A DNA stretch of 47,030 nucleotides, from the NCBI GenBank assembly GCA_946478845.1, contig CAMLDI010000021.1:1-47030 (forward strand), written 5' to 3'. Below are positions 1 through 47,030 of this stretch, piece after piece. The notes under the pieces are model-generated. The model did no database searches, had not been told where the DNA came from, and was given only the letters and a program-made list of their open reading frames with translations. Source of the DNA: an uncultured Paenibacillaceae bacterium (GTDB taxonomy: Bacteria > Bacillota > Bacilli > Aneurinibacillales > Aneurinibacillaceae). The translations under genes and the position numbers were made by a program. Numbering within the stretch: position 1 is the first letter of the stretch; each line of letters opens with the position of its first letter.

Positions 1-12
1 GAGGGCTTAACC
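1..12 (+). rRNA. rrl: 23S rRNA, 3' end (partial)
   Basis: The first bases (GAGGGCTTAACC) match the conserved 3' terminus of Bacillales 23S rRNA. They are followed by a T-rich stretch with CAGTTTTCAG, complementary to the CTTGAAAACTG leader element seen at the other end of the window, as is usual around processed rRNA. The rest of the gene lies upstream of the window. No 5S gene fits between this end and the terminator at 63-96. The match is short, so the call rests on motif recognition and on gene order: in Bacillus subtilis an rRNA operon also precedes yaaC. Confidence 0.55.
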
Positions 13-62
13 TAATTATACGCTTATTTTCTTCTGATTCAGTTTTCAGTGTGTATCTAAAG

Positions 63-96
63 AAACCTCCTGTTATAATAAAAACAGGAGGTTTTT
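63..96. terminator. bidirectional terminator between rRNA operon and yaaC
   Basis: Perfect 12-bp stem AAACCTCCTGTT / AACAGGAGGTTT (63-74 and 83-94) with an 8-base loop and a T run on the plus strand. The minus-strand side also ends in T-rich sequence, so it probably ends both the incoming rRNA transcript and yaaC. Confidence 0.85.
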
Positions 97-101
97 CATA
101 T

Positions 102-1154
102 TCAGGACATTTGGAAGATATGCCGTTCCCCCATTAACAAATCATATATCAGATTAGGAAATTTTCGGCTTGATATGGAGAGAAATTCATGAATCATATA
201 CATATCTTCAGAGGAAAAAGAAAAGATAATTTCCCCCCATCGTTCTGTTTCATAACGGCATAACATTCCTAAAATATACATGATCATAAAATGAGTAGTA
301 ATTTCCGGAAGAGCAGTTGGTGGATTGAGAAGAAAATAAAAATTTCCTTTATAATCGATAAGAAATAATTGATTCTCAAATCCATTTCCGTTTTCCGTTA
401 CTCTTTTTTGTAAAGGATGGTTCCATTGAATACGGATAATTCCCCCTGGGGTTTCCAGGGGCGAAGGTGAAAAATAACTTTCTTCCGTATTATATCTGTT
501 CAAATAATCAATGAAACCTTCATATGATCGGTGTGTATAATCCAAAACAGATTCGGGCAAATAAAATAGGGTTGATGGGTTCTGAAAATCAAAATAAGTC
601 GAAAGATTAATCGGGATGAGATTTCCTTTTTGATATACCCTTTGATATGCGGTTTGTAATTCAGGGATTAAAGCAAACAGTTCATAGACTTTATAACGGT
701 TTTCCAGGGGCTGATTGGTTAAAAATGAATAGACATAGGGAAGCAGTCCTTCTTTTTGAATCTTGATCTCATCATCACCAACAGAATACTGGCTTTTTTT
801 AATTTTACGGCTGGTTAACCCATGTTGGAGGACCCGTGTGGTGGCTGGATAGTAAGGATCTTGTGTAAGAATAAAGGCTTTTAATAAGCTAACCATTCCA
901 TAGTAAAGAAGTAGGGGACGGATTAAAATTTCACTTTGCATACCCGCCGCATAGTATTGACGGGCTTGCTTGATATTATAGATAAACTTAGCTGTATTTT
1001 GGAAAGACAGGGATTTATATTTTTCCGGAAAATTCCTTTGATAAATTTCTTGCAGAAAGGACTTACTTACTGGTTCATTCTCGAAAAATAGAAAGGAATC
1101 CCATAATTTATTATATGGATTTTCGCACAAAATTGTCTGAACAGCTCGAAACAT
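102..1154 (-). CDS. yaaC: YaaC-like protein
   Basis: 350-residue protein without signal peptide or clear membrane segments, so probably cytoplasmic. It is recognised as the YaaC family by its overall composition, its length and, above all, its position: divergent from guaB and next to an rRNA operon, exactly as in Bacillus subtilis. The biochemical function of YaaC is not established. Aromatic-rich segments (for example around residues 60-75, with RQYYAAGMQSEI) are visible but no catalytic motif stands out. The ATG start has an AGGTGA ribosome-binding site. It is transcribed alone, away from guaB, and ends at the shared terminator at 63-96. Confidence 0.8.
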   Translation of the reverse strand: MFRAVQTILCENPYNKLWDSFLFFENEPVSKSFLQEIYQRNFPEKYKSLSFQNTAKFIYNIKQARQYYAAGMQSEILIRPLLLYYGMVSLLKAFILTQDPYYPATTRVLQHGLTSRKIKKSQYSVGDDEIKIQKEGLLPYVYSFLTNQPLENRYKVYELFALIPELQTAYQRVYQKGNLIPINLSTYFDFQNPSTLFYLPESVLDYTHRSYEGFIDYLNRYNTEESYFSPSPLETPGGIIRIQWNHPLQKRVTENGNGFENQLFLIDYKGNFYFLLNPPTALPEITTHFMIMYILGMLCRYETERWGEIIFSFSSEDMYMIHEFLSISSRKFPNLIYDLLMGERHIFQMS

Positions 1155-1260
1155 GTCGTCACCTAGATTTTTTAATTATTCGTAACAATGGAAATAATAC
1201 TAAGATATTTGTTAGATATGGGTTTATTATGCCAATTAAACACGAACATTATTTACTTTC

Positions 1261-1289
1261 TTGACGTAAAAAAGGGGTTTTGTTAAACT
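1261..1289 (+). promoter_or_regulatory. predicted sigma-A promoter of guaB
   Basis: TTGACG, 17-base spacer, TAAACT. It ends 53 bases before the GTG start of guaB, giving a short leader. The -10 box is a 4/6 match, so the call is moderate. Confidence 0.5.
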
Positions 1290-1318
1290 TTCGATAATAT
1301 CAAGATTCGACAAAATAA

Positions 1319-2809
<1,491 letters not shown>

Positions 2810-2817
2810 GGGTGAAT

Positions 2818-2852
2818 GGAAAGACAGAGAACACCCTCTGTCTTTCCTTTTG
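2818..2852 (+). terminator. guaB terminator
   Basis: Perfect 12-bp stem GGAAAGACAGAG / CTCTGTCTTTCC with a 6-base loop followed by TTTTG. Confidence 0.9.
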
Positions 2853-2899
2853 TATGTAAACTAACACATTTCTAAGGTATATTTATGGGAGGAGATTTT

Positions 2900-4219
2900 G
2901 TGTATAAATTTAAAGTAAAAAAATTAATTGCTTTTGTTTTGTCAGCTGTATTATTATGCATTCCGGTCCTTTCTACAAAAACAGCAAAAGCTGAGACTAC
3001 CCAACCAACATTAAATTTAAATTTACGTTCAGCAATTCTTGTTGAAGCCTCATCAGGAAAAATATTATATAAATTAAACGAAAATGTTCCTTATGCTCCT
3101 GCTAGTATGACCAAAATGATGACAGAGTACATTGTTCTCGAGTCAATCAAGCAAAATAAAATAAAATGGGATGACAAAGTAAGTGCAAGTGAATATGCAG
3201 CGTTTCTTGGCAAACCAGGAGGATCTTCTGTCCTATTGGCTGAGGGAGATGTACATACTGTAAAAGAATTATATGAAGCAATGGCCATCTATTCTGCTAA
3301 TGATGCTACTGTTGTACTTGCAGAAAAAATTGCAGGGTCTGAAGCGAATTTTGTGCAAATCATGAACGACAAAGCGAAGAAGTTTGGCATGACAACGACT
3401 CATTTTGCTACATGTTCCGGTTTTCCATTGGATGAGTTAGGGGAATTTGCCCCACCTTCTACAAAAGGAGATAACAAAATGTCTGCTCGTGATGCAGCCA
3501 TTTTAGCAAAAGAATTAATCACTACCTATCCAGAAGTATTAGAAACAACCAGCATTCCGAAGAAAATATTCCGTGAGAATACGGAGAATCCCCTTCGTAT
3601 GGATAACTGGAACTGGATGTTAGATTCTTTAATTGTAGAATATGAAGGTGTAGATGGGTTAAAAACAGGACATACCGATGAAGCGAAGTATTGTTTTACT
3701 GGAACAGCGAAAAGAAATAATATGCGACTCATCTCTGTTGTGATGGGAGCAGATTCTGAATTACACCGTTTCTCTGAAACAAAGAAACTGCTTAACTATG
3801 GTTTTTCCTCTTATACCATGAAAACATTTTTACCTGAAAACCAAACCATTCAAGGATATGAAAAAGCACCTGTTATTAAAGGAAAAGATAAGGAAGTAGA
3901 AGCATTAACAAAAAATCCTGTCATGTATCCAGTTAAAGCTGGAGAAGAAGAAGGATACAAATTAAAAGCTCAATTAAATGAAGTAACAGCACCGATTAAA
4001 AAGGGACAACAAGTGGGTGGTGTAATGATTACACCTCCATCTGGAAAATCAGATGAATTCTTGCGTACCAGTGATGAGAAGCAAGCAGGGGGCATATTGG
4101 TTGCGAAAGAAGATGTAGGAGAAGCTGGTTGGCTTCGCCTGGCATTCCGCAGTTTCTTTGGGTTTATTGGAGACATTTTTAGTGGCATTGGTTCTACTGT
4201 GAAGGGCTGGTTTTCCTAA
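2900..4219 (+). CDS. dacA: D-alanyl-D-alanine carboxypeptidase (PBP5 type)
   Basis: Trims the terminal D-Ala from peptidoglycan pentapeptides on the outer membrane face. The GTG at 2900 is chosen because GGGAGGAG ends 5 bases upstream; the in-frame ATG at 2885 overlaps that site. This gives 439 residues: signal peptide with cleavage after AKA (about residue 31), then SMTK (69-72, catalytic Ser69), SAN (132-134) and KTG (255-257), the three penicillin-binding motifs in correct order. The C-terminal domain ends in an amphipathic, Phe/Gly-rich helix (about the last 30 residues) typical of membrane-anchored PBP5. The guaB-dacA-pdxST order is conserved in Bacillales. A small gene follows 28 bases downstream. 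Confidence 0.95.
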   Translation: MYKFKVKKLIAFVLSAVLLCIPVLSTKTAKAETTQPTLNLNLRSAILVEASSGKILYKLNENVPYAPASMTKMMTEYIVLESIKQNKIKWDDKVSASEYAAFLGKPGGSSVLLAEGDVHTVKELYEAMAIYSANDATVVLAEKIAGSEANFVQIMNDKAKKFGMTTTHFATCSGFPLDELGEFAPPSTKGDNKMSARDAAILAKELITTYPEVLETTSIPKKIFRENTENPLRMDNWNWMLDSLIVEYEGVDGLKTGHTDEAKYCFTGTAKRNNMRLISVVMGADSELHRFSETKKLLNYGFSSYTMKTFLPENQTIQGYEKAPVIKGKDKEVEALTKNPVMYPVKAGEEEGYKLKAQLNEVTAPIKKGQQVGGVMITPPSGKSDEFLRTSDEKQAGGILVAKEDVGEAGWLRLAFRSFFGFIGDIFSGIGSTVKGWFS

Positions 4220-4247
4220 ATAAAAAATACTGTGGAGGAGGGGAACC

Positions 4248-4376
4248 ATGGGACAACTATCAGTCGGTTGGCAATGGGCTATCCTTATTATTCCAGCCTT
4301 TATTGTAGTAATGATTTTCATTGGCGGATTCTTTATGTTCCGTAAATTTTTACGAAAATTACCCAGAAAAGATTAA
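4248..4376 (+). CDS. 42-residue single-pass membrane protein
   Basis: ATG preceded by GGAGGAGGGG with ideal spacing, lying 28 bases after dacA and probably cotranscribed with it. The product has a short polar N-terminus with tryptophans (SVGWQW), one hydrophobic helix of about 20 residues, and a strongly basic tail (FRKFLRKLPRKD). This predicts a membrane protein with its positive tail in the cytoplasm. I do not recognise the family. The strong ribosome-binding site and clean membrane topology argue that it is real. It could act with DacA at the membrane, but that is inferred from position only. Confidence 0.65.
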   Translation: MGQLSVGWQWAILIIPAFIVVMIFIGGFFMFRKFLRKLPRKD

Positions 4377-4446
4377 GTCAATTATTCCTGTCTCTTTTCT
4401 TGTATTTTGTACAATTTTTATGTAAAATTATTTTTAGTTTACTTTA

Positions 4447-4473
4447 TTGATTACGTTGCTAATAATATATAAT
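4447..4473 (+). promoter_or_regulatory. candidate promoter of pdxST
   Basis: A perfect TATAAT at 4468-4473 lies 31 bases before the pdxS start. The -35 region is weak: TTGATT at 4447 has a short 15-base spacer. The -10 box is clear and the -35 assignment uncertain. Confidence 0.4.
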
Positions 4474-4504
4474 GGAATTTATTTGTGTTCAGGAGGATTT
4501 TAAT

Positions 4505-5389
4505 ATGGCAGAACAAGGTACAACTCGTGTTAAACGTGGCATGGCTGAAATGCAAAAAGGCGGCGTGATTATGGACGTTGTCAATGCTGAACAAGCTAAA
4601 ATCGCAGAAGCAGCTGGTGCTGTAGCCGTTATGGCTTTAGAACGGGTTCCTGCAGATATTCGTGCAGCTGGTGGCGTAGCTCGTATGGCTGATCCTACAA
4701 TTATTGAAGAAGTAATGGCAGCTGTTTCTGTTCCAGTAATGGCTAAAGCTCGTATTGGCCATTATGTTGAAGCAAAAGTGCTTGAATCTCTTGGCGTAGA
4801 TTATATTGATGAATCTGAAGTATTAACTCCTGCAGATGAGGAGTTCCATATTAACAAACATTCTTTCACTGTTCCTTTTGTTTGCGGTGCTCGCGATCTT
4901 GGAGAAGCACTTCGCCGTATTGGGGAAGGCGCATCTATGATTCGTACAAAAGGTGAACCAGGTACAGGTAACGTTGTTGAAGCCGTTCGCCATCAACGCA
5001 TGATGCAAAGCCAAATCCGTAAAGTGGCAAGCATGTCTTTAGATGAATTAATGGCTGAAGCGAAAAAATTAGGAGCTCCTTATGAACTCTTAAAATATGT
5101 TCATGAAAACGGGAAATTGCCTGTTGTTAACTTTGCAGCTGGCGGTGTTGCTACTCCTGCTGACGCAGCTTTAATGATGCACCTTGGTTCTGATGGGGTA
5201 TTTGTTGGTTCTGGTATCTTTAAATCTGATAACCCTGAGAAATTTGCTCGTGCTATCGTTGAAGCGACTACCCATTATGAAGATTACGAGTTAATTGGAA
5301 ATCTTTCTAAAAACCTTGGTACAGCAATGAAAGGGATCGATGTTGCTTCCCTCTTAGAAAATCAACGCATGGCGACTCGTGGCTGGTAA
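4505..5389 (+). CDS. pdxS: pyridoxal 5'-phosphate synthase, synthase subunit
   Basis: Condenses ribose 5-phosphate, glyceraldehyde 3-phosphate and ammonia into PLP; works as a 12-mer with PdxT. Start ATG 4505 with AGGAGG 8 bases upstream; the upstream in-frame ATG lacks a site. The resulting 294 residues equal the B. subtilis length. The Schiff-base lysines Lys81 (in MAKARIGH) and Lys149 (in RTKGEPGTG) and the phosphate-binding glycines of [10 protein letters not shown] and GVFVGSGIF are present. pdxT follows after 6 bases, forming the classical two-gene operon. Identification is secure. Confidence 0.98.
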
Positions 5390-5395
5390 TTTCAG

Positions 5396-5980
5396 ATGAA
5401 GATCGGAGTATTAGCCTTACAGGGTGCTGTAGCTGAGCATATGAAACTCCTGGAAAAAGTGGGAGCTGAGCCAGTTGCCATAAAAAAAGTTGAACAATTA
5501 AGTGACATCGATGGCATTATTTTGCCAGGCGGGGAAAGCACAACCATTGGGAAACTAATGAAAAAATATGGTTTTGATACTGCATTGCAAGAGTTTTCTG
5601 CACAGAACAAACCTATTTTTGGCACCTGCGCCGGACTTATTCTTCTGGCCGGGGAAATTGCTGGGCAAGATTGGAATCATCTTGGCTTAATGAATATGAC
5701 CGTACAACGGAATGCTTTCGGCAGACAGCGGGAAAGCTTTGAAACGGACTTGTTTATTGATGGAGTTGCAGAAGATTTTCGTGCCGTATTTATTCGGGCC
5801 CCTTTAATTTTAAGAATCGGGGAGAATGTGAAAGTATTATCCGAATATAATGGTGAAATCGTATCAGCTCGCCAGGGCCACCTTCTTTGTTCTTCTTTTC
5901 ATCCAGAATTGACCGATGATGCACGGATGCACGATTACTTTTTACAAATGGTAATAGAATATCGTGGACAAACTGTTTAA
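5396..5980 (+). CDS. pdxT: pyridoxal 5'-phosphate synthase, glutaminase subunit
   Basis: Class I glutamine amidotransferase that delivers ammonia to PdxS. 194 residues, a usual length. The catalytic triad is visible: Cys78 in GTCAGL, and His169 with Glu171 in SFHPEL; the LPGGEST oxyanion segment lies at 43-49. The ATG begins 6 bases after the pdxS stop and has no good ribosome-binding site of its own, which suggests translational coupling to pdxS. The operon ends at the terminator immediately downstream. Confidence 0.97.
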   Translation: MKIGVLALQGAVAEHMKLLEKVGAEPVAIKKVEQLSDIDGIILPGGESTTIGKLMKKYGFDTALQEFSAQNKPIFGTCAGLILLAGEIAGQDWNHLGLMNMTVQRNAFGRQRESFETDLFIDGVAEDFRAVFIRAPLILRIGENVKVLSEYNGEIVSARQGHLLCSSFHPELTDDARMHDYFLQMVIEYRGQTV

Positions 5981-5993
5981 ATAAATAAAAAGA

Positions 5994-6024
5994 AAAAGCA
6001 TCCCCCCTATGGGAGGATGCTTTT
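5994..6024 (+). terminator. pdxST terminator
   Basis: Stem AAAAGCATCC / GGATGCTTTT (5994-6003 and 6015-6024) closed by a C/G-rich inner part, ending in TTTT. Confidence 0.85.
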
Positions 6025-6029
6025 GCATG

Positions 6030-6059
6030 TGTCGGCGAGAAACTGGCACGGTTTGATTC
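6030..6059. repeat. dispersed GC-rich repeat, copy A
   Basis: 30 bases beginning TGTCGGCGAG and ending TTTGATTC occur again at 14390-14419 with only two differences, in the same orientation. Both copies are more GC-rich than their AT-rich surroundings. Copy A sits between the pdxST terminator and serS. Origin unknown; it could be an insertion-element end or a small intergenic repeat. Confidence 0.6.
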
Positions 6060-6150
6060 AAAAGGTATCTTCCTTTACATTTAGCACCATATTATAGTAA
6101 ATTAAAAGAAATTTGTTTAACGTATAAAGTTGGGGGGCCCCTGATCAATA

Positions 6151-7431
6151 ATGTTAGATGTCAAACGATTGCGTAATAATTTTGAAGAAGTGAAAAAAGC
6201 CCTCGACCATCGTGGAGAGCGTATAAATGAAATTGATGCTTTTGCTGAGTTGGATTTAAAGCGCAGAGCTTTATTAACTGAGAGTGAACAGTTAAAAAAT
6301 AAACGGAATGTGGTATCTGAGGAAATTGCCCGGAAAAAGAAAGAAAAGCAGGATGCCAATGATTTAATTAAGGAAATGAAAGAAGTGTCCAATCAAATTA
6401 AACAATTTGATGAGGAAATTCGGCAATTAGAAGAAGAAATTAACCGTATTATGCTTTCAATCCCTAATGTTCCTCACGAAAGTGTTCCTGTTGGTTTAAC
6501 GGAGGATGACAATATTCCTGTACGCCACTGGGGGGAAGTTCCTACTTTTTCCTTTGAACCTCAGCCTCATTGGGACCTTGCGGCTAACTTAGGTATTCTT
6601 GATTTTGAAGGTGCTGCAAAAGTTACAGGAAGTCGTTTTGTCTTCTATAAAGGGGCTGGAGCTCGCTTAGAAAGGGCTTTATTTAATTTTATGTTGGATT
6701 TACATACAACTCAGCATGGGTATGAAGAAATCCTTCCTCCTTATATTGTGAATCGTGAAAGTATGACAGGAACAGGACAACTCCCTAAATTTGAAGAAGA
6801 TGCTTTTAAATTAGCTGATACAGAGTACTTTTTAATTCCTACCGCTGAGGTTCCTGTTACGAATTATCATCGGGATGAAATTATTGCAGGCGGGGATCTT
6901 CCTATTAAATATGCCGCTTTTAGTGCCTGTTTTCGGTCTGAGGCAGGTTCTGCAGGAAGAGATACCCGTGGTTTGATTCGCCAGCATCAATTTAATAAAG
7001 TGGAATTAGTGAAGTTTGTAAAACCTGAGGATTCCTATAATGAATTAGAATTGCTTGTAAACGATGCAGAAAAAGTCCTACAATTATTAGGCCTTCCTTA
7101 TCGTGTTATGAGCATGTGCACCGGAGATTTAGGGTTTACTGCTGCAAAAAAATACGATATTGAAGTTTGGATTCCAAGCTATGGAACCTACCGGGAAATC
7201 TCCTCATGCAGTAATTTTGAGGACTTTCAGGCACGCCGGGCAGGTATTCGTTTTAGAAGGGACACTAAAGCTAAACCAGAATTTGTCCATACATTGAATG
7301 GTTCTGGACTTGCAATTGGACGTACAGTAGCGGCACTAATGGAAAATTATCAACAAGAGGATGGAAGTATTCTTATTCCTGAAATCTTACGGCCTTACAT
7401 GGGGAATTTAGAAAAAATCAGTAAAAAATAA
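6151..7431 (+). CDS. serS: seryl-tRNA synthetase
   Basis: Charges tRNA-Ser with serine. 426 residues, one longer than B. subtilis SerS. The N-terminal 100 residues form the expected long coiled-coil arm (rich in Lys and Glu) that clamps the tRNA. Class II motif 2 is visible ([19 protein letters not shown], about residues 255-273) and motif 3 ([18 protein letters not shown]) near residue 390. The ATG follows a GGGGGG-containing site. Unlike many Bacillales serS genes, I see no T-box leader in the 126 bases upstream. A hairpin terminator follows. Confidence 0.97.
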
Positions 7432-7443
7432 AAATGAAACATG

Positions 7444-7477
7444 AGAAAGGGCATTCCTGTTAAGGAATGCCCTTTCT
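7444..7477. terminator. terminator between serS and convergent CoA transferase
   Basis: Perfect 14-bp stem AGAAAGGGCATTCC / GGAATGCCCTTTCT with a 6-base loop. The following T tract is broken, but the stem is long and lies between convergent genes. Confidence 0.8.
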
Positions 7478-7509
7478 GATTTGGGTATGAGGATGGAGCT
7501 AAGAATATC

Positions 7510-9027
7510 TTAAGCTTCTTGCAACGATTTGCTGGCGTCTAGCATTGTTCCTTCATTGATGAAACGAACATGCCAGGAGAATGCTTTTTCAAGCACATGT
7601 GGGGTATGTCCGCCACGTGCAAGAGCTTCTTGATAGTATTCATACAACTGCGGACGATACATTGGATGTGCGCAGTTTTCAATGACTTCCACTACCCGAT
7701 CCCTTGGAGCTAAGCCACGGAGGTCGGCAACGCCTTGTTCCGTAATAAGAATGTCTACATCGTGTTCTGAATGGTCCACGTGAGATACGAAAGGAACAAC
7801 GCTGGAAATCTTTCCATTTTTAGCAATAGAATTGGTTACGAAAATACTGATACGGCCATTGCGGGTAAAGTCCCCAGAACCCCCGATACCGTTCATTAAG
7901 TTATTCCCCATTACATGAGTTGAGTTTACGTTTCCGTAGATGTCAAACTCAAGAGCAGTGTTAATGCAAATTAAGCCGAGACGGCGGATGACTTCAGGAT
8001 TATTGGAAATCTCCTGTGGACGGAGAAGGACTTTGTCTTTATATTTATCAAAGTTTAATACAACTGATTCAATTTTTTCTTGAGAAAGGGTTAACGCCCC
8101 GCCAGAAGCAAAGCTAATCTTTCCAGCATCAATACAGTCGAATACTGCATCTTGCAGTACTTCAGAATATAATGTAATATTTTCAAATTCTGAATCAAGG
8201 AAGCCATAGAATACAGCGTTAGCAACGGAACCTACACCAGATTGAAGAGTCGGAAGTTGTTGTGGTAAACGGCCTTCTTTAATTTCTTTCCGTAAGAAGT
8301 TAATTAAATTGTTTGCAATGGTTGTTGTAACTTCATCAGGAGCAACCAAAGACTTCGGTGTATCTAAAGAGTCAGTAATAACAATCCCTTTAATTTTTGC
8401 AGGGTCTACTTTAATATATGGGGTACCAATGCGATCGTCCACTTTGGTAATAGGAATAGGGCCACGTTCGCCCATCATGCCAGGATTGTACACATCATGA
8501 ATGCCTTCCAAATTAAGCGGTTGGCCTACGTTTAATTCAACAATAATTTCTTTTGCCATATCACAGAAAATGGCATTGTTTCCGCCAGAAGTAGTTGGAA
8601 AGATATATCCTTCTTCAGTAATAGAAAGCGCTTCCACAATAGCAACATCAACAGGTAAAACACCATTTCTAAAGGTATCGGCATTTTCAGAAAGGTGGGC
8701 ATCAACATAGGCAACATTACCTTTATTGATGTTTGTCCGACAGGCTTTATCAGATTGGAAAGGGAAACGATAAGCCATGATCCCACTATTTGATAATAAT
8801 GTGTCAATTTCAGGAGATACAGAAGCACCTGTATATACTTTAATTTTTAGCGGATTGTTTTCTTTTTTAACACGTTCTGCTAAAGCAACAGCAACAGCTT
8901 TTGCATCACCACAGGATGTAAAACCACTAAAGCCTACGCCCATGCCATTTTGAATCCAACTTGCTGCTTCTTCAGCAGTCACAATGCGGTTTCTCAACTC
9001 TTCTTTGCGAATACGCTTTTCAATCAT
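7510..9027 (-). CDS. acetyl-CoA hydrolase/transferase family protein (succinate CoA-transferase type)
   Basis: Class I CoA-transferase that probably moves CoA between acyl-CoA and a carboxylate such as acetate, succinate or propionate. ATG at 9027 is preferred (GGGGTGG 5 bases upstream) over an in-frame GTG nine bases earlier; this gives 505 residues. The family signatures GFSGFTSCGDAKAV (N-terminus), YSEVLQD (containing the expected catalytic Glu), NNPEVIRRLG and GIGGSGDFTRNGR are present, as is the C-terminal HDVDILITEQGVADLRGL. It is a close paralogue of the next gene upstream on the same strand, sharing most of these blocks word for word. Substrate cannot be read from sequence. Confidence 0.88.
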   Translation of the reverse strand: MIEKRIRKEELRNRIVTAEEAASWIQNGMGVGFSGFTSCGDAKAVAVALAERVKKENNPLKIKVYTGASVSPEIDTLLSNSGIMAYRFPFQSDKACRTNINKGNVAYVDAHLSENADTFRNGVLPVDVAIVEALSITEEGYIFPTTSGGNNAIFCDMAKEIIVELNVGQPLNLEGIHDVYNPGMMGERGPIPITKVDDRIGTPYIKVDPAKIKGIVITDSLDTPKSLVAPDEVTTTIANNLINFLRKEIKEGRLPQQLPTLQSGVGSVANAVFYGFLDSEFENITLYSEVLQDAVFDCIDAGKISFASGGALTLSQEKIESVVLNFDKYKDKVLLRPQEISNNPEVIRRLGLICINTALEFDIYGNVNSTHVMGNNLMNGIGGSGDFTRNGRISIFVTNSIAKNGKISSVVPFVSHVDHSEHDVDILITEQGVADLRGLAPRDRVVEVIENCAHPMYRPQLYEYYQEALARGGHTPHVLEKAFSWHVRFINEGTMLDASKSLQEA

Positions 9028-9239
9028 TCTTACCACCCCAAATACCTAAATTGATTAAATATATCTAATTATTTTATTTATAAAAAATATCACGTATCGC
9101 ATAATTCGACAGCAGGTTTATAAAAAAAACAGAAATTTTGTCGATAAAGCAGAAAAAATTGGCATGAAAATAGAAAGGTCTATATTATTTTAGCCTTTTC
9201 TTGAGGGGATATAAGAGGTTATTTGAGGAAAAAAAGGAA

Positions 9240-9269
9240 GCAAGGGCAGTCGTGAGGGACTGCCTTTGC
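9240..9269 (-). terminator. terminator of the upstream CoA transferase gene
   Basis: 12-bp stem (GCAAGGGCAGTC with GACTGCCTTTGC, one wobble/mismatch), followed on the minus strand by a CCTTTTTTT tract. It separates the two paralogous genes into separate transcripts. Confidence 0.75.
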
Positions 9270-9284
9270 CCAATAAAAAGCTAT

Positions 9285-10796
9285 TTAACGAATTTGGAAA
9301 TTCTTTTCCAGCATTGTCCCTTCATTCATATATCTGATGTGCCAAGAGAATGCCTTCTCCATAACATGTGGAGTTTGACCACCGCGGGAAAGGGCTTCCT
9401 GGTAATATTGATACAATTGCGTACGATACATAGGATGTACGCAATTTTCAATAATCTCCATGGCTCTTTCCGTTGGAGCCAGACCGCGTAAATCAGCAAT
9501 ACCCTGTTCAGTGACAATCATATCTACATCGTGTTCCGAATGGTCCACGTGTGAGACAAAAGGAACAATACTGGAAATAGCTCCGTTCTTCGCAATAGAC
9601 TTCGTCACAAAAATACTAATACGGGCGTTACGAGTAAAGTCGCCGGAACCACCAATACCATTCATAATCTTGTTACCCATGACATGGGTAGAATTTACGT
9701 TTCCGTAAATGTCCACTTCAAGAGCGGTATTCATGGTAATCAATCCCAACCGACGGATGACTTCAGGGTTATTAGAAATTTCTTGCGGTCGCAGGATGAT
9801 TTTGTCACGGTATTTATCAAAGTTACCCAGTACAACATCCATTTTCTCCTTGGATAATGTAAGGGCACCACCGGACGCAAACCGAATTTTTCCGGCATCA
9901 ATTAAGTCAAATACAGCATCTTGCAGCACTTCAGCATATAATTCCAGATCCGAAAATTCGGATTCTAGAAAACCATGGAAAACAGCATTGGCAACAGAAC
10001 CAACCCCAGATTGTAGAGCGGGAAGTTTGGTCATTCTGCCTGATTTTATTTCATCACGAAGTAAATTAATAATATGGGAGGCAATGGTCTTAGTTTCTTC
10101 ATCCGGTTCTACCAGAGTTTTGGGATGATCGGGTTCTTCTGTGATGACAATACCTCTGATTTTGTTTATATCGGTTTTAATGTAAGGTGTGCCAATTCGT
10201 TGGTCAACGGAGGAAATCTCAATGGGTCCACGTTGCCCAGGCATACCGGCATCGTACATATCATGAATGCCTTCTAATGAAAGAGGTTGTTCAATGTTTA
10301 ATTCAATAATTATTTCTTTCGCATTTTCCACGAAAATCATGCTATTTCCACCAGATGTGGTGGGGATAATATAACCTTCCTCGGTAAGAGCCAACGCTTC
10401 GATTACTGCAATATCCACCTGGGGAATTGCCCCTGTTCGAATCGTGTCAGCTGTATGGGAAAGGTGTTGGTCAATATAGAACATTTCACCTTGATTAATT
10501 TTTTTCCGGCAAGAAGAATCAGATTGGAAAGGCAAACGGAGATTCATAATTCCTGCTTCAGAAAGTACTGTATCAATATTAGGGCCAACAGAAGCCCCGG
10601 TGTATACATTAAGTTTTAAAGGAATATTTTCTTTTTTTACACGGTCAGCAATTGCTCTTGGCATTACTTTCGCATCACCAGATGAAGTAAAACCGCTAAA
10701 TCCAACGGTCATTCCATTCTGGAACCAGGAAGCTGCTTCTTCTTTTGAGACAATTCTCTCATTTAATTTCTTATTTCGTATACGTTCTGATAACAA
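9285..10796 (-). CDS. acetyl-CoA hydrolase/transferase family protein, second paralogue
   Basis: 503 residues, same family as the gene at 7510-9027. It shares GFSGFTSSGDAKV, YAEVLQDAVFDLIDAGK (catalytic Glu in the EVLQD block), NNPEVIRRLGLI and GGSGDFTRNARISIF. It starts with TTG at 10796, six bases after GAGGTG; no ATG is suitably placed. The two genes are separated by 258 bases with a terminator and each has its own leader, so they may be controlled independently. A perfect 20-bp palindrome lies 54 bases upstream of this gene only and is the best candidate operator. Most likely a CoA transferase used in acetate/propionate or overflow metabolism; the exact pair of substrates is unknown. Confidence 0.87.
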   Translation of the reverse strand: MLSERIRNKKLNERIVSKEEAASWFQNGMTVGFSGFTSSGDAKVMPRAIADRVKKENIPLKLNVYTGASVGPNIDTVLSEAGIMNLRLPFQSDSSCRKKINQGEMFYIDQHLSHTADTIRTGAIPQVDIAVIEALALTEEGYIIPTTSGGNSMIFVENAKEIIIELNIEQPLSLEGIHDMYDAGMPGQRGPIEISSVDQRIGTPYIKTDINKIRGIVITEEPDHPKTLVEPDEETKTIASHIINLLRDEIKSGRMTKLPALQSGVGSVANAVFHGFLESEFSDLELYAEVLQDAVFDLIDAGKIRFASGGALTLSKEKMDVVLGNFDKYRDKIILRPQEISNNPEVIRRLGLITMNTALEVDIYGNVNSTHVMGNKIMNGIGGSGDFTRNARISIFVTKSIAKNGAISSIVPFVSHVDHSEHDVDMIVTEQGIADLRGLAPTERAMEIIENCVHPMYRTQLYQYYQEALSRGGQTPHVMEKAFSWHIRYMNEGTMLEKNFQIR

Positions 10797-10841
10797 TGTC
10801 TACACCTCAATGTTATATGCACTGTCTTAATATAAGGACGC

Positions 10842-10869
10842 GTACATTTGTACTGTATTAATACAGTAC
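10842..10869. promoter_or_regulatory. overlapping inverted repeats, candidate operator of the CoA transferase gene
   Basis: Perfect 20-bp palindrome GTACTGTATTAATACAGTAC at 10850-10869. It overlaps a second inverted repeat, GTACA-TT-TGTAC, at 10842-10853. It lies 46-73 bases upstream of the TTG start at 10796 on the minus strand, a position where a repressor could block transcription. The spacing does not match LexA boxes. The regulator is not in the window as far as I can tell. Confidence 0.6.
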
Positions 10870-10976
10870 CATTAAATAATTATTGTTGGCAACGATTTTT
10901 TTTAAAACAGAATAATCGGGGTTAAAGTAGTAAATTGTCGATTATTGATGAAATTTATCGGATATGAGGGGGGATT

Positions 10977-11129
10977 TTAGGGAAAATAGCAGGTTGTAAA
11001 AGGGTTCATTTTCTGGATAATCTATACGCTTTAGGATTGTTAGAAGACCATTCCTATAAGCAAGTTGAAGAAATGATAGGAATCAGTAAATCCACTTTAA
11101 TAAGAGCAAAGAAGAAGGGTATCCAGTAA
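10977..11129 (+). pseudogene. remnant of serine recombinase C-terminal helix-turn-helix
   Basis: An open frame of 50 codons with no ATG, GTG or TTG start; an in-frame TGA lies three codons before it. Its end reads [19 protein letters not shown] followed by [11 protein letters not shown] and stop, the typical C-terminal HTH of resolvase/invertase-family serine recombinases. The catalytic domain is absent. A terminator hairpin directly follows the stop, so the natural 3' end of the gene is kept while the 5' part has been lost. Best read as the scar of a mobile element next to the SEFIR gene. Confidence 0.6.
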
Positions 11130-11145
11130 CAAGGGTACTCTTTTT
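11112..11145 (+). terminator. terminator after recombinase remnant
   Basis: 13-bp stem including G-U wobbles (11112-11124 with 11133-11145) ending in CTCTTTTT. Confidence 0.6.
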
Positions 11146-11288
11146 CATGTGTATAGAGGGGATAGTTTTCACCATTTACAAGGATTTATCTTCTTATATT
11201 AGTAATAGCACTCCCACTCCCACAACTTACTATGTTTTTCCAATTATATGTTATTATTTATTTATATTTTTAAGGTAGGTGAGTTTTA

Positions 11289-12728
11289 ATGAGTCAACAA
11301 TCCCTTACAAACCCAAAAGTATTCATATCATATAGTTGGACAACCACAGAACATGAAGAATGGGTCGTAGAATTGGCAACTAGATTAATGCAGGATGGAA
11401 TAAAAGTAGTATTAGATAAATGGGATTTAAAAGAAGGACATGATATATTTGCATTTATGGAAGGAATGGTAAAGTCCTCAGATTCAATTGATAAAGTTTT
11501 GATAATATGTGACAAGGGTTATAAAGAAAAGGTAGATAAAAGGGTTGGTGGTGTAGGAACTGAAGCCCAAATAATTACACCTCAAATTTATAATGATATT
11601 CAGCAGGAGAAGTTTATCCCTATTGTTGCTGAGAGGGATGAAAGAGGTAATCACTTTATACCTACATATATTGCTTCTAGACTTTACATAGACTTATCAT
11701 CTTCTGAAGTTTTTGAAGAAAACTATGATAAATTGATAAGAAATATTTATAAAGTTCCTTTATATAAAAAACCAGCACTGGGTAAACCACCAGAGTATCT
11801 TTTTCAAGATGAATCCCCTCACTTCCAAACAACAGTTGTTCTAAGACAAATGAGAGTTGCTCTAGATAAATATCCAAATAGATTAAGAAATTTGTGGGAT
11901 AGTTTTACTGATGCTTTTTTTGAGAGTCTAAAAGATTTAAATATAGAAGAAGTTAAGGATAGAAATGAAATAGATGAACAAATTATACAAATGATTAACA
12001 AGTCACTTCCATTAAGAAATGATTTTATAGATGCCTTAGAATTAATATGTTTAGCAGACATTGTAGAAGCGGAACAAATCATAGAGTTTTTTGAAAAAAT
12101 ATATTTCTTTAGTGAATTTCAAGGTAATGGAACCAACTTTGATGTACAATTTGACCAATATAAATTTTTAATTACTGAACTTTTCTTATATTCTATATTG
12201 CTTTTATTAAAAGAAAGGAAGTATACACTAGTTAGTCAAATTCTTAACGCTGATTATTATGTAGATACGAAGTATAGTAGTGATAGAACGAAGAATTATA
12301 CCGACTTTAGATTCTATCTAAAGTCATTAGATTATCGAAAACAAAAACTGAGTCTGAACAGGCTTAGTATACATGCAGACCTAATTAAAGAAAGGTCATA
12401 TAAAAGATATGTAAATGATTTAATAAGTACAGATTTAATCCTCTATTATATTTCCAAATTAAGCACAAATACAGATAGTTGGAGAAGAATATGGTATCCA
12501 ACAACCTATATTTATTTAAGAGAAGCAGGTACAATCAAATTAATAAGTAGATTAAAATCGAAAAGTCATTTTTCGAATGTTAAGACCTTATTTAATGTAG
12601 ATACAGAAAGTGAATTAAAGAAAAAGATTGCAGAATTTGAAAGTGATGGTGGATACCCTGGAGGATGGGAAGGTATTCCTAACATCAGAAATTTTATTAA
12701 TCCAGACGATGTATGTACCATTCTATAG
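11289..12728 (+). CDS. SEFIR/TIR-like domain protein, candidate single-gene defence effector
   Basis: 479 residues. Residues 10-17 (KVFISYSW) form box 1 of the SEFIR/TIR fold. VVLDKWDLKEGHD (40-52) is the conserved segment after helix 2, and GGVGTEAQII (87-96) is a further block seen in bacterial SEFIR proteins. The fold ends near residue 135. The remaining 340 residues are charged, largely helical in appearance and not recognised; they may be a sensor or oligomerisation part. No signal peptide or membrane helix. The gene is clearly more AT-rich than its neighbours and lies between a recombinase remnant and a tRNA-Arg gene, signs of horizontal transfer. SEFIR/TIR domains in bacteria are mostly linked to NAD-consuming or signalling defence systems; that role here is inferred. 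ATG start with AGGTGAG. Confidence 0.75.
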   Translation: MSQQSLTNPKVFISYSWTTTEHEEWVVELATRLMQDGIKVVLDKWDLKEGHDIFAFMEGMVKSSDSIDKVLIICDKGYKEKVDKRVGGVGTEAQIITPQIYNDIQQEKFIPIVAERDERGNHFIPTYIASRLYIDLSSSEVFEENYDKLIRNIYKVPLYKKPALGKPPEYLFQDESPHFQTTVVLRQMRVALDKYPNRLRNLWDSFTDAFFESLKDLNIEEVKDRNEIDEQIIQMINKSLPLRNDFIDALELICLADIVEAEQIIEFFEKIYFFSEFQGNGTNFDVQFDQYKFLITELFLYSILLLLKERKYTLVSQILNADYYVDTKYSSDRTKNYTDFRFYLKSLDYRKQKLSLNRLSIHADLIKERSYKRYVNDLISTDLILYYISKLSTNTDSWRRIWYPTTYIYLREAGTIKLISRLKSKSHFSNVKTLFNVDTESELKKKIAEFESDGGYPGGWEGIPNIRNFINPDDVCTIL

Positions 12729-12733
12729 TTTAA

Positions 12734-12760
12734 AAAGGGCACCTTAAAAGGGTGTCTTTT
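12734..12760 (+). terminator. terminator of the SEFIR gene
   Basis: 10-bp stem with two G-U pairs (AAAGGGCACC with GGTGTCTTTT) starting six bases after the stop codon and ending in TTTT. Confidence 0.7.
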
Positions 12761-12801
12761 GTTTATTATATGGGAGTGAGGATTAATAAAATTGTCGAAG
12801 G

Positions 12802-12830
12802 TTTACCTATAGACCGTTATCCTTTATAAT
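12802..12830 (+). promoter_or_regulatory. promoter of tRNA-Arg
   Basis: TTTACC, 17-base spacer, perfect TATAAT; it ends 54 bases before the tRNA. Confidence 0.65.
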
Positions 12831-12883
12831 AATAAAGTGAACCAATATCTTTTAAAAAACTTGATACTGAAAACATTTCATAT

Positions 12884-12956
12884 GGCTCCGTAGCTCAGTG
12901 GATAGAGCGTCGGTTTCCTAAACCGTGCGTCGGAGGTTCGATTCCTCTCGGGGCCA
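12884..12956 (+). tRNA. tRNA-Arg (anticodon CCU)
   Basis: 73-base cloverleaf. The 7-bp acceptor GGCTCCG/CGGGGCC has one G-U pair. The D stem is GCTC/GAGC and the anticodon loop TTCCTAA with anticodon CCT reads AGG. The T arm GGAGG-TTCGATT-CCTCT is present and the discriminator is A. The 27-43 pair of the anticodon stem is a mismatch. CCA is not encoded (TCA follows). It stands alone with its own promoter and terminator. Confidence 0.93.
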
Positions 12957-12986
12957 TCAAAAGGCGTCTTCCTGTAAAATCCTGGC

Positions 12987-13027
12987 GTAAACGTGAGGAT
13001 CTCCAGGAGGGCGTTTACTTATTTTTT
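12987..13027 (+). terminator. tRNA-Arg terminator
   Basis: GTAAACG (12987-12993) pairs with CGTTTAC (13012-13018), followed by TTATTTTTTTT. The inner CCTGG/CCAGG segments offer an alternative pairing. Confidence 0.65.
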
Positions 13028-13112
13028 TTCGCGTTTAATTAGCCAGAAAAAGATTTAAAAAACAATGCATAATTGGGTTATCGTCTATTCTTCTTGCCTA
13101 AGGGACACATAT

Positions 13113-13126
13113 ACTGTCATGACAGT
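13113..13126. promoter_or_regulatory. 14-bp perfect palindrome upstream of small gene
   Basis: ACTGTCATGACAGT lies 24 bases before the TTG start of the gene at 13150. Its half-site ACTGT is also the half-site inside the palindrome at 10850-10869, though the spacing differs. Possible operator; no direct evidence of binding. Confidence 0.35.
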
Positions 13127-13149
13127 TCTCTATAGGGAGGGTACTTATT

Positions 13150-13275
13150 TTGGCTCCTAAGACGTTATCGACAGCACAAAAACTAGCCATTGTGGGTGGC
13201 ATATTAACATTGCTTGGAGATTTATTTTCCTTATTATCTTCATTATCGGATAATGATAATGGCGAAGATGATTAA
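13150..13275 (+). CDS. 41-residue membrane microprotein
   Basis: TTG start 8 bases after GGGAGGG. The product begins APKTLSTAQKLAIVGG, followed by a hydrophobic stretch (ILTLLGDLFSLLSSL) and an acidic tail (DNDNGEDD). It resembles the small single-helix proteins with an AQKL-x-GGILTxLGD pattern that I associate with Bacillus-type genomes, but no function is known. The coding case rests on the strong ribosome-binding site and on the clean split into helix and acidic tail. Confidence 0.5.
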   Translation: MAPKTLSTAQKLAIVGGILTLLGDLFSLLSSLSDNDNGEDD

Positions 13276-13481
13276 AGGATTTTGAGCTGGGAGTCATTGT
13301 CATTTCCGCAAATTGGACAAAGCTTTGCCATATGTATTATACTCCTTTACCTAAATAAATAAGTAAAATTATATCATTGGGACTTTTATTTTTAGCCAAG
13401 TTTTTCAAAAAATTAAATAGTGGTTTTTAATTTTAAGGGAAACATAAAGGTAACAGCATTAAAGCTACAGGAGGAACGTCA

Positions 13482-14003
13482 GTGAAAAAGGGGTATAAGT
13501 GGTCATTAATTGGGTTAGGCATACTTGTATTTATGGGAGTAACGTATTTTATTGCATATGCCTATTTTAAAAACAAATTAGAATACTATGAGGTTGCCCA
13601 AAAAGGGCAAATTGTCGGTTATTGGGAATTAGTACAATGGACCGATGAAATGAAAAAACAAAATAAAATCAATCCCTGGCCCATGAAATATCAGTGGTTT
13701 GGCATTTATGAGGATGGTCGATTTTTTTCTTATATGGCAAATGAAACAGGTAATATTGGCGCAACTCAGTTGGAAAAATTATTTAAAGAGGCACCGGCCA
13801 ATATAACCTATACATATGATCAGGGATTAATGAGGGTTAAATATACTGATTTTCCCAACATTAATGAAGTTTGGGGAGTTACTGTGGTTACGAAAAAAAC
13901 GGAAAAAAATGGGGTTGAGTTTCTTCCAGGGGATTTAATCATGTCCATTGCCAATGAAAAAGGAGAAACCGTTTATTATCGCCATTTGCGTAAGGTGAGT
14001 TAA
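13482..14003 (+). CDS. membrane-anchored hypothetical protein
   Basis: 173 residues. GTG start 7 bases after AGGAGG. One N-terminal transmembrane helix (about residues 8-28) is followed by an extracytoplasmic domain of about 140 residues rich in aromatic residues, with an early GYWELVQWTDE segment that recalls lipocalin-like calycin domains where G-x-W opens the barrel. That resemblance is weak and I do not assign a function. It has its own leader and a strong terminator, so it is probably a single-gene unit. Confidence 0.75.
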   Translation: MKKGYKWSLIGLGILVFMGVTYFIAYAYFKNKLEYYEVAQKGQIVGYWELVQWTDEMKKQNKINPWPMKYQWFGIYEDGRFFSYMANETGNIGATQLEKLFKEAPANITYTYDQGLMRVKYTDFPNINEVWGVTVVTKKTEKNGVEFLPGDLIMSIANEKGETVYYRHLRKVS

Positions 14004-14127
14004 AATAATTCATTATTTGTATACAAGTATTTAGCAATGAATTATAGGATAATCAGGGTGCAACATTCATTTTAAAAGGAGAGCACCAAGCCTTTATGCG
14101 TCGGAGATAGCAATCCTTATCTGATAA

Positions 14128-14155
14128 AAAAAGTCGGGGATTTCCCCGACTTTTT
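14128..14155 (+). terminator. terminator after the hypothetical membrane protein
   Basis: Perfect 12-bp stem AAAAAGTCGGGG / CCCCGACTTTTT with a 4-base loop. Confidence 0.85.
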
Positions 14156-14437
14156 AATGGTTAAAGAATATATAAGTTTATGGGGTTACGATGGTAACCT
14201 CTTTTTCAAAATAAGACCGTAAGGTCAATGGTTGAGATGATAATGAATCAAGTCAGTTGCCTTTTTGCGAGCCGATACGAGGGAAACTGAAAGAAGGGCG
14301 AAAAAAGCCTTCAACAGTCTCACTTCTTGAACTACCCAGATGTTTTGAAGGCGCGCCCGGATTGAAGTTGGCCGTCAGTCTTACATCATTGTCGGCGAGG
14401 AACTGGCACGATTTGATTCTTAGCATCTCTTTTTTTT
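14156..14437. other. gene-free region with decayed GC-rich sequence
   Basis: No convincing gene. A second terminator-like hairpin (GGTTAC-GATG-GTAACC, 14184-14199, followed by TCTTTTT) has no gene in front of it. From about 14257 to 14420 the sequence is markedly more GC-rich than its surroundings and can be read as a short open frame ending in the repeat at 14390-14419. That frame runs on into the antisense of the acyl-CoA synthetase and has no ribosome-binding site. Most likely debris of a lost gene or mobile element. Confidence 0.5.
14390..14419. repeat. dispersed GC-rich repeat, copy B
   Basis: Second copy of the 30-base element at 6030-6059, 28 of 30 identical and in the same orientation. 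In both copies one frame reads SARNWH followed by D/G-LI. The two differences are one silent and one replacement change in that frame, so descent from coding sequence is possible but unproven. Confidence 0.6.
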
Positions 14438-16015
14438 CTAAAAAGCTAATTTTCTGCTACGTTCTAATTCCCGTAAAACGACCCGTCGTACTTTATTGGA
14501 GATGGTGCGGGGCAATTCTGCAATAAATTCAATTTCCCTTGGATACTTGTAAGCAGCAGTCACTCTTTTCACATGGTGTTGCAGTTCTTTTATTAAAGCA
14601 TCTGAAGCCATTTTTGGGTCTTTGAGAACCACAAAGGCTTTCACAATGAATCCTCTAACCTCATCAGGACTGGCTACTACCGCAGATTCTTGTACAGCTG
14701 GGTGAATGTCAAGGGCATCTTCCACTTCTGCTGGGCCAATGGTATATCCTGAACTAATGATAACGTCATCGGCTCGTCCTTTATACCAGTAATAACCATC
14801 CTTATCTATGCTGGCCAAATCACCTGTTAAATACCAGTCTCCTTTAAATGAAGAAGCAGTACGTTCAGGTTCATTTAAATACCCTTTAAACAAAGCAGGG
14901 GAATCTTTATGCACAGCGATATGCCCAACCTCCCCTGAAGGAAGGGTATTTCCATCTTCATCAATGATAGCAATAATATTTTCCGGCGTTGGTTTCCCCA
15001 TGGATCCTCGTTTTTCTTCCATATCGGCGAGGGTAGCAATCAATAAGGTCGTTTCCGTTTGCCCGTATCCATCGCGTATGGTAACGCCAAATTGTTCTTT
15101 AAATTTTTCTATTACTTGAGGATTCAGGGCTTCTCCCGCACTAACCGCATAGCGCAAAGAAGATAAATTGTATTGTTCCAAGTGAGGAAGTTTGACTAAC
15201 ATGCGATATTCAGTAGGAGTACAGCAAAGTACATTCACTTGATACTCATTAATGATGTGCATATATTTCTTTGGGTTAAAGGTACCTAGATAGGAAATGC
15301 TTGTTGCACCAGATCCTAATGCGGATAAAAAGGGCGTCCAGGTCCATTTACCCCAACCAGGTGCGGCAGTTCCCCAAACCACATCCCCTTCTTGAATTCC
15401 CAACCATTGTTTGGCTGCCACAATTTGGTGGATATATCCCCAACTATGGGAATGAATAACGCCTTTAGGATTTCCCGTTGTTCCTGATGTGTAATTAAGA
15501 AAAGCTATATCTTTGGAAAGCGTAGATACAATCTCAAAATCTGTAGACATAGATTGGATAAATTTATCATAAATAATCCAACCTTCATGGCCACCGCCAA
15601 CGGAAATAAATTGTTGCAGATGGGGTACCTGATCGCGAATGGCATCAAAGCGGTCAAGCAGAGAGTGGTAACAAACCACAGCTTTCGCTTTTGAGTGTTG
15701 GATACGATAAAGTAAATCTTTAGGTTGAAGCAACTCAGAACCTGGAGTGATAATGATTCCGCTTTTTAATGCGCCTAGGTAAACGCTATAGGTTTCATAG
15801 GTTCGTGGAAGCATGACCATTAGGGTATCACCCTTAGCTAACCCGGCTTTTTTTAAAGCGTTAGCAAAACGGTTTGATTCTTCTCGAAGTTGTAAATAGC
15901 TCAGCTCTTTTTTAATTCCTTGCTCATTTTCCCATCGAATGGCAATACGTTGAGGATCATTGGCAAATTGGTCAATGTCTCGTGCTAGATTATACTCGGC
16001 TGGTATGGTTCTCAA
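14438..16015 (-). CDS. AMP-forming acyl-CoA synthetase (medium-chain/aryl type)
   Basis: Activates a carboxylic acid to acyl-AMP and then acyl-CoA. The TTG at 16015 is chosen because AGAGGAG lies 8 bases upstream; the frame is open 12 codons further but without a site. This gives 525 residues. Core motifs of the ANL superfamily are present: YTSGTTGNPKGVIH (P-loop), DGYGQTET, the hinge segment YWYKGRADDVI, and the C-terminal catalytic Lys in SNKVRR. The VVWGTAAPGWGKWTW segment resembles the acetyl-/benzoyl-/medium-chain branch. Substrate not determined. It lies convergent to an unrelated gene and probably forms its own unit. Confidence 0.9.
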   Translation of the reverse strand: MRTIPAEYNLARDIDQFANDPQRIAIRWENEQGIKKELSYLQLREESNRFANALKKAGLAKGDTLMVMLPRTYETYSVYLGALKSGIIITPGSELLQPKDLLYRIQHSKAKAVVCYHSLLDRFDAIRDQVPHLQQFISVGGGHEGWIIYDKFIQSMSTDFEIVSTLSKDIAFLNYTSGTTGNPKGVIHSHSWGYIHQIVAAKQWLGIQEGDVVWGTAAPGWGKWTWTPFLSALGSGATSISYLGTFNPKKYMHIINEYQVNVLCCTPTEYRMLVKLPHLEQYNLSSLRYAVSAGEALNPQVIEKFKEQFGVTIRDGYGQTETTLLIATLADMEEKRGSMGKPTPENIIAIIDEDGNTLPSGEVGHIAVHKDSPALFKGYLNEPERTASSFKGDWYLTGDLASIDKDGYYWYKGRADDVIISSGYTIGPAEVEDALDIHPAVQESAVVASPDEVRGFIVKAFVVLKDPKMASDALIKELQHHVKRVTAAYKYPREIEFIAELPRTISNKVRRVVLRELERSRKLAF

Positions 16016-16163
16016 TTGAAAAACTCCTCTTATCTTTCGAATGACATACAAGTATTATAAAACATATTTTTTAAAAATGTAGATAAAAGGGCCAATCTAG
16101 TTTGATATATAATATTCCATTTACTAAATGGGCAAAATAAGGAAAAAGAAAGGAGAAATGAAT

Positions 16164-16421
16164 ATGGGAACCCCCTATTTATGCCCTTCATGCAAATCAA
16201 ACCGTAGCCGCTTTACGATTATTGACCAGACTCCCCATTATGTAAAAAAAGATCCCCAAACCGGAGATATCATCAATACCTTTTCTCAAGATCAATTAGA
16301 CCTATTTCATATGCCTTATCAGGGGAGTGCAACGCGAATTCAATGTGGGGCTTGTGGATTAATTGAAGATGAGCGTTCATTTATTGCCATGGCTAAAACT
16401 AACCCCCGAAAACAAGGATAA
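16164..16421 (+). CDS. small zinc-ribbon protein
   Basis: 85 residues from the ATG at 16164, which has AGGAG 8 bases upstream (the ATG at 16158 is too close). Two CxxC pairs, CPSC near the N-terminus and CGAC near residue 65, predict one zinc ribbon. No other domain, signal peptide or membrane segment. Function unknown. It is divergent from the acyl-CoA synthetase and convergent with the NlpC/P60 gene. Confidence 0.75.
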   Translation: MGTPYLCPSCKSNRSRFTIIDQTPHYVKKDPQTGDIINTFSQDQLDLFHMPYQGSATRIQCGACGLIEDERSFIAMAKTNPRKQG

Positions 16422-16432
16422 GTAAAGGAATC

Positions 16433-16474
16433 AAAAAAAACGCCAGGGAGGGGAGGTCCCTGACGTTTTTTTAT
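16433..16474 (-). terminator. terminator shared by zinc-ribbon gene and NlpC/P60 gene
   Basis: 11-bp stem around AACGYCAGGGA (16439-16449 with 16457-16467). On the minus strand the odd pair is G-U and a run of eight T follows, so it works best for the minus-strand gene. Confidence 0.8.
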
Positions 16475-16481
16475 ACAGATT

Positions 16482-17210
16482 TTAATAAACCCTTTTTGCG
16501 CCCATATAATATTTAGCCCAGTATCCTGTAGTTAAAGGATAAGTATAAATCCCTTTCGAAGTTGTTGAAGAAATAAACTTGCCGCTTCCTACGTAAAACC
16601 CAACGTGGGAAATAACTCCGGGACGATTCACTGCAAAAAATACCAGATCACCTGGCCTTAAACTGGCCGTACTTGCAACTCTTGTTCCCATAGTATAAAT
16701 TTCTTCTGAGGTGGTACGAGGAAATTTAACCCCTTCATAAAGAAACATATAATAAACAAAACCGGAACAATCAAATCCGCTTGGAGTAGATCCTCCCCAG
16801 CGATAGGGAACCCCGGTGAATCTAAAGGAATGGGATACCAATCTTTTCTTAACAAGAGCATGCCAGATTTGAGTATTAGTAGCAGAATTTACGTTGCCTG
16901 TGGCGGTTAAACCATAAGCCCGTTGGAATTTTAAAACAGCCTGTTGGGTTATAGTTCCATAATACCCGGTTATGCTTCCATAAGTAAAATATCCTAATGC
17001 TTTTAAGTTTGTTTGCAATGTTGACACCGCAGCCCCTCGAGAGCCAACATAAAGGGGAGTAAAGCCTGCAATTGTAGCGGTCCCGCCACCAGTAGATGTA
17101 GCCATGGTAACTTCTGTTGGTGGGTTCACTGTTTTAGTTAGGGGAATTCCATTGATTGTTATGACCCCTGCTAAGATGGGCCCAAGCAATGCTTTCAAAA
17201 TCATTTCCAA
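16482..17210 (-). CDS. peptidoglycan-binding NlpC/P60 endopeptidase
   Basis: 242 residues. The N-terminus has a hydrophobic signal-like segment, then a PG_binding_1 domain (about residues 52-118, GSRGAAVSTLQTNLKALGY), then an NlpC/P60 domain with catalytic Cys148 in FDCSGF and His202 in SHVGFY. It probably cleaves peptide stems of peptidoglycan outside the cell. Two starts are possible (TTG at 17210 or ATG at 17204). It is the shorter paralogue of the next gene upstream on the same strand, sharing the GFDCSGFVYYMF block. The 73-base gap allows cotranscription. Confidence 0.88.
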   Translation of the reverse strand: MEMILKALLGPILAGVITINGIPLTKTVNPPTEVTMATSTGGGTATIAGFTPLYVGSRGAAVSTLQTNLKALGYFTYGSITGYYGTITQQAVLKFQRAYGLTATGNVNSATNTQIWHALVKKRLVSHSFRFTGVPYRWGGSTPSGFDCSGFVYYMFLYEGVKFPRTTSEEIYTMGTRVASTASLRPGDLVFFAVNRPGVISHVGFYVGSGKFISSTTSKGIYTYPLTTGYWAKYYMGAKRVY

Positions 17211-17283
17211 TTCACACCTTTCTTCCCTAATAAAATTCCCCTATACCCTTGATTTATGTTATCCAATTTTAACCTATATAGCT

Positions 17284-18717
17284 TTAAACTCTTTGAGCGC
17301 CTACATAATATTGGGCCCAAAATGTATTATCTAATGATGTTGTCCAAACACCTTTAGAAGTCGTTGCTGAAATAAATTGGTTATTCCCTACATAAATTCC
17401 TACATGAGAAACTACTCCTGGTTCGTTGACAGCAAAGAATACAAGGTCCCCAGGTTGCAATTGAGTCCGGGAAATGGGGGTTCCCATTTTATATAAATCA
17501 CTTGAGGTGGTACGGGGCATATCCAAATCATGGGAATTAAACATATAATAAACAAAACCAGAACAGTCAAAACCTGAAGGGGAGGCTCCACCCCAAACGT
17601 AAGGAGTACCTGTATATTTTGCAGCATCTACAGCGATTGCTTTTTTGACAAGAGCATGGTCGATTTGTAACAGGGTTTCCTCGTTAGCTACACCAGTAAT
17701 AGGCAGGCCATTGATCCCCTGAAAAGCTCTGACCGCTTCAGCAGTGTTATTGTCAAATGTTCCAGTGACACCCGAAATGAATCCTAAATTTTGCAAATCC
17801 CTTTGTAAGTCTTCCACAGCCGATCCCTGAGCCCCAATGGTAAGAGCTGGTTGTTGTTGCTGTACAGGGGGAGGAGTGGGTGAAGTAGTGGCAGTGCTGG
17901 GAATGGTTAATGTCTGGCCTATATAGATTGTGTCTCCTGTCAGATTGTTTGCCTGTTTAATGGCATCAACAGTGGTGTTAAATTGCCGGGCAATATTGTA
18001 CAGGCTATCCCCTGCTACAACTTTATACGTGGTATTCTGGGTTGTAGGAGCAGGCGCCGGAGCAGGAGTAGTTGTGGCAGTGCCGGGAATGGTTAATGTT
18101 TGGCCTATATAGATTGTGTCTCCTGTTAGATTATTTGCCTGCTTAATGGCATCCACAGTGGTATTAAATTGCCGGGCAATATTGTACAGGCTATCCCCGG
18201 CGATTACTTTATACGTGGTATTTTGGGACGTTGGCGCAGGAGCTGGGGCTGGTGAGGTAGTAACAGTGCCGGGAATGGTTAGTTTTTGCCCCACATAAAT
18301 GGTGTCCCCTGTCAAATTGCTGGCTTGTTTAATGGCATCCACGGTAGTATTAAATCTGCGAGAGATTAAATAAAGAGTATCTCCGCTAACCACTGTGTAA
18401 GTGGTATTAGAAATGGCCATGGTTTGTGTAACGTTTTCTGGCACAGGAACCTGTGTGGGTTCTGCAGCCATTCCAACTCCTCCAAAGGGAAAACTGGTTA
18501 ATAACATGGATCCCAGGACGACTTTTACAACATTGACTTTGAAATTTGGAAATTTTTCCTTTATATATTCCAGGGCACTTTGCTGAATGGTATCCTTTTG
18601 TTTATCCTGTAAATCCCCTAATTCTGATGCAAACTCTGTACGATGTTCATCTAAATATAAAATGACCGTAAATCCATCTTGCCCATTTACAATTCGATGG
18701 CCAATAAAATAGTGCAT
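17284..18717 (-). CDS. LysM / peptidoglycan-binding / NlpC/P60 cell-wall hydrolase
   Basis: 477 residues. A polar N-terminal segment of about 63 residues (with FTVILYLDEHRTEF) precedes a hydrophobic stretch at about 64-83, so the protein may be anchored or secreted with an unusual extended signal region. Three LysM domains follow (each with SGDTLYLISRRFNTT- or GDSLYNIARQFNTT-like sequence), separated by Pro/Ala linkers. Then come a PG_binding_1 domain and an NlpC/P60 domain with Cys in FDCSGF and His in SHVGIY. It probably cuts peptidoglycan peptides during growth, sporulation or germination. ATG with GGGGGTGG 8 bases upstream. The LysM units are nearly identical at DNA level. Confidence 0.9.
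   Translation of the reverse strand: MHYFIGHRIVNGQDGFTVILYLDEHRTEFASELGDLQDKQKDTIQQSALEYIKEKFPNFKVNVVKVVLGSMLLTSFPFGGVGMAAEPTQVPVPENVTQTMAISNTTYTVVSGDTLYLISRRFNTTVDAIKQASNLTGDTIYVGQKLTIPGTVTTSPAPAPAPTSQNTTYKVIAGDSLYNIARQFNTTVDAIKQANNLTGDTIYIGQTLTIPGTATTTPAPAPAPTTQNTTYKVVAGDSLYNIARQFNTTVDAIKQANNLTGDTIYIGQTLTIPSTATTSPTPPPVQQQQPALTIGAQGSAVEDLQRDLQNLGFISGVTGTFDNNTAEAVRAFQGINGLPITGVANEETLLQIDHALVKKAIAVDAAKYTGTPYVWGGASPSGFDCSGFVYYMFNSHDLDMPRTTSSDLYKMGTPISRTQLQPGDLVFFAVNEPGVVSHVGIYVGNNQFISATTSKGVWTTSLDNTFWAQYYVGAQRV
17890..18449 (-). repeat. three tandem 186-bp repeats encoding LysM domains
   Basis: Copies start near 17890, 18076 and 18262, each one LysM domain plus a Pro/Ala linker. The first two (C-terminal) copies are the most alike, which points to recent duplication or gene conversion. 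The length of 62 codons keeps the frame. Confidence 0.85.
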
Positions 18718-18796
18718 GAAGAAGCCACCCCCTAAGTATTCTTAAAGGTTAAAGTTCCCCTGAGGATAAGAATTATGAAGGTGATGAACATGAAAA

Positions 18797-18824
18797 AAAC
18801 GGCACCTTAAAATAGGTGCCGTTT
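18797..18824 (-). terminator. nadE terminator
   Basis: Perfect 11-bp stem AAACGGCACCT / AGGTGCCGTTT; on the minus strand it is followed by a T run. Confidence 0.85.
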
Positions 18825-18827
18825 GAT

Positions 18828-19649
18828 TTAAGAAGAAAATGGAGTTTTGGGCAATTCCCGTTTATGCTGGGTCCGAAGGTAAATTCCTTCAATTTTTTCT
18901 TTACTTTCTAAAGGAACTTCTTTTCCTTCTAGATATTCATCAATTTGCTCATAGGTCATGCCAAGGGCTGCTTCATCTGGCAATAGTGGTTTGTTATCTT
19001 CTAAGTCTGCCGTTGGAACTTTTAAATAGAGGACTTCGGGAGCCTGTAAAACTTGCAATAATTGTTTTCCTTGTCTTTTTGTAAGGCCTGTGAGGGGAGT
19101 TAAATCACAGGCGCCATCTCCATGTTTTGTGAAAAATCCAGTTACAGCTTCCGCTGCATGGTCTGTTCCAATAACTAGCATTTGATAATGGGCGCCAATA
19201 TCATACTGGGCTTTCATTCTTTCTCTTGCTTTTGTATTTCCTTTATGAAAATCTGATAAGGTTTTCCCTGTTGCTTCTTCAAAAGCGGCAATGGATGCGT
19301 CCACTGCTTTTTTGATGTTGACCACAAGGGTTTGATCAGGTTGAATAAAATTCAGGGAAAGTTGGGCATCCTCTTCATCTCGTTGGACACCATAAGGAAG
19401 GCGTATGGCGATAAACTTATAGTCCTTCCCAGTCTCTTTTCTTAATTCTTCAACTGACAATTGGGCGAGACGTCCTGCCAGGGAGGAATCCTGGCCACCG
19501 CTAATGCCTAATACATATCCTTTCATACCCGATTGTAGTAAAGTATCTTTGAGAAAGTTAATCCGCATGCGAATTTCTTGTTCTGGATTTATGGCCGGTT
19601 TCACATGAAGGGCGTTTATTATTTCTTGTTGCATGGTTTGTTCAGACAA
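18828..19649 (-). CDS. nadE: NH3-dependent NAD+ synthetase
   Basis: Converts nicotinic acid adenine dinucleotide to NAD+ using ATP and ammonia, the last step of NAD synthesis. 273 residues, matching the ammonia-dependent Bacillus type (no glutaminase domain). The PP-loop SGGQDS lies at residues 50-55. The conserved block [22 protein letters not shown] and PLTGLTKRQ follow. The start is TTG 19649 with AAGGAG 11 bases upstream; an ATG five codons later has no site. Monocistronic, divergent from the SDR gene. Confidence 0.95.
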
Positions 19650-19825
19650 AGGATATTCAACTCCTTACCGTAAGGGTTTTTTTATAGTTATACCATATTT
19701 TCTAATTTAGATGATGGAATCATGGAACCAAATATAACAAGGCCTTCTTGTCATGATTTGACGACTCTTTTTTGTTCATAATTTAGACACGAATTGTTAG
19801 AATATAAGAAGGGAGAGTTTTCCAA

Positions 19826-20716
19826 GTGAATTTAGAAAAAAAGAAAAAAGTTGCCCTGGTAACCGGGGCTTCCAGTGGATTTGGTTTATTAATCAGTATT
19901 GAATTGGCGAAAGCCGGTTTTTATGTTTATGCTACCATGCGAAATTTGGAAGGAAAACAACCTCTGGTTGAACGGGCAACAAAAGAACAAATTATTGATT
20001 CCCTAGAAATTCTCCAATTAGATGTTACCCAACTTTTTTCCATTCAACAGGCCATAAACCAGTTGAAAGACACCTGGGGAAGAGTAGATATCCTGGTCAA
20101 TAATGCGGGATATGCGCAGGCTGGCTTTGTGGAAGAGATTACCCCTGATGAATGGCAAAGACAATTTGATACCAATTTTTTTGGCATGGTGTCTATGATT
20201 CGGGAAGTTGTCCCTTTAATGAGAAAAGCAAGGTCAGGGAGAATTATTAATATGAGCAGTATTTCCGGTTTAACGGGTTTTCCTGCATTAACCCCTTATG
20301 TATCATCAAAATTTGCCCTGGAAGGGTTTAGTGAATCCCTCCGTTATGAATTAGTGCCTTTTGGCATTCATGTCATTCTTATAGAACCTGGCTCATATCA
20401 AACCAATATTTGGACAAAAGGAAAACGAATTGCAGGGAACAATGATCAGGAAAAGGATTCCCCATATAAACCCTTTTTAGATAGCATTGAAACCTATTTG
20501 CAACAAAGTGAAAAAAATTTCGGAAATCCAATGGATGTGGCTAAGAAAGTGGTTCAGGTTGCTACAAAACCCAATCCAGCATTTCGCTATCCTATTGGTA
20601 AGGGAATTGGTCTCCTCCTTTTATTTAAAAACATCTTACCCTGGAGGTTAAGAGAAAAAATAGTCTTATCTATATTAAATAAAAAAGCCCCGAATAAGAA
20701 TTCGGGACTAGATTAA
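19826..20716 (+). CDS. short-chain dehydrogenase/reductase
   Basis: 296 residues, a classical SDR. It has the Rossmann glycine motif TGASSGFG near residue 14, NNAG near 94, the catalytic Ser in MSSISG, and Tyr/Lys in YVSSK near residue 160. The extended C-terminal segment with IEPGSYQTNIW resembles oxidoreductases of the retinol/hydroxysteroid-like SDR group common in Bacillus. Substrate unknown; probably NADP(H)-linked because the TGASSGFG loop is not followed by an obvious NAD-selecting acidic residue. GTG start with GGGAG 10 bases upstream. It ends 4 bases from the convergent DUF2892 gene. Confidence 0.88.
   Translation: MNLEKKKKVALVTGASSGFGLLISIELAKAGFYVYATMRNLEGKQPLVERATKEQIIDSLEILQLDVTQLFSIQQAINQLKDTWGRVDILVNNAGYAQAGFVEEITPDEWQRQFDTNFFGMVSMIREVVPLMRKARSGRIINMSSISGLTGFPALTPYVSSKFALEGFSESLRYELVPFGIHVILIEPGSYQTNIWTKGKRIAGNNDQEKDSPYKPFLDSIETYLQQSEKNFGNPMDVAKKVVQVATKPNPAFRYPIGKGIGLLLLFKNILPWRLREKIVLSILNKKAPNKNSGLD
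20689..20706. terminator. weak hairpin at the convergent end of the SDR gene
   Basis: 7-bp stem CCCGAAT / ATTCGGG inside the last codons of the SDR gene. On the minus strand it is followed by TTTTTT, so it may end the DUF2892 transcript. Confidence 0.45.
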
Positions 20717-20720
20717 TCAG

Positions 20721-20915
20721 TTATTGCTTTCCTTTTGTATTAAATCCAAATAGTGTATAGAGTGGACACCATCTTATTAGGGCTGTAATTACAAAAATAA
20801 CCCCCAGAATTCCCACGTACTTAATAGGAGCAGCTGTAAAGAAAAATAATAAAATAAGGCCAATCCCTAAAATCAAGCGAATCCATCGATCAGCAGAACC
20901 CATATTTGCTTTCAT
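20721..20915 (-). CDS. DUF2892 (YgaP-type transmembrane) protein
   Basis: 64 residues from the ATG at 20915; the ATG five codons earlier overlaps the GAGGAGGG ribosome-binding site. The N-terminal MGSADRWIRLILGIGL and the C-terminal WCPLYTLFGFNT segments are typical of the inner-membrane domain found alone or fused to rhodaneses. Two transmembrane helices. Such proteins often accompany Crp/Fnr regulators and sulfur or redox genes. Here the Crp-family gene is just upstream on the same strand (64-base gap). Confidence 0.85.
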   Translation of the reverse strand: MKANMGSADRWIRLILGIGLILLFFFTAAPIKYVGILGVIFVITALIRWCPLYTLFGFNTKGKQ

Positions 20916-20975
20916 GATAACCCTCCTCATATTTGTTTTATATAGGTAGTGTAATATGAGGAAAAGGAATAGTCA

Positions 20976-20988
20976 GTGACTATGTCAC
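20976..20988. promoter_or_regulatory. Crp/Fnr-like inverted repeat before the DUF2892 gene
   Basis: GTGAC-TAT-GTCAC, a perfect inverted repeat overlapping the stop codon of the Crp-family gene and 61 bases upstream of the DUF2892 start. It resembles the TGTGA-N6-TCACA consensus but the spacing is one base short. Candidate site for the adjacent regulator. Confidence 0.35.
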
Positions 20989-21639
20989 ATTACATAAATT
21001 TTGCAAGGAATCCCGGTTAAGAAGTTTTACTTTCCCCCGGGACATTTCGATCCAGCCTTTTCGCTGAAAATCTTTCATAATTCGACTGACTACTTCGCGA
21101 GCGGTACCTAACTCCATGGCAATTCGGTCATGGGTAATTGACAACAGGTCGGTACCGTCTCCTTTTTCTAATAAAAATTCTGCAACACGTTCATCCATTT
21201 TATGAAATACAATTTCCTCAATTAATGTCATCACAGAGACTAATCGTTCCGATAGCAGTTTGTATACGAACTTTTGTAATTCGAGATTTTCCTGTATCCA
21301 TTTTTTAAAAATGGTTACAGGAATAATTAATACTTCTACATCTTCTTCTACGGTTGCTGTTGCAGGGTAACCTATAGTGGCAAGGATACTTGAAATCATA
21401 AGAATACAGGATTCCCCCGTGCCTACCCGGTAAAGGTATATCTCTTTTCCATTTTTCCCAACTTTTGATACCCTAATGACTCCTTTAAGTATAAAGGCGA
21501 CAATCTCACAGTTTTCCCCTTCCTGAAACACAATGCGTCCAGCAGGAATCTTCGCTAAGTTGATTAAACTTTCGCTGTTTTTATCGATTAAAAGAAAGGG
21601 GAAAAGTTCCCTGGTTAATTGGATCAATTGCTTGTCCAT
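20980..21639 (-). CDS. Crp/Fnr-family transcriptional regulator
   Basis: 219 residues: a cyclic-nucleotide-binding-like beta barrel (about 20-125), a dimerisation helix, and a Crp-type winged helix with the recognition segment GTAREVVSRIMKDFQRKG (about 175-192). No N-terminal or C-terminal cysteine cluster for an iron-sulfur centre is present, so it is not a typical oxygen-sensing Fnr. The ligand is unknown. It is divergent from the small membrane genes at 21708 and 22061 and upstream of the DUF2892 gene, which are its most likely targets. Confidence 0.88.
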   Translation of the reverse strand: MDKQLIQLTRELFPFLLIDKNSESLINLAKIPAGRIVFQEGENCEIVAFILKGVIRVSKVGKNGKEIYLYRVGTGESCILMISSILATIGYPATATVEEDVEVLIIPVTIFKKWIQENLELQKFVYKLLSERLVSVMTLIEEIVFHKMDERVAEFLLEKGDGTDLLSITHDRIAMELGTAREVVSRIMKDFQRKGWIEMSRGKVKLLNRDSLQNLCNVT

Positions 21640-21707
21640 ATAAGAATCACATCCTTTTTAAATAAGAATACAGGACTCATTTATTTTTAATAAGAGGGGG
21701 AAATCGG

Positions 21708-21938
21708 GTGAATAAAGGGTTGCGAATGATTGTGGCTGCAATGTTTGCTTTCTTTCTTTATTTCCCCTGGGTTATTGTCTTGCCTGAGTTTATTTATTTT
21801 CTAGGAGGGCTCTGTTTATTAGCTGCTTTTCAAGCTCTTTTTTTCTTTCGAACATTTAAATCCCCCTGGAACGTTGCTCATTTTGCCACACCATTAATGA
21901 TTGGAATTCTCCTTATTGTATATGCAACACATTTTTAA
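21708..21938 (+). CDS. small multi-pass membrane protein
   Basis: 76 residues, GTG start with GAGGGGG 7 bases upstream. Three hydrophobic stretches leave almost no soluble part; FYFPWVIVLPEF-like aromatic and proline positions and a PLMIGILLIVYATHF end are visible. Family not recognised. It is divergent from the Crp-family regulator with a 68-base shared promoter region and precedes the oxidase-like small protein, so these probably belong to one regulon. Confidence 0.7.
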   Translation: MNKGLRMIVAAMFAFFLYFPWVIVLPEFIYFLGGLCLLAAFQALFFFRTFKSPWNVAHFATPLMIGILLIVYATHF

Positions 21939-22060
21939 AAAAATAAAAAATTGTTGTCAAATTTTCGAACAATGCCGAATATATTTTTTATCAAAGGAGA
22001 AAAATATCTAACTTTTTCACATCAACTTATCCTACAACAAGGGGTAGGGGGTGAAAAGAA

Positions 22061-22399
22061 ATGGGTGTACGATTACTTAGAATTGCTGCGATTTACTTTG
22101 CAATCGCTTCCATTATCGGTTTATATTCTTTCTTCTTCCCAACGGATTTAGGTTCACTGGTTGCAAACTTAAACGCAGGTTGGGCAAGTTTAGCTCTGGC
22201 AGGCATTATTTATCATGTTTTCCCAAAAGCTGCACAGACTGGGTTAGCTCAAACGTACTTCTGGGTATATAACATTGGCTTGCCAGTCGGAATCATTGGC
22301 GGGTTACTTTCTTTAGGATGGTTGTCAAGTATTGCTACAATTGCAATGCTGGTAGGTCTTCTCATCTTTGCTATTACTGTTTATAAAGATTTAACATAA
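22061..22399 (+). CDS. four-helix membrane protein resembling a fragment of heme-copper oxidase subunit I
   Basis: 112 residues, four transmembrane helices. The segments ANLNAGWASLALAGIIYHVFP and YFWVYNIGLPVGIIGG follow the pattern of the NorB/cbb3-type subunit I region HAHxNLLGWxSLALFGLIYHLFP and the next helix. The haem-ligand histidines of the HAH motif are replaced here (VAN); only the His in IYHVFP remains. It is therefore probably not an oxidase on its own. Similar stand-alone small proteins exist in Bacillales without known function. ATG start after GGGGGTGA. A terminator follows. Confidence 0.7.
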   Translation: MGVRLLRIAAIYFAIASIIGLYSFFFPTDLGSLVANLNAGWASLALAGIIYHVFPKAAQTGLAQTYFWVYNIGLPVGIIGGLLSLGWLSSIATIAMLVGLLIFAITVYKDLT

Positions 22400-22413
22400 G
22401 AAACAATTTAACG

Positions 22414-22435
22414 AAGTCGGCCAAGAGGCCGACTT
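22414..22435 (+). terminator. terminator after the small oxidase-like gene
   Basis: Perfect 9-bp stem AAGTCGGCC / GGCCGACTT with an AAGA loop, then TTCTTT. Confidence 0.85.
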
Positions 22436-22500
22436 TTCTTTACATAAAAAAGTGTATAATGCAAAGTATGGGGTTTGGATTGAAAAAGGAGATGGAACAA

Positions 22501-23289
22501 GTGATTGTTGAATTAAAAGATATTATTTGGAAGCGGGAAGGTCGCACCATATTAAATCATATAGATTGGAACATCCAAAAAGGGGAGAATTGGGCCCTTG
22601 TAGGGTTAAATGGAAGTGGAAAAACATCACTATTAAAAATTATTGCAGGTACCATGTGGCCCTCTAAGGGAGAAGTATGGGTACTTAATCAACGCTTTGG
22701 CAATACAGATTTAAGAAAACTTCGCCGTTCCATTGGCTGGGTAAGCAATGCAATTCATGAACAAATTCATGGAGAAGAACCGGTACTCGATATCGTAATC
22801 AGCGGAAAATTCGCCTCCTTTGGCATTTATGAGACTGTTGAACAAGACGATGTAGACTATGCAATACAAGTACTAAAGCAATTAAATATTGCCCATTTAA
22901 AAGATTGTTCATTTTCCCTACTATCTCAAGGAGAAAAACAGAAAGTGTTAATAGCCAGGGCTTTAATGGCAAAACCAGGGCTTTTAATATTGGATGAGCC
23001 TTGTAATGGATTAGATGTGTTAGCCAGGGAAAATTTATTGCAAACCATTCAACAAATGGGGGAAAATCCGGAAGGGCCGTCCATTATCTATGTTACTCAT
23101 CACATTGAAGAAATTGTTCCAGCTATTGGGAAGGTTATTCTGTTAAAAGAGGGTGAAGTTCTTGCCCAGGGAAATCGCAGGGATATTTTGACTTCCCAAT
23201 ATTTAAGCAACTGTTTTTCCACAAAAGTGGATGTGCATTGGAATAATGGCCGTCCCTGGATTACGGTGTTAGATGTAGAATTTCATTGA
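22501..23289 (+). CDS. ABC transporter ATP-binding protein (YlmA/ModF-like)
   Basis: 262 residues from GTG 22501, which has AAAGGAG 9 bases upstream. An upstream in-frame ATG at 22459 lies inside a TATAAT -10-like sequence (22455-22460) and is unlikely to be translated. Walker A is GLNGSGKTS, the signature is the degenerate LLSQGEKQK, and Walker B is LLILDEPCNGLD. The H-loop is THHIEE. No permease gene is adjacent, so it may be a stand-alone ATPase or partner a distant permease. The product has no membrane segment. Ends at a strong terminator. Confidence 0.88.
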   Translation: MIVELKDIIWKREGRTILNHIDWNIQKGENWALVGLNGSGKTSLLKIIAGTMWPSKGEVWVLNQRFGNTDLRKLRRSIGWVSNAIHEQIHGEEPVLDIVISGKFASFGIYETVEQDDVDYAIQVLKQLNIAHLKDCSFSLLSQGEKQKVLIARALMAKPGLLILDEPCNGLDVLARENLLQTIQQMGENPEGPSIIYVTHHIEEIVPAIGKVILLKEGEVLAQGNRRDILTSQYLSNCFSTKVDVHWNNGRPWITVLDVEFH

Positions 23290-23294
23290 TAAAG

Positions 23295-23328
23295 AAACCC
23301 CCCGTTTTTTCCAAAGACGAGGGGGTTT
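23295..23328. terminator. bidirectional terminator between ABC ATPase gene and gerC
   Basis: AAACCCCC (23295-23302) pairs with GGGGGTTT and CGT with ACG further inside; T-rich on the plus strand. Confidence 0.75.
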
Positions 23329-23331
23329 TCC

Positions 23332-24477
23332 TTATGTTTCAGTCCCTTTTAAAGTCAATTGAATGTCTACTTCTATATTTACATCTGCGGTTTTCATAAG
23401 TTCATCCATATGGCCTTTTACTTTACTCCACAATTTCCTGTCTCTTCGAAACATGCGTTGCAGGTCAAGGAGGTCTGCACCCGAACGATGAAGGGCTTTT
23501 TCTACATGTTCTTTTAATTTTATTTCCGTTTGTTTTGCCATATATTTTTCTATGTTTTTCAGGGTGGAATTCCCGTCCACTTTTCCATTGTAACAGGAAA
23601 ATTCTGCAATGTACCCTTTCAACATTAATTTACCAGCAATGGTTAAATGATTGTCCTCAACCCGTGGTTCCAATTTCACTTTGCTTTTTACAATATCCGC
23701 ATCAATTGACATGTTTTTTTCCTGTTTACAGGGAACACCCAGACTAAACATAAGGGAATGTTTTTTTTTGTAAACATCTTTGAGTAGTGTTACGTACTCT
23801 GATTCTTTATGATTTAAAATATCAACCATTTTAAAGTTTTTAATGACAGCGAAGGTTTCAACTTTAGCCCCTTTTTTATCTTTAGCCATTTTTACAATGG
23901 GAATTAATCCTGTGCCATGTTCAACCATGGACCGAAAAATTCTTCCAATATCTGAGGTGATCATATGGCCGGCTTTTTCATTGCGTTTGACTAATCCTTC
24001 GAGATATTCCCCGGTAAAGTGGCTTTCTTTTGGTGTGATTTTTAGCAAATCAATGGCACTCCCATCTGCAATGATGATTTGCGTATTTCTGCGCATATCA
24101 GGGTCTCGGATTTGATGATCGAAAATGGGTTTAATGCCATGTTGGGCCAATTCTTTTCCAACAATAAAGATACGATAATCAGGGAAAAAAGCCAGTCCTA
24201 CTAGACGGTACTGGGTTCCATGAAGGGCCCCTTCCAGGGATTCTTTTTCAGTTTTAGAAACAAGGACATAGGGTTTCCCTGCCTGAGTTTTTCCCTCGCC
24301 TGAGTTACCCTTGCTAAATTCAATGGATTCCAGCCCTACTTTATAACCTGGATTTCCTTTGTCAAAAGCCATTCCCGTAACAAGCCCTCTTTCAGATAAT
24401 CTTTCAAAGTTCCAACACCCTGTACAGAAGGAAAAGAGGAAAAGAATATAAATAATATGGAATAACTTACTCTTCAT
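23332..24477 (-). CDS. gerC: Ger(x)C family spore germination lipoprotein
   Basis: 381 residues. Signal peptide with lipobox-like FCTGC, the lipidated Cys being residue 21 followed by WNFERLSERGLVTGMAFD, the signature N-terminus of GerC subunits. The remainder is the extracytoplasmic GerC domain. It is the third subunit of a nutrient germinant receptor in the inner spore membrane. It overlaps the GerB-type gene by 11 bases, so translation is coupled. It is the last gene of a gerA-gerB-gerC operon. Which GerABC paralogue (gerA, gerB, gerK or other) cannot be decided; the symbol is generic. Confidence 0.92.
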   Translation of the reverse strand: MKSKLFHIIYILFLFSFCTGCWNFERLSERGLVTGMAFDKGNPGYKVGLESIEFSKGNSGEGKTQAGKPYVLVSKTEKESLEGALHGTQYRLVGLAFFPDYRIFIVGKELAQHGIKPIFDHQIRDPDMRRNTQIIIADGSAIDLLKITPKESHFTGEYLEGLVKRNEKAGHMITSDIGRIFRSMVEHGTGLIPIVKMAKDKKGAKVETFAVIKNFKMVDILNHKESEYVTLLKDVYKKKHSLMFSLGVPCKQEKNMSIDADIVKSKVKLEPRVEDNHLTIAGKLMLKGYIAEFSCYNGKVDGNSTLKNIEKYMAKQTEIKLKEHVEKALHRSGADLLDLQRMFRRDRKLWSKVKGHMDELMKTADVNIEVDIQLTLKGTET

Positions 24478-25552
24478 TTTTTTTAATCCCTTTCTTCAGT
24501 TTATAGATGATGTACATGAGAGGGAAAATAAAAAACCAGTAGGAAAAGAAAATCGGATGAAACAAATTCAAAATCTCTCGTATATTATCCATATTCCTAG
24601 GATAGAGAGAAATGGCAAAGGCAATCATGGCAAACAAAAGGGTATTGATTTTGTAATTGGATTTAGGAAATGCCTGTTTTACTCCAATGGAAGCACAGTA
24701 AAGGGTAAGAATATGGGCTAAAAAAGCAATGGGAATCCACAAAAACATGTAAACAATTTCTAAACGTTCTAAAAAAGGGATCTCGAAATCCCTGGTCATT
24801 TCAATACTTGGGTAGTTTATAAATTCAAGTTCAGTGGTACCAAACATACCAATAGAATAAATGGTGGTCAGAACCATGTTAATAGAAAGAGCGATAATTC
24901 CCAGGATGATTCCTTTACCCATACTTTTTGTATTTTTAAAGTATGGGAAGAGAAAGGGGATAACCAGCAATAAAATAAATGGTTCGGATCCTGCCGCCAA
25001 CGCTTTAAGGGGTTGTATTTTGTCAGAAATAATAGGCAAAAGGTCCTTAAAATCAGCGTCTGGAAAAAGTAAAAATGCCATTATCACCATAAGAATGGCA
25101 ATAAAAAAATTGAGAAATTCCTGTATGTAAACTACAGTCCTGGTCCCTTTTAATACTGTATATATAACGACAACTAACATCGATATAATGATGATCCATA
25201 GAGGGGTATTAAACAAAAGGTATACAATTGCACCGTTAGCAAGAATACGTAAACCTAAACCACAGCCAATAACCATATAAAGAATAAGGGATAAGGTAAT
25301 GATTTTTCCTATAAATTTTCCGAAGATGTTTTTTAATATGGAATCAAAGTTGTCTTCAGGAAACGCTTCTTTTAATTTAAAAAGAAACCAGAAAAAAGAA
25401 ATAACAAGAATGGTATTAATGATAATGAATAGCCATCCGCTTTGCCCGGAAACCTTATTTATGACAGTAGGATAATAAATTGTGCCCACAGGCAAAGTTC
25501 CATAAACCATAAAAAAAACTTGTATTGTTGTCAGGGTTATTTTTTTTTCCAT
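24467..25552 (-). CDS. gerB: GerB-type germinant receptor permease (amino-acid transporter fold)
   Basis: 361 residues with about ten transmembrane helices, the length and hydrophobic pattern of the GerAB family (APC superfamily). This subunit binds the nutrient germinant. The N-terminal segment with QVFFMVYGTLPVGTIYYP lies in helix 1, where the substrate site of the family is formed. It begins 15 bases after the GerA-type gene and overlaps gerC, consistent with one transcript. The germinant is not predictable from sequence. Confidence 0.92.
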   Translation of the reverse strand: MEKKITLTTIQVFFMVYGTLPVGTIYYPTVINKVSGQSGWLFIIINTILVISFFWFLFKLKEAFPEDNFDSILKNIFGKFIGKIITLSLILYMVIGCGLGLRILANGAIVYLLFNTPLWIIIISMLVVVIYTVLKGTRTVVYIQEFLNFFIAILMVIMAFLLFPDADFKDLLPIISDKIQPLKALAAGSEPFILLLVIPFLFPYFKNTKSMGKGIILGIIALSINMVLTTIYSIGMFGTTELEFINYPSIEMTRDFEIPFLERLEIVYMFLWIPIAFLAHILTLYCASIGVKQAFPKSNYKINTLLFAMIAFAISLYPRNMDNIREILNLFHPIFFSYWFFIFPLMYIIYKLKKGIKKNEE

Positions 25553-25567
25553 AGTAAATGTTGACTC

Positions 25568-27025
25568 CTACCCTTTTTTTAAAGGTCTCCAACGGCTTTT
25601 GGTTTTGTTTTTATTTGTTGTATAGGAAGGTCGTTTGGTCCTCCAACGAATAGGAGCTAAAATGATTGAGTCCACCCAATCCCGAATGACCATAGGGCCA
25701 AATGGCGTAAAATAAGGGGTACCGAAGCTCTCCAGACTTACCAAGCTTACCAGAAAAAATAGGATAGCTAACATTAAGCTATATAGACCAAGATAGACTG
25801 CAGAAAAAATCATTAAAAAGCGAATTAAGCGAAATGAATAGGCCATAGAATAGGATGGCGAACTAAATGATGCAATAGCAGTAATAGCAACTACAATGAG
25901 GGTAATAGGGCTGACCAGTCCAGCAGATACTGCTGATTGGCCAATTACAATTCCTCCAATAATCCCAACAGAGGGGCCAATGGGCTTAGGGATACGTATA
26001 GAGGCTTCTCTGAAAATTTCCAGGGTAAATTCCATTAATAATAATTCAATGATAGCAGGAAAAGGAACCTGAGTTCTGGATGTGATTATTGTAATTAATA
26101 AATCTGTAGGAATAAGCCCGGGAAGAAAATGAACAAGAGCGATATAAAAGGCAGGAGCAAAAAGGCTAATCATAAATGCAAGCAAGCGAACCATTCTAAC
26201 TGCAGAGGCAACATACCATTTATCATAGTAATCTTCAATATTTTGCAGGCTTTCCATGAAAGTTAGAGGCATTAACAAGGCAAAAGGAGAGTTATCTACC
26301 AGGACTCCTACTTTACCATCAGCCAGAGAAGAAGCGGTAACATCAGGCCTTTCCGTAAAGCGAATCTGAGGGAAGGGAGACCAATTATTGTCTTCAATCC
26401 ATTTTTCAATTTGGCTTGCTGATAAAATCATATCTACATCAATTTTTTTTAATCGATTTCTAACCTCATGAATAATGGTTTCTTTTGCAATTCCTTCTAT
26501 GTAAAGAATGGCGATATTGGTTTTAGACATTCTTCCAATAGAAAGGCTTTCTACCCTTAATTTCGGGTCTTTTAAAAAACGCCGAACCAGTGAAATATTT
26601 GTGCTGAGTGTCTCAACAAATCCCTCACGGGCACCTTTTATGGTTAAATCCATAATCGGCTCATCAATTCCCCGAGAAGCCCACTTTTGTATGCCAATCA
26701 TACAGAAGGAGGCTTCATTTTCTAATAGAATGCAAACTTCCCCTGATGTTAAGTCTTCAATGACTTTATTTATGTCTGTTTCTATTTTAATTTGGCTTAA
26801 AGGAAATCCATTGAGCATGTTTTTTATGGTGATCTGTTGATGATCGCCTTCATGAAAAAACCAAGGTAAAACGATTTGTTCGATTTTGTTTTGATCTGCT
26901 AGTCCCTCTAAAAAAAGAATGCCACCTTGTTGGCCATAATTCGTAACAAAGGAACGCGTAATTAAATCTTTGCTCTGTCCGAATTTTTGTTGAATGTTAT
27001 AAATGCTTTTTTCTAAGGAGTTCAT
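25568..27025 (-). CDS. gerA: GerA-type spore germination protein
   Basis: 485 residues, usual length. A soluble N-terminal domain (to about residue 250) precedes a membrane domain with the family blocks LVDNSPFALLMPLTF and FPAIIELLLMEFTLEIFREA, followed by GPSVGIIGGIVIGQSAV. It is the A subunit of a GerABC receptor and probably forms the ion channel of the complex. The ATG follows TGGAGCGG. It is the first gene of the operon. A forespore sigma-G promoter would be expected, but I could not find a convincing one in the 130 bases upstream. Confidence 0.94.
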   Translation of the reverse strand: MNSLEKSIYNIQQKFGQSKDLITRSFVTNYGQQGGILFLEGLADQNKIEQIVLPWFFHEGDHQQITIKNMLNGFPLSQIKIETDINKVIEDLTSGEVCILLENEASFCMIGIQKWASRGIDEPIMDLTIKGAREGFVETLSTNISLVRRFLKDPKLRVESLSIGRMSKTNIAILYIEGIAKETIIHEVRNRLKKIDVDMILSASQIEKWIEDNNWSPFPQIRFTERPDVTASSLADGKVGVLVDNSPFALLMPLTFMESLQNIEDYYDKWYVASAVRMVRLLAFMISLFAPAFYIALVHFLPGLIPTDLLITIITSRTQVPFPAIIELLLMEFTLEIFREASIRIPKPIGPSVGIIGGIVIGQSAVSAGLVSPITLIVVAITAIASFSSPSYSMAYSFRLIRFLMIFSAVYLGLYSLMLAILFFLVSLVSLESFGTPYFTPFGPMVIRDWVDSIILAPIRWRTKRPSYTTNKNKTKSRWRPLKKG

Positions 27026-27155
27026 TTAATCCGCTCCATTAAATTGCTTTAGGGAATATTCTTCCTCTAAAAGAAAATCCTATTCCTTCCCTTGTTATAT
27101 TCTCTTATCCCCCCTCATAGGATTTAGGTATAAGTGGAGGAGGGATGGGCGCATA

Positions 27156-28175
27156 ATGAGGAATAAATTTTTACGAGGAATGTTGGTATTTTTAAGTGCG
27201 ATTTTACTTCTGTCGTTACCGGCATGTGGAGGTTCTTTCTCTACCACCGGAGATCAACTAATTAAAGTGCGATTTTCAGAAGTTATTCATTCCATTTTTT
27301 ACGCTCCTCATTATGTAGCAATGGGAAAAGGATTTTTTAAAGGAGAGGGTTTACATGTGGATATGGTCACTTCGCAGGGTTCTGACAAGGGCGCGGCGGC
27401 CTTACTCGCTGGAACTGCTGATATATCCCTCATCGGACCGGAGACATCGATTTTTGTTTACAACCAGCGGGGGCAAAAAACGCTCAAGGTTTTTTATCAG
27501 TTAACGGGAACAGATGGCACTGTTCTAATGTCACGGAAAAAGGAAGATCATTTTGAATGGAAAGACCTGGAGGGTAAAGCCATTATTGGTTGGCGGCCGG
27601 GGAGTGCTCCTAATAGTGTTCTGAAATCTGTTTTGCGAAAAAATGGAGTTAAAAATGTGACAGTTATTGATAATATTTCTTCTCAGGCTATGGTAGGTGC
27701 TTTTGAGAGTGGAAAAGGAGACTATATCCAGGTTTATGAACCTATTGCTTCTACGTTAGAGAAAGCGGGGAAAGCTTATACTGTCGATGCACTTTCCTGG
27801 GAGATTGGCGCATTTCCGGAAACCTCTTATGAAGCGACATCAGATTTTATTGATGCAAATCCTGATGTCATACAGAAATGGTGCAATGCTCTTTATAAAG
27901 CGACCCAATGGATGAATTCTCATTCTGCTGAAGAAATTGCAACGGTTTTGCAACCTTATTTTAAAGAAACGCCAAAAGATATTATTGTCAAATCCGTTGA
28001 TCGATATAAACATTTAAAAGTATGGCCAGAATCTCCTGTACCAACCTATCAACAGTTAGATATTCTGCAGGATGTCCTTATTGAAAACGGGATTATGAAG
28101 CAAGGGGAACGGGTTAAGTATGATGCTGTGATTGAACGGAGTTTTGCAGAAAAGGCGGTAAAAGGGGGGAAATAA
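27156..28175 (+). CDS. ABC transporter substrate-binding lipoprotein (SsuA/NMT1-like)
   Basis: 339 residues. Signal peptide with lipobox LPAC, Cys24 being lipidated. The periplasmic-binding-protein fold of the NMT1/SsuA group is indicated by APHYVAMGKGFFKGEGLHVD near residue 50 and by the GTADISLIGPE segment. Group members bind sulfonates, nitrate, taurine or the thiamin precursor HMP; the ligand here is undetermined. The start ATG 27156 overlaps the stop of a three-codon open frame (ATG at 27145, TAATG junction) that sits directly on the GGAGGAGGG site. It forms an operon with the next two genes. Confidence 0.88.
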   Translation: MRNKFLRGMLVFLSAILLLSLPACGGSFSTTGDQLIKVRFSEVIHSIFYAPHYVAMGKGFFKGEGLHVDMVTSQGSDKGAAALLAGTADISLIGPETSIFVYNQRGQKTLKVFYQLTGTDGTVLMSRKKEDHFEWKDLEGKAIIGWRPGSAPNSVLKSVLRKNGVKNVTVIDNISSQAMVGAFESGKGDYIQVYEPIASTLEKAGKAYTVDALSWEIGAFPETSYEATSDFIDANPDVIQKWCNALYKATQWMNSHSAEEIATVLQPYFKETPKDIIVKSVDRYKHLKVWPESPVPTYQQLDILQDVLIENGIMKQGERVKYDAVIERSFAEKAVKGGK

Positions 28176-28181
28176 CCCCAA

Positions 28182-28946
28182 ATGAACGTCATTGAATTTA
28201 AAGAAGTATCCTTTCGTTATTTCTCCCCATCTAAAGAAACCGAAGCATTGAAAAATGTTAGTTTCCATGTCGATGAAGGAGAAATGGTGAGTATTGTGGG
28301 ACCGAGCGGTTGCGGCAAAAGTACCCTTCTCTCCTTGATTTCTGGAATAGCATTCCCCAGTCAGGGGGAGGTAAGGCTGTTTAATAAAAGGGTAAAAGAA
28401 CCTTCCCGTCGAGTGGGATATATGTTGCAGCATGACCATTTGTTTGCCTGGCGGGATGTATTGAATAATTTGCTTTTGGGTGCCCAAATCCGTGGCCTAG
28501 ATTTAAAAGAAGCAAAAAAAAGAGCGCTTTATTTATTAGATAAGTATGGGTTGAGGGACTTTGCCCATTTTACTCCGGGGCAATTATCCGGTGGTATGAA
28601 ACAGCGGGTAGCCTTAATAAGAACACTGGTGGTCCAACCAGATTTGTTAATTTTGGATGAACCTTTTTCCGCCTTAGATTACCAAACAAGACTCAGGTTG
28701 TCTGATGAAATTTGGCAAATTATTCGTGATCAGAAGAAAACCGCTGTCATTGTAACCCATGATTTATCTGAAGCTATTGCCATGTCTGATCGGGTTCTTG
28801 TGATGAGCAAGCGGCCTGGAACCATAAAAAATGAACATCACATTCAATTTCCGGGAACACGTCCTTCTCCTTTACAGGTCAGACAGAAATCCGATTACCA
28901 GGATTACTTTAACAACATTTGGAGGGAGCTGGATGGAGATGAGTGA
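28182..28946 (+). CDS. ABC transporter ATP-binding protein (SsuB-like)
   Basis: 254 residues. Walker A GPSGCGKST at 40-48, signature LSGGMKQR, Walker B LLILDEPFSALD, H-loop VTHDLSEAI. This is the nitrate/sulfonate/taurine importer type. It begins 6 bases after the binding-protein gene and overlaps the permease gene by 14 bases, so the three are one translationally linked operon. Confidence 0.93.
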   Translation: MNVIEFKEVSFRYFSPSKETEALKNVSFHVDEGEMVSIVGPSGCGKSTLLSLISGIAFPSQGEVRLFNKRVKEPSRRVGYMLQHDHLFAWRDVLNNLLLGAQIRGLDLKEAKKRALYLLDKYGLRDFAHFTPGQLSGGMKQRVALIRTLVVQPDLLILDEPFSALDYQTRLRLSDEIWQIIRDQKKTAVIVTHDLSEAIAMSDRVLVMSKRPGTIKNEHHIQFPGTRPSPLQVRQKSDYQDYFNNIWRELDGDE

Positions 28947-29745
28947 ATTACAGAGTCCCCAGTATCAGGCTTATTTGCGTAGAAATAAGAGACGAAAAAG
29001 GTTGATTTGGGCGACTCGAGTTCTTCTTCTCCTCTTTTTTATTTATTTATGGGAAGTTAGTACAGTTCTCCATTGGGTTGATTCCATGTTAACGGGAGCC
29101 CCTTCAAAAATTGCAGCCTCTTTTCATGAATATTTGTTTCAGGGTGGAATCCTTTACCACAGTTGGGTAACAACCTATGAAACGGTTATAGGTTTTTTAT
29201 TGTCTATGGTTATTGGTTTTATTCTAGCTATTCTTCTGTGGTATTCTCCTTTTTTATCAAGAGTGCTTGATCCCTATCTAGTGGTATTAAATGCTCTTCC
29301 CAAAGTAGCTTTAGGCCCAATTTTCTATATTTGGCTTGGGGATCGTTTATCCATTTACGGGATGGCTGTGGCCATATCTGTGATCGTTACAATCTTGATG
29401 CTCAATGTAGGTTTTCAAGAATTAAGCGGCACCCAATTGAAGTTAATGGAGTCCTTTGGCGCGAATCGCTGGCAAATATTACGGTATGTTTTGTTGCCAG
29501 CAAGCATTCCTGATTTTGTCGCAACCATGAAAGTAAATGTTGGCTTGACCTTGGTTGGTGTAATTATGGGAGAATTTTTATCTTCTAAGGCTGGATTAGG
29601 GTATTTAATATTATATGGAGGCCAAATTTTTCAAATGAATCTCGTGATGACTAGTATTGTTTTGTTGGCTATTTTATCAATAATTTTGTACGGTATTGTG
29701 TCATTTCTGGGTAATCTATTATTAAAGAAATATCATTTTCAATAA
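28933..29745 (+). CDS. ABC transporter permease (SsuC-like)
   Basis: 270 residues from ATG 28933 (GGAGG 7 bases upstream, inside the end of the ATPase gene); an ATG at 28939 is an alternative. Six transmembrane helices, with the coupling loop ELSGTQLKLMESFGANRWQ typical of BPD_transp_1 permeases. It completes the importer encoded with the two preceding genes. Substrate unknown. The following gene argJ has its own strong ribosome-binding site after a 114-base gap. Confidence 0.92.
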   Translation: MEMSELQSPQYQAYLRRNKRRKRLIWATRVLLLLFFIYLWEVSTVLHWVDSMLTGAPSKIAASFHEYLFQGGILYHSWVTTYETVIGFLLSMVIGFILAILLWYSPFLSRVLDPYLVVLNALPKVALGPIFYIWLGDRLSIYGMAVAISVIVTILMLNVGFQELSGTQLKLMESFGANRWQILRYVLLPASIPDFVATMKVNVGLTLVGVIMGEFLSSKAGLGYLILYGGQIFQMNLVMTSIVLLAILSIILYGIVSFLGNLLLKKYHFQ

Positions 29746-29859
29746 TTCTCCTTTTATCAAGGCAATCAACGCAAAAAAATGGTAAGATAAATTTTATGAA
29801 TCTAAGTATGTAAGCCAGTAACAATTGTAGGTTTTTGGCGGTCTTAAGGAGGAACCCAG

Positions 29860-31077
29860 GTGACCACTTATCAAGTGATTGAAGGAAATATCGATTCTCC
29901 CCGTGGTTTTAAAGCCACAGGGATTTCTTGTGGGCTTAAAAAAGTTGAAGGGGCATTGGATTTAGGGTTAATTATTAGTGAAGTCCCTGCTGTTGCAGCA
30001 GCTGTTTATACAACCAATTTGTTTCAAGCTGCACCTTTAAAAGTGACTCGAGAAAACATTGAACAAGAACAAAAAATCCAAGCTGTTGTTGTGAATAGCG
30101 GGAATGCTAATGCTTGTACCGGGAATAAAGGCATTGAAGATGCGAAAACCATGGGAAATTTAGTTGGAGAACTGTTCTCTATTTCCAATCATTATGTTGC
30201 AGTTGCTTCTACAGGTGTAATTGGACAACATTTGCCAATGAATCTGGTGCAACAGGGAATTCATCAATTGCCTGATTATTTAACAGAAAATAGCGGAGAA
30301 AATTTCTCCTTATCTATTATGACTACTGATTTAATCCCGAAAAAAGTGTGTGTAGAATTGCTGATAGATGGGGAAAAAGTGACCATTTCCGGGACTGCGA
30401 AGGGATCTGGCATGATTCACCCAAACATGGCTACTATGTTAGGTTTTCTTACAACAGATGCACATATTGATGCTGCTTTCTTATATAATAGTCTTAAAAG
30501 GGCTACAGATGAAACCTTTAATATGATTACGGTAGATGGTGATACAAGTACCAATGATATGGTATTAGTTCTTGCCAATGGTTTAGCCAATAACCAGGAA
30601 TTAAATGATATCCATCCTCAGGCAGAAGAATTCTATGCTGCTTTTCTTTATGTAATGCAAGAATTAGCAAAGAAAATTGCCCGTGACGGGGAAGGTGCAA
30701 CTAAATTAGTGGAAGTAAAAGTTCAGGGTGCAATGAACCAGGAAGATGCCCAGAAAGTGGCTAAAGCAGTGATTGGTTCTAATCTGGTTAAAACAGCAGT
30801 TTATGGTGCCGATGCAAACTGGGGACGTATTATTTGTGCCGTCGGTTATAGCGGTGTGAATATCGATCCGGAAAAGGTAAATGTTTCTCTAGGAAATCAA
30901 CAAGTTGTTGAAGGCGGGTTTCCTATCCCCTTTAGTGAAGAAGAAGCAACTGATTATTTAAAAGGGGAAAAAGTAGAAATTGATATTCATTTAAATCAGG
31001 GGGATGCAACGGCTATAGCCTGGGGCTGTGATTTAACGTACGATTACATCAAAATTAATGCCAGTTACCGTACGTAA
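29860..31077 (+). CDS. argJ: bifunctional ornithine acetyltransferase / N-acetylglutamate synthase
   Basis: Transfers the acetyl group of N-acetylornithine to glutamate, releasing ornithine in the cyclic arginine pathway. 405 residues, GTG start 7 bases after AAGGAGG. The self-cleavage site KGSGMIHPNMATMLGF is intact, with Thr192 as the new N-terminal nucleophile after cleavage. The C-terminal ANWGRI block is also present. It is usually part of an argC-J-B-D cluster; here it stands alone between an ABC importer and a GlmS-like gene, so the other arginine genes must be elsewhere. Monofunctional versus bifunctional activity cannot be told from sequence. Confidence 0.95.
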   Translation: MTTYQVIEGNIDSPRGFKATGISCGLKKVEGALDLGLIISEVPAVAAAVYTTNLFQAAPLKVTRENIEQEQKIQAVVVNSGNANACTGNKGIEDAKTMGNLVGELFSISNHYVAVASTGVIGQHLPMNLVQQGIHQLPDYLTENSGENFSLSIMTTDLIPKKVCVELLIDGEKVTISGTAKGSGMIHPNMATMLGFLTTDAHIDAAFLYNSLKRATDETFNMITVDGDTSTNDMVLVLANGLANNQELNDIHPQAEEFYAAFLYVMQELAKKIARDGEGATKLVEVKVQGAMNQEDAQKVAKAVIGSNLVKTAVYGADANWGRIICAVGYSGVNIDPEKVNVSLGNQQVVEGGFPIPFSEEEATDYLKGEKVEIDIHLNQGDATAIAWGCDLTYDYIKINASYRT

Positions 31078-31112
31078 AGCAAGCGCTAGGATTGGAATGA
31101 GGTGCAGAAGAA

Positions 31113-32948
31113 ATGAGTGGGATCGTAGGTTATATTGGAAAAAGAAATGCGTTGCCGATTTTATTAGATAGTTTGGACAAACTGGACTATCGGGGTTATG
31201 ATTCATCGGGAATAGCGGTTTCTAATAATCAGCATATTGAAATGAAAAAAACAATAGGACGGATTAAAGATTTACGAAATTTGTTATTAAGGGAACCTAT
31301 TAGTCAAGGTAACCTTGGAATTGGACATACACGCTGGGCTACTCATGGGGTTCCTTCTGTCACTAACTCCCATCCCTTAACTGGCTGTACGGATCGTTTT
31401 TTTGTGGTCCACAATGGAATTATTGAGAATTTTCTTTATTTAAAAAAAGAACTGTGTTTAAAAGGACATGTTTTTGCCACTGAAACAGATACTGAAGTCA
31501 TTCCTCATTTATTGGAGGAATATGATACGGGAAATCTTGAGGAAACGGTAAGAAAAATACTGCCTCTTTTAAAAGGTTCTTTCGCTCTGGCCATTATGAG
31601 CAATGATGAACCGGATCGTATCATTGCAGTATCTCAGGATAATCCCTTGGTTTTAGGATTTGGCAAGGGGGAATCTTTTCTTGCTTCTGATATTCCTGCC
31701 CTATTAACCTATACCCGGGAAATTCACCCTATTAAAAATGGGGAAATAGCCATTCTTACGACCGGGAAAGTGATTGTGAAAGACTTAAGTGGGGAAATAA
31801 AGGAAGTAGAACGTAATTTTGTAGAATGGAACATTCAAGATGTTCTATTGTCAAATCATGAACATTATATGTTGAAGGAGATTTTTGAACAACCGAAAGC
31901 CATTGAAGATACATTACAGGGCAGAATCGGGGAAAATGAAATACTTCTTCCAGAACTAGATGATTTCCTGAATAGGGATACGATAAAAAGCATTAAAAAA
32001 ATTGATTTTGTAGCAAGTGGAACTTCTTATCATGCAGGCATGATTGCCAAGAAAATTATGGAGCAATTAGTTGGCCTTCCTGTTGAAGTGTCATTCTCAT
32101 CAGAATTCCGTTATGAACATGGACCTCTTGATGGGAAAAACCTGGTTATTTTTATTAGCCAATCAGGAGAAACAGCAGATACCCTATCCGCATTAAGAGA
32201 GGCGAAAAAGTATGGTTGCCCGGTGATTGCCATTACCAATACTACAGGGAGTACCATTTCCCGGAAAGCGGATTGTACCCTGTATATAAAGGCGGGGCCA
32301 GAATTAGCGGTAGCATCAACGAAAGCCTATACAGCACAAATTACTGCCTGTATCCTTTTGGCCATGTGGCTTACCCAAAAAGGGGAGTTTAATGGCATTG
32401 GGTTGATTCCTGAATTATTATCTTCATTAAACCGTTTAAAAAGTGATTTAGAATCCACACTAATAATGACACAAGATGCCATTGACCAATTCGCTCAGGT
32501 TACCTTTGACCAGGAACATATTTTCCTCATTGGAAGAGGATTGGATTATGTATTGGCTTTAGAAGGGGCTTTAAAATTACAAGAGGTGGCTTATCTCCAT
32601 GCTGATGCATACGCTGCAGGTGAAATGAAGCATGGGACCATGGCATTAATTACACCCGGGGTTCCGGTGATTGCTTTGGCTACCCAGGACCATGTTGTAG
32701 AAAAAACAATCAGCAACATTAAAGAAGTAAAAGCAAGGGATGCTTTCGTGGTGGGGATTACCACTATAGGGGATGATTTGCTTTATGAAGAGGTGGATCA
32801 TGTCATGTACATTCCTTCTACTCATTCATTCCTTATGCCCATTTTAGCGGCTATTCCTTTGCAATTACTGGCTTATTATTCTGGAACAGTTCGGGGCCAT
32901 GAAGTAGATCGCCCACGGAATCTGGCAAAAAGTTTAACCGTTGAATAA
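31113..32948 (+). CDS. GlmS-like glutamine-fructose-6-phosphate aminotransferase with Cys-to-Ser change at the nucleophile
   Basis: 611 residues, full GlmS length. An N-terminal class II glutaminase domain (to about 235) is followed by two SIS sugar-isomerase domains. Glutamine-site residues are kept: Arg74 in TRWATHG, Asn101-Gly102 in HNG, Asp126 in ETDTEV. Isomerase motifs SGTSYHA, SQSGETADT, STKAYTAQ and the C-terminal RPRNLAKSLTVE are intact. The protein starts MSGIVGYIG (codon AGT), where GlmS always has Met-Cys, the Cys being the catalytic N-terminal nucleophile. The start is firm (GAGGTG 8 bases upstream). There is no room for a glmS ribozyme (35-base gap to argJ). It may be ammonia-dependent, use Ser as nucleophile, or be a paralogue with another role. 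Confidence 0.85.
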   Translation: MSGIVGYIGKRNALPILLDSLDKLDYRGYDSSGIAVSNNQHIEMKKTIGRIKDLRNLLLREPISQGNLGIGHTRWATHGVPSVTNSHPLTGCTDRFFVVHNGIIENFLYLKKELCLKGHVFATETDTEVIPHLLEEYDTGNLEETVRKILPLLKGSFALAIMSNDEPDRIIAVSQDNPLVLGFGKGESFLASDIPALLTYTREIHPIKNGEIAILTTGKVIVKDLSGEIKEVERNFVEWNIQDVLLSNHEHYMLKEIFEQPKAIEDTLQGRIGENEILLPELDDFLNRDTIKSIKKIDFVASGTSYHAGMIAKKIMEQLVGLPVEVSFSSEFRYEHGPLDGKNLVIFISQSGETADTLSALREAKKYGCPVIAITNTTGSTISRKADCTLYIKAGPELAVASTKAYTAQITACILLAMWLTQKGEFNGIGLIPELLSSLNRLKSDLESTLIMTQDAIDQFAQVTFDQEHIFLIGRGLDYVLALEGALKLQEVAYLHADAYAAGEMKHGTMALITPGVPVIALATQDHVVEKTISNIKEVKARDAFVVGITTIGDDLLYEEVDHVMYIPSTHSFLMPILAAIPLQLLAYYSGTVRGHEVDRPRNLAKSLTVE

Positions 32949-32960
32949 GAGGATGTAGGA

Positions 32961-32999
32961 AAAAAAATCTCCGCAATAGTTGGTTGCGGAGATTTTTTT
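32961..32999. terminator. bidirectional terminator
   Basis: Perfect 16-bp stem including A/T runs (AAATCTCCGCAA / TTGCGGAGATTT core) with a 7-base loop, between convergent genes. Confidence 0.9.
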
Positions 33000-33448
33000 T
33001 ATTCAGCAGCAGAATCTTCGTCTGCAACTGTTATTCCATTTTTGGTTAAGAGAGCAGCGGTGACACCCATTCCATCTGTTCGTTTATGGGAAAAGGAACC
33101 GTCGTATATTTCCTTGCTGCCGCAAGAGGGGCTCCGTTGCTTCAAAATAGCCGATTTAGCCCCAACTAATTGAGCTATTTTTAAGGTTTCTTTCGCTCCT
33201 TTAATGAATTGGGCGGTCACATCTTTCCCGTTCACATCCACTACCCGGGCTTTGCCATGGATCACATCAAACCCATTTCCCCCTATAATTTCTGCAGGGG
33301 GTCTGGGAGTAGAAAGTCCCCCAAGTTGTTCTGGACACACTGGAATCCCTTTTCCTTCCTGGACAAGGCGTGCAATATCTTCTTTTAAATTATTTTTGTC
33401 ATCATATCGGCAACAACAACCCATTAAACAGGCACTGACAATGATCAT
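32999..33448 (-). CDS. DUF523 family protein (TudS-like desulfurase family)
   Basis: 149 residues. The family cysteines are visible: SACLMG (Cys7), the CPEQ block near residue 38 with GGLSTPRPPAEI, and SPSCGS near residue 108. In characterised relatives these three cysteines hold a [4Fe-4S] cluster used for desulfuration of thiouracil-type compounds. The N-terminus has an unusual CCCRYD run following CLMG. Ends at the terminator shared with the GlmS-like gene. Role in this organism unknown. Confidence 0.85.
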   Translation of the reverse strand: MIIVSACLMGCCCRYDDKNNLKEDIARLVQEGKGIPVCPEQLGGLSTPRPPAEIIGGNGFDVIHGKARVVDVNGKDVTAQFIKGAKETLKIAQLVGAKSAILKQRSPSCGSKEIYDGSFSHKRTDGMGVTAALLTKNGITVADEDSAAE

Positions 33449-33472
33449 GGATTACCCCCTGAAGGTAATTAA

Positions 33473-34198
33473 TCAAGGGTTTACTAAACTATTAATTTCC
33501 CTGATTAATTTAACTGCTTTCTCATATGATGCCTGGTCTCGGTCAATATAAGTATTGATTTCAATTAAAACGCTTGATAAATCAATTAAATCAATTCTTT
33601 CTAGATGCTTCTGCAAATCAGTAATACGAATCATCATTGTATAGACATTGTCTTTACTATAGGGTTCTTCTGTTAAATCGGCTAATTCTTGCACCAATGT
33701 ACGAACCAGGGGAATAATTTGAAAACTGTCGATATAGACATACTTTTTCCCCCCGTCTGTTAATTTATCGTAATTGGTTACCCGACCCCCTGTATTAATA
33801 ACAATCCCATTGGTATATCTTGCTGCTCCTGTAAAGGTATCTATAGACATATAATAATAGATTTTCTTTTTTTTATCATAGTAGGGTGGCTCGTAAGGCT
33901 GTTCGACCACTGAAAAGATCTTCTGAACATTAGCTAATCGGGAATCGGAAACTTTAATCGGATCTTTGTTGATGTTTTTTTTAGCGAGTCTGTTTTTCAT
34001 ATCTGTTTCAAATTGAGTATCATCAATCATTTGATTGGAATTGCTTTGTGATTCTGAGAAAGAGTTTCCATTTTGCATGTCTGTTCGGTCTATAATGCTA
34101 TAATTTTTATTAAAAAAGATGTTCCAAACAAAAATCCCAACAACAATCATTGATAGAGTTAAGATTAACATCAATAGCTTCGGTTTATTTTTACTCAC
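33473..34198 (-). CDS. membrane-anchored hypothetical protein
   Basis: 241 residues from GTG 34198, 8 bases after AAAGGAG; the frame is open further but without a site. One N-terminal transmembrane helix (about residues 8-28), then a Ser/Asn/Gln-rich linker and an extracytoplasmic domain. A tyrosine-rich stretch (YEPPYYDKKKKIYYYM) and a C-terminal helical part with DLQKHLERIDLIDLSSVLIEI are visible. No family recognised. It is the last of three same-strand genes starting at 36000 (gaps 24 and 44 bases), so it may be the membrane anchor or partner of the two beta-sandwich proteins. Confidence 0.7.
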   Translation of the reverse strand: MSKNKPKLLMLILTLSMIVVGIFVWNIFFNKNYSIIDRTDMQNGNSFSESQSNSNQMIDDTQFETDMKNRLAKKNINKDPIKVSDSRLANVQKIFSVVEQPYEPPYYDKKKKIYYYMSIDTFTGAARYTNGIVINTGGRVTNYDKLTDGGKKYVYIDSFQIIPLVRTLVQELADLTEEPYSKDNVYTMMIRITDLQKHLERIDLIDLSSVLIEINTYIDRDQASYEKAVKLIREINSLVNP

Positions 34199-34242
34199 TA
34201 CTATGTCTCCTTTATTGTAATGCAAAAGTACCTATCCCTATT

Positions 34243-35106
34243 TTAACGCAGTTCGTGTTTTTTTTGAAATTTATTCAGGGGAAAATTTTTATTCCAGATG
34301 GTTACCATATATGTTCCTGGTTCTATATTGGTAAAAAAATAAAAATTACTCGTAAGACTTTTTAATTGGACAAGGATTTCATTATTATTTTCAATTTTAT
34401 ATAACGCTACAATAGCTTCTTTATAAGAGTGGAAATTTTCAACAATACCACTAATTGTTCCAAGGGAAATAACAGGATCAGGGGTTAGAAATAAATCTGA
34501 TTTAACAAATTGCCCTTCATCAATGAGAATGATGACTTCCATCGAGGGTTGATACCCTAATAAATTTGCTCTTAGAAAATATTCTCCGGGGGGAAGGGCA
34601 GAGATTAAATATTGTCCATTTTGATTACTTATCACAGAAGTATAACAAGCAGGGTCCTTTTTTGATTGAAGGGAGATTTCTACTTTAGGAAGGGGTTTTT
34701 GGGTGACAGAATCAACAATAATACCGTAAAGGGTTCCCCCTTTTTTCAAAGGTTCTTTTTTAATTTCTAAATCTATATGAAGTTTGCTATTGATTTGAAA
34801 TGTCATGACGGGGGATATGGTATATCCTTTAGCACTGGCTACCAGTTTATATTTACCTGGTTTAAGTATTTTTTTAACTTCATAAACTCCATTAAAATTG
34901 GTGATTGTATGGTAAAGAGGATTAAAATCAAGTGATAAGACTTCTACGGTAGCTCCAACGATTGCTTTTTTTCCATAAATTACCTTTCCGTATAAAAGGG
35001 TTTGTGGTGGAGGTGCCAATTTTTGTAGGGCTAAATCTATTCGTTTTTCTTCAAAAGGCTTTATTGAAAAGGTTTTGGATTGATGGAGTTGTGTAATGTC
35101 TTTCAT
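34243..35106 (-). CDS. tandem carboxypeptidase-regulatory-like (transthyretin-fold) domain protein
   Basis: 287 residues with at least two, probably three, repeats of the CarboxypepD_reg beta-sandwich. Each has a GxVxxxxxxIxGATVEV-like start and a GxYxxxxLxPGxYxLxAxxxGY end (for example NQNGQYLISALPPGEYFLRA). It has no signal peptide or membrane helix, which is unusual for this domain, which is commonly secreted. It is a diverged paralogue of the neighbouring gene at 35131-36000 and lies 24 bases after it. Possible roles are spore-coat or intracellular scaffold protein; that is inference from lack of a leader in a spore former. Confidence 0.75.
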   Translation of the reverse strand: MKDITQLHQSKTFSIKPFEEKRIDLALQKLAPPPQTLLYGKVIYGKKAIVGATVEVLSLDFNPLYHTITNFNGVYEVKKILKPGKYKLVASAKGYTISPVMTFQINSKLHIDLEIKKEPLKKGGTLYGIIVDSVTQKPLPKVEISLQSKKDPACYTSVISNQNGQYLISALPPGEYFLRANLLGYQPSMEVIILIDEGQFVKSDLFLTPDPVISLGTISGIVENFHSYKEAIVALYKIENNNEILVQLKSLTSNFYFFTNIEPGTYMVTIWNKNFPLNKFQKKHELR

Positions 35107-35130
35107 GATTTTTCAATCCCCTTAGTTGTA

Positions 35131-36000
35131 TTAAAATTGGACCACTTTCGCTTTAATACGATAAGTGATGTTGGCAGGAACATCAACAAAAATATAAAAA
35201 CCATTGGTTTGGGTTCTGGTTATTTCAATCAACGTTTCTTGCTCATTTACAATTTGATAAAGGCCAACGATTGCTCCGGAAATAGGTAACCCTTTGGTTT
35301 TATCAGTAATGACTCCACTAACTGTTCCTAAAGTATCAGTGGTATTCACGGTGAGGAATACATCAGCTGGTGCAAATACATCCCCTTCAATGGGAACATT
35401 AATCACATCACTTGCATTAAAGCCCATGGCTGTCGCCTGTACCGTATAAGTTCCAAGGGGTAAATTTCCTACAGCATATTGCCCTTCCGCATTAGATATT
35501 GTAGTTGCAAATAAAACAGGGGTTCCTTCCGTAATATTGTTTAAAGTAACACTTGCATTGGCAATGGGTTCATTGGTTTGGTTATTTCTAACGATTCCAA
35601 AAATAGCATTAATGTGAAATCCAACGGGAAATGGAAGAAGATTAATATCAATAGAAAGAGTTCCTGATTGGGGAAGAGTAAATGCTTGTACAAGAGGGGC
35701 TACAAAACCAGGGGCTTTAGCTGTAATCAGATACGAACCGGGAGCTAATTGGTTAAAAATATAACGACCAGAAGGATTGGAATGTGTATGATTGACGGGA
35801 TTAAATTGAGCTGCAGACAGAATTTTTACAGTAGCACCCTCTACAGGGTTCCCATCTGGATCTTTTACGGTTCCTTGCACAACCCTGTTTGTCGGGGCAG
35901 GGGCTAGCTCTAATTGAAGGTCAAAATCAAGTTCTCCATTAATTGAAGGCATAGGTGCCGGAGGACTGGCACCGAGGAAATAAAGATCAGTTTCAGGCAA
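35131..36000 (-). CDS. three-domain carboxypeptidase-regulatory-like repeat protein
   Basis: 289 residues. A Pro-rich N-terminus (GASPPAPMPS) is followed by three beta-sandwich repeats: around 40-120 (VQGTVKDPDGNPVEGATVKI ... GSYLITAKAPGF), 130-215 (FGIVRNNQTNEPIANASVTL) and 225-289 (VSGVITDKTKGLPISGAIVGL). No signal peptide is visible with the TTG start at 36000 (AAGGAG about 11 bases upstream), the only plausible start. First gene of a three-gene operon. Not assigned a function; repeats of this type usually mediate adhesion or structural contacts. Confidence 0.75.
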   Translation of the reverse strand: MPETDLYFLGASPPAPMPSINGELDFDLQLELAPAPTNRVVQGTVKDPDGNPVEGATVKILSAAQFNPVNHTHSNPSGRYIFNQLAPGSYLITAKAPGFVAPLVQAFTLPQSGTLSIDINLLPFPVGFHINAIFGIVRNNQTNEPIANASVTLNNITEGTPVLFATTISNAEGQYAVGNLPLGTYTVQATAMGFNASDVINVPIEGDVFAPADVFLTVNTTDTLGTVSGVITDKTKGLPISGAIVGLYQIVNEQETLIEITRTQTNGFYIFVDVPANITYRIKAKVVQF

Positions 36001-36126
36001 AATGAACCCACTCCTTAAAAGCTATTTACTATTTTTATATGTTTTTTTCTGATTTTTTGTTACTGGAAAAGGGTAAATTAAACATACATACTTTTCAAAC
36101 AGCACAATATTCCTTATCAAGAAAAA

Positions 36127-36155
36127 TTGATTTTCTCTGAAAGGATATCTATAAT
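36127..36155 (+). promoter_or_regulatory. promoter of the TetR-family gene
   Basis: TTGATT, 17-base spacer, perfect TATAAT. Predicted transcript start near 36162, 46 bases before the ATG. Confidence 0.7.
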
Positions 36156-36176
36156 ATATATGGATATTAGTAATAT

Positions 36177-36191
36177 TGGTTACTTTAACCA
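36177..36191. promoter_or_regulatory. inverted repeat, candidate TetR operator
   Basis: TGGTTA-CTT-TAACCA, perfect 6-bp arms, located just after the predicted transcript start and 17 bases before the start codon. This is a usual place for TetR-family autorepression. Confidence 0.5.
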
Positions 36192-36207
36192 GTAGAGAGG
36201 AAAGAAC

Positions 36208-36795
36208 ATGCGTCAGAAAACAAAAGAATTGATTTTTGAAGGTGCTCTTCGTTCTTTTGCTGAAAAGGGGTATAACGAAACTACAATGGAGCAAATTGCA
36301 ATTGCCTGTGGTGTAGCAAAAGGAACCCTTTATTATAATTTTAAAACAAAAGAAGAACTTTATATTTTTGTTATTGAATCTGGTATTGAACGTTTTATAA
36401 ACATGATTAAGGATTATATTGAAAGTTCGGACCATAACTATTTTCGCCAGAGAATTATTCGATTAATAGAGGCGCACATGGAATTCTTTCAAAAGGAAAC
36501 AGCATTTTGCCAACTTTTACTAAGTAAGGTGTGGGGAGTGGAAGAAAGGCAGTTTACAATACGCCATGTTTTGCAAAGGTATTTTCAGTTGCTTGAAAAT
36601 GAAGTGGATTTAGCCAAAGAAAAAGGATTAATTCCCCAAAGCATTGATAGTCAGGTTGCGGCCAGCAGTTTTTTTGGAACCGTTGGATTTACTGCAATGA
36701 GAAGCATTATTTTGGGTCGTTCTTTAGATGAGCCGACACTTCGCTTTACAATTCAAACCTTAGTATTGCAGTCTTTAGGGATTTATGAGGAATAG
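36208..36795 (+). CDS. TetR/AcrR-family transcriptional regulator
   Basis: 195 residues. The N-terminal HTH is clear (LIFEGALRSFAEKGYNETTM, then IAIACGVAKGTLYYNFKTKEEL, residues 8-51). The C-terminal ligand domain of about 140 residues is of the FadR/KstR-like type with IIRLIEAHMEFFQKE. ATG with AGAGAGGAAAG upstream. Preceded by a sigma-A promoter with an inverted repeat, so autoregulation is likely. Divergent from the beta-sandwich operon, which is a possible target; ligand unknown. The gene ends one base before the convergent tadA end. Confidence 0.9.
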   Translation: MRQKTKELIFEGALRSFAEKGYNETTMEQIAIACGVAKGTLYYNFKTKEELYIFVIESGIERFINMIKDYIESSDHNYFRQRIIRLIEAHMEFFQKETAFCQLLLSKVWGVEERQFTIRHVLQRYFQLLENEVDLAKEKGLIPQSIDSQVAASSFFGTVGFTAMRSIILGRSLDEPTLRFTIQTLVLQSLGIYEE

Positions 36796-36796
36796 C

Positions 36797-37258
36797 CTAT
36801 TCTTTCTTTCTTTTACGTAATTTTTTAAAGAAGGATTTAAGGATTGCAGCACATTCTGATTCGCAAACTTTACTTTCCAGTGTCACCTGATGGTTGAACC
36901 GTGGTTCTTGCAATAAATTCATAAGGGTTCCTGCACAGCCTGCTTTAGGGTCAGATGTGCCGAAAACAACCCGGGAAATCCGAGATTGCACAATGGCCCC
37001 GGCACACATAGGACAGGGTTCAAGGGTTACGTAAAGGGTGGAATCCAGTAATCTCCAACCTCCTAGGGTTTGGCTGGCATCTCTGATGGCCATTAGTTCA
37101 GCGTGAGCTAGAGGATCTTGGTCGATTTCTCTTCGATTGTACCCACGTCCAATTACTTCTCCATTTCTAACAATGACGGCACCAATGGGTACCTCTCCTA
37201 ATTCTTCAGCTTTACGGGCTTCTTCTAATGCAAGATTCATAAAAAACTCATCTGTCAC
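36797..37258 (-). CDS. tadA: tRNA(adenine34) deaminase
   Basis: Converts A34 to inosine in tRNA-Arg(ACG). 153 residues from GTG 37258, 6 bases after GAGGGA. The in-frame TTG at 37285 lies just after a TATAAT box and would give an almost leaderless message, so it is rejected. The zinc-deaminase motif is complete: HAE at 52-54 (His52 zinc ligand, Glu54 proton shuttle) and PCPMC at 81-85 (Cys82, Cys85). In B. subtilis tadA also lies just before the SRP RNA and dnaX; here about 4 kb of genes are inserted between them. Confidence 0.95.
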   Translation of the reverse strand: MTDEFFMNLALEEARKAEELGEVPIGAVIVRNGEVIGRGYNRREIDQDPLAHAELMAIRDASQTLGGWRLLDSTLYVTLEPCPMCAGAIVQSRISRVVFGTSDPKAGCAGTLMNLLQEPRFNHQVTLESKVCESECAAILKSFFKKLRKRKKE

Positions 37259-37307
37259 AAATGATCCCTCATCTTCCTTAGCCAAGTGTTTTTCATTATA
37301 GCATAAA

Positions 37308-38258
37308 TTAGGCCTGGAATTCCCAATTAGAACAATAGGTTTTTAATGATGGGCTCACTTCAATAGCCCCATCCTGGCGAATAGCAATCCAGGCTGCATC
37401 AGGTTGTTTCTTGTTCATCCAATGGGGTCCCTGATCTGAACCAAGAATGAATAAACATTTGGCATACACTTCTGCTGCGGTAAGATTGGGCAAAAAGAGG
37501 GTCACTTGCACGTAATCAGATTGGGCGGACCACCCGGTACGGGGATCGATAATATGATGGGCAATTTCTCTGTTATTATTTATCCAACATCTTTTCAGGG
37601 AACTGCTGGTGGCGATGCCACAATCTCTATGCAACGTAAAAGATCCAATATCTTCTTCCTGGTGGAAAGGATTAGCTAATCCTATTACCCAATTTTCACG
37701 ATCAGGTGACTGTCCCCAAAGGGCTAAATCTCCACCTGCATCTAATAAGCCGGATGTCATTCCATCGGCTAGTAGCCAATCCTTCATTTTTTGTGCAGTC
37801 CATCCCTTTGCAATCCCACCTAAATCTAACTCTGCATCCGTAGCAAGACAAATGCTTTTCATACCATGATTTATTTTTATAGGAAGGTATGTTGCAGAAA
37901 TGTCTTGTTTTTTTCGATATGCATTATAGAATTCTGCTTCTGTCCCTGCTTCAGAACCATGTAATTGTTCAAAACTGCGATGATAACCGATTTCAATCAT
38001 CTTTTGTTGGAGAAAGGGCGAAAACAGATGATCTGTTGCCTCATAATAGTGTAGAGACTCTGAGAGCAGTTCAAAAAGTAAGGCGGAAGGAACATAGATT
38101 GTTCCTTTTTCTTGATTCACCTTTGATAGTTCGCTTTTGGGGAGGAATCGGCTAATTTTTTTTTCCACATGGTGTGCCCAGGCTTTAAATTGCAAATGAT
38201 GGGAATATTCCAGGCCGGCAGAGAAAAAGGTTGTATTCATTGCTTTAAAGGAATACAT
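37308..38258 (-). CDS. apbE: ApbE-family FAD:protein FMN transferase
   Basis: Covalently attaches FMN to Thr/Ser of target flavoproteins, or acts in flavin turnover. 316 residues. Family blocks: FSAGLEY near the N-terminus, DLGGIAKGWTAQKM (about 145-158), LLDAGGDLALWG, and HHIIDPRTGWSA for the metal/flavin site. No signal peptide or lipobox is visible, unlike many ApbE proteins, so it may be cytoplasmic. It follows the Asp-rich membrane protein gene by 29 bases on the same strand. No target with a clear flavinylation motif (S/T-GA-T/S) is seen in the window. Confidence 0.9.
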   Translation of the reverse strand: MYSFKAMNTTFFSAGLEYSHHLQFKAWAHHVEKKISRFLPKSELSKVNQEKGTIYVPSALLFELLSESLHYYEATDHLFSPFLQQKMIEIGYHRSFEQLHGSEAGTEAEFYNAYRKKQDISATYLPIKINHGMKSICLATDAELDLGGIAKGWTAQKMKDWLLADGMTSGLLDAGGDLALWGQSPDRENWVIGLANPFHQEEDIGSFTLHRDCGIATSSSLKRCWINNNREIAHHIIDPRTGWSAQSDYVQVTLFLPNLTAAEVYAKCLFILGSDQGPHWMNKKQPDAAWIAIRQDGAIEVSPSLKTYCSNWEFQA

Positions 38259-38287
38259 CAGATCGCCTCGTTTATATTCTTAGTTGA

Positions 38288-38671
38288 TTAAGATGCACGG
38301 GAGCGGTATTTTTTGGCGGGTTCGGTATTGTTGTTATTTTGGGAAGAACCTTCATATCCACTGTAATTGTCATATTCTTTATATTTATCGTCGTCGTCAT
38401 CATGATCATCGTCGTCATCGTCATCATGGTGTTTCTCTTTATATTCATTCTGTTCACCATCTTTATACGTTTGGCTTGAATCTAATCCGAAAAACTCATC
38501 TTTTACAGGATCTTTTACGGATTCTTTTGTATCGTTTTTGACTGTGCCATCAGATGAACTGGCTTTGTTTTGTTGTGTGGTATCAAACTCCTTCGCCATT
38601 CCCACAAATCCAGTAAACGCCAACACGCTAGTTGCTCCAACAATCCATTTCACAAGGTTATTTTTTGCCAT
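38288..38671 (-). CDS. membrane-anchored Asp/His-rich protein
   Basis: 127 residues, ATG with GGAGGAAAT upstream. One N-terminal hydrophobic segment (residues about 7-24), then a polar Ser/Thr/Lys/Asp-rich region and an acidic run HHDDDDDDDHDDDDD near residue 81, ending in Asn-rich and basic sequence. Probably an extracytoplasmic metal- or cation-binding tail. It is the gene immediately before apbE (29-base gap), so the two may function together; a VGATS sequence exists but lies within the membrane segment and is unlikely to be flavinylated. Family not recognised. Confidence 0.7.
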   Translation of the reverse strand: MAKNNLVKWIVGATSVLAFTGFVGMAKEFDTTQQNKASSSDGTVKNDTKESVKDPVKDEFFGLDSSQTYKDGEQNEYKEKHHDDDDDDDHDDDDDKYKEYDNYSGYEGSSQNNNNTEPAKKYRSRAS

Positions 38672-38740
38672 TTTATTTCCTCCAAATTTTTACTATAAGG
38701 ATACTATAGACGGAGAAAATGAAAAATTTGTGAAAAATAA

Positions 38741-38763
38741 AAGCCCTTTTTACAAAGGGTTTG
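38741..38763 (-). terminator. terminator at the end of the acyltransferase operon
   Basis: On the minus strand AAACCCTTTG and AAAGGGCTT form a hairpin followed by TTATTTTT; it overlaps the stop codon of the acyltransferase gene. Confidence 0.55.
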
Positions 38764-39625
38764 AAAATCGTTCATGTACATTAAACCAGTAAAACCATTG
38801 GGAAGGGTGTGAGAGGATTATTTCTTCAAGAATATGATTTAGTTCTTGAATGGCTGCCGGGTCTTTTGGAGAAAAATCTTCTGAGAATTCCATGGAAGGT
38901 TTTATGATGATATGGTGTTGAAACTTTTTATTTCTATATCCGTAAAAGGGGAGTAGGGGAATTTGATTTTCTAACGATAAAACAGCCGCCCCTGCTGGGG
39001 ATCGGGTTTCTTTGCCGAAGAGGTAGGATTTTGGAAAATTAGAACGATAGAAATCCCCTAGCAGGATAATCACTCCATTATTATTTAAATGTTGCCGTAG
39101 TGCCTTCCAAATTTTCAAAGGAGATTCCTGGTCATAATCCAGCCCTTTGCATCCCAATGCTTGGAATATTTCATAAAGGGGACGGAGTTCCGGGCTTCCA
39201 CCTGTTGCTACAGTGAGACAAGGATATTTTTGAGATAGGTACCAATAATAATAAAAGAAATTTCCTGTATGGCTGGTAAAAAGGATGGCCCCCTTCCCCT
39301 TTTTTAAGGCTTGTTCAATATTTTCTTCACCATCCACACGAAAAATAGGGTTTTCAAAAGTTAGTCGTTGTGGGGAAAAACAAAGTATTTCAATTAAGGT
39401 AAGTATAAGATGAAAGTAATAATTTCTGCAGGAATGTTTTATTGGCAATAAGTTGTTCATATTGTCTTCAATATTCTTTTTCGTCCTTGGAGCAAAAAAA
39501 TAAAAGAACCAGCTAAGCAAGAAAACGAAGCAGTAAATAAGAGGTTGTGGGATTTTCCTAACCCCTTTTTGTATTTGATTTAAACGCTGTGGATTTCGGG
39601 TTAGTTTCCCCAGTAATTGATACAT
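38750..39625 (-). CDS. LpxL/HtrB-like lysophospholipid acyltransferase
   Basis: 291 residues, N-terminal hydrophobic segment at about 28-45, then the acyltransferase domain. The catalytic His119 lies in FTSHTGNFF, equivalent to H-x4-D/E of the family, but position 124 is Phe instead of an acidic residue. Further blocks (GVIILLGDFYRSN, LFGKETRSPAGAAVLSL, LLPFYGYR) follow the usual order of the Lip_A_acyltrans family. Such enzymes are typical of Gram-negative lipid A synthesis but also occur in Gram-positives with unknown lipids. It is 11 bases after the OlsB-like gene, so the two probably act in one pathway that adds two acyl chains. Confidence 0.82.
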   Translation of the reverse strand: MYQLLGKLTRNPQRLNQIQKGVRKIPQPLIYCFVFLLSWFFYFFAPRTKKNIEDNMNNLLPIKHSCRNYYFHLILTLIEILCFSPQRLTFENPIFRVDGEENIEQALKKGKGAILFTSHTGNFFYYYWYLSQKYPCLTVATGGSPELRPLYEIFQALGCKGLDYDQESPLKIWKALRQHLNNNGVIILLGDFYRSNFPKSYLFGKETRSPAGAAVLSLENQIPLLPFYGYRNKKFQHHIIIKPSMEFSEDFSPKDPAAIQELNHILEEIILSHPSQWFYWFNVHERFSNPL

Positions 39626-39636
39626 AGAATTCCCCC

Positions 39637-40416
39637 TTATTCAATGAAGAAACGACGTTGATATTTTTGGGCAATTCGTTCTTTTTCTAATATGATAAGG
39701 AAGTCGATGGAATCAAAAATAGGATCATAGGCTGGTTCACCGCCAATCTCAGCACCCATCCAGCGGTATCCTTTTAGTAGTGGGGGCAATTTCCGAATCA
39801 TTTCTTTTTCAGAAAGGTGTAATTGTACTTCTGTAAGGCCTTGTATACGGTGTGAGGGACGGGGATTTATTTGGAATTGTTGGCTAAGCAAACCTGTTCT
39901 TTTAAAATAGGAGTAAATTTCATTTACTTCATGAAAATTTTCTAACTGGAGACTGGCACAACCTATCATATAAAGATATGAATTTTGGGTAAGATAAGCG
40001 GCAATGCCCTCCCATAACAGTTGCAGTGTTCGGCCATTTCTGTATTTAGGATCGATGCAACTTCTGCCTAATTCTAGAATCTCTTCTTTTAATTCTTTGA
40101 AACAGGTTAAATCAAATTCTTTTTCTGAATAAAAGCCACCAGTTTTTCTGATTCTTTTTCCTGGAAGGAGACGGTAGGTCCCTACTACAGTATCCTGTTG
40201 CAAGTCTTTGACAATTAAGTGATCACAATATTGGTCGAAGGCATCCCATTCAATTTTGCGGGGATTAATTAACTGTAGATTATTTGATTCTTCAGCAAAA
40301 ACGCGGTATCTTAGATGAAAAGCTTGTTCTTTTTCTTTATCTGTTTCTGCAAGTTTGACAGTAAGCAAGTGGGTAGAGGGAGTCCCTTTTGAAACCGATT
40401 GATTCAAATCAATCAC
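39637..40416 (-). CDS. OlsB-like N-acyltransferase (GNAT-type acyl-ACP:amino acid)
   Basis: 259 residues. The family blocks are EQAFHLRYRVFAEES (about 30-44), VVGTYRLLPG, and LELGRSCIDPKYRNGRTLQLLWEGIAAYL (about 113-141), as in ornithine-acyl-ACP N-acyltransferase OlsB and related N-acyl amino acid synthases. OlsB makes lyso-ornithine lipid from ornithine and 3-hydroxyacyl-ACP. Start is ambiguous: GTG 40416 or TTG 40407, the latter better spaced from AAGGTG. It heads a two-gene operon with the LpxL-like acyltransferase, the arrangement expected for synthesis of a two-chain aminolipid. Amino acid substrate not proven. Confidence 0.8.
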   Translation of the reverse strand: MIDLNQSVSKGTPSTHLLTVKLAETDKEKEQAFHLRYRVFAEESNNLQLINPRKIEWDAFDQYCDHLIVKDLQQDTVVGTYRLLPGKRIRKTGGFYSEKEFDLTCFKELKEEILELGRSCIDPKYRNGRTLQLLWEGIAAYLTQNSYLYMIGCASLQLENFHEVNEIYSYFKRTGLLSQQFQINPRPSHRIQGLTEVQLHLSEKEMIRKLPPLLKGYRWMGAEIGGEPAYDPIFDSIDFLIILEKERIAQKYQRRFFIE

Positions 40417-40538
40417 ACCTTCCCTTGAGTAGTAGATTCTCTCTTTTTTATATCGAAAAAATAATAAGCTATTTTGAAGAACCTGTTTGTTTGTTGTAAA
40501 GGTTTTGTAAGAAACATAGCCATAGAGGGGATTAGTCC

Positions 40539-41192
40539 ATGAAAAACTTATTGAAAATGAAAGAGCCAGTTAATACGTTAACCCATTTTGTCACCTTTCT
40601 CGCTGCGATTGTAGGTTTGGTATTTTTAGTGAACATGGCCCAGGGAAATACGGGCAAGGTTGTAACAATGTCCATTTATGGTGTCAGTGTAATTGCTTTA
40701 TTTGGTGCAAGTTCTCTATATCACTGGTTAAAAGTAAGTCCAAAAATTGAATTATGGTTGAGGAAGCTGGATCATATTGCGATTTACATTCTAATTGCAG
40801 GTTCTTATACTCCGGTATTTTATTACGGTTTAACTGGAGCCTGGCGCTGGACAATGCTGGCATCTGTTTGGTTATTGGCCATCATTGGGATGATTATGAA
40901 GTTGTTTATTATACATATTCCTCGTTCTGTGTATACCGGGTTTTATGTCACATTAGGCTGGATTGCTCTTGTTCCTTTTGTTCAATTAATTGAGCATCTT
41001 CCCCTGGGGGCCCTGGTTATGATGGTCGCTGGAGGGGTTGCCTATACCATTGGTGCCGTGATTTATGCAACCAAAATATTTGATTTCTTCCCTAATAAAT
41101 TTGGCTTTCACGAGATTTTTCATCTTTTCATTTCTGTAGGTGGGGTTACCCATTTCTTAATGATGATTTTCTTTTTCATTCCTTTAAACTAA
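40539..41192 (+). CDS. hemolysin III family membrane protein (PAQR fold)
   Basis: 217 residues, seven transmembrane helices. The family metal/hydrolase residues are present: SSLYHW near residue 60, RKLDHIAIYILIAGSYTPV near 76-94, and the C-terminal FHEIFHLF with the two His. Bacterial members are often called hemolysin III or YqfA; related PAQR proteins act as zinc-dependent ceramidase-like enzymes. Real haemolytic activity is unlikely to be the main role. ATG after GAGGGG. Divergent from the acyltransferase operon; ends at a strong terminator. Confidence 0.93.
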   Translation: MKNLLKMKEPVNTLTHFVTFLAAIVGLVFLVNMAQGNTGKVVTMSIYGVSVIALFGASSLYHWLKVSPKIELWLRKLDHIAIYILIAGSYTPVFYYGLTGAWRWTMLASVWLLAIIGMIMKLFIIHIPRSVYTGFYVTLGWIALVPFVQLIEHLPLGALVMMVAGGVAYTIGAVIYATKIFDFFPNKFGFHEIFHLFISVGGVTHFLMMIFFFIPLN

Positions 41193-41202
41193 GTAACATA
41201 GT

Positions 41203-41234
41203 AAAGAAGGCTTGGCGACAGCCAAGTTTTCTTT
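41203..41234 (+). terminator. terminator of the hemolysin III gene
   Basis: 14-bp stem with two G-U pairs (AAAGAAGGCTTGGC with GCCAAGTTTTCTTT) and a GACA loop. Confidence 0.85.
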
Positions 41235-41262
41235 GCTGGAAATATTTAATATCTATAATATC

Positions 41263-41291
41263 TTGATTCACCCTGTCCTTTTTGTTATGAT
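41263..41291 (+). promoter_or_regulatory. promoter of the SRP RNA gene
   Basis: TTGATT, 17-base spacer, TATGAT. It ends 28 bases before the predicted mature RNA. Confidence 0.65.
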
Positions 41292-41318
41292 AGATAAGCA
41301 ACTTAAAAAAGTATAAAA

Positions 41319-41464
41319 CGCTTATGCAGAGGCTTCTCTGTGTAATCGGGTTCTGCGCAACGGAAACCCATGAACCTGGTCAGGTCCGGAAGGAAGCAGC
41401 CATAAGTGGTCATTTCCGTGTGCCGCAGGTTGCCTGATTCTCACAGAGGGCCTCTGGATAAGCG
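41319..41464 (+). ncRNA. ffs: signal recognition particle RNA
   Basis: The conserved domain IV core is present: GGTCAGGTCCGGAAGGAAGCAGCC (about 41378-41402, the Ffh-binding internal loop and GGAA tetraloop). The flanking halves pair: GAGGC/GCCTC, CTCTGTG/CACAGAG, ATCGGG/CCTGAT, and the outermost CGCTTAT with ATAAGCG. The outer ends pair with each other over about 146 bases, so no separate Alu domain is visible. The RNA is thus of the small type and not the roughly 270-base form of Bacillus subtilis. Located before dnaX as usual in Bacillales. Own promoter and terminator. Mature ends are estimated from pairing. Confidence 0.9.
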
Positions 41465-41471
41465 TCGTTAA

Positions 41472-41505
41472 AAAACGCCCTGCCTTTTAATAGGTAGGGC
41501 GTTTT
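41472..41505 (+). terminator. SRP RNA terminator
   Basis: Stem AACGCCCTGCC with GGTAGGGCGTT (one G-U) extended by A/T pairs, ending in GTTTTTC. Confidence 0.85.
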
Positions 41506-41642
41506 TCTATATCGTTTCTATATAGCGTAAAGGTGAATGTGTTTTATTTAAATAAAAATTACAGAATATTTAGAGGATTTTCCGAAAAGGAAAGAGAATA
41601 TTATGCTAGCTATCCATTTTGTACCGGGCTAGGAGGGATAAA

Positions 41643-42713
41643 ATGATCCGTTCCTTTGGTTTAGAAAAAGGTAGGAGTATAGACTTTTCTTTTTTTCTTA
41701 ATCAGATTATGAAGGATATTCGATTGGGAATTGTTGTGTTGGACCGGGAAGGGAGAATTCAAGGAATTAGTAGGATGGCCTGTGAGTGGCTCGGAGTAAA
41801 AAGGGAAGAAGTGGAAAGTTTAACGGTTGAAGATGCTTTTCCAGGATACGGAAATGAGCATTTTTTAAATCGATCCATTTTGGATGGGATTACCATTCAC
41901 GATCAGGCGGTTTCCTGGAGAAATGGAGAAATTCGTTATGATTTCGTTGTTGATTCTTTGGTGTTGCAGGGATTAAAGGGAGAAATCCTTTATGGTTGTT
42001 ATACCTTTAAAAATGTGAGTAACTTACGTGGATTAGATCAAAAGATTGAACGCAGTGACCGATTAGCGATGATTGGACAAATTGCAGCCGGGACGGCTCA
42101 TGAAATACGAAATCCATTAACATCGATTAATGGTTTTCTCCAAATGATGGGGAGAACATTAGAAGAAAAGGGAATGAGCAAAGAGAAGCAATTTACGGAT
42201 ATTATGTTGCGCGAAATCAAACGGATTAATGAATTAGTTAGTGAGTTTCTTTTATTAAGCCGTCAAAAAGAAGTGCAGTATCGTTTAGTAGATATAGAGG
42301 AAGTTTTCGCAGGAATTATCCCCATTGTGGAAAGCGAAGCCTTGTTGCACGGAATTGATGTAAGAATTCATCGAGATGAAGATACTTTCCTTACTGTTGG
42401 AGATAGTGAACTATTGAAACAAGTTTTATTGAATATCTCTAAAAATGGCATTGAAGCCATGGGAAAAGGAGGAGTCTTAACCATTGAATTGGTGAGAATA
42501 CAAGATGCCATAGAAATACGCATTTCAGATACAGGGCCGGGGATTCCTCCTTATTTATTAGATAAAATATTCGATCCTTTTTTTACTACAAAGGAAGAGG
42601 GTACAGGGCTGGGGCTTCCTGTATGCCATAAAATTATTCACGAAATGGGTGGCAATATTCGGGTTTCCAGTAAAGGGTATGGTGCAACCTTCTATCTTAC
42701 TTTTCCTAATTAA
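41643..42713 (+). CDS. orphan PAS-domain sensor histidine kinase (sporulation-kinase-like)
   Basis: 356 residues from ATG 41643, with AGGAGG about 6 bases upstream; the frame is open to a TTG at 41619 without a site. One PAS domain (about 22-130), then HisKA with the phosphorylated His153 in GTAHEIRNPLTS, and HATPase_c with N box NISKNGIEAM and G boxes DTGPGIP and GTGLGLPV. No membrane segment, so a cytoplasmic sensor. No response regulator is adjacent. This architecture is that of Bacillales phosphorelay kinases (KinA/KinE-like) feeding Spo0F, but the partner is inferred. Confidence 0.9.
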   Translation: MIRSFGLEKGRSIDFSFFLNQIMKDIRLGIVVLDREGRIQGISRMACEWLGVKREEVESLTVEDAFPGYGNEHFLNRSILDGITIHDQAVSWRNGEIRYDFVVDSLVLQGLKGEILYGCYTFKNVSNLRGLDQKIERSDRLAMIGQIAAGTAHEIRNPLTSINGFLQMMGRTLEEKGMSKEKQFTDIMLREIKRINELVSEFLLLSRQKEVQYRLVDIEEVFAGIIPIVESEALLHGIDVRIHRDEDTFLTVGDSELLKQVLLNISKNGIEAMGKGGVLTIELVRIQDAIEIRISDTGPGIPPYLLDKIFDPFFTTKEEGTGLGLPVCHKIIHEMGGNIRVSSKGYGATFYLTFPN

Positions 42714-42750
42714 AGAACAAACAAGACCTTTTCCAAGTTTTCTTTAATAA

Positions 42751-42759
42751 TGGTATAAT
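42751..42759 (+). promoter_or_regulatory. extended -10 promoter of dnaX
   Basis: TGGTATAAT, an extended -10 box 55 bases before the dnaX start. The -35 region (TTCCAA at 42731) is poor, as is common with extended -10 promoters. Confidence 0.5.
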
Positions 42760-42813
42760 ATTTCAGTATGGGAAATATACAAAAAGTATCATCAAGGAAA
42801 GCTGGAGAGAACC

Positions 42814-44523
42814 ATGGCATATCGCGCATTATATCGTGTATGGCGCCCTCAAACCTTTAAGGATATGGTGGGACAAGAACATATTACAAAAACACTGCAA
42901 AATGCAATTAAGGAGCAGCGTTTTTCCCACGCTTATTTATTTAGCGGTCCTAGAGGAACAGGGAAGACAAGTGCTGCGAAAATCATGGCAAAAGCCGTTA
43001 ACTGTGAGCATGGATTAACCGGAGAGCCTTGTAATCAATGTGAAGCTTGTAAAGCAATTACGGATGGATCTGCTGTTGATGTAATGGAAGTGGATGCCGC
43101 ATCGAATCGAGGAATTGATGAAATCCGTGATTTGCGTGAAAAAGTAAAGTATGCACCTACACAGGTTCATTATAAGATTTATATTATTGATGAAGTCCAT
43201 ATGTTAACAACGGAGGCATTTAATGCTCTCCTCAAGACCTTAGAAGAACCCCCTTCTCACGTTATTTTTATTTTGGCGACCACAGAGCCTCATAAACTGC
43301 CTGCGACCATTATTTCCCGATGCCAGCGTTTTGATTTTCGGCGAATTAGCAGCAAAGCCATGGCAACACGAATGAAAGAAATTGTGATGTCTGAAGGGAT
43401 TCAGGTTAGTGATCAGGCTTTGCATTTCATTGCCCGCAATGCTGAGGGAGGAATGCGAGACGCCTTAAGCCTTCTTGATCAAGCTCTATCTTTTGGTGGA
43501 GGAGAAATAGAACTATCCCATATTCTTTCCATTACGGGAGCAGTATCAGGAGAGTCTTTAGCTGAAGGGGCTTTGAAGATAAAGGAGAAAAATGCAGCAG
43601 GTGCTATGGAATTAGTCCATCGCCTTGTACAAATGGGCAAAAGCCCTGAACAATATTTGGATGATCTCCTTATTTATTTTAGAGATCTTCTCCTTTATAA
43701 AACTGCACCCAACCTCGAAGAAATACAAAGCAGAGTGGAAATGGACCCTGAATTCAAAAAATTAGGGAATTTGTTTTCCAGTGAAGGGTTATTTGCTATT
43801 ATTGAGAAGTTGAATGGATTTAAAAATGAAATGAAATGGGCTAGCCATCCAAGAATTTTGTTGGAAATGGCATTTATTCGCCTTTGCCAGGAGGAATCTC
43901 CGGTAGAAGACAAAAAACAATCCCATGAAATTCAAGTTTTAACACAACGCATACAAGGTTTAGAAAAAAGATTAAATGAGATGTTAGCTTCTGGGGGGAT
44001 TAGCCAGAGTCAGGAAAAGAGCCCATCACCTTCTTTGGGACGCAGGGAAGTACGCAGATCGGGGATTCAACCCACTGTAAAAATTCCTGAGGCAAGAGTA
44101 AGACAGGTGGCATCGCAGGTGATTCCTGCCCAGACAAAGAAATTAATTAGCATTTGGCCAGAGGTACTATCCAGTATTAGGGAAAAAAGCATTCAAGTCC
44201 ATGCCTGGTTGATGGATGGGACTCCTGTTGCCCTTTCTGAAGAAGGGGTAATTATTGCTTTTAAAAATGCTATTCACTGTGAAACAACCGCAAGGGATTT
44301 AAACAGGGGAGTCATTGAAGAAGTTATCTCTGGAATTATCCATCGCCATGTGGGAATCCTTCCAATTATGGAGAATCAATGGAAACATATCTTATCTTCT
44401 CTTCATCCCAAAGAGGAAGGGCAGCCTGAAGATGAGCCACGGGAAAAAAAAGAAGAAGCTGAAGACCATGTGAAAATGGCCTACCGTTTATTCGGTGAGG
44501 ACTTAATTGATATAAAAGACTAG
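42814..44523 (+). CDS. dnaX: DNA polymerase III gamma/tau subunit
   Basis: Clamp-loader ATPase of the replicative polymerase. 569 residues. Walker A GPRGTGKTS (45-53), zinc-binding cysteines 64, 73, 76 and 79, Walker B IIDEVHML, sensor 1 ATTEPHKLPATIISRCQRFDF. The C-terminal domain with a Glu/Lys-rich end binds DnaE/PolC and DnaB. The run of eight A at 44444-44451 is too close to the end to make a gamma-like short form. It begins the dnaX-ebfC-recR operon; ebfC starts 12 bases downstream. Confidence 0.96.
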   Translation: MAYRALYRVWRPQTFKDMVGQEHITKTLQNAIKEQRFSHAYLFSGPRGTGKTSAAKIMAKAVNCEHGLTGEPCNQCEACKAITDGSAVDVMEVDAASNRGIDEIRDLREKVKYAPTQVHYKIYIIDEVHMLTTEAFNALLKTLEEPPSHVIFILATTEPHKLPATIISRCQRFDFRRISSKAMATRMKEIVMSEGIQVSDQALHFIARNAEGGMRDALSLLDQALSFGGGEIELSHILSITGAVSGESLAEGALKIKEKNAAGAMELVHRLVQMGKSPEQYLDDLLIYFRDLLLYKTAPNLEEIQSRVEMDPEFKKLGNLFSSEGLFAIIEKLNGFKNEMKWASHPRILLEMAFIRLCQEESPVEDKKQSHEIQVLTQRIQGLEKRLNEMLASGGISQSQEKSPSPSLGRREVRRSGIQPTVKIPEARVRQVASQVIPAQTKKLISIWPEVLSSIREKSIQVHAWLMDGTPVALSEEGVIIAFKNAIHCETTARDLNRGVIEEVISGIIHRHVGILPIMENQWKHILSSLHPKEEGQPEDEPREKKEEAEDHVKMAYRLFGEDLIDIKD

Positions 44524-44535
44524 GAGGCACAATTA

Positions 44536-44853
44536 ATGTTTGGTGGAAATATGCAAAATATGATGAAGCAAATGAAAAAAATGCAACAGCAAATGCAAAA
44601 AGCTCAGGAAGAGTTGAAAGAGAAGACTGTAGAAGGTTCTGCTGGCGGCGGTATGGTTACTGTGATTGCCAATGGACATAAACAAATTCTTGAAATTAAT
44701 ATTAAACAAGAAGTGGTTGACCCTGATGATGTTGAAATGTTGCAGGATTTAGTATTGGCTGCGGTGAATGATGCTCTAACTAAAGCAGATGAATTAGCGG
44801 CAAAAGATATGGGCAAATTTACGGGTGGTATGAATCTCCCAGGTTTGTTTTAG
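44536..44853 (+). CDS. ebfC: YbaB/EbfC-family nucleoid-associated protein
   Basis: 105 residues. A Met/Gln-rich N-terminal helix ([19 protein letters not shown]), a central [18 protein letters not shown] beta segment and a helical [15 protein letters not shown] end are all typical of the family (yaaK in B. subtilis). It binds DNA as a dimer with little sequence preference. ATG with TAGGAGG 8 bases upstream. It lies between dnaX and recR, the conserved order, suggesting a link to recombination or replication repair. Confidence 0.95.
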
Positions 44854-44868
44854 TTAGGGGTTGCACCT

Positions 44869-45465
44869 GTGTATTACCCTGAACCCATTTCAAAATTAAT
44901 AGATGGTTTTATGAAATTGCCAGGGATAGGTCCCAAAACAGCTTCTCGTCTGGCCTTTTTTGTGCTTGGCATGAAAGAAGAGGATGTCATGGAACTTGCG
45001 AAAGCCCTGGTAAATGCAAAACGCAATCTTATTTATTGTTCCCAGTGCCAGAATATAACCGATGTTGATCCCTGCCGCATATGTGGGGACCATTCCCGTG
45101 ACCGCTCTGTCATTTGTGTGGTACAAGAGCCAAAAGATGTGATCGCAATGGAACGAACACGTGAATTCTCAGGTGATTATCATGTTCTGCATGGGGCTAT
45201 TTCTCCTATGGATGGCATTGGGCCTGAAGATATTCGGATTCCTGAGCTGTTAAAGCGACTCCATAATGAAGAAATAAAAGAGATCATTTTGGCCACAAAC
45301 CCAACCATTGAGGGAGAAGCAACGGCTATGTATATCTCACGTCTTGTTAAACCAACGGGAATTCGTGTTACGAGAATTGCACGGGGCATTCCTGTGGGCG
45401 GAGATTTGGAATATGCTGATGAGGTTACCATTTCTCAAGCCCTTGAAGGCAGAAGAGAGCTATAA
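44869..45465 (+). CDS. recR: recombination protein RecR
   Basis: 198 residues, the same length as B. subtilis RecR. An HhH motif [14 protein letters not shown] lies at 17-30, a C4 zinc finger at about 57-72 ([16 protein letters not shown]), and a Toprim domain follows with [14 protein letters not shown] and [14 protein letters not shown]. It loads RecA with RecO in gap repair. GTG start 8 bases after a GGGG site. Last gene of the dnaX operon; a terminator follows. Confidence 0.97.
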
Positions 45466-45472
45466 GTTACGC

Positions 45473-45498
45473 AAAGCGACACTTTTATAGGTCGCTTT
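45473..45498 (+). terminator. dnaX-ebfC-recR operon terminator
   Basis: 8-bp stem AAAGCGAC / GTCGCTTT with a 10-base loop, followed by TTT. Confidence 0.8.
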
Positions 45499-45592
45499 TT
45501 TGTTTTCTTTACAGCTAGATATCAACCAGGTTTTCTTTAAGCATGAATTTGCATTTATTTGCATAAGTTGTACCAAATATAGAGGTGAGCCT

Positions 45593-46543
45593 GTGGAGAG
45601 ACAGAACGGTTTGGAAAGAAAAACGTTATGGCCTGCTATGTTTTTATTGGGAGGGTATATTACATCCCTGCTTGTGGAATATGCCACCCTTCATCTTATG
45701 GTTACGCCGGAAGGGAATTGGAGAATTGAGTTTGCGGATGATGTTGGTGGCTGGACAGTTCTTGTTTCCCTTGTTTCCCTTGTTTTAAGTATTATTCCAG
45801 GTTTCTTTTTTTATGTTGCATTGCATCATGAAAGAAAAAGTCTATGGACAAAGAGGGATGGAAATCTCCATTTTAAAGAGTTGCTCTATTATTTTGCTTT
45901 ATATCAAGCAGGGTTTGGCACGGCGTCTTTTGTTTATTTTTTTATTCCATACCCCTTTTTTACAAATGGAACAGTAGGAGGCATTATAGAGGGCTCATTT
46001 CCCCAATTATTAATGCTAGGTTCTGCTCTTTATTTATTCAAGGGAAAAATGAGGGAATTAGGATTTGTTAAACCGCAAAAATGGGAGTGGCTCATTCCCA
46101 TGGTTTTATTCTTTTACTTTTTTAATGCAAACTGGTTGGATGAATTAGTGACGTTCCCTCTGGCAGAATGGCTGAATTTAGAGGTGGATTCCTGGCGGGA
46201 GGAAAAAATATCAGAGGAAGTTCTTAAGGCAAAAACAATAGGATTATTTACAGGATTATTGGATGTATTAATGATTGGCTTATTTGTCCCTGTTGCTGAG
46301 GAAGTCATGTTTCGCGGTGTGTTGCAAACTACTCTGGCACAAAAATTTGGGAATGTATTTGGTATTATTCTTACCAGTCTTCTTTTTGCAATTATCCATA
46401 TTGATCCCGTGTTTTTTGCTCCTATTTTCGTTATGAGTTTAATGCTTGGCTGGTTAAGATTTTATTTTAAGAGTATTTGGGCAGCAATTTTATTTCATGC
46501 TCTAAATAATACGGTCTCTATGATGGTTTACTATTTTCAATGA
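45593..46543 (+). CDS. CPBP-family intramembrane metalloprotease
   Basis: 316 residues from GTG 45593, with AGAGGTGA 5-6 bases upstream; the frame is open 31 codons further but that part has no ribosome-binding site and no homology-like features. About eight membrane helices. The CPBP/Abi motifs are complete: EEVMFRG (Glu-Glu and Arg), FAIIH (His), and ILFHALNN (His and Asn). Members cleave prenylated-protein-like or small membrane substrates, act in bacteriocin immunity, or process anti-sigma factors. It lies between recR and bofA, where B. subtilis has the unrelated yaaL. A role with BofA in sporulation is possible but not shown. Confidence 0.9.
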   Translation: MERQNGLERKTLWPAMFLLGGYITSLLVEYATLHLMVTPEGNWRIEFADDVGGWTVLVSLVSLVLSIIPGFFFYVALHHERKSLWTKRDGNLHFKELLYYFALYQAGFGTASFVYFFIPYPFFTNGTVGGIIEGSFPQLLMLGSALYLFKGKMRELGFVKPQKWEWLIPMVLFFYFFNANWLDELVTFPLAEWLNLEVDSWREEKISEEVLKAKTIGLFTGLLDVLMIGLFVPVAEEVMFRGVLQTTLAQKFGNVFGIILTSLLFAIIHIDPVFFAPIFVMSLMLGWLRFYFKSIWAAILFHALNNTVSMMVYYFQ

Positions 46544-46558
46544 TTACACGGGGGGATA

Positions 46559-46834
46559 ATGATGAACATTCTTACAATCGGTTTTATTGTTGTGGTAGCG
46601 GGAATTGTTTTGTTATTCATGAGCCATTCCCAAAGGAAACCGATTCGATGGATAGGTTGGGTTATTGGGCAATTTGTTCTTGGCAGCATTATTCTGTTCA
46701 TTTTCAATTTTGCTGCCCAATCTTTTTCATTTTATATTCCCATTAATCCAGTTACTTCTTCCGTCACAGGATTTCTTGGTCTTCCGGGTTTAGCTACCCT
46801 TGTGATCATTAAACACTACTTTTTAGTTGGATAA
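46559..46834 (+). CDS. bofA: BofA, inhibitor of pro-sigma-K processing
   Basis: 91 residues, ATG after GGGGGGA. Two to three membrane segments. It carries the family block GxVIGQFVLGSIILFIFN and the highly conserved C-terminus PINPVTSSVTGFLGLPGLATLV. BofA holds the intramembrane protease SpoIVFB inactive in the outer forespore membrane until the sigma-K checkpoint is passed. It precedes an rRNA operon, as in B. subtilis. Good evidence that the organism forms endospores. Confidence 0.93.
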   Translation: MMNILTIGFIVVVAGIVLLFMSHSQRKPIRWIGWVIGQFVLGSIILFIFNFAAQSFSFYIPINPVTSSVTGFLGLPGLATLVIIKHYFLVG

Positions 46835-46863
46835 AATTAGATTTAAGTTTTTTATGTTTTCCG

Positions 46864-46892
46864 TTGACATATGAAATGTAAAGTGATATATT
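46864..46892 (+). promoter_or_regulatory. rRNA operon promoter
   Basis: TTGACA, 17-base spacer, TATATT. A perfect -35 and a strong -10, right before the rRNA leader. Confidence 0.8.
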
Positions 46893-46918
46893 TTAAAAGT
46901 CGCCGAAAAAAAGGCGAA

Positions 46919-46934
46919 TTGTTCCTTGAAAACT
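46919..46934 (+). promoter_or_regulatory. boxA-type antitermination element in the rRNA leader
   Basis: TTGTTCCTTGAAAACT resembles the NusB/S10 boxA found before Bacillus 16S genes. It lies in the leader between the promoter and the 16S start. Confidence 0.65.
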
Positions 46935-47022
46935 GAACAGTGAAAAGCTAGAATGCGATCCTAATCAATTTCTTGAATTTTTACAAGCTAGCAAAGCTTG
47001 AAGTCAGTTTTAAAACTTTACC

Positions 47023-47030
47023 TTTATTGG
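47023..47030 (+). rRNA. rrs: 16S rRNA, 5' end (partial)
   Basis: The window ends in TTTATTGG, which matches the first bases of mature Bacillales 16S rRNA before AGAGTTTGATCC. Only the promoter, boxA and leader upstream make this call credible. Confidence 0.5.

Follow-up and report, generated by a model that had tools for sequence, protein, structure and literature searches.

A conserved natural serine in place of the N-terminal cysteine in a branch of GlmS, with a possible ammonia-linked role

A serine-type GlmS homologue

The glmS-like gene of the window (the whole stretch of 47,030 nt analysed here) encodes a member of a branch of GlmS, apparently an old one, in which the N-terminal cysteine nucleophile is replaced by a conserved serine. 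We tentatively propose, with slightly less than even confidence and on the basis of sequence comparisons, that this enzyme binds glutamine but does not split it efficiently, and that it makes glucosamine-6-phosphate (GlcN6P) from ammonia.

The TIGR01135 (glmS) model matches residues 3–611 of the window protein with 724 bits (cut-off 418), the domain search identified GATase_6/7 alongside the SIS stretches, and the solved GlmS chain 4AMV aligns to the window protein over its full length (475 bits). An excerpt of PMC9272926 describes Cys1 as the only catalytic residue of the GlmS glutaminase site. The window protein begins with MSGIVGYIG, and translation and codon agree on the serine, as the sequence-only reading had it. 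That reading had also placed the start firmly and found no ribozyme upstream; both points hold, as GAGGTG lies at the expected place (Table 1) and precedes 22 of 30 gene copies (window counted in, tallied by eye), and a glmS ribozyme was detected nowhere in the window. Its statement that all other motifs are intact stands for the residues at the core of the glutaminase and isomerase sites; at other positions, described below, the clade has changes of its own that are fixed or nearly so.

Table 1. The serine-type glmS gene, its key codons and its neighbourhood in the window (E. coli residue numbers)
Feature	Position	Strand	Remarks
Ser1-type GlmS paralogue	31113..32948	+	611 aa; TIGR01135, PF13522/PF13537, two SIS stretches
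AGT codon, Ser where GlmS has Cys1	31116..31118	+	sequence and translation
Ribosome-binding site GAGGTG	31099..31104	+	8 nt 5' of ATG
HTRWATHG (R73, W74, T76, H77), kept	31326..31349	+	alignment; taken to be glutamine site and channel gate
Asn-Gly (N98, G99), kept	31413..31418	+	alignment; taken to be the oxyanion pair
Asp123 equivalent, kept	31488..31490	+	alignment; presumably glutamine binding
Gln-Glu: K487 replaced by Gln, catalytic E488 kept	32580..32585	+	Gln in 86/86 clade rows
Lys603 equivalent (isomerase), kept	32928..32930	+	alignment
argJ	29860..31077	+	PF01960; 35 nt 5' of the Ser glmS
Inverted repeat between A and T runs	32967..32993		likely terminator, common with the convergent gene; by eye

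The serine is conserved throughout the clade

A search of 5.8 billion proteins gave 8000 scored candidates, the best 120 of which, together with the query, were used for the comparison of N-termini. Among these best 120, the full-length relatives of the query are 60–92% identical to it, and the next full-length group 50–53%. Ser is found in 76 of the 121 N-termini and Cys in 43, while two proteins lack the N-terminus; all 43 Cys proteins fall in the second, more distant group, and Ser is present in 76 of 76 N-terminally complete clade members within this set (query counted; three of the 76 N-termini come from partial proteins). Hence the serine, first noted in a single sequence, proved to be a property of the whole clade. 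Neither Ala nor Gly ever occupies this position in the clade, although a merely dead site might allow either. The names attached to the Ser group include Aneurinibacillus, Ammoniphilus, Effusibacillus, Heyndrickxia, Pullulanibacillus, Tuberibacillus, Salinibacillus and Fictibacillus, among others, and the proteins go in the databases under the name of ordinary GlmS.

AGT differs from TGT by one base, and the serine could in principle be a sequencing error or the mark of a dying gene. However, all 30 Ser gene copies examined at the DNA level have AGT (24) or AGC (6), the genome matches of the clade contain no internal stops, and the same residue recurs clade-wide; at the level of the clade this explanation is rejected, and its probability is negligible. 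A search of viral contigs for one AGY-coded pattern with an ATG start gave no exact match, and no paper on such a Ser GlmS paralogue was found in the open-licence PMC literature, as judged by titles and the openings of abstracts.

Origin and genomic distribution

The phylogenetic tree was calculated from 47 of 86 Ser and 39 of 80 Cys rows of the alignment, with near-copies removed and everything up to residue 2 cut out, and was rooted at the midpoint for drawing only. The 47 Ser rows form one side of a single branch (SH-aLRT 100) with a stem of 1.01 changes per site, which joins among the longer Cys GlmS proteins, mostly of 606–612 residues; the ribozyme-linked copies of 600 residues, present in many of the Ser-carrying genomes, are located across a longer branch. 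The Ser copy is thus not the product of a recent local duplication, and on the present tree the Ser GlmS is an old branch with what appears to be one origin. Four genomes (G013, G020, G027 and G043) have a ribozyme-linked copy that belongs to the longer type as well.

Three overlapping sets of genomes (61, 398 drawn from the class, and 60) were searched. The Ser copy was identified in 18 of the 61, in 19 of the 398 (18 of them shared with the former set) and in 11 of the 60 around the nineteenth (this genome enters both counts), which gives 29 genomes in total, 27 of them with a Cys glmS as well. A glmS ribozyme was detected in 27 of the 29, each time 54–261 nt 5' of a Cys copy. The sister MAG, whose Ser protein is 92% identical to the window protein, likewise possesses a Cys glmS, which a ribozyme precedes by 54 nt; thus, the idea of a second, separately controlled copy is borne out there and in nearly all Ser-carrying genomes. 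The Cys proteins of these genomes are 43–52% identical to the window protein, and in the three genomes inspected (G004, G014, G401) their gene follows glmM. In two genomes a third GlmS was noticed, with Cys and with no ribozyme (L111 in G013 and L113 in G015; 49% and 48% identical to the window protein, respectively). At the 29 Ser loci no Rfam family reached its cut-off (L007 and L020 have fewer than 600 bases upstream).

The gene order of the window (ABC transporter, argJ, glmS, DUF523) is repeated in the sister MAG, and a genome scan by protein matched a single locus. The suggestion that argJ is a meaningful partner did not survive the comparison, since the argJ-glmS adjacency is limited to the window and this sister MAG, and argJ was not seen beside the Ser glmS in the other 28 loci (L070 and L083 hold fewer than 600 bases upstream); nor was any gene neighbourhood of the Ser glmS shared across genera. 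Elsewhere in the window, two adjacent similar genes on the minus strand (34243–35106 and 35131–36000; 287 and 289 aa) encode carboxypeptidase-regulatory-like domains, and in the sister MAG (L001) the genes that flank this pair are present without it. The minus-strand region 24467–27025 comprises spore-permease and GerA-type germination genes, with a third ORF adjoining (23332–24477).

Conservation of the glutamine and isomerase sites

The alignment comprised 86 Ser rows (73 search matches including the query, and 13 loci) and 80 Cys rows (43 matches and 37 loci), with the partial proteins P0074, P0075, P0076, P0079 and P0101 left out, as was the shortened Cys copy L102; E. coli numbers were obtained by alignment to solved GlmS chains. 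The residue roles and the list of glutamine-site residues are those we assume, except for Cys1, E488, H504 and K603. The window protein possesses all nine residues of this list (R26, R73, W74, T76, H77, H86, N98, G99 and D123). In the clade, R26, R73, W74, H86, G99 and D123 are kept in 86 of 86 rows, N98 in 85 and H77 in 84, and T76 is Thr in 38 rows and Ser in 48. The five isomerase residues checked (E481, K485, E488, H504 and K603) are present in all 86; three of them, E488, H504 and K603, are named as isomerase residues in an excerpt of PMC9272926. The fixed or nearly fixed changes of the clade (84 to 86 of 86 rows) are H88L, S120T, S176N, K487Q, S490A, E495D and V605L, and S401 is replaced by Ala in 51 rows. 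In one clade member, P0026, the glutamine site is eroded further: Tyr replaces H77, Asp replaces N98 and Gln replaces the His that precedes N98. P0032 lacks H77.

The glutaminase domain has 48 columns that never vary among the Cys rows. Nine of these belong to the glutamine site, and the Ser clade conserves eight of them at 97% or above; of the other 39 it conserves 32, so that the pocket is kept as well as the rest of the domain. The ratio of the rates of the glutaminase and isomerase domains is 1.32 in the Ser set, compared with 1.16 in the Cys set (all 39) or 1.24 (a subset of 21). The glutaminase domain is thus still under selection, which makes a dead relic unlikely, and the kept pocket together with a domain evolving only slightly faster suggests that glutamine still matters to the protein.

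These observations could also mean that Ser is a working N-terminal nucleophile and that the protein still depends on glutamine as a GlmS, possibly one that is slower or that thiol oxidation does not affect. Ser-type Ntn hydrolases exist, and the occurrence of Ser and no other residue at the N-terminus, the conservation of N98-G99 and of the glutamine-binding residues, and the little relaxed glutaminase domain are all in line with such an enzyme. On the other hand, Cys1 is invariant across the 80 other GlmS rows, P0026 lacks both N98 and H77 and P0032 lacks H77, and in one species, whose genus requires ammonium (see below), no GlmS other than a Ser protein was found, so that on balance we consider this reading unlikely, if a serious one. 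A non-catalytic sensor of glutamine or sugar-phosphate would account for ligand pockets that are kept while the nucleophile is lost, but the complete conservation of the isomerase residues and the presence of the Ser protein as the only GlmS found in one species make it highly improbable.

Apparent nitrogen-type control in a part of the Aneurinibacillus group

The regions upstream of the glmS copies were searched for the TGTNAN7TNACA consensus, which an excerpt of PMC6191146 gives together with both modes of GlnR action. Exact boxes were found in 7 of 30 Ser upstream regions, against 0.1 expected (200 shuffles, maximum 2), and in 0 of 29 regions upstream of Cys copies; with one mismatch allowed, the counts are 14 of 30 (3.3 expected, maximum 8) and 2 of 29 (2.4 expected). 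The match in L083 was discounted as it lies inside a terminator-like repeat, leaving six genomes with an exact box (G004, G006, G007, G008, G009 and G011), and two others (G002 and G010) have a box with one mismatch at the same place. In these eight genomes of the Aneurinibacillus group, which are close relatives and not independent, a TATAAT starts 40–43 nt ahead of the Ser glmS start codon, and the distance from the box centre to TATAAT is 49 bp in five and 38–39 bp in three of them, i.e. about one helical turn apart; the cores of the boxes vary. The same box precedes glnR in G004, G014 and G015. In G004 the box centre lies 36 bp before the -10 box of glnR (by eye), hence the spacing cannot tell activation from repression. 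Judged by these motifs, nitrogen control of the GlnR/TnrA type appears to act on the Ser glmS in some members of the Aneurinibacillus group. An exact box upstream of the Ser glmS is absent from the window, the sister MAG, Ammoniphilus, Heyndrickxia and Aneurinibacillus G003 and G005; in the window the best box upstream of the gene has one mismatch and is within argJ, as is the sole exact match.

TATAAT-like boxes occur in 22 of the 30 Ser upstream regions (13.6 expected, maximum 21). Control by a sporulation-type promoter was considered and rejected, as CATANNNTA was found in 0 of 30 regions (2.1 expected), and 7 of 30 contained CATANNNT and 7 of 30 CATNNTA (5.7 expected for either motif). The full sigma-E pattern, in a loose form, matched 5 of 30 (1.1 expected, maximum 4). 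In addition, TTCATGTTAGCAT is common to the regions upstream of the Ser glmS in L094, L095, L096 and L098 (genomes G399, G400, G402 and G401, respectively), and in L094 and L095 it is part of a perfect inverted repeat, TTCATG-TTAG-CATGAA, which could be an operator.

The box in the eight genomes would also suit an enzyme that runs mainly in reverse, as a deaminase of GlcN6P or a related amino-sugar phosphate that recovers nitrogen, in which the loss of Cys would avoid the waste of glutamine. The models of NagB-II and GlmD do match the isomerase domain of the window protein, but far under their cut-offs (NF046059, 132.7 of 430 bits; NF041128, 90.9 of 580 bits), and two changes at the sugar site, S401A and K487Q, could be read in the same direction. 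Against such a role, the glutaminase domain is kept, four genomes together have five PF01182 matches, of which the three that were classified already are deaminases of the NagB type, and A. oxalaticus, from an obligately oxalotrophic genus, presumably must make GlcN6P and has no other GlmS that we found. We regard the deaminase reading as improbable.

Ammoniphilus oxalaticus and a possible ammonia-linked role

The genome of A. oxalaticus (G012), whose Ser protein is identical to P0064 and retains H77 and N98, yielded no GlmS besides the Ser copy when searched with a Cys GlmS, and no glmS ribozyme was found in it. Its cdaA and glmM, both assigned by protein family, flank a 409-aa ORF and are located in the middle of a contig of 702945 bases; this ORF, which matches no family, presumably occupies the place of ybbR. 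In the related G014 the Cys glmS comes next after glmM, whereas in A. oxalaticus it is absent from that place in an unbroken contig: the similarity between the two genomes ends at the end of glmM, and elsewhere only three matches of 17–28 residues were obtained. A. oxalaticus also has glutamine synthetase, NagB and two glmM genes (L147 and L148, both above the TIGR01455 cut-off). G402 was examined as a second genome devoid of Cys glmS and set aside, since its glmM is 252 bases from the contig end and the absence is not counted as a loss. In Aneurinibacillus sp. REN35 (G004) the Cys copy (L102, L151) ends before the C-terminal tail with K603, and its similarity to relatives stops where the copy stops; this may be a misassembly. 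In the excerpted description of the genus, Ammoniphilus is said to need high ammonium and to be obligately oxalotrophic.

With no other GlmS found in A. oxalaticus, the Ser enzyme most likely still makes GlcN6P, and with Cys1 gone, free ammonia would be the simplest nitrogen donor. In the mechanism we envisage, the N-terminal nucleophile became Ser in an old GlmS branch; once freed of its initiator Met, the enzyme would still bind glutamine, as the kept glutamine residues suggest, as a gate or a sensor of the nitrogen state, but would no longer hydrolyse it efficiently, and free ammonia would reach the isomerase site and be added to fructose-6-phosphate to yield GlcN6P. As this ammonia step would run in both directions, a net gain of product would call for plenty of ammonium. 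According to an excerpt of PMC12385614, formation of GlcN6P from fructose-6-phosphate and ammonia, at high ammonia, has been used in engineering with the deaminase GlmD. If it uses ammonia, the Ser copy, which has no ribozyme, could serve as a glutamine-sparing route that escapes the ribozyme feedback.

An extra copy free of the ribozyme and patchily spread might instead be a backup GlmS, which escapes glutamine-analogue antimetabolites that alkylate Cys1; anticapsin, derived from the bacilysin of Bacillus subtilis, is described in an excerpt of PMC9272926 as alkylating this residue of GlmS. Its presence as the sole copy in A. oxalaticus and the nitrogen-type control in some genomes speak against such a backup, which in any case explains a purpose and not the nitrogen source, and is compatible with the use of ammonia; we find it very unlikely.

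Three observations make an ammonia-linked role appear the likeliest: the glutamine pocket is kept, the Cys copy is missing from a species whose genus requires ammonium, and some relatives have the GlnR-type box. The loss of H77 and N98 in P0026, the row nearest to the A. oxalaticus Ser protein in the tree, and the Cys copy of G004 that ends before K603 count in its favour. Several observations count against it: the serine is uniform, with never an Ala or Gly; the state of the glutaminase domain suggests that glutamine still matters; H77 and N98 are both present in the protein of A. oxalaticus; the NagB of this species offers another ammonia-linked route to the same product; and the ammonium need is given for the genus, yet two other Ammoniphilus genomes (G014 and G015) retain a Cys glmS. 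Moreover, an excerpt of PMC9272926 describes GlmS as glutamine-specific, unlike relatives able to use ammonia, and control by GlnR/TnrA would, according to an excerpt of PMC6191146, normally raise expression under nitrogen scarcity, which is odd for an ammonia-hungry enzyme; the absence of the box from the window, the sister MAG, Ammoniphilus and two named Aneurinibacillus genomes weighs on the same side.

Relation to known systems and implications

The Ser proteins share with GlmS/GFAT (TIGR01135; E. coli 4AMV and 1JXA) the length, the GATase and SIS domains, the glutamine pocket, the isomerase residues and the C-terminal tail, and differ from them by Ser in place of Cys1 in every complete clade member among the best 120 matches and the query, by the seven clade changes listed above and by having no ribozyme. 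Since the defining Cys1 is absent, they are best termed GlmS homologues and not canonical glutamine-hydrolysing GlmS. The ribozyme-controlled Cys GlmS of the same genomes is homologous to the Ser copy but possesses both the Cys1 and the ribozyme that the latter lacks. The GlmD/NagB-II deaminases, whose layout is SIS only, have in common with the Ser GlmS the homology of the isomerase domain and the ammonia-linked chemistry, but are devoid of the glutaminase domain that the Ser GlmS keeps. In laboratory Cys1 mutants of GlmS (the 3OOJ chain starts with Ala) the nucleophile is replaced as it is here; in the Ser clade the replacement is natural and conserved.

That Ser is naturally conserved in this branch shows that the changed GlmS site has acquired a stable use in evolution, and the branch bears directly on whether a GlmS can work with Ser as its nucleophile or with ammonia as its donor. 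It is conceivable, though doubtful on present evidence, that the Ser protein is a natural ammonia-using GlcN6P synthase with glutamine as a signal, and that by replacing the ordinary GlmS it makes A. oxalaticus depend on high ammonium. If the ammonia reading is true, it would provide a concrete cause for the ammonium dependence of Ammoniphilus.
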